A stretch of 46,240 nt of DNA, taken from contig SVDE01000006.1 of assembly GCA_015057955.1 (NCBI GenBank), positions 1-46,240 on the forward strand. The letters are read 5' to 3'. Source of the stretch: Lachnospiraceae bacterium (GTDB lineage Bacteria > Bacillota > Clostridia > Lachnospirales > Lachnospiraceae). Numbering within the stretch: position 1 is the stretch's first letter; every line of letters begins with the position of its first letter. This document shows positions 1 through 46,240 of this stretch, one piece after another. Under the pieces are notes generated by a model that was not told where the DNA came from, ran no database searches, and saw only the letters and a program-made list of their open reading frames with translations. A program made the position numbers and the translations under genes.

Positions 1-77
1 TTCTAACAGCTTAAGCAATAAGATGGATAAGATCCTTACTGGATGTAAGGTATCTCAACCAAAATATATTGTAGTAG

Positions 78-344
78 GAGGGGGAAACTCCTGAAGACGC
101 TCTTGCTCGTGAGATAAAAGAAGAATTGGATACAGAAATCGAAGTCGGTGATTATATTATGACCGTCGAGTATGACTATCCGGAATTTCATCTTTCTATG
201 GATTGCTTTTGGTGCAGCATAATAAGTGGGAAACTTACATTATTAGAGCACGAAGCTGCCAAGTGGCTACCTTTGGATGATCTTAGGCAGGTGAAGTGGC
301 TGCCGGCAGATCTGGTGATAATTGAGAGAATTGAGAAAGAATAA
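78..344 (+). pseudogene. 5'-truncated NUDIX (MutT-type) hydrolase remnant
   Basis: Frame reads (TAG)EGGETPEDALAREIKEELDTEIEVGDYIMTVEYDYPEFHLSMDCFWC...; Nudix-box half and C-terminus present, but an in-frame TAG at 75-77 and no N-terminal half upstream. Confidence 0.6.
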
Positions 345-349
345 AGGAC

Positions 350-670
350 ATGAAACCCGAAACCATATCCCGCATTAGAAATTTTACTATCGACCGTGAC
401 TGGGACCAGTTCCATAGTCCTGCAAATCTTGCAAAATCCATATCCATAGAGGCAAACGAACTCCTGGAATGCTTCCAGTGGAGCGATACAGACTATGACC
501 TCGAGCATGTTAAAGAAGAACTTGCTGATGTAATAGTATATTGCCAAGACATGCTGGATAAGCTGGGTTTGGATGTCGACGAAATCGTAAATGCCAAGAT
601 GGCGAAGAACGAAGCAAAGTATCCGGTAGAGAAGGCATTTGGCAGCGCTGCAAAGTATGACCAGCTGTGA
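350..670 (+). CDS. MazG-like nucleotide pyrophosphohydrolase
   Basis: EANELLECFQW...VKEELADVIVYCQDMLDKLGLD pattern typical of MazG-like/RS21-C6 proteins. Confidence 0.85.
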   Translation: MKPETISRIRNFTIDRDWDQFHSPANLAKSISIEANELLECFQWSDTDYDLEHVKEELADVIVYCQDMLDKLGLDVDEIVNAKMAKNEAKYPVEKAFGSAAKYDQL

Positions 671-687
671 AATAAAGGGTAAAAATT

Positions 688-999
688 ATGTCATCAACCA
701 AAGAATATCTTAACTTCATCCTGGAACAGCTATCGGAATTGGACGATATATCGTACAAGGCCATGATGGGGGAATTCATCATTTACTATAAGGGGAAGAT
801 CGTTGGCGGGATCTATGACGACAGATTCCTGGTCAAGCCTGTGAAGGCTGCAAGGGACTTTATGCCGGAGGCTGAATTGGAACTGCCGTATGAAGGCGCC
901 AAGGAAATGCTTCTGGTGGACAATGTTGATAATAAAGAATATCTGCGGGATCTGCTGGATGCGATGTTTGATGAACTTCCGGCTCCGAAGAAGAAATAG
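688..999 (+). CDS. TfoX/Sxy N-terminal domain protein
   Basis: ISYKAMMGEFIIYYKGKIVGGIYDDRFLVKPV motif of TfoX-N. Confidence 0.8.
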   Translation: MSSTKEYLNFILEQLSELDDISYKAMMGEFIIYYKGKIVGGIYDDRFLVKPVKAARDFMPEAELELPYEGAKEMLLVDNVDNKEYLRDLLDAMFDELPAPKKK

Positions 1000-1023
1000 G
1001 CTATATGAGACTGGAGAACCAAG

Positions 1024-1476
1024 ATGGTCAGAGAAGCCGGCAAAACCGATCTTAGTATTGTAAGAGAGATCACTCAAACAACCATAAGATCCATATATCC
1101 GAGATACTATCCGGCGGGTGCGGTAGAGTTCTTTTCAAAGTATCATTCGGATGAGAATATCATGGCAGATCTCCTTGCCGGCAAGGTCTATATTTTATAT
1201 GCTGATGAAGTACCGGTTGGCACTGTAACCATTTCGGAAAACCATATCAACAGGCTGTTTGTCCTGCCTGAACATCAGCATAAAGGCTATGGAAAGGTAC
1301 TTTTGGATCTAGCAGAGAAGAAGGTATTTGAAAACTACGATCATGCCGAGATCGATGCTTCATTTCCCGCAAAGAAGATGTATATTAAGCGCGGATACAA
1401 AGAGATAGAGTATGGCATCATAACAACGGATAACGGGGATCATCTCTGTTTTGATATCATGAGATTGGAAAGATAA
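1024..1476 (+). CDS. GNAT family N-acetyltransferase
   Basis: INRLFVLPEHQHKGYGKVLLDLAEKKV acetyl-CoA binding motif. Confidence 0.85.
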   Translation: MVREAGKTDLSIVREITQTTIRSIYPRYYPAGAVEFFSKYHSDENIMADLLAGKVYILYADEVPVGTVTISENHINRLFVLPEHQHKGYGKVLLDLAEKKVFENYDHAEIDASFPAKKMYIKRGYKEIEYGIITTDNGDHLCFDIMRLER

Positions 1477-2661
1477 ATGATCACCAAAGAGCAGGCCAGA
1501 CAATTCATCCTTGCCAAGCAGGGACTCATAGGGGATTACCGCTTCGTAGGACAGCAGGGGGCATATGATTATGTCCGCCAGGCAGGGTGCATACAGTTTG
1601 ATCCGATAGATGTGTGCGGGAATAATCCTGCGCTGACTTTGCAGTCCAGGGTAAAAGGCTTCAGGAAGCAGATGCTTCAGGACCTTTTATACAAAGACCG
1701 CAAACTGGTTGATTATGCAGATAAAGAATTGGCCATCTGGCCTACAGAAGACTGGCCTTATTTCTCATTTTACAGGGAGCGGAGCCGCAAGCTTGGAGAA
1801 ACATTTGACGGGCTGGAAGAGTTGAAGGAGCAGGCGATCGCTTATATCGATGAGAATGGTCCGGTCAACAGCGATACACTTCCCCTTGAAGGTCGGATCT
1901 TCTGGCATTCATCCATGCATTGGAGCGGTAACTGGCATGGACAGTCGCCGGCGGCAAGGTCTGTATTAGAGCAGCTGTACACTGACGGAGAACTGATCAT
2001 CCACCATAAAAAAGGAAGCCGCAAGTTCTATGATCTTGCAGCGAAGCATTTGCCTGAGCATGTGCTTAGTGCAGAGAATCCATGTAAAGATGAGACCGAG
2101 CTCTTGTGCTGGCGTGTGCTCAGAAGGATTGGGGCAGTTGGGCTCCTGTGGGATAAGAACACCACAGCATTTCTCGGGATCAACATAAATGCTGAAAAGC
2201 GAAAGAGCATCCTTGCCAAACTGACGGATGAGGGAAAGATCTGCCCTGTCACAGTGGAAGGAATAAAGACGCCTTTCTATTATCTGGCAGAAGACGATGC
2301 CCTGATGAAGGAGGTCGTGAGCGGCCAGGCGGATCTGAAGCCGCGCATGTCTTTTATTGCCCCGCTGGATCCGCTTATGTGGGATAAAGCACTGATCGCA
2401 TCATTATGGGACTTCACATATGCTTGGGAGATATATGTCCCTGCAGCTAAGCGCAAGTATGGTTATTACACCCTTCCGATCCTATATGGTGACCGGTTTG
2501 TCGGCAGGATCGAGCCCGTGCCGGACCGCAAAGAAGGCGTCCTTCGTGTGAAGGGCCTCTGGTGGGAACCGAAAGTCCGACAGACAAAGAAGCTGAATAC
2601 TGCTTTGGAGCGGACCCTTCGGGAATTTGGCAAGTTTAACGACTGCACTCCTATGAAATAA
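1477..2661 (+). CDS. Winged-helix DNA glycosylase-like protein, YcaQ/AlkZ family
   Basis: IQFDPIDVCGNNPALTLQSRVKGF and PLDPLMWDKALIASLWDFTYAWEIYVPAAKRKYGYYTLPILYGDRFVGRIEP motifs of YcaQ-type proteins. Confidence 0.88.
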   Translation: MITKEQARQFILAKQGLIGDYRFVGQQGAYDYVRQAGCIQFDPIDVCGNNPALTLQSRVKGFRKQMLQDLLYKDRKLVDYADKELAIWPTEDWPYFSFYRERSRKLGETFDGLEELKEQAIAYIDENGPVNSDTLPLEGRIFWHSSMHWSGNWHGQSPAARSVLEQLYTDGELIIHHKKGSRKFYDLAAKHLPEHVLSAENPCKDETELLCWRVLRRIGAVGLLWDKNTTAFLGININAEKRKSILAKLTDEGKICPVTVEGIKTPFYYLAEDDALMKEVVSGQADLKPRMSFIAPLDPLMWDKALIASLWDFTYAWEIYVPAAKRKYGYYTLPILYGDRFVGRIEPVPDRKEGVLRVKGLWWEPKVRQTKKLNTALERTLREFGKFNDCTPMK

Positions 2662-2663
2662 CA

Positions 2664-3284
2664 ATGATAAACATAAAAGACATCGAAGCACAGGCTGCAT
2701 TCTGGGATGCCAAAGCAAAGCCTTGCTCAGCTTATGAAAGAAGAAGTGAATATGCAGATGAATTCCTGCGCCGCAGCGGATTACAGCCCGGAGAAACCGT
2801 GTTTGATATGGGCTGTGGTTCCGGAACGCTGTGCCTGCCGCTTGCGGACGATGGTCACAAAGTCTTCTGCGCAGATCTGTCAGAGAAAATGCTGCAGTCG
2901 GTCAGGGATGTGATCGAAGAAGAGGGCATTAGCCTGCTCTCGCTTAAGAAACTTTCCTGGCAGGAGGACTGGGATCAGTATGATCTCCCGGTATGCGACC
3001 TGGCCTTTGCCAGCAGAAGTATGTTCGGGGTTGATCCGGCCAATTGTGCGGCAAAGCTTTCCGGCAGAGCTAAAAGAAGAGTATGCATAAGTCTGCCGGT
3101 CAATTCAGACAAGTTCACTGATCCGGGGTCACCATATGATCTGAGTGGCAGAAACCTTAATGCGTTTGCGAAGCAGTGTATTGATGCTGTCCGGAAGCTC
3201 GGGTTTACACCTGTGCTTGAATACATGGATCATGGAATGAAAGACGGCATCCCCACCTGGGCGTTTATCAGGTGGGATGTATAA
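2664..3284 (+). CDS. Class I SAM-dependent methyltransferase
   Basis: ETVFDMGCGSGTLCLPLADDGHKVFCADLSEKML motif I. Confidence 0.85.
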   Translation: MINIKDIEAQAAFWDAKAKPCSAYERRSEYADEFLRRSGLQPGETVFDMGCGSGTLCLPLADDGHKVFCADLSEKMLQSVRDVIEEEGISLLSLKKLSWQEDWDQYDLPVCDLAFASRSMFGVDPANCAAKLSGRAKRRVCISLPVNSDKFTDPGSPYDLSGRNLNAFAKQCIDAVRKLGFTPVLEYMDHGMKDGIPTWAFIRWDV

Positions 3285-3850
3285 TGGCAGGGACATTTGA
3301 AAGGTATAAACAGAGCATGGGCGTGTTATATTTCGTAAGACACGGACAGACCGTGTGGAATGTTGCAAATAAGATATGCGGGGCAACTGACATTGCGCTG
3401 ACCGAGCTTGGTCATCAGCAGGCCATTGAAACAGGACATAAGATCCTCGAAGAAGGCATTCAGGCTGATGAGATTCTGTACTCGCCGCTGATAAGGGCGG
3501 CTGATACAGCCAGACACATTTCAGAGATCACCGGCATACCTGCCAGAGAGGAGCCTCGCCTAAAGGAACAGCACTTTGGCAAATGGGAGGGTACCCCACG
3601 TGACGGAAAGGATTTCGAGAAAGCCAAGGCCTGCTTTGTGACTGATTGGGATGGCGGCGAATCCATGATGCGTGTAGGGCAGAGGATGTATAATCTTCTG
3701 GATGAGATCACACAGAGTGACAAGACTTACATCCTGGTTGCCCATAACGGCATCGCCAGGATGGTCCAGTCCTACTTTTACAACATGACAAATGAATCAT
3801 TTGCAAGATTCGGTGTCCCTAACTGTGAAATATTGAGATACGAATTTTGA
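3272..3850 (+). CDS. Histidine phosphatase family protein (phosphoglycerate mutase-like)
   Basis: YFVRHGQTVWN RHG motif plus LVAHNGIARM; exact start uncertain (3284 or 3317 also possible). Confidence 0.88.
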   Translation: MGCIMAGTFERYKQSMGVLYFVRHGQTVWNVANKICGATDIALTELGHQQAIETGHKILEEGIQADEILYSPLIRAADTARHISEITGIPAREEPRLKEQHFGKWEGTPRDGKDFEKAKACFVTDWDGGESMMRVGQRMYNLLDEITQSDKTYILVAHNGIARMVQSYFYNMTNESFARFGVPNCEILRYEF

Positions 3851-3883
3851 ATGTAGTGGTGGCATTTGTATAGAGAGTGACAT

Positions 3884-4261
3884 ATGACACGAGGAACTAA
3901 AGTAAGATCGATCCTTGCGCTTGTATTTGGCATCATCGCCCTGAACGGCGCTGTTACGGGTATATTTGAGGCTCTTCTTCTGGGAAGTGTCCTGGTTCCC
4001 TATAGTTCACTGTATGAAAGCGGCGGCAGTCTCATTTTTTATGGCGTTGCGAATTTCGCGCATGTGATCTCATATGTTGCATTTGTGGTCATATCATTTG
4101 CATGTGCGGCTGAGGCTATCGGGTTTGGCATCCCTTCGCTCATCCTTAGTTTTTGGGCTGCTCCGGGAAGTAAGATGAAGTTATTTTCAAGGATATTTTC
4201 CATCGCAGGTATGGCCGGCGGAGCGACAGTGCTCCTTTTGATCATTATTTTCCTGCTGTGA
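3884..4261 (+). CDS. Hypothetical membrane protein
   Basis: Several hydrophobic segments; family not recognised. Confidence 0.6.
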   Translation: MTRGTKVRSILALVFGIIALNGAVTGIFEALLLGSVLVPYSSLYESGGSLIFYGVANFAHVISYVAFVVISFACAAEAIGFGIPSLILSFWAAPGSKMKLFSRIFSIAGMAGGATVLLLIIIFLL

Positions 4262-4283
4262 TGATTAAAAACTGCAGGATGAC

Positions 4284-4428
4284 TTTCCCAAATCTCCGGA
4301 CTTTCTCGCGAAAATGACATCTTACTCATGAGATTGGGGAAAGAAACCATAAGATATGCGGCAATAGTTTCCCCAATCTCCGCAATCACAGCGGAAAATC
4401 ATCATTACTCCCGGAGATTTGGGAAACT
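4284..4428. repeat. Tandem pair of r-33-f inverted-repeat elements (locus L1)
   Basis: TTTCCCAAATCTC-33nt-GAGATTGGGGAAA (4284-4342) and GTTTCCCCAATCTC-33nt-GAGATTTGGGAAAC (4367-4427); both AATCTC...GAGATT gaps count to exactly 33 nt. Confidence 0.9.
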
Positions 4429-4482
4429 GCCTGAACTATATTGTTCATGGCGTTCGCCGGCGCATGATGTTTGGAGGATTAA

Positions 4483-4920
4483 ATGGATTACAGGATCATG
4501 AATGGCATCTGTTATGCCAGAATAGATAAAGGTGAAGAGATAATTGAAAGCCTGCTCGACATTTGCCGCGCGCAGGGCATTAAGTCGGCTGTATTTACCG
4601 GCATAGGCGGATGCAGCCGGGCGGAGCTTCAGACATTTATTCCGGAAGAAGGTACATTTGAGACCGAAACGCTGCAGGGCATGCTGGAGCTGATAAACAT
4701 TACCGGCAATATAGTCTCGGATGATGACGATCAGCTGTTCCATCATACGCATGCTGTGTTCTCATACAAACAGGGAGCGGAGCACAAGATGGCAGCCGGG
4801 CATATCAAGTCCGTTGAAGTTCTTTATACGGCGGAGATAGAACTAAGGCCTGTAACCGGCGGAGTGATCCGCAGAAAGTATGATCCTGAGACGGGCACAG
4901 GTTTCTGGAATTTTGATTAA
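4483..4920 (+). CDS. PPC/DUF296 domain DNA-binding protein
   Basis: GIKSAVFTGIGGCSRAEL...ELINITGNI pattern of PCC/PPC (DUF296) domains. Confidence 0.8.
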   Translation: MDYRIMNGICYARIDKGEEIIESLLDICRAQGIKSAVFTGIGGCSRAELQTFIPEEGTFETETLQGMLELINITGNIVSDDDDQLFHHTHAVFSYKQGAEHKMAAGHIKSVEVLYTAEIELRPVTGGVIRRKYDPETGTGFWNFD

Positions 4921-4943
4921 TAAAACTCACGGAGGTGTATATT

Positions 4944-5411
4944 ATGAGCAAAGTATTAGTAGCATATTTCAGTGCAAGCAATGTAACAGCGAAGGCAGCA
5001 GCCAAGGTTGCCGAGATCGCAGGGGCTGATCTGTTCGAAATCAAGCCGGCTGTACCTTATACCAAGGCGGACCTCAACTGGATGGACAAGAAATCCAGGT
5101 CAAGCGTTGAGATGAATGACAAGAGCTCCAGACCGGAAGTGGCAGAAAAACTGGAGAACATGGCTGACTATGATGTGATCCTTCTGGGATTCCCAATCTG
5201 GTGGTATGTTGCGCCTACAATCATCAATACATTTCTTGAGCAGTATGACTTCAGCAACAAGAAGATCGTTCTGTTCGCAACCTCAGGCGGCAGCGGATTC
5301 GGCAAGGCTGTTGAAGGCCTGAAGGTAAGCGTTGATCCTTCATGCACAATTACCGAGGGCGCGATCCTGAACAGAGGCATTTCCGAGGATGTAGTGAAGG
5401 GCTGGATTTAA
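4944..5411 (+). CDS. Flavodoxin
   Basis: MSKVLVAYFSASNVTAKAA...DVILLGFPIWWYVAPTIINTFLEQYDF; start at 4944 preferred because GGAGG lies upstream. Confidence 0.9.
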   Translation: MSKVLVAYFSASNVTAKAAAKVAEIAGADLFEIKPAVPYTKADLNWMDKKSRSSVEMNDKSSRPEVAEKLENMADYDVILLGFPIWWYVAPTIINTFLEQYDFSNKKIVLFATSGGSGFGKAVEGLKVSVDPSCTITEGAILNRGISEDVVKGWI

Positions 5412-5440
5412 CATAGCTGCCCGTTAAAGGGACATTCATA

Positions 5441-5530
5441 CGAAAAAGTTGAAAAAATTCAAAGTAAAAGTGCGAAAAAGTTGAAAAAATTCAAATAATT
5501 TGCATTTTCGCTTTGAATTTTTTATAATGG
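5441..5530 (+). promoter_or_regulatory. AT-rich direct repeats and sigmaA-like promoter upstream of the DUF4143 ATPase
   Basis: CGAAAAAGTTGAAAAAATTCAAA twice (5441-5463, 5473-5495; 32 bp start to start), a partial inverted copy (5505-5523), and TTGCAT (5500-5505)-17 bp-TATAAT (5523-5528). Confidence 0.7.
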
Positions 5531-5543
5531 CTTCGAAAGCATC

Positions 5544-6869
5544 ATGTTGAACAGCAAAGTGGTGAGTGAAAAAATGTATAGAAAATTCATTGAAACCCTG
5601 AGACGGTGGGAAGCAAATAATACAAAAGAGCCGCTCCTGATTACCGGTGCAAGGCAGGTGGGGAAGACCTGGCTGATAAAGGAATTCTGTTCAAAAGAAT
5701 ACGACGATCATCTGTATCTGAACTTTGAAAGCGAGCCTCAGCTGGCAAGCATATTTGAGTCAAGTCTGGATCCAAAGGAAATAATCCGCAGGCTTGGAGT
5801 ATTTGCAGGGCGTCCGGTCAGTTCACAGACAGCATTGATATTTGATGAGATACAGAAATGTGAAAAGGCGGTTACTTCACTGAAGTATTTTTGCGAAGCT
5901 GAGGAAAACTACAGAGTGATCGGCGCGGGGAGTCTGTTGGGAGTCAAGATCAACCGATTCGAGTCGTCATTTCCGGTTGGCAAGGTTAAAGTGGTAAATC
6001 TTCCTCCAATGGATTTTGAGGAATTCCTGCTGGCGTCCGGAGAGGGGCTGCTTGCTGAAGAGATAAGAAATTCATATAACAAGATGCAAAAATTGCCCGA
6101 ATTATTGCATGAAAAGACAATTCGTCTGTACCATGATTATCTGTATGTGGGTGGAATGCCCAGATGTATTAATGACTATGTTCAGAATGGATGCGATATT
6201 TCATATTTCGATCGTGAACTGCAGGGAAACATTATCCTGGCTTATACTGCTGATATGAGCAAGTATACCTCCGGAGCGGCTGAAAGCGTCAAGATCAGGG
6301 AAATATATGATTCAGTTCCTCGTCAGCTTGCCAGAGAAAATCCTAAATTCAAATATAAGGACATACGGGGAAATGCAAATAAAAGAGATTTCCATCTGCC
6401 TCTGGACTGGCTCGTTTCTTCCGGAATTGTAATAAAAGTTGTAAAGGCGGAGCTGCCGCAAAATCCCCTGAAAGCATATGAAAATGAAAGCATATTTAAA
6501 GTCTATATGTCAGATGTGGGATTGCTTTCATTTGCAAGCGGAGTGAATTATAAGAGCTTTATTTCAGCAGAGGATAATATTTTCAAGGGCGCCATTACTG
6601 AAAACTATGTGATACAGTCCCTGGCTTCTCAGGGGCGAAGCCTGTTCTACTTCAAACCTGACGAGAGCATGGAGATAGATGTTTTACTGGAAGATGGAGA
6701 CAGCGTGATCCCTGTTGAGATCAAGTCCGGCAGACATAAACGGTCAACCAGTTTGAAAAACTATAATAACAAATTTGTTCCTCAAAAAATGATAAGGATC
6801 TCCGAAAATAATTTTGGACAGGCAGATAATCTGATATCCATACCGCTATATGCGGTTTTCTGCATCTAA
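5544..6869 (+). CDS. AAA-type ATP-binding protein with C-terminal DUF4143
   Basis: PLLITGARQVGKTWLIKEF Walker A, ALIFDEIQK Walker B, DVLLEDGDSVIPVEIKSGRHKRSTSL C-terminal PD-(D/E)XK-like motif; start may be 5574. Confidence 0.9.
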   Translation: MLNSKVVSEKMYRKFIETLRRWEANNTKEPLLITGARQVGKTWLIKEFCSKEYDDHLYLNFESEPQLASIFESSLDPKEIIRRLGVFAGRPVSSQTALIFDEIQKCEKAVTSLKYFCEAEENYRVIGAGSLLGVKINRFESSFPVGKVKVVNLPPMDFEEFLLASGEGLLAEEIRNSYNKMQKLPELLHEKTIRLYHDYLYVGGMPRCINDYVQNGCDISYFDRELQGNIILAYTADMSKYTSGAAESVKIREIYDSVPRQLARENPKFKYKDIRGNANKRDFHLPLDWLVSSGIVIKVVKAELPQNPLKAYENESIFKVYMSDVGLLSFASGVNYKSFISAEDNIFKGAITENYVIQSLASQGRSLFYFKPDESMEIDVLLEDGDSVIPVEIKSGRHKRSTSLKNYNNKFVPQKMIRISENNFGQADNLISIPLYAVFCI

Positions 6870-6902
6870 AATGGCAAACATCGTTCAGCAACATCGAACG
6901 CT

Positions 6903-7652
6903 ATGAACTACAGAGAATACGGCAGTGAAAATAAAGAAGTGATAATGTTCCTGCACGGAGGAGGCCTGTCCTGGTGGAACTACCGGGAAGAGGCGGAAAT
7001 GCTGCAGGACAGATACCGTGTGGTCATACCCATCCTGGACGGGCACTCCGGAAGCGACAGGCATTTTACATCCATAGAGGACAACGCGGCAGAGATCATC
7101 GCCTTTATAGATGAGCATTTTGGCGGAAGCGTCCTCATGATCGGAGGCCTTTCCTTCGGCGCGCAGATATTGGTTGAGATCCTCTCAGAGCGGAAGGACA
7201 TCTGCCGTCATGCGCTGGTCGAAAGCGCGATGGTAGAACCGTCTCAGTTTACCAATTCAATGATAAAGTCCGCATTCGGCAGCAGCTTCTGGCTGATAAA
7301 ACAAAGGTGGTTTGCCAAGCTGCAGTTCAAGTCAATGCACATGAAACCGGAGCTTTTCGAGGATTATTACAGAGATACCTGCGCCGTTGAGAAGGAAGAC
7401 CTGATCGCATTGCTTCAGGCCAATACCGCATATGAACTGAAGGAGTCTTTCAAAGACAGCCAGGCAGACGTGCACATTTACATCGGCCAGAAAGAGAACA
7501 AAGGGATCAGGGCATCTGCCTTACAGATGCAGTCGGTCAAACCGGGTACTTCCCTGGACATCCTGCCCAGGCTCTATCACGGAGAGTTTTCCATAAACCA
7601 CGCGGATGATTATGTAAGGGAAGTAGAACTGATCCTGAACGGAGTTAAGTAA
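6903..7652 (+). CDS. Alpha/beta hydrolase
   Basis: MFLHGGGLSWWNY oxyanion region and IGGLSFGAQI nucleophile elbow. Confidence 0.85.
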   Translation: MNYREYGSENKEVIMFLHGGGLSWWNYREEAEMLQDRYRVVIPILDGHSGSDRHFTSIEDNAAEIIAFIDEHFGGSVLMIGGLSFGAQILVEILSERKDICRHALVESAMVEPSQFTNSMIKSAFGSSFWLIKQRWFAKLQFKSMHMKPELFEDYYRDTCAVEKEDLIALLQANTAYELKESFKDSQADVHIYIGQKENKGIRASALQMQSVKPGTSLDILPRLYHGEFSINHADDYVREVELILNGVK

Positions 7653-8677
7653 TGAGATTGGAAACAGAAAGATTAATACTGAGGCCCTGGGAAGACAGCG
7701 ACGCAGAGGACCTGTATATTTATGCGACTGATCCCGATGTGGGTCCGATCACCGGATGGCCCATGCATAAAAGCATCGATGAGAGCCGCGATGTGATAAA
7801 GAATGTCTTAAACGGTCCTGAGGCATATGCCATCTGCCTGAAAGAAGACGGCAGGGCTATCGGCGATATAGAACTGAAGCTGAACGGACACACGAACATG
7901 ACCGACCGCGATGACGAATGCGAGCTGGGGTTCTGGCTCGGAAAGCAATTCTGGGGCAGGGGCATCATGCCTGAAGCTTCGAACGAGCTGCTGCGTCGTG
8001 CATTTGAAGACCTGGGCATGCAGAAGGTATGGTGCGGCTACTATGACGGCAATAACAAGTCCAAGCGCGTCCAGGAAAAATGCGGATTCAAATATCAGTG
8101 CACTAATGAAAATGTGGATGTCCCGCTGATGCATGAGAAAAGGACTGAGCATATAAACTTCATTACAAAGGAGGACTGGATGTCCATTCACAGAAAAACG
8201 ATCTATCTTGCAGGAGGATGCTTCTGGGGAATGCAGAAGTACTTTGACCAGTTTGACGGAGTTGTCTCTACCGAAGTCGGCTACGCGAACGGGCCGGATG
8301 CGGCGCCGTCCTATGAAGACGTCTGTAACGACAGCGGTCACGCCGAAACCGTACGCATTGTCTACGATGGAGCGGTGACCGACCTGAAGGAACTCCTTCA
8401 CAAGTACTTCCTTGTCATCGATCCTTTATCTGTCAACAGGCAGGGACACGACACAGGGATCCAGTACAGGACAGGGATCTACTACACCGATGAGGCCCAG
8501 CTGCCTGATATCCGGGAAGTATACGGCGAGATAGAGGCGAAGGCCGGGCAGAAGCTGGCTGTCGTCGTGGAACCTTTAAAGAACTTCTTCTCTGCTGAGG
8601 AGTACCACCAGAAGTACCTGGACAAGAACCCGGGCGGGTATTGCCATATACCGAAAGAGATGTTTACTTTAAAGTGA
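7652..8677 (+). CDS. msrA: Fusion: GNAT N-acetyltransferase (N-term) + peptide methionine sulfoxide reductase MsrA (C-term)
   Basis: RimJ/RimL-like GNAT (GFWLGKQFWGRGIMPEA) followed in frame by YLAGGCFWGMQKYFDQFDGVVSTEVGYANG (MsrA GCFWG); internal in-frame ATG at 8180 with AAAGGAGG upstream. Confidence 0.92.
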   Translation: MRLETERLILRPWEDSDAEDLYIYATDPDVGPITGWPMHKSIDESRDVIKNVLNGPEAYAICLKEDGRAIGDIELKLNGHTNMTDRDDECELGFWLGKQFWGRGIMPEASNELLRRAFEDLGMQKVWCGYYDGNNKSKRVQEKCGFKYQCTNENVDVPLMHEKRTEHINFITKEDWMSIHRKTIYLAGGCFWGMQKYFDQFDGVVSTEVGYANGPDAAPSYEDVCNDSGHAETVRIVYDGAVTDLKELLHKYFLVIDPLSVNRQGHDTGIQYRTGIYYTDEAQLPDIREVYGEIEAKAGQKLAVVVEPLKNFFSAEEYHQKYLDKNPGGYCHIPKEMFTLK

Positions 8678-8692
8678 CATTAATTGTGTAGC

Positions 8693-8751
8693 CTTCCTAA
8701 ATCTCGGTGATAAAAGTCAAAAAACACGCAGTAGTGCGGAGATTTAGGAAG
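8693..8751. repeat. Single r-33-f inverted-repeat element (locus L2)
   Basis: CTTCCTAAATCTC (8693-8705)-33nt-GAGATTTAGGAAG (8739-8751), perfect 13-bp arms. Confidence 0.9.
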
Positions 8752-8835
8752 TTCAAGACTCTCACCACCCCCATCCAGCCTGTTTTTTGGAAAAAAATCG
8801 AAAAAACCGTGCGTTTGGGGAGGAAGGTAAAACAC

Positions 8836-9582
8836 ATGGAAGTCATCAACAGCGAATGGTTCATGAAAGGCTGCGCTCCGGACGATCCGAAGCGGGTTCA
8901 TACAATAGATGAAGCGGCTGACCTGATCAGAAAGGTCGGCTTCCTTCCGCTGTTTTCAAATAACATTCCCGGGTTCTCGCTCGAAGAGCATGTGACGCCT
9001 GATAGCTGGTGGACAGACGATCCGGAGCACGACCCATGGTCGTGGAGGCAGATCCTGGCCAAGTACAAGGACATTGCCTACGGCAAGTTCTTTGAAAAGA
9101 AGGCCGGCTTCATCTCGAAGAAATGGTTTCCAATATTTGCCAACTACAGAAGGAACGGATATGACTTTGATGCCCTCTTTGACGATGAGCTTGCGTCCCG
9201 CAGGGCGAAGAAGCTCATGGATGAATTCGAAGGCGGCAGGGAATGGCTGTCATTTGAAGTGAAGGAAAAGGCAGGCTTTGGAAAAGGCGGAGAGAAGAAC
9301 TTCGAAGGAACCCTTTCAGACCTGCAGATGCAGACTTATCTTATCGCGAGCGATTTCAGGCAGAAGGTCAACAAGAAGGGTGAGCCTTACGGCTGGCACA
9401 TAGCCGCGCTCACCATGCCTGAGAACAAGTTCGGCTACAAGTTCGTGACAGGTAAATACAGTGAGAAGCCTTCTGAGTCCTGGGAGAGGATCGTAAAGCA
9501 GATCCGGAAACATTTTCCCGGGGCGAACGAAAAAGAGATCCGTAAAATAATTGGGATAAAGTATCCGGGAGGCAGCAGATGA
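8836..9582 (+). CDS. AlkZ-related protein (tentative)
   Basis: TIDEAADLIRKVGFLPLFSNNIPGFSLEEHVTPDSWWTDDPEHDPWSWRQILAKYKDIAYGKFFEKKAGFISKKWFP; the ORF opens at 8707, but GGGGAGGAAGG plus ATG at 8836 is the likelier start because 8707 lies inside element L2. Confidence 0.65.
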   Translation: MEVINSEWFMKGCAPDDPKRVHTIDEAADLIRKVGFLPLFSNNIPGFSLEEHVTPDSWWTDDPEHDPWSWRQILAKYKDIAYGKFFEKKAGFISKKWFPIFANYRRNGYDFDALFDDELASRRAKKLMDEFEGGREWLSFEVKEKAGFGKGGEKNFEGTLSDLQMQTYLIASDFRQKVNKKGEPYGWHIAALTMPENKFGYKFVTGKYSEKPSESWERIVKQIRKHFPGANEKEIRKIIGIKYPGGSR

Positions 9583-9893
9583 ACACAGCTGAATCTCTGG
9601 CGGCACTTCAGATACAGGCGAAGAACGATCCCGCGCTTGCGGGGCGCTTCCTGCAGACGCGCGAATCCGAGCATCCGCTCAGGGACTTTTGCAAATTGTG
9701 CCGCGAGCTTGGGTATGAGATATACGAGATGGATGTCATTGCTGCAGGCGAGGAATCTTACGCCGCCATGCGCAGGGCAACCAACGGCGGAGGTGAGAAC
9801 TCGCCGATGCTTGATATGGAAGATGATCTTTATGAGGAGTTCTTTGCTCCGCTGATAATAAAAAGGGAAGAAGGTAAACACGATGAAATCTAA
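9579..9893 (+). CDS. Small hypothetical protein (Nif11-leader-like appearance)
   Basis: AESLAALQIQAKNDPALAGRFLQTRESEHPLRDFCKLCRELGYEIYEMD...ATNGGGENSP; overlaps the preceding stop. Confidence 0.5.
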   Translation: MNTAESLAALQIQAKNDPALAGRFLQTRESEHPLRDFCKLCRELGYEIYEMDVIAAGEESYAAMRRATNGGGENSPMLDMEDDLYEEFFAPLIIKREEGKHDEI

Positions 9894-10359
9894 GGTGACC
9901 AAAGCATTTCTGCTGCTGGCATTTATATTCGGCCTGGCGGCACTTGCCTTTTCACTATTTATCTATCTGGGACCGCGTGAGATGTTCTTGAGAATGTTCA
10001 ATACACCAGACGCGGCAATCTCTGTTGGGGCTGTGATAGACTGGACAACGCTCATTTTTGAGGTGATAATGCTGATCTGCTATCTGATCGCATTTATTGT
10101 ATTTGTTAAATCCAAGACTGTAAGCCCGGCGTTTGTAGCGGCGCTGATCCTGCTGATAGTGATCATGACGATCAGGCTGCTGTCACCGGTAATAAGTATT
10201 TTGACAACGCGGATGGTCGCCATGAAAGGTGCCGCATATATGGCGGCATTCAGCAGCCTTTCAAGCGTCCGTAATCTTATCTGCGGGCCGTTCTCATTGC
10301 TGGCGCTCGTGTTTTACTGCATAGCGTTCGGTTCGCTGTGCGTGAGGAAGAATAAATGA
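9883..10359 (+). CDS. Hypothetical membrane protein
   Basis: Four hydrophobic segments; overlaps neighbours by a few bp. Confidence 0.55.
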   Translation: MKSKVTKAFLLLAFIFGLAALAFSLFIYLGPREMFLRMFNTPDAAISVGAVIDWTTLIFEVIMLICYLIAFIVFVKSKTVSPAFVAALILLIVIMTIRLLSPVISILTTRMVAMKGAAYMAAFSSLSSVRNLICGPFSLLALVFYCIAFGSLCVRKNK

Positions 10360-10907
10360 AAAAAATACTGTTCATCATAGGTTCATTCAGGGAAAGATCG
10401 TTTAACAGACAGCTTGCCGAACGTGCCGCAAGGTATGTGGAGCAGGGCGGGGCGAAGGCTCAGTTTCTGGAGTACAGGGACGTTCCGTTTGTAAATCAGG
10501 ATATCGACTATCCGGTCCCGGAGCCGGTGGCAAGGATACGGAAGGAAGTGGCTGAAGCTGACGGGCTTTGGCTGATCTCTCCGGAATACAACCACAGCTA
10601 CTCAGGCGTCATCAAGAACGCCATCGACTGGCTGTCCAGACCGGTAGATCCGCTGGATAGGAAGACTCCAAGCGCGCTGGCCGGCAAGAAGGCAGTCATC
10701 AGCGGAGCTGCGGGAAACGATGCCGCGATAGATGCCAGACTGAACATGGTCAATCTGTTAAATGCAGTCAAGGTCGAGGTCATCGGCGGCGAAGGAATGG
10801 GTGTCGCTCTTGATAAGGAGGCATTTGTTTCCGACGAATTGAAACTGAGCGATGAGGAAGAGGCACAGCTTGAAGAGCTTGCAAAAATATTGCTGGAGAG
10901 CATATGA
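10356..10907 (+). CDS. NADPH-dependent FMN reductase family protein
   Basis: IIGSFRERSFNRQLAERAARYV and WLISPEYNHSYSGVIKNAIDWLSRP motifs. Confidence 0.9.
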   Translation: MKKILFIIGSFRERSFNRQLAERAARYVEQGGAKAQFLEYRDVPFVNQDIDYPVPEPVARIRKEVAEADGLWLISPEYNHSYSGVIKNAIDWLSRPVDPLDRKTPSALAGKKAVISGAAGNDAAIDARLNMVNLLNAVKVEVIGGEGMGVALDKEAFVSDELKLSDEEEAQLEELAKILLESI

Positions 10908-11473
10908 TGGAACTTAAAGAATTATTAGAGCATTTCAATAACGGGGATACGGTCGGCGAGGACTGGGAAGTGATCGGGCTGATGCGCTATTACAGCCGCG
11001 AGGCTCAGAAGATCACCATGGAGATCAACACAAAATATCACGAGCCGGAGGAGCTGGCCGAGCTTTTCTCGCAGCTGATCGGGAAGCCGGTCGGCGAGAT
11101 GTTCGGGCTGTTCCCGCCTTTCTATACAGACTTCGGCAAGAACATCACGGTAGGCAGCAATGTCTTTATCAATGCCGACTGCAAGTTTCAGGACCAGGGC
11201 GGGATCACGATAGATGACGGCGCCCTGATCGGGCACGGGGTAGTGCTGGCGACGCTAAACCACGACATGGATCCGGAGAAGAGGCAGCAGCTGCATCCGG
11301 CGCCGATCCACATAGGAAAGCGCGTATGGATCGGGGCAAATGCTACCGTGATCGCCGGAGTCACCATCGGCGATAACTCAGTTGTCGCTGCGGGAGCGGT
11401 CGTCACTAAAGACGTGCCGCCGAATGTTGTTGTCGGCGGAGTGCCGGCAAGGATCATAAAGGAAATAAAGTAA
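10904..11473 (+). CDS. Sugar/maltose O-acetyltransferase, hexapeptide repeat family
   Basis: Left-handed beta-helix hexapeptides: IGANATVIAGVTIGDNSVVAAGAVVTKDVPPNVVVGGVPARIIKEI. Confidence 0.9.
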   Translation: MMELKELLEHFNNGDTVGEDWEVIGLMRYYSREAQKITMEINTKYHEPEELAELFSQLIGKPVGEMFGLFPPFYTDFGKNITVGSNVFINADCKFQDQGGITIDDGALIGHGVVLATLNHDMDPEKRQQLHPAPIHIGKRVWIGANATVIAGVTIGDNSVVAAGAVVTKDVPPNVVVGGVPARIIKEIK

Positions 11474-11475
11474 AC

Positions 11476-13263
11476 ATGACATCTTATATCTGGTCTCCGG
11501 AGCTGCCGTATTCCAAGCCGGCATCTCCGGACAAAACTGTATATGAAAGCGATGTGCTCGTGATCGGCGGAGGATTCTCAGGCCTTATGGCTGCGCTTGC
11601 TGCTCGCGAGGCAGGCTGCAGCGTGGTGCTGGCTGACAAGGGGCTGCCCGGATTTTCGGGACTTACCCCGTTTGTCAGCGATACCAGATGGTTTGATCCC
11701 GACATGGGCGATGACATTGAAAAGCACGTCGCCTACCACAAAGGCGCATCGCAGTATATCGGAAACTTAAACTGGTACAGAGCCTGGTGCGAAGGATCCA
11801 AAGAGATCTATGAAGCATACAGAGACTTAGGACTCCTTGAGCAGTATCCGGACTCGGCTGAGACCGGGCACGCCCAAACCGGTGACTACAGCGGATATGC
11901 CCGCTACATCAGAAAGAAGGACAGGCATTTCCGCTTCATGGAGATCCTAAAAGAGCAGGGAGTTACGGTTGTTTCCCATACCATGATCTGGGACATCCTT
12001 ATGGAGGATGGCAGGGCATGCGGAGCTGTAGGATTCCATGTCCCTTCAGGTACGAGGCAGACATTCCACGCCAAGGCAGTCGTCATGTGCATGGGTGCAG
12101 GCATATATAAGTCAGCCGGATGGCCGACAGGCGGCATCAGTTTTGACGCCATTGCGATCGGATATCGCCATGGACTTCCCGTAATCGGCCAGGAGTTCGA
12201 GGACTTCCACAAGACACGCCCGGACGCCCCGGGAAATGGGGCAAGGATGCACTGGAACGCATACCTGCATAACATCGGATTTGGCGGCGGCGACATAACG
12301 GACGAGCTCATCAAGGTTGCGGGCACAGACCGCACCAAGCTGTACAGCGACAACGTGGAAGCAGCGATCGAAGGAACTGCGCCGTTTGTCCCTTCAGAGC
12401 AGAGGCCCTGGAGCCCGCCTCCGGTGGAGAGAAGGCCTGACGACATCCGCACCATGAAGACGCTCGGCGGATCAGGCGTGATCCCGAGGATCACCGGCAA
12501 TGCCGCGGGCGGAGCGCCGGGATTTGGCATGCACCTTACAAACGGGATATTCTGCGGAACAGATTCAACTGACGGAGCTACAGCGATCCCCGGACTTTAC
12601 TGCGCGGGAGATGGCTGCAATGGCAGCGGAGTGTGCGGCGCATCTTACGCCGGAAGGCCCGGGTTCACTTCCAACTTCGCAGGCTTCCAAGGAAAGAGAG
12701 TCGGAGGATTTGCGGGAGAGTATGCTAAAAATATGCAGGATCTCAGGAAGGCTTCCTTAGAAACTGTCCAGACCTGTTTCGAGCAGATGGAAGAGCCCCT
12801 GCATGTGGAGAAGGGATATTCGTCTGAGTGGGCGCTTGACTGCCTGCACGGAATCATGGCTCCTATGTGGACGATACTCACGAAGAACGAAGCCTGCCTT
12901 GAGGCAGCGCTCACGCAGGTTGGTTTCATGAGAGACCACATTTGCCCGAAGCTGCAGGCAAATGACGGGCACTCGCTGCGGAGCTGCCTTGAAGTTAAGA
13001 ATAAAGTGCTGGAGGCGGAGATGAAGCTGCGTGCCAGCCTTGAGCGCAAAGAGACCCGCGGCGGACACTACCGCATGGACTACCCGCTGCGTAATGACAA
13101 GGAATTTCTGTGCTACTTTGCAGCGGCCATGGCCGACGACGGAAGCATGGAGATACGGCGGATAGAGATACCGGATGAGTGGAAGGGCGACCTCAGTGCG
13201 CCTTACCTTGAGCGTTACGCTGGGAAGAGCCGCTATCCCGGAGAAATGGAGGCACTTAGATGA
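11476..13263 (+). CDS. FAD-dependent flavoprotein, AprA/fumarate-reductase-like
   Basis: DVLVIGGGFSGLMAALAAREAGCSVVLADKG dinucleotide fold; TDGATAIPGLYCAGDGCNGSGVCGASYAGRPG C-terminal FAD region. Confidence 0.85.
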   Translation: MTSYIWSPELPYSKPASPDKTVYESDVLVIGGGFSGLMAALAAREAGCSVVLADKGLPGFSGLTPFVSDTRWFDPDMGDDIEKHVAYHKGASQYIGNLNWYRAWCEGSKEIYEAYRDLGLLEQYPDSAETGHAQTGDYSGYARYIRKKDRHFRFMEILKEQGVTVVSHTMIWDILMEDGRACGAVGFHVPSGTRQTFHAKAVVMCMGAGIYKSAGWPTGGISFDAIAIGYRHGLPVIGQEFEDFHKTRPDAPGNGARMHWNAYLHNIGFGGGDITDELIKVAGTDRTKLYSDNVEAAIEGTAPFVPSEQRPWSPPPVERRPDDIRTMKTLGGSGVIPRITGNAAGGAPGFGMHLTNGIFCGTDSTDGATAIPGLYCAGDGCNGSGVCGASYAGRPGFTSNFAGFQGKRVGGFAGEYAKNMQDLRKASLETVQTCFEQMEEPLHVEKGYSSEWALDCLHGIMAPMWTILTKNEACLEAALTQVGFMRDHICPKLQANDGHSLRSCLEVKNKVLEAEMKLRASLERKETRGGHYRMDYPLRNDKEFLCYFAAAMADDGSMEIRRIEIPDEWKGDLSAPYLERYAGKSRYPGEMEALR

Positions 13264-13535
13264 GCGTTATAAGATACAGCCTGGAAAACTGCATCGGCTG
13301 CCGTCTGTGCATGGAGATCTGTCCGATGGACGTGTTCCGGTTCAATGAGGAAGAGAAGAAGTCAGTTATCGCATTTCCCGAGAACTGCCAAAGCTGCGGC
13401 CAGTGTTTCTTCTTCTGCCCGGGCAAGTCGCTCGCGATCGACAATACGGCTTACGGCTATAACATCAACAGCTTCCGCGGGATCGCAAGAGACGGCATGG
13501 ACAGGACCATTCTGGCACCGGAGGGCAGGCAATGA
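13260..13535 (+). CDS. 4Fe-4S ferredoxin (AprB-like partner)
   Basis: CIGCRLCMEICPMDVF and CQSCGQCFFFCPGKS clusters; start overlaps the flavoprotein stop. Confidence 0.9.
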   Translation: MSVIRYSLENCIGCRLCMEICPMDVFRFNEEEKKSVIAFPENCQSCGQCFFFCPGKSLAIDNTAYGYNINSFRGIARDGMDRTILAPEGRQ

Positions 13536-13939
13536 TCAGGACAAGTGAAGAGATAAGCAGAAAGACCGACGAGCTGGATGAGCTGGCCATGGCTTATGAG
13601 ACAGCTGTCATTGACTTTGCCGCGGGTGACTATCTGAATGATTTCTACGATTTCTATAAGCTGAAGAAAAGGGACAGCAAGCTGGTCCCTTCGCCGGACG
13701 GGTTCGAGGCAGAGCTCGCTGTGACGTGCAGCGCAAACAGATACAAGCCGGTTTATGAGAAGGTCCTGGAGCTGTTCGGGGCTCCAAAGCGCACCATGAT
13801 ATTCGAAGATGAAAAACCCGTTGTCGATGAGCTTGAAAATGGCGGGCGTGGCCTCGGGCCATTCTTTTTCATTTTCTATGTCATGTTCTGCGAATATGAT
13901 GATTTTACACTTTGCTTCATTTCAGGTACCAACAACTGA
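13532..13939 (+). CDS. Hypothetical protein (DUF4298-like N-terminus possible)
   Basis: Overlapping start with the ferredoxin stop; ELDELAMAYETAVIDFAAGDYLNDFYDFYKLKKRDSKLVPS; family uncertain. Confidence 0.5.
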   Translation: MIRTSEEISRKTDELDELAMAYETAVIDFAAGDYLNDFYDFYKLKKRDSKLVPSPDGFEAELAVTCSANRYKPVYEKVLELFGAPKRTMIFEDEKPVVDELENGGRGLGPFFFIFYVMFCEYDDFTLCFISGTNN

Positions 13940-13948
13940 GGAGTAGAC

Positions 13949-14359
13949 ATGGTTAAACAGATCGTAAGAGACATTTTCTTCCTGGGGCAGCCCTCCGAAG
14001 AGGCCGTGCCGGCAGATGCACCGGTCGCAAAAGACCTGCGTGACACGCTGGAGGCAAATAAAGACAGGTGCGTTGGCATGGCGGCGAACATGATCGGCGT
14101 CAAAAAGCGCATCATCATAGTTAACATAGGATTTGCGGACATTGTGATGTTCAATCCCGTGATCATTTCAAAGCGCGGGGCATTTGAGACTGAGGAAGGG
14201 TGCCTCTCGCTGGACGGCGTGAGGAGGACCACCCGCTACAGAGACATTGAGGTCGAGTACATGGACGAGAGCTGGCAGAAGCAGAGGCGCAAGTTCTCCG
14301 GCTTTCCTGCGCAGATCGTCCAGCACGAGGCGGATCACCTGGAGGGGATCATCATATAA
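13949..14359 (+). CDS. def: Peptide deformylase
   Basis: GMAANMIGVKKRIII, EEGCLSLDGVRR and QHEADHLEGIII motifs. Confidence 0.92.
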   Translation: MVKQIVRDIFFLGQPSEEAVPADAPVAKDLRDTLEANKDRCVGMAANMIGVKKRIIIVNIGFADIVMFNPVIISKRGAFETEEGCLSLDGVRRTTRYRDIEVEYMDESWQKQRRKFSGFPAQIVQHEADHLEGIII

Positions 14360-14424
14360 ATTAAGTTTATTTTAAGGCTGGGGTTTTATTCTATGTGTAC
14401 TCTAAGAAAAGGAGCGATAAAGGA

Positions 14425-16614
14425 ATGAAAACAGCTATCGCAATAATAATGGCACTGATCATGACGCTGGGTCTTGCGGCATGCGGCAGCAGCACTGCAG
14501 AGACAACAGCTGAGAGCACTGCCGGACAGACAGAGGAAAGCTCTGAGGAGGATACCACTGCAGAAACTGAAAGCCAGACTGAGGAAACCTCAAAAGCTTT
14601 ATGTGACAGCGAGGAAAAGGCCGGGATCGAAGAGGCACTGGACCTTGCAAACATTTGCCCCGAGTGGACCTATTCGGAAGAAGCTGATGCCTGGACCATG
14701 GCAGTCGTCACAGCGGTCACCAACGCTGAACTTCCCGACTATCAGGGCGTGTCGGTATGCGTACCCGGAGCCTACGTCATTGGCGTGGATACCGACGGCG
14801 ACGGCACTGCGGACGTTACAAGCGGAACTGTAGCGGGCGATCTGATCATCGATTACGATGCATCTGTTACCAGCACTAACGGCCAGATCTATACAGCAGC
14901 TACGGCTCCTGTCATCATAAATACCGGCGCGGCCGGCTATTCATCCCAGTCCAACCAGATCGCGGGAACGACATACGCAAAAGAAGGATATATCAACATT
15001 GCCTGCGGAAACCGCGGTAAGCAGAGCACCCTAGCCGACGGCACCTATACAGGTGATGCACCGAGCTGCCTCGTGGACCAGAAAAATGCCGTGCGCTTCG
15101 TGAAATATAACATCCTGCTCGGCAACCTTCCGGGAAGCGTGGACTACTTCGTATCCACCGGAGGTTCGGGCGGCGGCGCGCATGCGGCAATGCTGGCGGC
15201 CACATCAAATAATCCCGATTACTATGAATATGAGATCGCGCAGGGAGCTGTAGGCGTTTATAAAAACTCCGACGGCAGCTACTGCACAACAGTCACGATA
15301 GACGGCGAAGAGGTTGAGATCTCCGACGGGCTCTGGGGCTGCATGGCATACAGCGCCATCACATCCCTTGCCGAAGCGGACATGACTCTCGCATTTGAAT
15401 ACTATCTGGACAGCACTTACAGCTTTAACACTGATTTCCAGAAGCAGCTGGCTGAGTATCTGGCGGCTGAGTACATGGAGTACATAAATGCCCAGGATCT
15501 TTCCGTGGATGAAGCGCAGGTCGGCTTCGACCTGAACGGCGACGGCGACACCTCGGATACAGTGGCGCTTACCATCGAGTACGACGAGAGCGGCCACGAG
15601 GACACCAACGGCTACTACGGAACATACCTTGACCTGTACCTCGCAGAATTTGAGCAGAGCCTTCAGGATTATATTGACAGGCTGGCATATGCCGAGGACT
15701 GGACATGGTTCAGCAGTGACGGCACAGCCCTCTCTGACAGCGAAGTGGCTGCGATGACAGATGCAGACCGCATGGAATGCTTCATCAACGGCTGGTACGC
15801 TAAGGGCAGTACAGGAAGCTCAGGCGGAATGGGAGGTCCCGGCGGAACGGGCGGCATGGGCGGACCTGATGGTGCGGGCGGCCCTCCTGACATGAACGGC
15901 GGAAGCACAGAAACTGTCGGCACGCCTGATGCGGGATCGACCCAGGCTTCAGGCAGCGGCACCGATTCAGCCAACTATTCAACATTTGAAGAGATGCTGG
16001 CTGCATATCAGGCAGACATAGCTGAGGTTGAGGCAGGCGACATCTACGGCAACAATATCGTTGAACTTTATGATCCGCTTAATTATATCGGTGCGGACGG
16101 TACGGACGATCCGACCTGGACAAGGATACTGATGGGTGCATCGGAAGGCGACATCTCGATGTTCAACTCGCTGAACATGCAGATTGCCTGGCTGAATGCC
16201 GGAACCGATGCCGATATCGAATGGCAGTGGAACGGCGGCCATGTGCCTTCCGAGATCTTCGGTGATTCCCTGCCTCTCTATGTGGACATGATGTACAGCA
16301 AATATGTTGACGGCGCGGTGGAGATCACTAAGGCAGAGCCCACAGGCCAGAGCGCAAACGGCACTGCCACAGAGGCGACCGGTACAGACCTCTCAGGCTG
16401 GGTTGGCAGTGACGGCAACATGACGCTGGCAGGCGCTGCAGCCTACCGCACAGCAGGCGCTGCCAAGGCAATGCCCGCATTCGACGTAATGGATTACGGC
16501 CAGGAAGACTATGTATTCGGCAGCTCTTCCGCTGACGCAAGGCACTGGGACAAATATGTGCTGAAGGTGTTTGAGGAGAATCAGGAAACACTGGCGGAAC
16601 TGTTTAATAAATAA
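14425..16614 (+). CDS. Tannase-like alpha/beta hydrolase lipoprotein
   Basis: Lipobox LGLAAC; STGGSGGGAHAAML nucleophile region; DPTWTRILMGASEGDISMFNSLNMQIAWLNAGTDADIEWQWNGGHVPSEIF resembles the Asp/His region of bacterial tannases; AAGGAG precedes ATG 14425. Confidence 0.75.
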   Translation: MKTAIAIIMALIMTLGLAACGSSTAETTAESTAGQTEESSEEDTTAETESQTEETSKALCDSEEKAGIEEALDLANICPEWTYSEEADAWTMAVVTAVTNAELPDYQGVSVCVPGAYVIGVDTDGDGTADVTSGTVAGDLIIDYDASVTSTNGQIYTAATAPVIINTGAAGYSSQSNQIAGTTYAKEGYINIACGNRGKQSTLADGTYTGDAPSCLVDQKNAVRFVKYNILLGNLPGSVDYFVSTGGSGGGAHAAMLAATSNNPDYYEYEIAQGAVGVYKNSDGSYCTTVTIDGEEVEISDGLWGCMAYSAITSLAEADMTLAFEYYLDSTYSFNTDFQKQLAEYLAAEYMEYINAQDLSVDEAQVGFDLNGDGDTSDTVALTIEYDESGHEDTNGYYGTYLDLYLAEFEQSLQDYIDRLAYAEDWTWFSSDGTALSDSEVAAMTDADRMECFINGWYAKGSTGSSGGMGGPGGTGGMGGPDGAGGPPDMNGGSTETVGTPDAGSTQASGSGTDSANYSTFEEMLAAYQADIAEVEAGDIYGNNIVELYDPLNYIGADGTDDPTWTRILMGASEGDISMFNSLNMQIAWLNAGTDADIEWQWNGGHVPSEIFGDSLPLYVDMMYSKYVDGAVEITKAEPTGQSANGTATEATGTDLSGWVGSDGNMTLAGAAAYRTAGAAKAMPAFDVMDYGQEDYVFGSSSADARHWDKYVLKVFEENQETLAELFNK

Positions 16615-16651
16615 TATTAAGGCCGGCTTTTGTCCCGGCTTTGGCCCACAG

Positions 16652-16723
16652 CCCCTGAACGGCATGTTTTTCGGGAATTTTTTCTGAAAACAGCGCGTTC
16701 AGCTGTGAAAATGCGTTCAGGGG
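16652..16723. repeat. r-34-f element with an extra f arm (locus L3)
   Basis: CCCCTGAACG (16652-16661)-34nt-CGTTCAG (16696-) and second CGTTCAGGGG (16714-16723). Confidence 0.8.
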
Positions 16724-16732
16724 CAGAAACGC

Positions 16733-16764
16733 AAAAAGCTCCCGCCATCCAGTGGGAGCTTTTT
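16733..16764. terminator. Bidirectional intrinsic terminator
   Basis: AAAAAGCTCCC-gccatccagt-GGGAGCTTTTT between convergent genes. Confidence 0.85.
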
Positions 16765-16791
16765 GAATATGGTTTTTAAATATGGTATTTA

Positions 16792-17355
16792 TTATTTCAG
16801 CTTCAGGCCATCCCTGAATGCATCGCCGACACGTTCGGATACTTTGTAGTAGCCATGTGTGTACGGATCAAATGCGATGGCATTTACGAGAGACATGTCG
16901 GGCTTTCCGTCTACCATGACGCGTTCGTCAGCTGTGACATTTACAACCTTGCCGATCACACCGATCCCGTATTCATCGTCCTGATACTCGATGAATTTGC
17001 ACTCGAGGCAGAGAGGAAACTCGTTGATGACCGGAGCGTCGACTGTCTCGGCCTTGGTGGCGGTAAGGCCGCTGCGCGCGAATTTGTCGGGCACTTTATT
17101 TCCGGATTCGACTCCGAAGTAATCAGCTTCGATCAGATGGTCGGCATCTGCGATACTTACGGTAAATGCGCCTCTTGCCTTGATGTTTGCCACGGTCTTA
17201 TGGGATTCCGTCAGGTTCAGGGCAACTGTCCCTCTTTCCTGCATCGTTCCCCAGGCGGCGTTCATCACATTTACGCTGCCGTCTTCATTATAGGTTGCAA
17301 CCATCAGCACAGGCATCGGGAAGATGCCTTCTGTAATATTCAGTTTAGTTCTCAT
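16792..17355 (-). CDS. Flavin reductase family protein
   Basis: PMPVLMVATYNEDGSVNVMNAAWGTM...VALNLTESHKT; start 17355 chosen because GAGGTG at 17366-17372 serves as SD and overlaps the upstream ATG. Confidence 0.85.
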   Translation of the reverse strand: MRTKLNITEGIFPMPVLMVATYNEDGSVNVMNAAWGTMQERGTVALNLTESHKTVANIKARGAFTVSIADADHLIEADYFGVESGNKVPDKFARSGLTATKAETVDAPVINEFPLCLECKFIEYQDDEYGIGVIGKVVNVTADERVMVDGKPDMSLVNAIAFDPYTHGYYKVSERVGDAFRDGLKLK

Positions 17356-17545
17356 AAAGCAGCACCTCATTTCGCTATTATTTACCGGGAATTAACTCCC
17401 TGTAATAATTGTAGCCGTGCAGGGAATAATATCAAGTATTGACATTTCTATGTTACATCTTCATGACATCTGCTAAAATAACTCATATGATATCGGATGG
17501 GACTGGGATTCTTGAGCATAAGGAGAACGGAGGGATAAACATTCC

Positions 17546-18373
17546 ATGAAAACAAAAGTTTTACGATGCTTTGTGCTGCTGCTGACTGTGCTTTTGCTGA
17601 TCATTCCTGCGGCAGTTTCTGTATCCGCCAACTCACCGTACATACCGGAGGACAACATACAGCTGTATGTGACCAATTACGAGGGCATAACCCAGATCCG
17701 CATGGTGCTGCTTGATGAAAACGGCGTAGACATTCATGCTGACGGTAAAAACCTGATGGGTTACCCTTACATCATGGGAGCGGAGGAGATCGAGAAAGCG
17801 AAGAATAACGGATACCGCAAGGGACTCGCATTTACATACCTGCTCCATGACAACCATGATTTCTGTTTTGAGTTCACGTACCGATACGGAACTGTCTATA
17901 CGACAGAAGTGGTTAAAGCCTCATCATCATCGTTCGGGTCAAGAATGGCTTACAAGTTCGACGGCAAGACCAGAGAATTCGAAACCACGCGCTATACAAG
18001 GAACAACGCATTCAGCAGTTTCTTCGATTCAATAGGATACGGTCTGTTCCTGCTGATCCCGTTGGCTGTCACGATCCTCATTGAATGGCTCATTTCCCTG
18101 CCGTTCAGGATCCGCAGACCCGGAGTAATCATCCTGACAAATCTGGTGTCAAACTTCGTAATGAACCTGGCGTTGGCATTCATACTGGCATTCGGTGATG
18201 TTGATTACGTGCTTCTGGTGGTGATCGCTGAACTTATAGTTGCCGGACTGGAATTTTTGTTCTACTGCCTGAAGATAAAGAATTACAGGAAGTGGCTGCT
18301 GCTGATCTACACCGTGGTTGCCAACCTCGCAAGCTGGGGAATATACACATTTGTGGTATCGATAATAGCGTAA
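17546..18373 (+). CDS. Hypothetical secreted/membrane protein
   Basis: N-terminal signal peptide-like segment and four or more C-terminal hydrophobic segments. Confidence 0.6.
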   Translation: MKTKVLRCFVLLLTVLLLIIPAAVSVSANSPYIPEDNIQLYVTNYEGITQIRMVLLDENGVDIHADGKNLMGYPYIMGAEEIEKAKNNGYRKGLAFTYLLHDNHDFCFEFTYRYGTVYTTEVVKASSSSFGSRMAYKFDGKTREFETTRYTRNNAFSSFFDSIGYGLFLLIPLAVTILIEWLISLPFRIRRPGVIILTNLVSNFVMNLALAFILAFGDVDYVLLVVIAELIVAGLEFLFYCLKIKNYRKWLLLIYTVVANLASWGIYTFVVSIIA

Positions 18374-18381
18374 GACGGGGC

Positions 18382-18460
18382 GCCGGCTGCGGGACCATGC
18401 CGGCCGCGGGATTGCATGCCGGCCGCGGGATCGCGCCGGCCACGGGATTGCATACCGGCT
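18382..18460. repeat. GC-rich tandem repeat with alternating 17/19-bp units
   Basis: gccggctgcgggaccat / gccggccgcgggattgcat / gccggccgcgggatcgc / gccggccacgggattgcat / accggctgc...; 36-bp higher-order period. Confidence 0.85.
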
Positions 18461-18611
18461 GCCTCTGATCTCAGGGTCTACATGTAAAATGTCTCTAAAA
18501 GTATTGAGATTAGAGGCAATTATAGGCGGAAACTAGTGAGATTAGAGGTGAATGTGCCTCTAATCTCATGATTTTAATTAAAAGTTATCCGAAATTACCG
18601 AGATTAGAGGC
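18461..18611 (+). repeat. Composite element r-33-f-(32)-f-r-32-f (locus L4)
   Basis: GCCTCTGATCTC (18461)-33nt-GAGATTAGAGGC (18506); GAGATTAGAGG (18538); GCCTCTAATCTC (18556)-32nt-GAGATTAGAGGC (18600). Confidence 0.9.
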
Positions 18612-18641
18612 AAACTGCTGAAACAATGGAAGAAGTAAGAC

Positions 18642-20783
18642 ATGAAACCTATACATGAAATAATAGCAGAAGAATTGAATGTAAAGCCTGAGTACGTGAA
18701 GAACGTCATCGAGCTGCTGGACGACGGCAACACGATCCCGTTCATTGCGCGCTACAGAAAGGAAGTTCATGGGAGCATGGACGACACCAAGCTCAGGAAA
18801 CTGGAGGAGCGCCTTGCTTCATTGAGGAACCTCCTTGAGAGGAAGGAGACTGTGCTCCGGAGCATTGAGGAGCAGGGTGCCCTTACCGATGAGATCGCTC
18901 GTGCGCTTGATGAAGCGCTCACGATGACAGCGGTCGAAGACATTTACAGGCCGTACCGCCAGAAGAGGAAGACCAGGGCGTCAGCAGCCAAGGAGAAAGG
19001 CCTTGAGCCGCTGGCGGAGTTCCTGCTTTCGCAGGGCGGCGGGTCGCCTTTGGATGAAGCGCTGCGCTACGTTGACGCGGAAAAAGGCGTTGCGGACGCA
19101 GATGAAGCCCTGCACGGCGCAATGGACATCATTGCTGAGAAGGCCTCCGACGACAGCAACATCCGCGCGCGCCTTCGAAACCTGGCTGAGCACACAGCCG
19201 AGCTGGCCGTCAAAGCTGCGGGCGAAGAAGACTCAGTGTACAGGCAGTACTATGAGTTCTCCCAGAGGGTGTCCCGCATGAAAGGCTACCAGGTTCTCGC
19301 GATAAACCGCGGCGAGAAGGAAGGATTCCTGAAGGTTGGTATTGCATTTGAAGACGAGAGATCAGTTGAGATAATTGAGAAAGCGTTTGGACTCAAGTCG
19401 TCACCTTCTTATGAGTATCTGAAGGAGGCGATGGAGGATTCATATAGCAGGCTCATCAAACCGTCGCTCGAAAGGGAACTGCGAAACTCCCTGACCGACG
19501 AGGCGGCTAAAGGCGCGATCGACAACTTCGCGATGAACCTGAAGCCCCTGCTCATGCAGCCGCCTGTTAAGGGCAAGGTCACGCTGGGGCTCGACCCCGG
19601 CTACACACACGGCTGCAAGGCGGCGGTCGTGGACGGGACCGGCAAGGTGCTGGACACCACGGTCGTTTATCTGACATTTTCCGAGGCACGCAGGCAGGAG
19701 GGCATGCGCGTCCTTGAAGGACTCATAAAGAAGCACGGCGTTGAGACAATCGCGATCGGAAACGGGACGGCCTCCCGTGAGACCGAGGCTGCTGTGGTTG
19801 AGATGCTGCCGCGCGCCGGCGCCGGTGTTGGCTACGCGATAGTAAATGAAGCCGGCGCGTCTGTCTACTCCGCCTCCGAGCTTGCGGCCGAAGAGTTCCC
19901 TGACTACGACGTGAACCTGAGGTCCGCAATCTCCATCGCGAGAAGGCTCCAGGATCCGCTTGCTGAGCTGGTCAAGATCGACCCGATGGCGATTGGCGTC
20001 GGGCAGTATCAGCACGACATGCCGAAGGCCCAGCTGGAAAATGCCCTCGGCGGCGTTGTCGAGGACTGCGTAAATGCGGTCGGCGCTGACATCAATACCG
20101 CAAGCCCGGCCCTGCTTTCCAGGATATCGGGGCTTACCAAGACGACCGCGAAGAACATTGTAAGTTACCGTGAAGAGAACGGGATATTTAAGAGCCGCAA
20201 GGACATCCTGAAGGTTCCAAAGCTCGGACCTAAAAGCTTCGAGCAGTGCGCCGGGTTCCTTCGCGTTCCGGAGAGCCGCGAGATCCTTGACAATACGGGC
20301 GTTCACCCCGAAAGCTACGCGGCCGCTCGTGCGCTGCTTTCGCTTTGCGGATACGGGGAAGATGACATAAGATCGCACAAGGCGGATGGCCTTCGAGCGA
20401 AGATCGAGGCGATCGGCTGGAAGAAGGCTGCTGCTGAGTGCGGCTGCGGCGTGCCGACATTAACTGACATTGCCGCCGAGCTCATGAAGCCGGGGCGTGA
20501 CCCCAGGGATGAGCTGCCGCCCACGGTGCTTAGGAAAGATGTCCTTGAGATGAAGGACCTTAAGCCCGGCATGAAGCTTAAGGGCACGGTCCGCAACGTC
20601 ACGGACTTCGGCGCTTTCGTGGACATAGGCGTCCACCAGGACGGGCTCGTCCACATCTCCCAGCTTGCGGACCGTTTCGTGAAGCACCCGTCTGACATTG
20701 TGAAGGTCGGTGACATCGTTGATGTCACCGTTCTGGAAGTCGACGAGGCAAAGAAGCGGATCTCGCTGACTATGAAGAAATGA
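18642..20783 (+). CDS. tex: Tex family RNA-binding transcription accessory protein
   Basis: VTLGLDPGYTHGCKAAVVDGTGKVLDTTVVYL (YqgF-like), HhH region, C-terminal S1 domain GTVRNVTDFGAFVDIGVHQDGLVHISQLADRFV. Confidence 0.97.
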   Translation: MKPIHEIIAEELNVKPEYVKNVIELLDDGNTIPFIARYRKEVHGSMDDTKLRKLEERLASLRNLLERKETVLRSIEEQGALTDEIARALDEALTMTAVEDIYRPYRQKRKTRASAAKEKGLEPLAEFLLSQGGGSPLDEALRYVDAEKGVADADEALHGAMDIIAEKASDDSNIRARLRNLAEHTAELAVKAAGEEDSVYRQYYEFSQRVSRMKGYQVLAINRGEKEGFLKVGIAFEDERSVEIIEKAFGLKSSPSYEYLKEAMEDSYSRLIKPSLERELRNSLTDEAAKGAIDNFAMNLKPLLMQPPVKGKVTLGLDPGYTHGCKAAVVDGTGKVLDTTVVYLTFSEARRQEGMRVLEGLIKKHGVETIAIGNGTASRETEAAVVEMLPRAGAGVGYAIVNEAGASVYSASELAAEEFPDYDVNLRSAISIARRLQDPLAELVKIDPMAIGVGQYQHDMPKAQLENALGGVVEDCVNAVGADINTASPALLSRISGLTKTTAKNIVSYREENGIFKSRKDILKVPKLGPKSFEQCAGFLRVPESREILDNTGVHPESYAAARALLSLCGYGEDDIRSHKADGLRAKIEAIGWKKAAAECGCGVPTLTDIAAELMKPGRDPRDELPPTVLRKDVLEMKDLKPGMKLKGTVRNVTDFGAFVDIGVHQDGLVHISQLADRFVKHPSDIVKVGDIVDVTVLEVDEAKKRISLTMKK

Positions 20784-20790
20784 TATGCGG

Positions 20791-21152
20791 CGCTAGGGGG
20801 TGGTTTACCCCCTAGCGTCATGTTTTTATGACATTATCTATCGAAAGTGGTACGCTAGGGGGCAATTTTGGCAGGAGCTGAGGCGTTAGGGGGCAGAAAG
20901 TGCCCCCTAGCGCCGGGGTTTGAAGGTGCCAGAGACAAAAAACAAGCCGTTAGGGGGCAATGTGCCCCCTAACGGCAGAGGTTGAATAACAAAAGTAATG
21001 GCAGAGGTCGAATAACAAAAGTAAAGCCGCTAGGGGGTGGTTTACCCCCTAGCGCCGGGGTATGAAGGTGTCAGAGACAAAAAACAAGCCGTTAGGGGGC
21101 AATGTGCCCCCTAACGGCAGAGGTCACATAGCAAAAGTAGTGCCCCCTAACG
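20791..21152 (+). repeat. Composite array of f/r arms with 35-nt spacers (locus L5)
   Basis: f CGYTAGGGGG at 20791, 20853, 20884, 20948, 21028, 21090; r CCCCCTARCG at 20808, 20903, 20965, 21045, 21107, 21143; r-to-f gaps 35, 35 and 35 nt (one gap is 53). Confidence 0.95.
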
Positions 21153-21176
21153 GCGATAGAGATAAGATCATATATA

Positions 21177-21761
21177 TTAAACCGGCCGCGGGCTTCCGCA
21201 GTTCGGGCAGAACTTGGTGGTGTTCTGGCTTCCGCAAGTGCAGATCCATTTGCCTTGCTCTGTGAGGAAGTTGGCAAAGATATTTGCTTCCGGAGTTACG
21301 GTGCGGATGAATTCGCCTGTGTCCTCACATTCTTTCAGCAGTTCCTCAATCTTTTCCTCAAGAGTCTTTAATGCATTGTGGTAGGAGCCGCCCTGGATGG
21401 TGACGTTGTTGCGGGTGCTGCCGCCTAAACTGCTGTCGTCAAATGTCATCCTGATCGTAACACTAACAAAATTGTCATACATCATAATGGGGAATTCTTT
21501 ATCCGCCAGTTCTTCAAGATGCTTTTCTGCGACAAGATCCCTGACTTTCTGCGCAGCTTCGGGTGTGACCAGGTATTCGTTTGCTGTGGTCTGCCCGTGG
21601 ACATTCTCGCTGATGGTGAGCACTGCCGTGCCGTCCTCCTTCCACTCAAGCGCCTTGTCAAGGCTTGAGCCTGTTCCCATCATCATTCCATTTGAAAAAA
21701 GGTTGTAACTGAATTCGATCAGCGGACCGTGGGTTTTAACGTTTAGATCAGGCATGTTCAT
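21177..21761 (-). CDS. Zinc-ribbon containing hypothetical protein
   Basis: C-terminal WICTCGSQNTTKFCPNCGSPRPV zinc ribbon. Confidence 0.7.
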   Translation of the reverse strand: MNMPDLNVKTHGPLIEFSYNLFSNGMMMGTGSSLDKALEWKEDGTAVLTISENVHGQTTANEYLVTPEAAQKVRDLVAEKHLEELADKEFPIMMYDNFVSVTIRMTFDDSSLGGSTRNNVTIQGGSYHNALKTLEEKIEELLKECEDTGEFIRTVTPEANIFANFLTEQGKWICTCGSQNTTKFCPNCGSPRPV

Positions 21762-21849
21762 TTCCCTTTCGTAAAGTGTATTTAGATTATGGCATGATTA
21801 CTATGGTATAATCAACTGAAATTGAAAGGCTGGGGCGAAAGGAACAAAC

Positions 21850-22230
21850 ATGCAGTTTTTAGAAGGTTCGGGATGGAAAGCCTGCTTTGACGAAGAGAGA
21901 GAACTCTATACGGCAAAGACAAGTTATCCCGGTGCATTTAATCTATATGAGATCACGAAGGAGACATACAACGCCTTAAGCGGAGGTACTCTTAACGATG
22001 AAGAGGCGTACATCCTGATCAGTGACAGCGGGCGCCATTTGTACATGTGCGTGGATGACCGCTGCGGGCCTCCCTACACAGTGGTCCTTGATGATGATTA
22101 TGAAAAACTCTGTCCCTGGACAGAGATCCCGGGCAGTAGCCATGTCTGGAGCAAAGAGCTTACAGATGCAGCCGTGGAAGTATTTGCCTTGGAGGCGGAT
22201 AACCGGGAGCAGAGAAGAAAAAGGAGATAA
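21850..22230 (+). CDS. Hypothetical protein
   Basis: Complete 126-aa ORF; family not recognised. Confidence 0.5.
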   Translation: MQFLEGSGWKACFDEERELYTAKTSYPGAFNLYEITKETYNALSGGTLNDEEAYILISDSGRHLYMCVDDRCGPPYTVVLDDDYEKLCPWTEIPGSSHVWSKELTDAAVEVFALEADNREQRRKRR

Positions 22231-22319
22231 TAGGATGGTAAAAGCCCCCTGGCGCCAGTTGATAAGAAACTTGACGGAGAAATCCAAGTTATTATATTAT
22301 TTCCATTGATGTGGTAATT

Positions 22320-22916
22320 ATGGAAAAGATAAACAGTGTTCCTTTTAATGTATATACTGAACATCGTTTCAGGCTGTCGATCGAAGAATCGCTCAGTCTT
22401 ATGTCTGGCGGAAGATTTTACAAAAAGGACAAAGGGGAATCGATATATGATGCCGGGAAAGCGGCGGATACGGTTTATTATCTTAAAAGCGGTTCTATAA
22501 AATATCACATGATCTATCCCGATGGCAGTGACCGGACAACGGCGATAGCAGAATCACCGTCATTCCTTGGAGTAATGAATCTTATTCCCGGCCAGGAGGT
22601 GATCAATTACTGCACAGCAGTAACAGAGTGCGAATTATATACCTGTCCGATAACTGTTTTCATGCAGCGTCTGAAGGAACGGGATCTGTCTGATAAATTC
22701 CTGGAATTCTGCCTTGGCGCGTTTCGGCATTCATATCAGAATCTTACAAGTCTTCTTTATCAGGACCGTTTGCAGCTGGTGGATTCTCTGCGTACAAACA
22801 GTGATCTGACGCTTCAGGAAATAGCGGATATCTTGGGATGTACAAGGATCCATGTTTCCAGGCTGAGCAAACAGCTGCGGGACAGCAAGAAGAAATCCGG
22901 GGATAACGAAGAATAG
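22320..22916 (+). CDS. Crp/Fnr family transcriptional regulator
   Basis: Cyclic-nucleotide-binding-like domain (DTVYYLKSGSIKYHMIYPDGSDRTTAIAESPSFLG) and HTH LTLQEIADILGCTRIHVSRLSKQL. Confidence 0.9.
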   Translation: MEKINSVPFNVYTEHRFRLSIEESLSLMSGGRFYKKDKGESIYDAGKAADTVYYLKSGSIKYHMIYPDGSDRTTAIAESPSFLGVMNLIPGQEVINYCTAVTECELYTCPITVFMQRLKERDLSDKFLEFCLGAFRHSYQNLTSLLYQDRLQLVDSLRTNSDLTLQEIADILGCTRIHVSRLSKQLRDSKKKSGDNEE

Positions 22917-22939
22917 CAAAATATTAAACATCTGATCAT

Positions 22940-22978
22940 AAAGACTGCAGTTTTAAACAAAAACCGCAGTCTTTTTTT
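22940..22978 (+). terminator. Intrinsic terminator after the Crp/Fnr regulator
   Basis: AAAGACTGCaG...cCGCAGTCTTTTTTT. Confidence 0.85.
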
Positions 22979-22998
22979 GTGCAGAAAAAAAGACAAAG

Positions 22999-23063
22999 TG
23001 TAACCTGAGGATACATCATCCGTTTTTTTCAGTTGATAAAATTTTTACATAATCACTTACATA
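22999..23063 (+). promoter_or_regulatory. Putative Crp/Fnr-family operator plus promoter for the catabolic cluster
   Basis: TGTAACC-TGA-GGATACA (22999-23015, 6/7 symmetric) upstream of TTGATA (23033-23038) and a weak TACATA (23058-23063, 19-bp spacer). Confidence 0.5.
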
Positions 23064-23075
23064 TTTATTGTTTTT

Positions 23076-24260
23076 ATGAACGGAGACATAAAAGTGGATA
23101 AATATAAGTACAGCACAGACCACAATGAAATGAGGAGACGCTGGGAGGTTACTCTGGCTGAAATGGATAAGCAGGAGATCGACTGTCTTATCCTTTATGC
23201 GACCGTTGGCAGACTGAACGGCTCCATGATGTACCTGACTGATGTATTTACTTCCGGCAGTTATCCGCACTGCGGAATGTTCAGCAGGGATGGCATATTC
23301 CTGTTTGGTCACGGATATAAAGGCGGGACCATGGCACCGGCCGAAAAACTTGGGCTGATCAATATCACAGAAAACATAGGCATTCCGATCACACCGGCCA
23401 TGTGTTATGCGGACAATGATTTCCCGGCGGAGATGGAGAGGATCATTAAAAGCCGTGGATATAAAAAGATAGGTTTTGTCGACATGGCAAAGACGGCCGC
23501 ATCTATTTACAAATATCTTACGGAGAACCTTCGCGAATGTGAATTTGTAAATGCCACAGACATGATAGACCAGATTAAGGCAGTGAAGTCTGAATATGAC
23601 ATTCAGCGCTGGAAAGATGCAATCGATACCGTTGAAAAAGTCTTTGCGCAGTTTCCTTCAGTTGTGAAACCCGGGATGACAGAGCACCAGGTTGTCTGTG
23701 AGATGGAATACATAGCCAGGTCATTTGACTGCCCGGTTACCAGTATCATGATGGGATCAGATCCTAAAAAACCGATCAAGAGTCCAGACATTTACAGAAA
23801 CAAGGTTATAGAAGAGCATGACTATATCAACTTTCTCCTTGAGCTGGCAGCCCCCGGCGGATTATGGTGCGAGATCGCAAGGATATTCAGTTTTGGCGAG
23901 CCAAGCACTGAAATGCGAAAAGCTGAAAAGGATTCGGTCGAACTTCAGGCACTCATTGCTAAAAACGCTGTTCCGGGTGCAAGTCCGGCGGAACTTCTCG
24001 CATTGCTTAACAGCAAGCTTACCGCCCGGGGATACCGGCCCGAAACCAGGATATTTGCCCATGGCCAGGGCTACGACATCGTGGAACGCCCGGTCTTTTG
24101 TGCCGATGAGACCATGGAATTAAAAGAGAACATGATAGTCGCCATTCACCCGTCCTGTGGAAATGCAGACGCATACTGCGGTAATACAGATGACTATATG
24201 ATTACAAAGAGCGGAGCAGTAAGGCTAAATACAATTCCAAGCGGTATATGGGTTCTATAG
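23076..24260 (+). CDS. M24 (pita-bread/creatinase-prolidase fold) family protein with non-canonical metal-site residues
   Basis: Overall M24 layout with FAHGQGYDIVERP and LKENMIVAIHPS; usual D/D/H/E/E positions read as E/E/H/H/D. Confidence 0.8.
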   Translation: MNGDIKVDKYKYSTDHNEMRRRWEVTLAEMDKQEIDCLILYATVGRLNGSMMYLTDVFTSGSYPHCGMFSRDGIFLFGHGYKGGTMAPAEKLGLINITENIGIPITPAMCYADNDFPAEMERIIKSRGYKKIGFVDMAKTAASIYKYLTENLRECEFVNATDMIDQIKAVKSEYDIQRWKDAIDTVEKVFAQFPSVVKPGMTEHQVVCEMEYIARSFDCPVTSIMMGSDPKKPIKSPDIYRNKVIEEHDYINFLLELAAPGGLWCEIARIFSFGEPSTEMRKAEKDSVELQALIAKNAVPGASPAELLALLNSKLTARGYRPETRIFAHGQGYDIVERPVFCADETMELKENMIVAIHPSCGNADAYCGNTDDYMITKSGAVRLNTIPSGIWVL

Positions 24261-24272
24261 GCAGGAACAAAG

Positions 24273-25241
24273 ATGAATATAAGGAAAATAGTTTTTTATA
24301 CAAACAATAAACCCAACGGCTTCCCCTTTAGTGAAGCTCAGACTGAAAGGCTAAGGGAAGCTTCAAAGGGGGCGGAACTCGTATTTACCGGGATAGACGA
24401 GGAAAGGCTCATGCTTGAAGCAGCTGACTGCGATGTCGCTGTAGCCCAGAATAATTTCCCTTTGCCCGGCAGCTTTTTTGAGAAAGCCCCGCAGCTGAAG
24501 TGGGTGCACTGCCTTATGTCGGGCGTGGACAGGATGGATATTCCGAAAGGAGTGACACTGACATCCACAAAGGGAACTCATGGCGCACCTATCTCAGAGC
24601 ATGTTCTTGCGATGATGCTTTTTGCAGCAAGAAAACTCGGGACCGCAAGAGATAACCAGCACGAAAAACGGTGGGAGCGTATTTCACAGCTTACAGAATT
24701 GAACGGCGCCACAGCCGGAATAGTAGGACTCGGAAACATAGGTAGTGAGGTAGCTTCCCTGCTGGGCAGGATCGGGATGAGAGTTATTGCTACCAGCCGT
24801 TCCGTCCCCAGCGAAGAAAGGATGTCAGTCATTTCCGCCTACTATCAAAAAGAGAGGTTTGATGAGTTCCTTGCGGAATGTGATCATGTCATCTTGAACG
24901 TCCCGCTGACTGCGGAAAGCAGGCATATGTTTTCCAAAGAGCAGTTTGAAAAAATGAAGGACAGCGCCTGGATCATAAACGTAGCCAGGGGAGCTGTCAT
25001 TAACGAGGTGGACCTGATAGAAGCACTTAAAAATGGATGCATTGCAGGTGCCTGCCTGGATGTCGCAGAGACAGAACCTCTGCCGCAGGACAGTCCGCTC
25101 TGGGAAATGGAAAATGTTCTGATCACACCGCATGTGGCAAACAGTACCCCGCGTAAGATGGAAAGGATAACAGACCTACTTGCGGAGAACATAAGGCGTT
25201 ACATTAATGACGAGTCGCTTCTTTACATCGAGAACAGCTAA
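24273..25241 (+). CDS. D-isomer-specific 2-hydroxyacid dehydrogenase family protein
   Basis: GIVGLGNIGSEVASLLGRIGMRV NAD site; INVARGAVINEVDLIEAL; LITPHVANST. Confidence 0.93.
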   Translation: MNIRKIVFYTNNKPNGFPFSEAQTERLREASKGAELVFTGIDEERLMLEAADCDVAVAQNNFPLPGSFFEKAPQLKWVHCLMSGVDRMDIPKGVTLTSTKGTHGAPISEHVLAMMLFAARKLGTARDNQHEKRWERISQLTELNGATAGIVGLGNIGSEVASLLGRIGMRVIATSRSVPSEERMSVISAYYQKERFDEFLAECDHVILNVPLTAESRHMFSKEQFEKMKDSAWIINVARGAVINEVDLIEALKNGCIAGACLDVAETEPLPQDSPLWEMENVLITPHVANSTPRKMERITDLLAENIRRYINDESLLYIENS

Positions 25242-25322
25242 ATAAAATGAACATCTTCAGACAGGTAGAAGTCTGAAAAATTAAATAATGCTGTAAAGCA
25301 CAATAAAGAAAAGGAGATAACC

Positions 25323-27077
25323 ATGAAAACAAAAAGAATCTTGTCACTTGTTTTAGCAGTCGTGCTGGCGGGATCTCTCCTGGCAGCATGCGGCGGTGGA
25401 GGCGGAAATGCCACAACTGCTGCCCCTGCAGAAACCACGGCAGCTCCGGCTGAAACTACTGCCGCTCCTGCTGAGACAACAGCTCCGGCGGAAGAGACTA
25501 CCACGCAGGAAGTCCTTCAGGAATTCGATCACAAAGACCTTGTAGTCGGAATCACTGCTGATCCTAAATACTGGGATCCGTGGTCAGACTTTAATCAGGG
25601 CCGAAGAGATACTATTCCGGTCATCTACCAGTGCCTTGCATCCTATGTTCCTGATCTCGAAGGCGGAGAGGTTATCGAGTATCTTGTACTTGCAGAGAGC
25701 TATGAAAACACCGCTGATGATGAATGGACCGTCAAGATCAGGGAAAATATTGTTGATACTGCAGGCAACAAGTTTGATGCAAACGATGTCAAGTTCTGCC
25801 TTGATACTGCAAGAGAAAAAGGAATCTGGGCTGAGCTGAACGCAGTTGACGACATTATCGTAAAAGATGATTACACAGTAGTTTTCAAGACAAATAAAAA
25901 CCTTAAGGTTGGTGACTTCCAGAACATACTTACAAACTTCCCGATGGTCACCCAGGAATCATATGAGGCATCAGCTGACGCAATGGTAAGCATGCCTGTC
26001 GGAACTACTGGATATGTAATGGAAAGCTACACAGCCGGAGAAAGCGTTGTATTTAAGAAGGCTGATTCATATTGGAACGATGCAGCCAATGAATCACAGG
26101 ATCCTGCTGAAGGATACTGCCCGTGGTTCGACTGCAGGATACTTGATTCCATTACTTTCAAGTTCATCACTGATGACTCCGCAATGTCCATAGCACTTGA
26201 AAACGGTGAGATCGATATCACTTCCAACCTCAGTGCGGCAAATGCAACTGTACTTCAGGCAAATCCTGATTTCGCAGTAGGCACACGTCCCGGAAACATG
26301 TATGGAATTTCTTTCAACGTTTCCGACACATCACCTACAAAGAATATCAATCTGAGACAGGCTATTGCATATGCAGTAGACTCAGCAGGCGTTCTTCAGC
26401 TGGCGGCATCCGGCGCCGGAACCATCCTTAAGGCATGGGCTTATCCGACATATACCGACTGGCAGGATGCATGGGACAGCGCTGATTACTTCGGCTATGA
26501 CCTTGCAAAGGCTCAGGATTATCTCAAGAAGTACTATGAAGAGACAGGTACCACAGCTGCAGACCTTCATATCCGTCTTCTTACTCAGAGCAGCAGATCT
26601 GACAGCAAGATCGCAGAGGCTGTACAGGGATACATTGTTGCCCTTACAGGAAATGAGAACTGCGTTGAGATAGTCGGAGTTGAGCGTACAGTATACGAGT
26701 CAATGTGGGAAGCTGATGACACATTTGATATTCTCCTTCTCTATGGCCAGACAGATACACGTACAACATGCTGCTACACCTGGAGCCGTCAGGCAAATCA
26801 GGAAAAGACAATGAGTGGAAATGATGTATGGCATTCAAACGATGATGAGGGACAGAGACTCCTTCAGCTTGCGATCGACGTGGACACTCATTCAGATCAG
26901 ACTGTTGCAGACTTCCAGAAGTATATCAACGATCAGGTATATATTAAGAACATGTTCTCAATTGACACATTTATCGTAGGCAAGAGCTGGATAAGCAACA
27001 TCGGACACTTCTCCGGTTACAAGGATGGCCTTCCTGTATGCACACTTAGATTTGATTGGGCAAATTCAGGCAAATAA
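25323..27077 (+). CDS. ABC transporter substrate-binding lipoprotein, family 5 (Opp/Dpp type)
   Basis: Lipobox SLLAAC, Thr/Ala/Pro-rich linker, DVKFCLDTARE / LRQAIAYAVD motifs; followed by matching ABC genes. Confidence 0.93.
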   Translation: MKTKRILSLVLAVVLAGSLLAACGGGGGNATTAAPAETTAAPAETTAAPAETTAPAEETTTQEVLQEFDHKDLVVGITADPKYWDPWSDFNQGRRDTIPVIYQCLASYVPDLEGGEVIEYLVLAESYENTADDEWTVKIRENIVDTAGNKFDANDVKFCLDTAREKGIWAELNAVDDIIVKDDYTVVFKTNKNLKVGDFQNILTNFPMVTQESYEASADAMVSMPVGTTGYVMESYTAGESVVFKKADSYWNDAANESQDPAEGYCPWFDCRILDSITFKFITDDSAMSIALENGEIDITSNLSAANATVLQANPDFAVGTRPGNMYGISFNVSDTSPTKNINLRQAIAYAVDSAGVLQLAASGAGTILKAWAYPTYTDWQDAWDSADYFGYDLAKAQDYLKKYYEETGTTAADLHIRLLTQSSRSDSKIAEAVQGYIVALTGNENCVEIVGVERTVYESMWEADDTFDILLLYGQTDTRTTCCYTWSRQANQEKTMSGNDVWHSNDDEGQRLLQLAIDVDTHSDQTVADFQKYINDQVYIKNMFSIDTFIVGKSWISNIGHFSGYKDGLPVCTLRFDWANSGK

Positions 27078-27179
27078 TATCTAAATCGACATCTGTTAGT
27101 GCGCTGCCTGTGATTCTGATTGCGGGCAGCGCAGTGTCGCTAAGTACAGAAAAACGTTATCTGTGAAAGGATGCGTAAT

Positions 27180-28160
27180 ATGATCAGATATATTATAAAA
27201 AGAATTCTTATGATCATTCCGGTCGTATTGGCGGTGGCGATAATAATTTTCGCCGTTATGTACTTCGCTCCCGGAGACAGGGCAAGCATGACACTTGGAC
27301 CCGGAGCAACACAGGAAGAGATCTATGCACTTAGAGAACAACTGGGACTGAATGATCCGTTCATGGTTCAGCTCGGAAAATTCCTGTTCCAGACATTCAT
27401 AAAATTCGATTTCGGCACATCTTACATAAGCGGGCTGCCTGTGGCAGGCGAACTGGCTGCGAGATTTCCGAATACTCTGATACTGGCACTCTCGGTCATT
27501 GTTACCCAGCTGATCATAGGCCTTCCTCTGGGCATGGTGGCGGCCATTCACCGTGACGGAGTAATAGACCATATATGCATGCTCATAGCGGTCATAGGTA
27601 TTTCAGCGCCTGCATTCTGGATCGGTCTCGAACTGATGATCATCTTCTCGCTGAACCTTAACTGGTTCCCTGCATCCGGTGTGGCATCACTGGCGTGCTG
27701 GGTACTGCCGATAACAGCGAATTCCCTGCGAGGCATTGCGCAGATGGCCCGTCAGTCGCGCTCAAGCATGCTTGAGGTCATAAACAGTGATTTCATGGTC
27801 ACCGCAAGAGCAAAAGGTGTACCGAAAGGAAGGCTGTACATGCATTACGCTCTTCCCAATGCGCTTATCCCTGTTATCCAGACCATGGGCAACAGTTTTG
27901 GTACAAGTCTTGGCGGAGCAGTCATCATTGAGAGCGTATTCTCGATCCCTGGCATAGGCCAGTACATGGTTGAAGCGATATCTTCAAGAGATTATCCGAT
28001 CATAAGAGGTACTTCGGTTGTTCTCGCGATCGCATTCAGCCTTATCATGCTTCTGGTCGACCTTGCATTTGCATTCTTCGATCCGAGGATCAAGGCGCAA
28101 TATGAAGGATCTGTTGCGCGAAAGAAAAAAGTAAAAAAGGCGGTGATGTCAAATGGCTGA
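27180..28160 (+). CDS. ABC transporter permease, DppB-like
   Basis: MIRYIIKRILMIIPVVLAVAIIIFAVMYFAPGD N-terminus; FMVTARAKGVPKGRLYMHYALPNALIPVI EAA loop. Confidence 0.93.
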   Translation: MIRYIIKRILMIIPVVLAVAIIIFAVMYFAPGDRASMTLGPGATQEEIYALREQLGLNDPFMVQLGKFLFQTFIKFDFGTSYISGLPVAGELAARFPNTLILALSVIVTQLIIGLPLGMVAAIHRDGVIDHICMLIAVIGISAPAFWIGLELMIIFSLNLNWFPASGVASLACWVLPITANSLRGIAQMARQSRSSMLEVINSDFMVTARAKGVPKGRLYMHYALPNALIPVIQTMGNSFGTSLGGAVIIESVFSIPGIGQYMVEAISSRDYPIIRGTSVVLAIAFSLIMLLVDLAFAFFDPRIKAQYEGSVARKKKVKKAVMSNG

Positions 28161-29046
28161 AAAAATGACAATTGCTGCTGTAAATGAAGCGGAAGAAGTA
28201 AAAAAGCAGAATCAGTTCGTTGAAACATTTAAGAGACTCTGCAGAAATAAAACAGCCCTGATCGGCTTAATAATCGTAGTTATTTACATACTTGTAGCCA
28301 TATTTGCACAGGTTCTGACTCCGTACGATTATGCCCAGATGGATCCGATATCCGCAAACCAGGCACCGAGCGCGGCGCACTGGTTCGGAACAGATTACAT
28401 GGGAAGGGACATCCTGACCAGACTGATGGTCGGAACAAGGTATTCACTGGGCTTGGGCGTCGGCGCCATAGCAATCGGTGTTATCGTCGGTATCATACTT
28501 GGCTGCATTGCGGGATATTTCGGAGGAGCGGCAGAGGAATTGATCATGCGTTTCTGTGACGTTCTGCAGGCTATCCCTTCAACCATTCTTGCCATAGTGA
28601 TCTCAATGGTGCTGGGCACGGGATTCGTAAACACCATTATCGCTGTAGGCATAGGGCGAATACCGCTGAATGCCCGTATCATAAGGGCTCAGTTCCTCAG
28701 TCAGAGAAAGCTTGAATATGTCGAGGCTGCCCAGGCAACGAACACATCACAGGCGAAGATCATGTTCGGTCATATCCTGCCGAATACGATATCGCCGCTG
28801 ATAGTAAACTCGACCATGGGTATAGGCGGAGCGATCATGATCGCAGCAGGCCTCAGCTTTATCAACCTCGGTGTTCAGCCGCCCACACCTGAGTGGGGAG
28901 CGATGATCACCGCAGGAAAGGAATTCATACGGCTTTATCAGTATCAGGTGTTGTATCCGGGTCTTTTCATGGCAGTTTTCGTACTTGCCGTAAACCTGCT
29001 CGGAGACGGACTGAGGGATGCGCTTGATCCCAAACTGAGGACATGA
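28153..29046 (+). CDS. ABC transporter permease, DppC-like
   Basis: [61 protein letters not shown] loop. Confidence 0.93.
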
Positions 29047-29061
29047 CAGGAGGTAAAGAAA

Positions 29062-30048
29062 ATGAGTGAAGATAATAAAGCTTTCCTGTCCATAAAAGAT
29101 CTTGTAGTTGAATATACGCAGAACAAGCAGATCATCCATGCGGTAAACGGAGTTTCACTTGAACTTGAACGCGGAAGGACTCTCGGACTGGTTGGAGAGA
29201 CAGGCGCAGGCAAGACGACCATAGCAAAGTCGATCCTGCGCATCCTTCTTGAGCCGCCTGCAAAGATTGTCAGCGGTGAGATAGAACTGGACGGCCGGGA
29301 TCTGCTGAAACTGAGTGAAAAGGAGATGTCCAAGATACGCGGTGAGAAGGTCTCGATGATCTTCCAGGATCCCATGACAGCACTTAATCCAACCATGAGA
29401 GTCGGTGAGCAGATAGCAGACGCGATCTGGCTGCATAAGGATGTCAGCAAACACGAAGCCAGGGAAATGGCATGTCAGATGCTTGAGCGTGTCGGGATCC
29501 CCAGGTTCAGGGCTAAGGAATATCCCCACCAGTTTTCCGGAGGAATGAAGCAGAGAGTCGTGATAGCCATTGCGCTCGCATGCAATCCTGAGTTGCTCCT
29601 TGCCGATGAGCCGACCACTGCGCTGGATGTTACCATCCAGGCACAGGTCCTTGCGCTCATAAATGATCTTAAGAAAGAGCATGACACTGCAATGATACTT
29701 ATCACACATGACCTTAGCGTGGTCGCCGAGACATGTGATGAAGTGGCAGTGATATATGCCGGAGAGATCGTGGAACAGGGCACGCTGGATGAGGTATTTG
29801 ACAATGCTTCGCATCCCTATACGAAAGGTCTGTTCGGCTCAATGCCCAAGGTTGACAAGAAGGAAGAACGTCTTCAGCCTATCGCAGGCATGATGCCGGA
29901 TCCGTCAGAGCTTCTTTCGGGATGCAAATTCCAGTCAAGATGTCCGTTCGCCACTGATAAATGCATTGAAAGCCCGATAGGGCTCAGCCACATTTCCGGT
30001 ACACATTGGTGCAGGTGCATCATGACGCAGAAGGAAAAGGAGGCATAG
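29062..30048 (+). CDS. ABC transporter ATP-binding protein, DppD-like
   Basis: [15 protein letters not shown] Walker [16 protein letters not shown] signature, [11 protein letters not shown] Walker B. Confidence 0.95.
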
Positions 30049-30051
30049 GGT

Positions 30052-31002
30052 ATGGGTGCTTTGGTAGAAGTAAAAGGACTTAAGAAATATTTCAAGACAT
30101 CCAGGGGAATGCTTCATGCTGTTGATGATGTTGACATGGTATTTGAAAAAGGCAGGACAATGGGTGTTGTCGGTGAGTCCGGATGCGGGAAATCGACGCT
30201 TGGCAGGACGATCATCCATCTTCTGGAAAGTACCGGCGGCAGCATTTTCTTTGAGGGGAAGGATGTTACCCACTTGAGCTACCGTGAACTGGTAGCTCTC
30301 AGGCAGGACATGCAGATCATCTTCCAGGATCCGTTCTCCTCACTTAATCCGAGATATACGGTAAATGATACCCTGAAAGAACCGATCCTCCGCTCAAAAA
30401 GGGTCAACAGGGGAAATCTCGACCGAGAGATCCTGAAACTGATGGATACGGTTGGAATAGCAAGAAGATTCAGAAATGCCTATCCGCATGAGATGGACGG
30501 CGGCCGCCGGCAGAGAGTATGCATAGCCAGGGCACTATCAATGCAGCCCCGGTTTATAGTATGCGATGAGCCTGTATCCGCGCTTGATGTTTCGATACAG
30601 GCACAGGTGCTGAACCTGCTTCAGGATCTTCAGAGAGACCAGGGACTCACATACATGTTTGTAACGCATGATCTTTCAGTAGTGCGCCACATTTCAGATG
30701 ACATAAGCGTAATGTATCTTGGGCAGGTCGTGGAAACATGCGAGAGCGAGAAATTCTTTGAAAACCCCATGCATCCGTATACGAAAGCATTGCTTGAGGC
30801 AGTTCCGAGCGCGGACATACATAACCGCACGGAGCGTACGCTGATACAGGGTGAGATAGCATCGCCGATAGATCCTGATCCGGCATGCAGATTTGTAAAG
30901 AGGTGCCCGTATGCATGCGATGAGTGCTTAAAGGAGCAGGAACTCAAAGACATGGGAGACGGACATTTTGTAAGATGCCACAGGGCAGGAGAATTGTCCT
31001 GA
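30052..31002 (+). CDS. ABC transporter ATP-binding protein, DppF-like
   Basis: GESGCGKSTLGRTI Walker A, IVCDEPVSALDVSIQAQVLNLL Walker B; signature reads MDGGRRQRVCIARAL. Confidence 0.95.
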   Translation: MGALVEVKGLKKYFKTSRGMLHAVDDVDMVFEKGRTMGVVGESGCGKSTLGRTIIHLLESTGGSIFFEGKDVTHLSYRELVALRQDMQIIFQDPFSSLNPRYTVNDTLKEPILRSKRVNRGNLDREILKLMDTVGIARRFRNAYPHEMDGGRRQRVCIARALSMQPRFIVCDEPVSALDVSIQAQVLNLLQDLQRDQGLTYMFVTHDLSVVRHISDDISVMYLGQVVETCESEKFFENPMHPYTKALLEAVPSADIHNRTERTLIQGEIASPIDPDPACRFVKRCPYACDECLKEQELKDMGDGHFVRCHRAGELS

Positions 31003-31024
31003 ACATTTAAAAGAGGAGTCTGAA

Positions 31025-31930
31025 ATGCTGAAAAATGGCAGGATACCGGGACCAATACCTGCACCGGAAGTAACAGAAGCTGAAAAGCAGATGAAGCTTT
31101 ATAAATACTATACCCGTCCGTTCAGGAATATAGGACCGCTGTATTCAATGGCGGTCGATCACGGACCTATGGACGAGCACTTCGCATTGCCGACGAGCAA
31201 TCTCGGTGCGCATCTGCTTCTTCCCGGTGAATATGAATCAGTTCTGCTCGGATACTGCAAACACCCTGAAGGAGGAGCATTCATCCGTCATTACCAGATG
31301 TATCCCGGAGCAAGCTATGACATGCTGAAATGGTATTACACATGGATCAACATACCTTTCAAAACACAGCCTGCGGGCTGCGGAAACATGAAGTACAAGA
31401 TCTGGTGCCCCATTAACCATTTCACACATGCATTTATCAACGGAAAAGACAGAACAGACGGTGTCATGACGCAGGAATCCCATAATCTGGACATGTATGA
31501 TGGAACTCCGCTTGCAACCGAATTTGTATCCGTCAGATACCCGTTGGATCTCACACAGTTCGGAATGACCGGGCAGCAGCTCGATGAACTGAAAAATGCC
31601 GGCTGCTGGATAGATCCTGCTGTGATCAGATATTATGATCCGAAGGATTACTGGGAGAAAGGCATACTCACACCTTCCATCGGGTCAAACATAATGGTCA
31701 CGATATCCCGTCCGGCTCCGTTCGGCGTGGAAAAAATAGCATGCGAATGGGTAGGCTGGACTGTTGAAGACGGAAAAGTAGTGCGCGATCTTAATACGCC
31801 TGAGTGGAGAATGGGATACGACTGGCTGGAAATGAAATTGAATCATGCTACTGCAGAGGCGCAGCATCTGTCAGAAATGCTGCCCGAACTATACGCTGAA
31901 TATTCTGGCAAACCAATGGATGAAGAATAG
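31025..31930 (+). CDS. DAPG hydrolase (PhlG)/phloretin hydrolase-like family protein
   Basis: GGAFIRHYQMYPGASYDMLKWYYTWI...MKYKIWCPINHF resembles the PhlG-domain pattern (MPG.TPEML.WWF.WH...RYK.W.P.DH). Confidence 0.65.
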   Translation: MLKNGRIPGPIPAPEVTEAEKQMKLYKYYTRPFRNIGPLYSMAVDHGPMDEHFALPTSNLGAHLLLPGEYESVLLGYCKHPEGGAFIRHYQMYPGASYDMLKWYYTWINIPFKTQPAGCGNMKYKIWCPINHFTHAFINGKDRTDGVMTQESHNLDMYDGTPLATEFVSVRYPLDLTQFGMTGQQLDELKNAGCWIDPAVIRYYDPKDYWEKGILTPSIGSNIMVTISRPAPFGVEKIACEWVGWTVEDGKVVRDLNTPEWRMGYDWLEMKLNHATAEAQHLSEMLPELYAEYSGKPMDEE

Positions 31931-31945
31931 AAAAGGAGAACAACA

Positions 31946-32842
31946 ATGGCTGTAAGAAGATCAGATCTTTATCTGCCCGCCAACAATGAACACATGATCT
32001 TAAAGTCGCCAACGCTTGGCGCGGATGTGATCACGCTGGATCTGGAGGATTCAGTTCCGCCTGCAGAGAAGGCAGCTGCCAGGGAATTGGTAAAGAAGCA
32101 CATCGGAAATATTGGGGCAACAGGCTCTGAAGCTTGGGTCAGGGTAAATGCCTGGGATACAGATCTTACGCTTGCGGATCTGGATGCCGTTGTCATGGAA
32201 GGTGTGGACGGTATCACGCTTCCCAAGTGCAGCGGGCTTGCAGATGTCCGCCGCCTTGATGATGAGATAACGAGACTTGAGAAAGAACGCGGACTCCCGG
32301 TCGGAGGCATAAAGATCGCAATACTTATAGAAACTGCTCTTGGTGTAATGGAAGTAGAGAAGGCAGCAGGAGGGTCTTCGCGTCTGGTCGCGATCATCTT
32401 CGGTGCGGTGGATTATACACGTGACATGAAAGTAACCCGTACCGATGCAGCGGATGAGCAGTTCTATGCCAGAGCCAAGATCGGCGTTACTGCCAGAGCT
32501 TACGGATTGGTTGCAGAAGATGCGCCTTTCCCGAACTATGCGGACTCGGAAGCATTTGAAGCAAATTGCAGGAGCGGCGCGCAGCTTGGATTTGAAGGCA
32601 GGCAGATCATTAACCCGAGGCAGATCCCGATCGCGCATAAGGTATATTCACCGGCTCCGGAGCGTGTGGAATGGGCAAAGACGATAACCAGAGTATTTGA
32701 GGAAGAAGGACTTGCCAAGGGTTCTGCATCGGTCGGGTATGAAGGCAGCATGATAGACATTCCGGTATACAGGGATGGCCTTAACATACTGGCCAGGCAG
32801 AAAGAGATCGAAGAAAAAGAAGCATCGAGAAAGATATTATGA
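31946..32842 (+). CDS. CitE-like HpcH/HpaI aldolase/citrate lyase beta family protein
   Basis: RRSDLYLPANNEHMILKSPTLGADVITLDLEDSVPPAEK; ILIETALGVMEVEKAA; GFEGRQIINPRQI. Confidence 0.92.
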   Translation: MAVRRSDLYLPANNEHMILKSPTLGADVITLDLEDSVPPAEKAAARELVKKHIGNIGATGSEAWVRVNAWDTDLTLADLDAVVMEGVDGITLPKCSGLADVRRLDDEITRLEKERGLPVGGIKIAILIETALGVMEVEKAAGGSSRLVAIIFGAVDYTRDMKVTRTDAADEQFYARAKIGVTARAYGLVAEDAPFPNYADSEAFEANCRSGAQLGFEGRQIINPRQIPIAHKVYSPAPERVEWAKTITRVFEEEGLAKGSASVGYEGSMIDIPVYRDGLNILARQKEIEEKEASRKIL

Positions 32843-34398
32843 TGATAAATGCTGCAGGCAGGAAGATCCCTGAACATATTGAAGGTTATGGAAAAGTCAG
32901 ACCGTATCGCGGGGCATTCGAAACACCGTCATCCGGCGAAAAGGCAGCAGCGAAGAAGAAAGACCATTTTCCCGGAAAGGTAAAACTGGCCGATTCGCTT
33001 CGTGATGCGATCGAAAAAGCCGGTCTTAAAGACGGCATGACGATCTCATTCCATCATCATCTGCGAAATGGCGACCGGACAGTCAATCTGGTCATGAAGG
33101 AGATCGCCGCGATGGGATTTAAGGATATTCATCTCGCGGCGACGGGCCTTTTTGCCTGTCACGAGCCTTTGGTCGGCATGATCGAAGACGGGGTCATAAC
33201 CAAAATATCGACTGATACATTTAATCCCGGACCGGTGGCAACAGCAATAGCTGCGGGTAAGCTTAAGTACCCGGCGGTGCTCATGACGCATGGCGGCCGG
33301 CCGAGAGCAGTTGAAGCAGGTGAACTGCACATAGATATTGCTTTTATAGCGGCACCTTCATGCGATGAGCAGGGAAACATAAACGGAACGGAAGGGCCGT
33401 CGGCATGCGGATACCTGTCATATGCATATGCCGACGCAATGTATGCGGATGTTGTTGTCGCAGTGACAGATAATCTTGTGCCTTATCCCGCATGTCCCAT
33501 TGAGATATCCCAGGATTTTGTTGATTTTATTGTCTGTGTGGATTCGATCGGAGACCCGGGAGGCATAGTATCCGGCTCCACAAAGATAACCGAAGATCCT
33601 GTGAGGCTGAAGATAGCATCATATGCGGCGCAGGTCGCGGATGCAGCAGGCCATATCCGCGAAGGTATGTCTTTTCAGACCGGAGCAAGCGGAACATCTC
33701 TCGCAGTGGCAGCTGAAGTCAGGCAAATGATGAAGGAGCGAAACATACAAGGCTCCTTCGGGCTTGGCGGCATACATGCCTATTTTGTTCAGATGTTGAA
33801 AGAAGGATTGTTCAAGGCGCTCTTAGATGCCCAGTGCTTTGACCTTGCTGCGATAGAGTCGGCAAGGAAAAATAAAAACCATATGGGACTTTCCGCTTCG
33901 CTGTACGCAAACCCGCACAATGCCGGATGCGTGGCTCATCAGCTTGATACAGTGATCCTGGGAGCTACTGAGATCGACCTGGATTTCAATGTAAATGTCA
34001 TCACAGGTTCGACCGGCAATATCATAGGAGCTGCGGGCGGCCATTCAGATACAGCAGCCGGCGCAAAGTTGACTGTCATTGTGGCAAATCTGGTGCGCAA
34101 GAACATTTGCGTTGTCAGGGAAAGGGTAACTACAGTGACGACTCCGGGCGAGTCGGTAGATGTTCTGGTCACAGAGTACGGCATAGCGGTGAACCCAGCG
34201 AGAAAAGATCTGCTGAAAAAACTTCAAAACAGTGGGCTGCCGGTAGTGGACATAGCAGAATTGAAGCGGAAAGGTGAAGAAATGGCTGGTCCGCAGAAAA
34301 TGCCGGAAACAGGCAGCCGCATAGTCGGTGTGGTTGAATACCGCGACGGAACAGTGATAGATGTGATACGGGAGTTAAATGATGATAAAAATAAGTGA
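32839..34398 (+). CDS. Citrate lyase alpha subunit (CitF)-like CoA-transferase
   Basis: MINAAGRKIPEHIEGYGKVRPYRGAF N-terminus; TFNPGPVATAIAAGKL; NVITGSTGNIIGAAGGHSDTAAGAKL. Confidence 0.93.
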   Translation: MMINAAGRKIPEHIEGYGKVRPYRGAFETPSSGEKAAAKKKDHFPGKVKLADSLRDAIEKAGLKDGMTISFHHHLRNGDRTVNLVMKEIAAMGFKDIHLAATGLFACHEPLVGMIEDGVITKISTDTFNPGPVATAIAAGKLKYPAVLMTHGGRPRAVEAGELHIDIAFIAAPSCDEQGNINGTEGPSACGYLSYAYADAMYADVVVAVTDNLVPYPACPIEISQDFVDFIVCVDSIGDPGGIVSGSTKITEDPVRLKIASYAAQVADAAGHIREGMSFQTGASGTSLAVAAEVRQMMKERNIQGSFGLGGIHAYFVQMLKEGLFKALLDAQCFDLAAIESARKNKNHMGLSASLYANPHNAGCVAHQLDTVILGATEIDLDFNVNVITGSTGNIIGAAGGHSDTAAGAKLTVIVANLVRKNICVVRERVTTVTTPGESVDVLVTEYGIAVNPARKDLLKKLQNSGLPVVDIAELKRKGEEMAGPQKMPETGSRIVGVVEYRDGTVIDVIRELNDDKNK

Positions 34399-35143
34399 GA
34401 TCGGATGTTTCCCGAAAACTATTGAAGAGGCAAAAGTACAGCTTGTGATCGGAAGCCGGATCCTGTCAAATGAGGGGATTGTGGACAGCTACGGGCACAT
34501 AAGCGTAAGAAATCCGGAGGATCCGGAAACATTCCTTCAGTCCAGATCGCTTGCAGCTGACATAGTGACGCTCGATGACATACTGGTCATGGATTTTGAA
34601 GGAAATGTGCTGGAAGGCCCTGAAGGCGCGAGACCATACTGGGAAAATGTTCTTCACGGCCGGATATTTGCAGCGCGCAGTGATGTGGGCTGCGTATTTC
34701 ACGGTCATCCGCTCGAAGTGCATCCGTTTACCGTAATGCCTGACATGCCGCCTCTTCCTGTGAAGAATTCAGGCGGAGTCTTCTATAACGGTTACGGATA
34801 TTATGATTCTCCGGCAGGATCGGACATGACCGTAAAAACAGTAGAAGAAGCGGATGACGTCGCGGCTGCCCTTGGGGACAAATGGGCTGTGCTTATGCGA
34901 TGTCACGGAGTCACTGCAGCTTCAGAAAACATCCCTCAGATGATAGTGGATATGATCGCTATGGTGCAGAACGCGTCGGTGTATACAGACTGCCTTAAAA
35001 TGGGCATTACCCCTAAGTTCTGCTCCCCTGAGGAAGGACTTGCCTACAGGACTTCGCACCATGCTGAAAAGCCTTTGCTGCGCGCATGGGAGTACTATGT
35101 GCGCCGTGCTAAAAGGGCAATAGAGGACATAAGAGACATGTAA
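34379..35143 (+). CDS. Class II aldolase/adducin family protein
   Basis: DSYGHISVRNPEDPETFL; CVFHGHPLEVH; LMRCHGVTAA metal-site histidines; overlaps the CitF-like 3' end by 20 bp. Confidence 0.92.
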   Translation: MMIKISEIGCFPKTIEEAKVQLVIGSRILSNEGIVDSYGHISVRNPEDPETFLQSRSLAADIVTLDDILVMDFEGNVLEGPEGARPYWENVLHGRIFAARSDVGCVFHGHPLEVHPFTVMPDMPPLPVKNSGGVFYNGYGYYDSPAGSDMTVKTVEEADDVAAALGDKWAVLMRCHGVTAASENIPQMIVDMIAMVQNASVYTDCLKMGITPKFCSPEEGLAYRTSHHAEKPLLRAWEYYVRRAKRAIEDIRDM

Positions 35144-35226
35144 GCATCCCCCACAGGCAGCCATCCCCTTGCTGCATTATTCTGATTTTCTTCTCCGAAG
35201 ACTGTTCCGCGGGTGGCTGTCTGTAT

Positions 35227-35256
35227 AAAAAGAAGCTCATTGAGAGCTTCTTTTTT
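35227..35256 (+). terminator. Intrinsic terminator after the catabolic cluster
   Basis: AAAAAGAAGCTC-attga-GAGCTTCTTTTTT. Confidence 0.9.
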
Positions 35257-35316
35257 ATGGAAGGTAAAAGCTCCTCATGAACCAGCACCTTATACAACAG
35301 TCCTTTAGACAGCTAA

Positions 35317-35370
35317 CCCCTAAACGGCATGTTTTTTAGAAATTTTATTCAAAAACATCGCGTTCAGGGG
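35317..35370. repeat. r-34-f inverted-repeat element (locus L6)
   Basis: CCCCTAAACG (35317-35326)-34nt-CGTTCAGGGG (35361-35370); inner ATGTTTTT/AAAAACAT can extend the stem. Confidence 0.85.
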
Positions 35371-35570
35371 TTGTTTGATCATTTGTCGCTTGAAAGGAGA
35401 CCTTGCCTGCTTTTAAGCGTTCTATAATGAGCGCAAAAGGAGGTAAGATCAAATCCGCCAAACCTGAAGAATAAATCCCGTTATCTCCCTCTGCCCACTG
35501 TGTATTGCGTGCGGATGTTTGGGTATATTATAGTTGAGACATGGATCCGCACACAAATAAGGAGGACAGC

Positions 35571-35741
35571 ATGGGATTATTGGATGACCTGTTTTCAGAT
35601 CCGTTTGATCTGAACAACGACGGGAAAATGGACATGGGCGAGAGCTTCCTTGAGTACATGATCTTCAAGGAAGTCATGAAGGAAGAGGATGAGGAGAAAG
35701 GAGAACAAGACCATGATGATCGGACCGGAAGCCTATTATAA
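35571..35741 (+). CDS. Small acidic protein with EF-hand-like DLNNDGKMDMGE loop
   Basis: AAGGAGG SD then ATG 35571, inside the 35541-35741 ORF. Confidence 0.6.
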   Translation: MGLLDDLFSDPFDLNNDGKMDMGESFLEYMIFKEVMKEEDEEKGEQDHDDRTGSLL

Positions 35742-35835
35742 GATGAATATTGAAGGAAAAAGCGCGGCAGAGATAAAAGAAGAAATCGCCAGCCTTGAGA
35801 CAGTGAGAAAGGCGTATGATGAGACTGTGAAGTAA
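35713..35835 (+). CDS. 40-aa small ORF overlapping the previous gene
   Basis: AAAGGAGAACAAGACC-ATG; MMIGPEAYYKMNIEGKSAAEIKEEIASLETVRKAYDETVK*; absent from the supplied ORF track (below its length cut-off). Confidence 0.6.
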   Translation: MMIGPEAYYKMNIEGKSAAEIKEEIASLETVRKAYDETVK

Positions 35836-35837
35836 AG

Positions 35838-35866
35838 TTGACACTATACTCCCAGGGGAGTATAGT
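35838..35866 (+). promoter_or_regulatory. Consensus promoter with embedded palindromic operator
   Basis: TTGACA (35838-35843)-17 bp-TATAGT (35861-35866); ACTATACTCCC-AG-GGGAGTATAGT (35843-35866) covers the spacer and -10. Confidence 0.88.
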
Positions 35867-35887
35867 AAAAGCGCGCAGGAGGCAGAC

Positions 35888-36559
35888 ATGATCATATACC
35901 ACGGTTCGGATCATATAATCCAACAGCCTGTATTTGGCGAAGGGAAAACATATAACGATTACGGGCGGGGCTTTTACTGCACATTCAGCTCCGACATGGC
36001 GAAGGAATGGGGAGCAGCTAAGAGTAAGGACGGATTTGTCAATCAGTACACTATTGATACTGACGGACTATCCATACTTGACCTGAATTCTCCTGAATTC
36101 TGCATTTTGCATTGGCTTTCGGTTCTGCTTGAAAACCGCCGGTTTGACATATCCGCACCGCTCGCCTCCCAGGCGCGGGAATACATATTATCAGCGTTCC
36201 ATGTGGAATATGACAAGTCCGACTGCATTACGGGCTACCGGGCGGATGACAGCTATTTTTCATTTGCCCAGGATTTCCTGAATGGCACTATCTCTTACCG
36301 CCAGCTGAAGCACTCCATGCGTCTCGGGGAGCTCGGCGTGCAGTTTGTATTAAAAAGCGAGAAGGCATTTTCCAGGATAAAATTCGTGGATTTCGAAATT
36401 GCCGGCCATGAGGAGTGGTATTCAAAGAGAATGCAGCGCGACAAGAGCGCACGCCGGGAGTACTTTGATAAAGAACGGAGCAGGGTGCTTCCGGGAGACA
36501 TATTTATAACACAGATACTAAGTGAGGAGATAAAGCCTGATGATCCGCGCTTACGATGA
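35888..36559 (+). CDS. DUF3990 domain protein (ADP-ribosyltransferase-fold candidate toxin)
   Basis: IIYHGSDHIIQQPVFGEGKTYNDYGRGFYCTFSSDMAKEWGA typical of DUF3990; AGGAGG SD. Confidence 0.85.
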   Translation: MIIYHGSDHIIQQPVFGEGKTYNDYGRGFYCTFSSDMAKEWGAAKSKDGFVNQYTIDTDGLSILDLNSPEFCILHWLSVLLENRRFDISAPLASQAREYILSAFHVEYDKSDCITGYRADDSYFSFAQDFLNGTISYRQLKHSMRLGELGVQFVLKSEKAFSRIKFVDFEIAGHEEWYSKRMQRDKSARREYFDKERSRVLPGDIFITQILSEEIKPDDPRLR

Positions 36560-37187
36560 AATATACCTCGAAAAAGCCCGCCTGACGCTTGCGTGCATGC
36601 TGGATCATGCAGTCAACTGTCTTGCGCTTGACCTGTCGGCCTTTATGGGGATGTTCATTGCCACTGGCATCGGAGAATGCTTTGAGCATGGAGATGCAGG
36701 CATAGTTGCCGGAAGGTCGGGGATTGAGCTCGCACACATGGTGGCTGAAAAGAGCGGGCTGAAGAGCACTTTCACGGAGACTGTCCGTCCATACGCAGCC
36801 GGACGCAGCAGAGAATACTGGATGGGCTGGGCGCTAGGCTATTACCAATGGTACACATCTCTGCCTTTCGCGTATATCATAAATTACGTTCCCGCCGGGG
36901 ACATCCGAGACCTGTATGATCCCTACCATGAAATGGACATAATGCAGTTCTGTGACCGCATGAGCGGACTTATAAGCGCCGTTTCACCGGAGACAAATCT
37001 GAAGAGACTCCGTGTTCTGAATGGGATGAGCCAGAGTCAGCTGGCCAGGGATAGCGGCGTACCCCTCCGCACGATCCAGCAGTATGAACAGCGCCAGAAG
37101 GATATCAATAAAGCTCAGGCCGAATATATAATAAAGCTTTCCGGTGCCCTTAACTGCAGCCCGGAGGTCCTGATTGAAAGGCTCTGA
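36540..37187 (+). CDS. XRE-type HTH protein (candidate antitoxin/autorepressor)
   Basis: LKRLRVLNGMSQSQLARDSGVPLRTIQQYEQRQKDINKAQAEYIIKLSGALNCSPEVL; overlaps DUF3990 by 20 bp. Confidence 0.88.
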   Translation: MIRAYDEIYLEKARLTLACMLDHAVNCLALDLSAFMGMFIATGIGECFEHGDAGIVAGRSGIELAHMVAEKSGLKSTFTETVRPYAAGRSREYWMGWALGYYQWYTSLPFAYIINYVPAGDIRDLYDPYHEMDIMQFCDRMSGLISAVSPETNLKRLRVLNGMSQSQLARDSGVPLRTIQQYEQRQKDINKAQAEYIIKLSGALNCSPEVLIERL

Positions 37188-37207
37188 CGAATAATGACAT
37201 TAATGTA

Positions 37208-37236
37208 GCGTACAGGTGCATGCCGCGCCTGTACGC
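37208..37236 (+). terminator. Hairpin downstream of the HTH gene, possible terminator
   Basis: GCGTACAGG...CCTGTACGC followed by AATATTTT. Confidence 0.5.
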
Positions 37237-37314
37237 AATATTTTCATAAATTTACATTCGAAAATACACAGTATAGGGGTTATAATTTAACCTGCATTAA
37301 ACGGGAGGGCAATT

Positions 37315-37650
37315 ATGGAGTTCTTATCGAATAATGAGCAGATGTGGCTGCCCGGCGAAGACGGGAAGAAACTGGCACTTATAGATTACCCTGAGATCAG
37401 GCCGGGCGTAGTGAATATAGTTCACACAGAAGTTGCCCCGAGCCTTGGCGGACAGGGGATAGCAGGCAAACTGACGCAGGCAGCTGCCGAGCAGCTCCGA
37501 AGCGAAGGCAGAAAGGCAGTCCTTACATGTTCCTACGCGGTCAAATGGTTTTCCAAGCATCCGGAGTATGCGGATGTGCTGGAGGATCCCGAGGCGGAGG
37601 CAAAGAAAGCAGAGATGTACGGAGGTCCCGCGTGCGGGATCAGACGGTGA
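37315..37650 (+). CDS. Small GNAT/YjdJ-type N-acetyltransferase
   Basis: VNIVHTEVAPSLGGQGIAGKLTQAAAEQLRSEGRKAVLTCSYAVKWFSKHPEYADVL. Confidence 0.9.
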   Translation: MEFLSNNEQMWLPGEDGKKLALIDYPEIRPGVVNIVHTEVAPSLGGQGIAGKLTQAAAEQLRSEGRKAVLTCSYAVKWFSKHPEYADVLEDPEAEAKKAEMYGGPACGIRR

Positions 37651-37668
37651 TAAAAGAAGGAGACAGAT

Positions 37669-38298
37669 ATGAAAACAGTTATCATCAACGGCAGCCCCAG
37701 GAAAAACTGGAATACGGCGGAAGTATTAAAGGAAGCGAAGAAAGGCGCAGAGGCAGCGGGCCGCGAGGTGGTCTATGTTGATCTGTATGACCTTAAGTTC
37801 ACCGGCTGCAAAAGCTGCCTTGGCTGCAAGCGCAAAGGCCTCGAAGATCCCTGCAAATGCTTCATAAAGGATGAGCTGTCTCCTGTACTCGAGGAGATCT
37901 ACACAGCAGATCATCTGATCATCGGATCGCCCATCTATTTCGGACAGCCGACAGGTGAGGTGCGTTCGTTCATGGAGAGGGCATGTTTCCCCGCGCTTTC
38001 ATATAACAATTACTCGAGCATTTTTAAGGGAAAGGTTGACGTGTCAGTTTTCCTCACCATGAATGCGGGCAAGGACATTTACGACAGGGCATACAAGGTA
38101 GCCATGGAGAACTATTTCTCCGCGTTCATGATGCTGAACGGAGATGTGGAGATAATCCCGGTTTACGATACACTGCAGATCAAGGATTACTCAAAATACG
38201 AGATGGCCGGGTTCAATGAGGAACACAAGAAGGCTGTAAGGGAAGAACAGTTCCCGGCAGACCTTAAAAAAGCATATGAGATTGGAGAAAGAAAATGA
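37669..38298 (+). CDS. Flavodoxin-fold NAD(P)H-dependent oxidoreductase
   Basis: VIINGSPRKNWNTAEVLKEA; CKSCLGCKRKG; IIGSPIYFGQPTGEVRSFMER. Confidence 0.9.
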   Translation: MKTVIINGSPRKNWNTAEVLKEAKKGAEAAGREVVYVDLYDLKFTGCKSCLGCKRKGLEDPCKCFIKDELSPVLEEIYTADHLIIGSPIYFGQPTGEVRSFMERACFPALSYNNYSSIFKGKVDVSVFLTMNAGKDIYDRAYKVAMENYFSAFMMLNGDVEIIPVYDTLQIKDYSKYEMAGFNEEHKKAVREEQFPADLKKAYEIGERK

Positions 38299-38759
38299 TC
38301 ACTATCAACAACGAACTGGAATTGTCAATTCCTGAAGATTTCCGGGAAATGAGCGCCGATGAAAAGGCAGGGCTGCAGATGTCTTCGCATGGTGAGAGCA
38401 TTTGCCTGAAAGCACCTGAGCGTCACATGGTCATCTCGATCGGTTGGAAGAAAAACGGCCTGCTCAGCAAGCTCCTTAGCGGCGGTGACTTTGCGGAGGA
38501 ACTGGATTCCTGCTACAGGAAAGCAATGAAGCCGTTCGGATACAGAAGGACTGATGACATAAGCCGCGAAGTTGACGGTGTGAAGGCTGACGGCATCCGC
38601 TACGAGTACACGGCTCAGGACATAGGCATGACCGGAGAGTCAATGGGACTTAAGAAGGACAACGAGATCTATTATTTCCACGTATATTACCGCACTATGT
38701 ACAGCGACACCGGCAGGGATGTCTGGAACGGAATTCTTGACTCGGCCAAATGGAAATGA
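38295..38759 (+). CDS. Hypothetical protein
   Basis: Overlapping start with the preceding stop; family not recognised. Confidence 0.55.
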   Translation: MITINNELELSIPEDFREMSADEKAGLQMSSHGESICLKAPERHMVISIGWKKNGLLSKLLSGGDFAEELDSCYRKAMKPFGYRRTDDISREVDGVKADGIRYEYTAQDIGMTGESMGLKKDNEIYYFHVYYRTMYSDTGRDVWNGILDSAKWK

Positions 38760-38774
38760 CAAAGGAGACCATAA

Positions 38775-39602
38775 ATGAAGATAGCAGTTACATATGACAA
38801 CGGAAACATTTTTCAGCACTTTGGAAAGACTGAGACATTCAAGATCTATACAGTCGAGGACGGCAAGGTGGTCAGCTCGGAAGTGATCGGCTCAAACGGA
38901 AGCGGACATGGCGCTCTGGCAGGCCTGCTTGATGACAAGGGAGTCGCGGTCGTGATCTGCGGAGGCATCGGAGGCGGCGCGCAGGCAGCGCTCGAGAAAA
39001 TGGGCATTGAGCTTTGCGCAGGAGCTTCGGGAGACGCAGACGCTGCAGTGGAGGCATATCTCAAGGGAGAGCTTGTAAATACAGGAGCCAACTGCGACCA
39101 TCATCACGACGAGGAGGAGGGATGCGCTCATGACTGCGGCAGCTGCGGAAGCGGATGCGGCGGACCGCAGATCACAGGAAAGAATGCAGGCAAAAAGGTG
39201 CGCGCACATTACCTCGGCAAGCTGAACGACGGAACCGTTTTCGATTCATCATATGAAAGAGAAGAGCCGTTGGAGTTCATCTGCGGCGCGGGCATGATGA
39301 TCAAGGGATTTGACGAGGCAGTGGCCAACATGGAAGTCGGACAGATTGTTGATATCCATCTCATGCCGGAAGATGCATACGGCCATCCGGACCCGGCTGC
39401 GATACTGACTGCCGAGATCAGCCAGGTTCCCGGATCGGAAAACCTCTCCGTCGGCGAGCATGTATATCTGCAGGATAACTACGGCAGGCCCATCCCTGCG
39501 GTTGTGGCTGCAAAGGATGAAAAGACCATCACATTTGACGCAAACCATGAGATGGCCGGCAAGGAACTGAACTTCCACATAGAGCTGGTGAGCGTAGAGT
39601 AA
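38775..39602 (+). CDS. Fusion: NifX/NifB-type dinitrogenase iron-molybdenum cofactor domain + SlyD-like FKBP PPIase
   Basis: N-term MKIAVTYDNGNIFQHFGKTETFKIY...; His/Cys-rich linker CDHHHDEEEGCAHDCGSCGSGCGG; C-term AGKKVRAHYLGKLNDGTVFDSSYEREEPLEFICGAGMMIKGFDEAVANM. Confidence 0.92.
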   Translation: MKIAVTYDNGNIFQHFGKTETFKIYTVEDGKVVSSEVIGSNGSGHGALAGLLDDKGVAVVICGGIGGGAQAALEKMGIELCAGASGDADAAVEAYLKGELVNTGANCDHHHDEEEGCAHDCGSCGSGCGGPQITGKNAGKKVRAHYLGKLNDGTVFDSSYEREEPLEFICGAGMMIKGFDEAVANMEVGQIVDIHLMPEDAYGHPDPAAILTAEISQVPGSENLSVGEHVYLQDNYGRPIPAVVAAKDEKTITFDANHEMAGKELNFHIELVSVE

Positions 39603-39605
39603 TTT

Positions 39606-40304
39606 ATGCAGTATATCGTCACATTTCTGGAAGGGATCATAACGTTCATATCGCCGTGCCTGCTGCCGCTGCTCCCGGTCTACATCACATTTTTCGCGGG
39701 TGACCCGGAGAAGGCGAAGGCGGAAGGCGGCTCAGCAAAAGGCGCTGCCGTTATCCGCGCACTCGGGTTCATCCTTGGATTTACGGTGATATTCATAGTC
39801 CTCGGCGCGGCGTTCGCGACAGTCGGCAAGTTCCTGAACAGGTGGAAGACCATCGTTAACATAGTCTCCGGCCTGATAGTCATCTTCTTCGCGCTGATGT
39901 ACATGGGCGTCATCAAGTGGAACCCCTTCCTGAAAGTGAAAGGCCCCTCAACCGAGAAACTGAAGGGCAGAAACCTGGGAAAATTCGTGGAAGCGTTCAT
40001 CTTCGGGCTGGTATTTTCCATCAGCTGGACACCGTGTGTCGGAACATTCCTCGGAAGCGCGCTGCTATTGGCATCGCAGTCTGGCAGCACATTTACAGGG
40101 ATACTGATGCTGCTCGCGTACTCGGCGGGGCTTGGCATCCCGTTCATGATCTGCGCGGTGCTGATCGACAGCATTTTCGGGGCGGTAAACTGGATAAAGA
40201 AACACTATAAAGTGATCAACATGATATGCGGGATCTTCCTGCTGGCAGTTGGCGTGCTGATGGCGACAGGTCTCCTGGGCAAATGGATCTCGCTGCTGAG
40301 TTAG
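39606..40304 (+). CDS. CcdA/DsbD-type cytochrome c biogenesis membrane protein
   Basis: GIITFISPCLLPLLPVYITFFAG; FSISWTPCVGTFLGSALLLA. Confidence 0.92.
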   Translation: MQYIVTFLEGIITFISPCLLPLLPVYITFFAGDPEKAKAEGGSAKGAAVIRALGFILGFTVIFIVLGAAFATVGKFLNRWKTIVNIVSGLIVIFFALMYMGVIKWNPFLKVKGPSTEKLKGRNLGKFVEAFIFGLVFSISWTPCVGTFLGSALLLASQSGSTFTGILMLLAYSAGLGIPFMICAVLIDSIFGAVNWIKKHYKVINMICGIFLLAVGVLMATGLLGKWISLLS

Positions 40305-40308
40305 GAAA

Positions 40309-40914
40309 ATGAAGGCTAGAAACATTTTATTGATAATTGGCGGAGTCATTGTATTGGCAGGACTTCTTTTCGGAGCGTCAGTCCTGTATAAGAAGATGGC
40401 GGACAAAGTCGATACTGAAAATGTGGTCGAGTTCCAGACGAGCGCCGAGGCGCCTGCCGAGAGCGGCGCCGGGGAAGCTCCGGTGCAGGGAAATACTCCC
40501 GCCAAGAACTTCGCGATGACAGATGCAGACGGAAATGAGATGATGCTCTCCGATCTCTTCGACAAGCCGGTCGTCCTCAATTTCTGGGCGAGCTGGTGCC
40601 CTCCGTGCAGGGGGGAGATGCCTGACTTCGAGGAAATGTATAAGCAGCACGGAGACCGGATAAACTTCGTGTTCGTGAATCTCGTGGACGGCTCGAGGGA
40701 GACCGAAGAGACCGCTAAGGCATTCATCGAGGAGCAGGGCTTCACATTTCCCATTTACTTTGATATTTATGGTGAAGGCTCCGAGGATTATGAAATATAC
40801 TACATTCCGGATACATTCTTCATCGACCGCCACGGCGACGTGGTGAGCTACGCGGTCGGCGGCATAGATAAAGAACAGATGCAGGCAGGTATCGACAAAT
40901 TGCTGGAGGAGTGA
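40309..40914 (+). CDS. TlpA-like membrane-anchored thioredoxin
   Basis: VVLNFWASWCPPCRGEMPDFEEMY CxxC motif. Confidence 0.93.
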   Translation: MKARNILLIIGGVIVLAGLLFGASVLYKKMADKVDTENVVEFQTSAEAPAESGAGEAPVQGNTPAKNFAMTDADGNEMMLSDLFDKPVVLNFWASWCPPCRGEMPDFEEMYKQHGDRINFVFVNLVDGSRETEETAKAFIEEQGFTFPIYFDIYGEGSEDYEIYYIPDTFFIDRHGDVVSYAVGGIDKEQMQAGIDKLLEE

Positions 40915-40933
40915 GCCTAAGGTATTGACACAG

Positions 40934-40996
40934 TGCCCCCATCCACGGGATTTTGCCATCATATCCGGCAGAAATCCTGTGGATGGGGGCTTTTTT
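40934..40996 (+). terminator. Long intrinsic terminator
   Basis: GCCCCCATCCACGGGATTTTGCC / GGCAGAAATCCTGTGGATGGGGGC then TTTTTT. Confidence 0.9.
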
Positions 40997-41053
40997 CATT
41001 GATCGTAAGAAAAGGATGCCGTAAGGGGCAGGTTGATGTATTATTAGGACAGG

Positions 41054-43753
41054 ATGATCACCACTAAAGATGCAAAAAACTTAATAAAGCGATTCGACCG
41101 GCTCTCCGTCCGGAGGGATGGCGTGTTCAGGTACAGCGATGATATCAGGGCAAACATCAAAAAGCTCTTCGACAAGCTGCTCGGGACCTGGACATTTAAG
41201 CGCGCCATCACAAGTGACCTGGCAAACGGGATCGCAGCGCAGGGTGCAATGGATACGACATTTGCCCAGCTCATCCCCTATGTCTATAAATACAGGAAAA
41301 TGGAGCCGCTGACCGCGGACCTCGACGCGCTGAACGCAAAGTACAACGGTTATCTTCAAAAGAAACTAAAGGAGATATCCCCGGCAGCATCTTCGATCCG
41401 CTGGGTATTTACATCTTCCGCAAAGAAGGATGAGATCGCGCGCACTTACGAGGAAGCCAGAAGCATCATCGACGGCATTTATTCCATGGAGACGGAGCGC
41501 ATAGCCGCTGCAGCGGACGCCTTAAAACGCCCGGCCGAAAATGATATCTACGGGGACTTTGAGAGCAATAAGTTCGCTTACTTTAAAACGATCAGGAGCA
41601 TCATTCCGGACGCGGGTACCCGCGGCGGGGCCGTGCCTGAGTTTAAGGATCTCGAGGACAGGTTCGCCGGGGCAGTGCGGATCACTGACGAGGCGGAATT
41701 CGAATTTGAAAAGTCAAGGAGCGACGTGGCCGGGGCAGTGGACGCGCTGGTCGGCGCCAAGCTTGACGAGATCCTCAAAGGAATCCCTGTCGACGAGCTG
41801 AACCGGGACAAGGCCGGCATCAGGATCAACACTCTTAAGGAAGCCGGATATACAACGCTCTCTGACATCAATAAAGCGGGTGCGGACAGGCTGTCCTACA
41901 TCAACGGCATCGGCCGCGACACCGCAGAGCTGTGCAAGCGCCTGACCCGCGAATATGCAGCCCGCGCGAGGGAGACGATCAAGATAAGCTTAAGCGCGGA
42001 CGAGCGCACGCTTGAGGCGTCCAAGCTGATCACGGCCATTTACAAATATAAGGACAAAAAGAAAGCCCACGACCGTTTGGAGGAGCTCCGGGCAAATGAG
42101 CTGGAGCCCGTGTCAAAGGCGGTCGATACCTTAAGGAGTGCGGGCAACGGCTCGGGCTGGTTTTTCTACAGCGACGCGTCCAAACACATCATGGTCGACG
42201 CCTATGATTATGTCCGGGATTTCATTTCGGGCGATGTGAACCGGGAACTCCACCGGCTCGGGACCGCGATCAAAGAGGACGCGATAGCCACTGATCCGTG
42301 GGCGGATTTCAGCGCGGATGCGGTCGGATACATTGGAGCAATCGAGGACATTTGCCCGGGAGTGCTCGGAAATGATGACAACATCTACGGCCTGCCGGAG
42401 GACCTGGCGCTTGAGATAAGGGACGAAGGCATTTTCCCGAACGGGCTCAAGTGCACGCTGAGGCGTTACCAGGAGTGGGGCGTCAAATACATCCTCCATC
42501 AGGGCCGGGTCCTGCTCGGAGATGAGATGGGACTTGGAAAGACGATCCAGGCAATAGCCGCGATGGTGTCGCTTAAGAATACCGGGGCAGACCGTTTTCT
42601 GGTCGTATGCCCGGCGAGCGTGCTTGAAAACTGGTGCAGGGAGGTCGTGCAGCACAGCGCGCTTAAGCCCGTCAGGATACACGGCGCTGACAGGGCAGAT
42701 GCCCTGAAGGAATGGCTCCGCGGCGGCGGTGTCGGTATCACGACTTATGAGACCACCGGCTCTATCCTCACAGGTGACTGGAAATGTGACATGCTGGTCG
42801 TGGATGAGGCGCACTATGTGAAGAACCCGCAGGCCCGGCGGACAAAAAACGTTGCAGCACTCAGCGGGCGTGCAGGACGTGTCCTGTTCATGACGGGAAC
42901 TGCGCTTGAAAACAGGGTCGACGAGATGATCAACCTTGTGAACATGCTGAACCCGGACGTTGCGAAGCGGATAGAGAACATCGCGTTCCTGGCTTCGGCT
43001 CCGCAGTTTAGGGCAACGGTCGCACCTGTCTATTACAGGCGAAGGAGAGAGGACGTCCTTACTGAGCTCCCTGACCTCACCGAGACGCAGGAGTGGTGCG
43101 TGCTGGGCGAGCGCGAAGAGAGTTTCTATGAGTGGGCAGTGCTCCGCAGGAATTTCGCTGAGAGCCGCCGCGTCTCATGGAACGTGGATGACATAAAGCA
43201 TTCTGTCAAGGCTGCCAGGATGATGGAACTGATTGAGGAGGCCGCCGAGGCGGAGCGCAAGGTCATCGTGTTCTCGTTCTTCCTGGACACCATGAAGAAG
43301 GTCTGCGAGCTGCTGGGCGATAAATGTTACGGTCCGATCAACGGATCAGTCCCGCCCGCAAAGAGGCAGGAAATCATAGATGAATTTGACAAAGCGCCGG
43401 CAGGCTCAGTGCTCGCCGCGCAGATCGTGGCAGGCGGCACGGGAGTTAACATCCAGTCGGCGAGCGTCGTCATCATCTGCGAGCCGCAGCTTAAGCCGTC
43501 CACCGAGAACCAGGCGATCTCCCGCGCCTACCGCATGGGGCAGAGCAGGAATGTGCTTGTCTACCGGCTGCTGTGCAAAGACACGATCGATGAGAGGATA
43601 ACAGAGATACTTGAGGAGAAACAGCAGATATTTGACGCATTTGCCGATGAGAGCGCAGCGGCTGCTGTTGAAAATGTCGAACTCGATGAGAAGTCGCTCG
43701 GCGACATCATCCAGGAGGAGATCGACAGGATAAACGCGAAAAAAGCTAAATAG
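41054..43753 (+). CDS. SNF2-family DEAD/DEAH helicase
   Basis: LLGDEMGLGKTIQAIAAM, LVVDEAHYVKNP, LFMTGTALENRVDE, ISRAYRMGQSRNVLVYRLLCKDTIDERI motifs; N-terminal HhH-like segment. Confidence 0.95.
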   Translation: MITTKDAKNLIKRFDRLSVRRDGVFRYSDDIRANIKKLFDKLLGTWTFKRAITSDLANGIAAQGAMDTTFAQLIPYVYKYRKMEPLTADLDALNAKYNGYLQKKLKEISPAASSIRWVFTSSAKKDEIARTYEEARSIIDGIYSMETERIAAAADALKRPAENDIYGDFESNKFAYFKTIRSIIPDAGTRGGAVPEFKDLEDRFAGAVRITDEAEFEFEKSRSDVAGAVDALVGAKLDEILKGIPVDELNRDKAGIRINTLKEAGYTTLSDINKAGADRLSYINGIGRDTAELCKRLTREYAARARETIKISLSADERTLEASKLITAIYKYKDKKKAHDRLEELRANELEPVSKAVDTLRSAGNGSGWFFYSDASKHIMVDAYDYVRDFISGDVNRELHRLGTAIKEDAIATDPWADFSADAVGYIGAIEDICPGVLGNDDNIYGLPEDLALEIRDEGIFPNGLKCTLRRYQEWGVKYILHQGRVLLGDEMGLGKTIQAIAAMVSLKNTGADRFLVVCPASVLENWCREVVQHSALKPVRIHGADRADALKEWLRGGGVGITTYETTGSILTGDWKCDMLVVDEAHYVKNPQARRTKNVAALSGRAGRVLFMTGTALENRVDEMINLVNMLNPDVAKRIENIAFLASAPQFRATVAPVYYRRRREDVLTELPDLTETQEWCVLGEREESFYEWAVLRRNFAESRRVSWNVDDIKHSVKAARMMELIEEAAEAERKVIVFSFFLDTMKKVCELLGDKCYGPINGSVPPAKRQEIIDEFDKAPAGSVLAAQIVAGGTGVNIQSASVVIICEPQLKPSTENQAISRAYRMGQSRNVLVYRLLCKDTIDERITEILEEKQQIFDAFADESAAAAVENVELDEKSLGDIIQEEIDRINAKKAK

Positions 43754-43771
43754 TTAAAGGAGGTATCAACT

Positions 43772-44311
43772 ATGGCAAACAAATACGAAGGAACCCAGAC
43801 AGAAAAGAACCTGATGGCCGCTTTCGCAGGCGAGTCAGAAGCACGCAACAAGTATACATATTTTGCCTCCAAGGCAAAGAAGGAAGGATTCGAGCAGATC
43901 TCTGCCCTCTTCACCAAGACGGCTGACAATGAAAAAGAACATGCCGAGCTCTGGTTCAAGGAGCTGAACGGCATCGGCAACACCGCCGAGAACCTGCTCG
44001 CTGCCGCTGAGGGCGAGAACTACGAGTGGACTGACATGTACGCAGGATTTGCCGAGACGGCAGATGCCGAGGGCTTCCATGAGCTGGCTGCTAAGTTCCG
44101 CATGGTAGCTGAGATCGAGAAGCATCACGAGGAGCGCTACCGTGCACTGCTCAAGAATGTGGAGACCCAGCAGGTATTTGAAAAGAGTGAAGTCAAGATC
44201 TGGGAGTGCCGCAACTGCGGACATATCATGGTCGGAACGAAAGCTCCGCAGGTATGCCCTGTCTGCGCACATCCGCAGAGCTACTTTGAGATCAACTCGA
44301 AGAACTATTGA
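43772..44311 (+). CDS. rbr: Rubrerythrin
   Basis: Ferritin-like [22 protein letters not shown] and C-terminal rubredoxin [27 protein letters not shown]. Confidence 0.96.
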
Positions 44312-44333
44312 TATGGCCTGATGGCCGAGAAGG

Positions 44334-44517
44334 CGTTAGGGGGCAGTTTGCCCCATAACGGCTGGTTTAGACATGAAAATAGGCCAAAACTGCAGCGTTA
44401 GGGGGCAGTTTTGACCAGATAATGTGCGTTAGGGGGCAAAAAGTGCCCCATAGCGCACCAGCTTACATAAAATATATTAAGAAAACCTAGCGTTAGGGGG
44501 CAAACCGCCCCCTAACG
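44334..44517 (+). repeat. 184-bp composite f-r-[35]-f-(31)-f-r-[35]-f-r element (locus L7)
   Basis: f CGTTAGGGGG at 44334, 44396, 44427, 44491; r CCCCATAACG 44351, CCCCATAGCG 44446, CCCCCTAACG 44508. Confidence 0.95.
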
Positions 44518-44527
44518 CCAAGCAAAG

Positions 44528-45031
44528 ATGAGACTCTTTATCGCGATCAAACTTAATGAAGAGATCAAACAGGAGCTGATAGAGGCACAGAACCGGATGT
44601 ATGAGAGCGGAGTGAGCGGAAAGTTCTCTCCGGAGGAGAACCTGCATCTTACTCTGGCTTTTATCGGCGAGTATCCGGACCCGGAGGCGGTCATGGACGT
44701 CATCTCGACTGTGCCGTTCACACCATTTGACATCGCCTTAGACGGATTCGGAACATTTACCGACACCTGGTGGGCGGGAGTTAAGGAGAACCCCGCGCTG
44801 CAGGCGGTTGTGAGAAGGATAAGAAGAGCCCTCTCGGAAGCGGGGATCCCATTTGATAAAAAGCCGTTCAGGCCGCACATCACACTGGTGAGACGGGCGA
44901 AGGCGCAGCTTGGAGTACCGGAGATGGAAGCGCTCAGCGCCTGCATGAGGGTGATGTACATTTCCCTCATGCGCTCGGACCGCGGAAAGAACGGGATGAT
45001 ATATACAGAAGTCGGAAGGGTGGAGTCATGA
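44528..45031 (+). CDS. thpR: RNA 2',3'-cyclic phosphodiesterase ThpR
   Basis: MRLFIAIKLNEEIKQEL; LHLTLAFIG and PHITLVRRA (HxTL) motifs. Confidence 0.93.
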   Translation: MRLFIAIKLNEEIKQELIEAQNRMYESGVSGKFSPEENLHLTLAFIGEYPDPEAVMDVISTVPFTPFDIALDGFGTFTDTWWAGVKENPALQAVVRRIRRALSEAGIPFDKKPFRPHITLVRRAKAQLGVPEMEALSACMRVMYISLMRSDRGKNGMIYTEVGRVES

Positions 45032-45720
45032 AGGAAGAATGTCTGATCTGCAAGGCGCCGCTTGAGTATCTGGAGGCGGATGTCCTCATGGAATGCGAGC
45101 TTTGCCATAAAAAAGAAAACAGCAAGACCCGGTGCGTCAACGGCCACTATGTGTGTAACGAATGCCATACAAAGGGGCTGGATTCAATCATCGGCCTGTG
45201 CATGGCAGAGACTTCAAAAGATCCGGTCTTCATCATAGAGAAAATGATGAACATGCCGTTCTGCCACATGCACGGTCCCGAACATCATGTCATGGTCGGG
45301 GCAGCGCTGCTGACCGCGTATAAAAACGCGGGCGGAGACTTAGACCTTGGCAGCGCGCTGAAAGAGATGATAAACAGGGGAAAGAGCGTGCCCGGCGGCG
45401 CGTGCGGATTCTGGGGGGCCTGCGGCGCTGGCATCAGTTCGGGAATGTTCATCTCGATCATTTCGGGGTCGACGCCGCTTGCGGTAGAGCCATTCACCCT
45501 GTCGCACAAGATGACGGCAAGCTCGCTTGGCAGGATCGGCGAGATAGGCGGACCCAGATGCTGCAAGAGAGATTCGTTCCTCTCGATCCTTGCAGCCATT
45601 GACTTTGTTAAGGAGCACTTCGGGGTCCAAATGGAGACGCACGAAGTGATATGCGAATACTCACATCTGAACAACCAGTGCATCGGAAAGCGCTGCCCGT
45701 TCGCAAAGGTGAACCACTAG
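45028..45720 (+). CDS. DUF5714 domain protein, Cys-rich
   Basis: CLICKAPLEYLEADVLMECELCHKKE; CVNGHYVCNECH; GACGFWGACGAGISSGMFISI. Confidence 0.8.
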   Translation: MKEECLICKAPLEYLEADVLMECELCHKKENSKTRCVNGHYVCNECHTKGLDSIIGLCMAETSKDPVFIIEKMMNMPFCHMHGPEHHVMVGAALLTAYKNAGGDLDLGSALKEMINRGKSVPGGACGFWGACGAGISSGMFISIISGSTPLAVEPFTLSHKMTASSLGRIGEIGGPRCCKRDSFLSILAAIDFVKEHFGVQMETHEVICEYSHLNNQCIGKRCPFAKVNH

Positions 45721-45723
45721 AAA

Positions 45724-46240
45724 ATGGAACGGCTGATATTCCACATCGATGTAAACAGCGCATTCCTCTCGTGGGAATCGGTGAAACGCCTCTCGGAAGG
45801 CGGCGATGACCTGCGCCTTATCCCGGCGATCGTGGGCGGAGACCCTCAGAAGAGAACGGGGATAGTGCTGGCCAAATCAATCCCTGCGAAGAAGTATGGC
45901 GTGATGACAGGTGAGCCGGTCTCAATGGCTCTGCGCAAATGCCCGGGACTGGTGATCGCAAAGCCTGACTTCAGGCTGTACGAGCGCTGTTCGAAGGCGT
46001 TCAAGGCCATTTGCCGGAAATACGCCCCTGCGATGGAGTCAGCTTCGATCGACGAGGTCTTCCTGGACATGACCGGGACAGGCCGGATCTACCCCGACCC
46101 GATCAAGACCGCGTACGAGATAAAGGACCGGATCCGCGATGAGCTCGGATTCACGGTAAATGTCGGCATCGGCCGCAGCAAGCTCTGCGCCAAGATGGCC
46201 AGCGACTTCGAAAAGCCGGACAAGGTTCACACGCTGTTCC
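45724..46240 (+). CDS. dinB: DNA polymerase IV/Y-family polymerase, truncated by the window end
   Basis: MERLIFHIDVNSAFLSWESV...ASIDEVFLDMTG...FTVNVGIGRSKLCAKMASDFEKP; no stop before the window end. Confidence 0.93.
   Translation, partial: MERLIFHIDVNSAFLSWESVKRLSEGGDDLRLIPAIVGGDPQKRTGIVLAKSIPAKKYGVMTGEPVSMALRKCPGLVIAKPDFRLYERCSKAFKAICRKYAPAMESASIDEVFLDMTGTGRIYPDPIKTAYEIKDRIRDELGFTVNVGIGRSKLCAKMASDFEKPDKVHTLF

Follow-up and report, generated by a model that had tools for sequence, protein, structure and literature searches.

Conserved geometry of a dispersed composite palindromic repeat, and its local duplication downstream of tex, in an uncultured Oscillospirales species

Directly downstream of tex in a 46,240-nt stretch of DNA (the window) from an uncultured Oscillospirales species, short G-rich arms recur in alternating orientation, which raises the question of what kind of element they form and what holds their spacing. 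The exact arm CGYTAGGGGG or its complement occurs 12 times within 20791–21152, against a chance expectation of 0.15 for the whole 46-kb window, and all 12 arms lie where a first-pass annotation of the sequence had placed them. The array starts 8 bases past the tex stop codon, whose final base is 20783. Its setting is convergent, as had been described, with the gene of a 194-aa protein (21177–21761) on the minus strand. This protein has no Pfam or NCBIfam match and shares only a C-terminal zinc-ribbon-like stretch with other Oscillospirales proteins.

Table 1. Repeat elements and their parts in the window (f and r, arms in forward and reverse orientation; figures in parentheses within layouts, spacer lengths in nt).
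Feature	Position	Strand	Basis
Family C module r-(34)-f (CCCCTGAACG ... CGTTCAG) plus one more arm	16650–16724	+	
Copy of family B with arms GAGATTAGAGGC and core geometry 47/32/16/46, immediately upstream of tex	18460–18612	+	
Full-length family A element, 184 bp: f1 r1 (35) f2 (19) f3 r3 (35) f4 r4	20791–20974	+	register as in 12 other full copies in the genome
Terminal hairpin hp1 (f1:r1)	20791–20817	.	f1:r1 covariation across copies; terminator-like scan
Spacer 1, 35 nt; TTT at nt 7–9	20818–20852	.	spacer lengths, T positions
Unpaired arm f2; pairing with r3 possible over 16 nt (94%)	20853–20864	+	
Central hairpin f3:r3	20884–20912	.	
Spacer 2, 35 nt	20913–20947	.	
Terminal hairpin hp4 (f4:r4), then TTGTTTTTTG on the minus strand	20948–20974	.	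covariation; terminator-like scan
Gap, 53 nt, two near-copies of a 26-bp unit	20975–21027	+	
Second, partial block f5 r5 (35) f6 r6	21028–21116	+	
Third near-copy of the 26-bp tail, then lone arm r7 (21141–21152)	21117–21152	+	
Family C module r-(34)-f (CCCCTAAACG ... CGTTCAGGGG)	35315–35372	+	
Second full copy of family A, flanked by co-directional rubrerythrin and 2'-5' RNA ligase-type genes	44334–44517	+	

The analysis confirmed that the observation at the tex locus is genuine: one full 184-bp copy of an element that we designate family A is accompanied by a partial block produced by local duplication (Table 1). The stem of hp1 can be extended to 20789–20819 and is then followed by ATGTTTTTAT on the plus strand. 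The second block is a hybrid in which copies of hp1 and hp4, both perfect, flank a copy of spacer 2. The first-pass annotation had read the r5–f6 segment as a near-duplicate of r3–f4; this is true of the spacer (33 of 35 positions) but not of the hairpin, because 21028–21054 matches hp1 letter for letter, loop included. The 98-nt stretches 20903–21000 and 21045–21142 are identical at 91 positions, and the two near-copies recognized earlier in the r4–f5 gap are 26-bp units (20970–20995 and 20996–21021) with 92% identity.

The array had also been proposed to grow by duplication of whole units in register. Enlargement by duplication is borne out, and so is the 62-bp step within blocks. However, the f4–f5 step is 80 bp and the r6–r7 step is 36 bp, so the register is lost between blocks. 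Growth by whole units is contradicted by the hybrid make-up of the added block and by the 12 other full copies, none of which has a second block; these show only stray extra arms at irregular distances, such as those 12–24 nt after r4 on contigs C6 and C50. Near-identical arms that acted as joining points would explain the hybrid, and the tex copy was probably lengthened in this way, by strand slippage or template switching between them. The genome is a draft metagenome-assembled genome (MAG; 2.94 Mb, 263 contigs), a state in which the duplicated block might be suspected to be an assembly artefact. This is very improbable, because the two 98-nt stretches differ at seven positions and the block has a hybrid join, as a copied contig end would not, and because the full 184-bp layout recurs on 11 contigs besides that of the window.

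The hairpin pattern occurs 28 times per strand in this genome and never in the reversed control. Thirteen full copies of family A share the arm register 0/15/62/93/110/157/172, one of them with a 1-nt deletion; there are also two degenerate copies, both on contig C41, and several fragments. The arms have the sequence GTTAGGGGGC, and the hairpin in the 13 copies reads (gc)CGYTAGGGGGCR..YGCCCCCTARCG(gc). The first-pass annotation was likewise correct that the element is found elsewhere in the window, at its far end (Table 1). The window has no Rfam match above the gathering score. Apart from these elements, it contains a 34-bp AT-rich inverted repeat (5452–5523) directly upstream of the gene at 5544.

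The 13 copies of family A can be aligned without gaps except for one. Identity among them is approximately 0.89 in the arms, whereas the spacers have a median of 0.48 and a maximum of 0.71. In neutral bacterial DNA, roughly one indel accompanies every 10–20 substitutions. The spacers differ from their consensus by 417 substitutions in 1157 cells (36%), and therefore approximately 20–40 indels would be expected, but a single 1-nt indel was observed in the 13 copies. Exactly 35 nt separate the arms in 25 of the 26 spacers, in agreement with the earlier suggestion that this distance matters; random indels inside the spacers, which the same annotation had named as contrary evidence, are not the pattern among the 13 copies of this genome.

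Within the freely varying spacers, a TTT tract lies approximately 6 nt inside the arm (nt 5–10) in 45 of 52 family A half-sites, compared with 0–1 in neighbouring windows, and the spacer 1 consensus has AAA at nt 27–29. The family A consensus as a whole is a near-perfect 184-bp dyad. The AAA and TTT tracts are phased at 10.5 bp with a mean R of 0.74, above the maximum of 0.60 in 1000 spacer shuffles, and R falls to about 0.3 at 10 and 11 bp; since the copies share ancestry, this phasing is one inherited arrangement and not thirteen tests. The combination of strict length, free sequence, 10.5-bp phasing, and fixed TTT is best accommodated by a protein that reads phased, probably bent DNA.

Palindromic repeats of 27–29 nt with 35-nt spacers resemble a CRISPR array in their lengths. 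We give this explanation next to no probability, because the elements are dispersed four-site units and not a long array, spacers at the same position are homologous between loci and carry the fixed TTT and AAA, and the repeats vary with compensatory changes, in place of the near-identical repeats of CRISPR. Furthermore, none of the copies has a partner next to arm f2.

A second family, B, is present at 11 loci and has arms GATTAGAGGC in place of GTTAGGGGGC. Its core steps are 46–47/32/16/46–47, compared with 47/31/17/47 in family A, and its A/T tracts show the same 10.5-bp phasing (0.67 vs a shuffled maximum of 0.54), with a drop at 10 and 11 bp. The phasing of A and B together represents one or two inherited configurations and not 24 independent ones, and the halves of each dyad are mutually dependent. 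Family B keeps the core geometry without end hairpins. Its ends, r1 and f4, are alike (AACCTCTAAACT / AGTTTAGAGG) and unlike the inner arms. Five B loci on different contigs are 82–89% identical, suggesting a fairly recent spread. Modules of the form r-(34)-f occur with other arms at 16650 and 35315 of the window and on contig C5, and looser ones (32–37 nt) on contigs C243 and C227. TTT is placed likewise in 22 of 26 half-sites of the non-A families, again compared with 0–1 in neighbouring windows. The recurrence of modules with other arms and the same TTT placement indicates that the arm sequence changed between families, whereas the spacing and tract placement stayed.

Pair counts on the family A alignment support the local hairpins f1:r1 and f4:r4, in which nine pairs have changes in both partners (0 of 500 shuffles). 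This covariation can reflect either selected stems or template-switch correction of short quasi-palindromes. At the element centre, the pairings f3:r3 and f2:r3 are both possible and are not separable on the alignment. Two larger structures were considered and rejected: an end-to-end RNA rod, in which 74% of cells are paired but covariation does not exceed that of shuffles, and an r-(35)-f hairpin, for which r:f covariation is absent.

Genes around the copies were called by codon usage, and both neighbours are known for 12 full copies of family A. Nine of these lie between convergent genes, compared with 9 of 64 gaps of at least 40 nt on unselected contigs (Fisher p = 5e-5). For family B, an excess at convergent junctions is not clear (4/10, p = 0.07). 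The neighbouring genes are unrelated and mostly metabolic. In one copy on contig C41 (L020:1381–1564), the first arm contains the end of a convergent TMEM164-like gene and supplies its TAG, and the lyase gene opposite stops at the element border. A stop codon lies 0–24 nt from an end of the array at the tex copy and at copies on C205, C56, and C41 (C41a), leaving no room for a separate terminator, and an additional role of the outer family A hairpins in termination is thus plausible.

Whether such a role could account for the whole element is a further question. The outer hairpins of family A might end converging transcripts, as a bidirectional terminator with a T-run on the strand leaving each gene, or might protect mRNA 3' ends. 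In the tex copy, hp1 (plus strand), hp4, and hp6 (both minus strand) are terminator-like, and the scan returned four such hairpins compared with 0.7 in shuffles; in the second copy of the window, it returned one compared with 0.6. The outer tails are slightly richer in T than the inner ones (5.6 vs 4.6, p = 0.07), and the covariation of the local hairpins described above also fits. In hp1, hp4, and hp6 of the tex copy, a GC-rich stem is directly followed by a T-run, so that this copy resembles a bidirectional intrinsic terminator, with T-runs on both strands at a convergent position. However, the T-run is offset from the stem: TTT starts 7 nt past the arm in most copies (3–5 T are present), and its place is equally fixed at inner sites that have no good hairpin. 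A canonical terminator already precedes the element on C8, C88, and C122. Termination explains neither the four-site array with its constant 35-nt spacing nor the 10.5-bp phasing, and family B retains the geometry although it lacks the end hairpins. We therefore regard termination or 3'-end protection as unlikely to be the primary explanation.

Dispersal and the subfamilies of B suggest that the element has been mobile. No transposase was found by a Pfam scan among 20 proteins beside the copies. The genome has two Y1_Tnp genes, with no arms near either. The one on C37 matches IS200/IS605 at 141.7 bits and REP_Tyr at only 37.1, below the cut-off of 80, and a TnpB-like ORF adjoins it. A RAYT or IS200 enzyme was rejected as the mobiliser because the Y1 genes lie away from the arms. 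We also rejected the idea that close pairs of elements carry a gene family between them (335–339-aa ORFs on C6 and C41), since the flanking proteins are unrelated metabolic genes.

The same features could be those of a transposable repeat, either a MITE or a BIME, which is non-autonomous and has no role in the host; its geometry would then be only what a mobilising enzyme needs, and its copies would have decayed to varying degrees. The family A dyad and the matching ends r1 and f4 of family B, which differ from the inner arms, resemble the terminal inverted repeats of MITEs, and the elements are similarly short, non-coding, and dispersed with local subfamilies. The resemblance of the five B copies at separate loci, the presence of fragments and degenerate copies, and the location mostly at gene 3' ends, where insertion is least harmful, point in the same direction. 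Unlike MITEs, however, the elements contain an internal array of repeated half-sites, with spacer length conserved above sequence. No parent insertion sequence with these ends was found among the 20 neighbouring proteins, and no target-site duplication was seen by eye in the 30-nt flanks of the 13 copies. In addition, no pair of A copies exceeds 71% spacer identity, yet the arms and register are intact in all 13, which indicates constraint on the resident copies, unless the insertions are recent and stem from many old lineages. A purely transposable repeat is thus possible but doubtful.

REP and BIME sequences are well known in Proteobacteria, and their upkeep and use are still debated. These palindromes lie outside genes, alternate in orientation at regular intervals, are separated by inter-repeat segments of conserved length, and form dimers and clusters (PMC2817692, PMC3733652). 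The inter-REP sequence of BIME-1 binds IHF, and BIME-2 binds DNA gyrase (PMC2817692). Like the REP and BIME sequences of Enterobacteria and Pseudomonas, the palindromes described here alternate in orientation, are regularly spaced, and are extragenic. The REP palindrome carries a GTAG (or CGTC) tetranucleotide at one end (PMC3733652), whereas neither is present at the hairpin foot of the 13 copies. REP/BIME systems usually have more than 100 copies and a cognate RAYT gene flanked by repeats; here, there are 13 full copies of A, 11 of B, and scattered fragments, and no such gene was found. Instead of the variable mosaic of BIMEs, each element is a fixed composite of five to seven arms, which are all alike within one element and differ between families at constant geometry. 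The element is accordingly BIME-like, yet lacks the tag, the transposase, and the copy number, and is a variant of this kind and not a member. TIR-associated tyrosine transposases (TIRtrons) have G-rich, sometimes self-complementary inverted repeats (GGGGWSAS) in dimers and clusters (PMC3733652). The arms share the repetition, G-richness, self-complementarity, and grouping of these TIRs, but GGGGGCR does not fit their consensus, and no transposase gene was found between copies.

Our preferred reading, to which we assign a probability of roughly 45%, is that of a dispersed non-coding composite palindromic repeat belonging to a REP/BIME-like non-autonomous superfamily, whose register is held by a putative DNA-binding partner. 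The half-site comprises a 12-nt G-rich arm, approximately 6 nt, and TTT; two facing half-sites across 34–35 nt form a module, and two modules with an extra arm the core common to A and B. An outer arm added at each end gives family A its hairpins. Copies presumably spread as a non-autonomous mobile repeat. Recognition of phased half-sites on bent DNA by the partner may be what preserves the geometry; candidates for the partner are a nucleoid protein, the mobilising enzyme, and a topoisomerase such as gyrase. Where the flanking genes converge, the outward-facing hairpins of family A may double as weak bidirectional terminators. Reading by a protein is opposed by the fact that no binding protein or transposase was identified, and selection in family A could be acting on the terminator hairpins.

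A related proposal defines the superfamily by geometry and not by sequence: predicted bent DNA would carry five to seven half-sites at a constant helical phase. The elements would then be putative docking places for a topoisomerase or nucleoid complex at 3' gene boundaries, where the supercoils of converging transcription would collect. The arms of a family would change together, as between A and B, while the spacing and A/T-tract phase remained fixed. In this specific form, we hold it to be improbable.

What distinguishes the element is that spacing and helical phase are kept more strictly than sequence, twice and with different arms, in an uncultured lineage of gut Clostridia; REP tags are absent here, and no REP transposase was identified. 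Reading of the geometry by a protein is directly testable; if it takes place, the elements would mark topological or transcriptional gene boundaries.

None of 40 relatives yielded the hairpin, covariance-model matches in relatives were only single hairpins or chance, and the hairpin with f arm CGTTAGGGGG had no match in approximately 85,000 genome species and viral contigs, collections that may omit records very near this genome. The closest listed relatives of the same genus are only 58–61% identical in glycerol kinase, and the DegV and glycerol-kinase flanks are 41–61% identical. Because the nearest listed relatives are distant and near records are possibly omitted, the absence of the hairpin says little about its age. 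The literature searched contains no description of such elements for Oscillospiraceae or Ruminococcaceae.

Matches of the tex gene itself (18642–20783) place the genome in Oscillospirales, among gut MAGs. At 1e-100, tex has no match in 11 of 12 listed genomes of the same genus, and the match in the twelfth, at a contig end, is 66–74% identical. Loss of tex in the genus, its acquisition in this genome, or a loose genus assignment could each explain this.

Three other repeats were encountered. In a genome of the same genus, repeated arms GAGATATGAGAA surround an A/T-rich stretch downstream of a gene (L186:2000–2250; G003, contig C14), possibly as another arm family. An AT-rich palindrome array on contig C21 (L154:264–536; CCGTTTATTTTT) has an arm-to-arm step of 62 bp and may be a remote variant of this geometry. 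On contig C3 (L140:6835–6990), several copies of a 41-bp repeat (TGTACAGATTTTACGCTTGTGACCAT) lie in both orientations around a hairpin.

Follow-up and report, generated by a model that had tools for sequence, protein, structure and literature searches.

The stretch of DNA analysed here (46,240 nt, hereafter the window) corresponds to contig C187 in a Lachnospiraceae draft genome of 2.94 Mb in 263 contigs, which is 91.6% complete. Near its end, a composite palindromic element, L7 (44334–44517, plus strand), lies between a rubrerythrin gene (43772–44311), the stop codon of which is 23 nt before the start of L7, and a 2'-5' RNA ligase gene (44528–45031), the ATG of which is 10 nt past its end. 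These two genes are co-directional, so the L7 locus is not convergent. The element consists of seven short arms, either f or its near-complement r, in the order f1 (44334–44343), r1 (44351–44360), f2 (44396–44405), f3 (44427–44436), r3 (44446–44455), f4 (44491–44500), and r4 (44508–44517). The r1–f2 and r3–f4 gaps are both 35 nt, and the start-to-start distances are 31 nt for f2–f3, 62 nt for f1–f2, and 64 nt for f3–f4. The outer arms form two hairpins, H1 (f1:r1; 44334–44360, plus strand) and H4 (f4:r4; 44491–44517, plus strand), on either side of a central block (f2, f3, and r3; 44396–44455, plus strand), in which the f2:r3 arms of about 19 nt are symmetric about the element centre and f3 breaks this symmetry, thereby setting the orientation. 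A second full element with an identical layout, L5 (20791–20974, plus strand), starts 7 nt past the stop codon of the tex gene (18642–20783) and faces a convergent gene on the minus strand (21177–21761). It is adjoined by a tandem partial copy with a deleted centre (20975–21152, plus strand), composed of an H1-like hairpin (21028–21054), a 35-nt spacer, an H4-like hairpin (21090–21116), and an additional r arm (21143–21152), with 26-nt direct repeats lying in between. The coordinates, arm order, gaps, offset, and periods given for L7 and L5 in the preliminary description all hold. The arm motif, with at most one mismatch, occurs 18 times in the window against 1.5 expected, a number reached in 0 of 100 shuffles. 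When the seven-arm geometry was sought with the arm sequence left free, it was found at L5, at L7, and at a third site, 18507, with 0 matches in three block-shuffled controls; genome-wide, this sequence-agnostic approach covered about 0.5 Mb.

Exact arm matches in the host genome were nearly all clustered, and 13 clusters had the complete L7 order. These 13 full copies, which include L7 and L5 and are referred to as family A, occur in both orientations on many contigs, with flanks unrelated to one another. A covariance model built from the 13 clusters (R1) regained the same copies at 193–194 nt; the next matches, C41:20404 and C41:18975, differed in their arms (GCTATGGGG) and in a longer H1 region, with the r1–f2 and f2–f3 distances unchanged when the sequence was read by eye, and those ranked after this pair were partial copies. 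All family-A copies were 184 bp long except one of 183 bp. Start to start, f2–f3 was 31 nt and f3–f4 64 nt in 13/13 copies, f1–f2 was 62 nt in 12/13 and 61 nt in one, f2–f4 was 95 nt, r1–r3 was 95 nt (94 nt in one copy), and r3–r4 was 62 nt. The centre of f2/r3 coincides with that of the element, which is symmetric but for f3. This rigidity is found in spacers that have diverged extensively: the p-distance was 0.54 in the spacers (random, 0.71) versus 0.19 in the arm and hairpin columns. On a tree of the spacer columns, approximately 540 substitutions were inferred versus one single-base deletion, and about 11 indels would be expected even at 1 per 50 substitutions, counts to be read with the distances near saturation and with copies carrying large indels scoring as partial. 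Although those of L7 and L5 were described beforehand as not obviously similar, the spacers of the family proved to be homologous, with pairwise p-distances of 0.32–0.67 between copies (random, 0.71) and with tracts in fixed columns: TTT follows both r arms r1 and r3, and AAA precedes both f2 and f4. The central proposal of the preliminary description, constant geometry with changing sequence, was borne out by this ratio of indels to substitutions and by the persistence of the layout when the arms change; the genome search with the model gave 13 intergenic copies with the same gaps and no broad gap distribution, and the copies are not recent duplicates. The feature represented by L7 is real and non-random, extends across the genome, and is under constraint on its length and not on its sequence.

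Weak R1 matches, including one in the window at 18464–18623, led to a second family of 11 copies, family B, which has the arms GAGATTAGAGGC where family A has GCGTTAGGGGGC in a nearly identical layout and is likewise scattered over many contigs with unrelated flanks. The family-B element in the window (18460–18611, plus strand; arms GAGATTAGAGGC/T) shares the layout of L7 but lacks f1 and r4, the outer arms, which are absent from family B, and its remaining arms start at 18462 (r1), 18506 (f2), 18538 (f3), 18557 (r3), and 18600 (f4). The family-B distances (f2–f3, 32; f3–r3, 19; r1–r3, 94/95; and f2–f4, 94/95) closely follow those of family A; the two families align nearly without gaps over a 153-column core despite their different arms, and a joint model (R2) finds both together in the host genome. 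The rigid layout comprises 5–7 arms of 10–12 nt each. A third arm type, type C (4283–4428, plus strand), has outer arms GAGATTTGGGAAA and inner arms GAGATTGGGGAAA with gaps of about 33 nt and lacks f3; its r1:f4 and f2:r3 pairs are complementary at 16/16 and 13/13 positions, respectively, and the outer and inner pairs differ in sequence. From the alignment of families A and B and the arms of type C, it follows that the arms of any one locus switch together and the layout persists. A single r–33–f module at 8693–8751 (plus strand; CTTCCTAAATCTC ... GAGATTTAGGAAG) is probably a reduced relative, and a weak, degenerate r–34–f module was found with R2 at 35315–35371 (plus strand; E 0.03). The latter is related to a module at 16650–16724, both with CCCCTGAACGGCATGTTTTT ... 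GCGTTCAGGGG-like arms, and the two may constitute a further sub-family. Elsewhere in the genome, a hairpin with apparently another arm type (GCCGCTTCGGGGCGAACCGCCCCGAAACGGC) adjoins a family-B element at C14:4108–4529, on a contig that also carries a family-A element. Other inverted repeats in the window include a long-stem, terminator-like repeat at 40935–40990 (GCCCCCATCCACGGGATTT ... AAATCCTGTGGATGGGGGC, with an 18-nt loop, then TTTTTT), which resembles an r–f module with other arms; an isolated hairpin at 37202–37242 (GCGTACAGGTGC / GCGCCTGTACGC), a weak R1 match followed by an A/T-rich stretch; and a 34-nt imperfect, A/T-rich inverted repeat with a 4-nt loop at 5452–5523, just upstream of a frame at 5544.

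No significant match to either R1 or R2 was found in 13 congeners, in which R2 gave only two marginal matches (E 0.04–0.06) without the full layout. The same was true of 396 other genomes of the family searched with R2 and of 391 genomes of the order searched with R1, large searches in which only 6–7 candidates were scored per genome. A search of 85k named species with the A-type hairpin pattern retrieved only six unrelated single hairpins, and searches of viral contigs, plasmids, and phages were negative or yielded one single hairpin. Nothing in Rfam exceeded the gathering score, in agreement with the earlier view that the element belongs to no described family. The sites in relatives that could have shown an empty insertion point were uninformative, as the nearest relative has 64–74% protein identity and its neighbourhoods are not syntenic. 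These searches suggest that the composite palindrome family is lineage-specific.

Such a distribution could reflect a MITE-like, non-autonomous transposon with no host role, the arms of which would be transposase sites in terminal and subterminal inverted repeats, the short length of which would force the helical phasing of its ends, and the copies of which would survive best between convergent genes. The elements do share the MITE traits of being short (150–184 bp), non-coding, dispersed, and species-restricted, with terminal inverted repeats; family B and type C resemble inverted-repeat elements in which r1/f4 is the outer pair, and the copies on contigs C88 and C122 are inserted between existing terminators. 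However, no target-site duplication was detected above permuted flanks: in family A the best flank match (6/13) corresponds to the stem arms, with permuted flanks reaching up to 8, and none was found in family B. Nor was an autonomous relative with the same ends seen at the arm clusters or by the Y1 transposases. The only Y1 transposases found were two PF01797 (Y1_Tnp) matches, TnpA, in IS605-type tnpA/tnpB pairs (L051 3311–5111 and L052 530–2429); both overlap TnpB-like frames, and neither gene had arms nearby. Moreover, neutral resident copies should gather indels, and one was observed against approximately 540 substitutions. We regard this plain MITE-like reading as rather unlikely.

The family-A copies are located mainly at tail-to-tail gene junctions. 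Using gene calls from a simple codon-score caller rather than a full annotation, 9/13 copies lay between convergent genes, versus 16/122 among the intergenic regions with a length of 60 bp or more (Fisher p = 3e-5), and one or both stop codons were often <20 nt away. With a T-tract defined as 4 or more T within 6 nt, inward tracts followed H1 in 13/13 copies and H4 in 11/13 (24/26 hairpins), versus outward tracts at H1 in 3/13 and H4 in 4/13 (7/26 hairpins), so the inward sides of family A have the form of an intrinsic terminator, i.e., a GC-rich hairpin with a T-tract within a few nucleotides. For example, H4 of L7 is terminator-like on the minus strand (44523–44485, then TTTCTT), and this hairpin and H1 and H4 of L5 were flagged independently by a terminator scan. 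At 6/9 of the convergent loci, scanning gave no convincing separate flanking terminator, the flanking call at one of these six, C61, being doubtful. Judged from these signals, family A probably also terminates transcription from both sides. Canonical terminators are already present on both sides of the copies on C88 and C122 and on one side of that on C8, where the element would be redundant as a terminator. In family B, the T-tracts were inconsistent and mostly absent, terminators within the element were found in 2/11 copies, and only 3 of about 9 copies were at convergent junctions, in otherwise mixed contexts; termination consequently cannot be the function common to all families. A two-sided intrinsic terminator or 3'-end element acting purely as RNA, with no DNA-level role, would explain the inward T-tracts, the convergent location, the compensatory changes in the GC-rich hairpins, and the fact that the element is often the sole terminator candidate at its locus. 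It leaves unexplained the fixed distances of 35, 31, and 64 nt, as well as the f2/f3/r3 block and family B with its general lack of T-tracts, and we consider it quite improbable as a full explanation.

When covariation in family A was counted helix by helix against shuffles, the pairing of H1 and H4 was supported across the 13 copies, with counts exceeding those of all or nearly all shuffles. The pairing f3:r3 was near the shuffle level, and the whole-element pairing f1:r4 with r1:f4 was at it. Central f2:r3 pairing was considered and rejected: the arms are complementary, but their covariation within family A was not above that of the shuffles. Pooling three helices gave apparent support for f2:r3, which the single-helix counts traced to H1 and H4 only, and the f2:r3 covariation between families A and B is shared by all arms and is thus not decisive. 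Of the selection on a fold proposed in the preliminary description, the part concerning the outer hairpins is supported by this covariation. Two copy-specific double changes (T-A to A-T in f1:r1 of the C14 copy and G-C to T-A in f4:r4 of the C205 copy) suggest selection on resident copies. Folding energy and covariation disagree, because the minimum-energy single-strand fold is a whole-element hairpin (z about −11 versus shuffles), whereas covariation supports the local hairpins H1 and H4, which would form first during transcription. The proposed two-state RNA or extruded DNA, alternating between f1:r1/f3:r3/f4:r4 and r1:f2/r3:f4, draws on the complementarity of the arms in many combinations and on that stability, but is scarcely credible with r1:f2 and r3:f4 covariation below that of most shuffles and with neither f3:r3 nor the whole-element pairing rising above the shuffle level. 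A G-quadruplex formed by four GGGGG tracts was also discarded, as family B (GAGATTAGAGG) has no G-runs and the tracts are not a family property.

Among known repeats, the closest parallels are the repetitive extragenic palindromes (REPs) and bacterial interspersed mosaic elements (BIMEs); host proteins that bind BIMEs include IHF and gyrase. REPs and BIMEs are reported to be regularly spaced, alternating palindromes that lie mostly at 3' ends, either convergent or unidirectional, and BIMEs to bind several proteins (PMC2817692, PMC3733652). The elements described here are similar in consisting of short, GC-rich, intergenic palindromes in alternating, regular composite arrays, and the f/r order and distances are constant in families A and B. 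H1 and H4, at 27–37 bp, lie within the REP size range (20–40 bp) and are intergenic like REPs; the copy number of the element is low, with about 24 full copies rather than >100. Neither of the REP tags GTAG and CGTC was found, and the H1/H4 flanks of the 13 copies show paired ATGCC/GGCAT-like extensions without a constant tag. Unlike in REPs and BIMEs, the geometry of the whole element is invariant while the spacers drift, and from one sub-family to another the arms are all exchanged together. REPINs, which are REP doublets mobilised by RAYTs (PMC3116915), also consist of a short palindrome in two inverted copies that flank a spacer, and are dispersed extragenically; in contrast, our elements have seven arms over 184 bp. 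No RAYT, and hence no cognate RAYT flanked by the repeat, was found by the Y1_Tnp search of the host genome at 91.6% completeness, and a RAYT-driven REPIN was rejected on this basis. MITEs and the RU-1/RU-2 elements (PMC2229807, PMC2759123) are likewise non-coding and intergenic, 100–200 bp long, with inverted-repeat ends, but the present elements differ from them in the internal palindromes at fixed helical distances, and neither a target-site duplication nor an autonomous partner was found. Bidirectional intrinsic terminators share with family A the hairpin and T-tract on both strands and the convergent gene ends, but not the repeated family or the internal symmetric block, and family B lacks consistent T-tracts. 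A CRISPR array was rejected because the copies are dispersed singly, the spacers are homologous with fixed T/A tracts, and there is an internal f2–f3 step. The element is built like a BIME and would function like one, and we do not file it as a REP, a REPIN, or a proven MITE.

The explanation that we favour, to which we assign an even chance, is a lineage-specific, BIME-like composite palindrome in which the arms are predicted to be helically phased protein sites and family A also terminates transcription. The arms would be binding sites for a putative dedicated DNA-binding protein. Arms in the same orientation are 31, 62, 64, and 95 nt apart, corresponding to about 3, 6, 6, and 9 helical turns, which would align them on a common helical face, and the complex with the protein would fix the spacing. 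Protein recognition is preferred over a purely RNA role because of these fixed helical distances and the set-wise replacement of the arms. The copies may once have dispersed as non-autonomous elements, and selection would now keep them where they are. A transcript running into a family-A copy from one gene or the other would fold into H1 (on the opposite strand, H4) and then continue into a U-tract, making the copy a candidate two-sided intrinsic terminator; the inward T-tracts and the location make this the likely added role of family A. A point against the explanation is that termination by itself would call for no fixed spacers. More speculatively, and in our estimation unlikely, the elements may be chromosome-wide, protein-organised DNA scaffolds at gene ends, with whole sets of arms (A, A', B, and C) exchanged on an architecture that is constant at the level of single nucleotides, and with the recognition sequence and its protein co-evolving as in REP/RAYT systems but without a RAYT. 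They would then represent an undescribed class of composite palindromes that serve two-sided termination along with DNA architecture or insulation.

For most bacterial repeat families, sequence conservation is the defining feature. In the present elements, it is distance that is conserved: the spacers are near random yet invariant in length, and the arms change as a set between sub-families. The long-open question of selection on palindromic intergenic repeats thereby becomes directly testable, by altering the spacer length with the arms untouched. If the termination reading is true, family A would also offer a compact, natural two-sided terminator.
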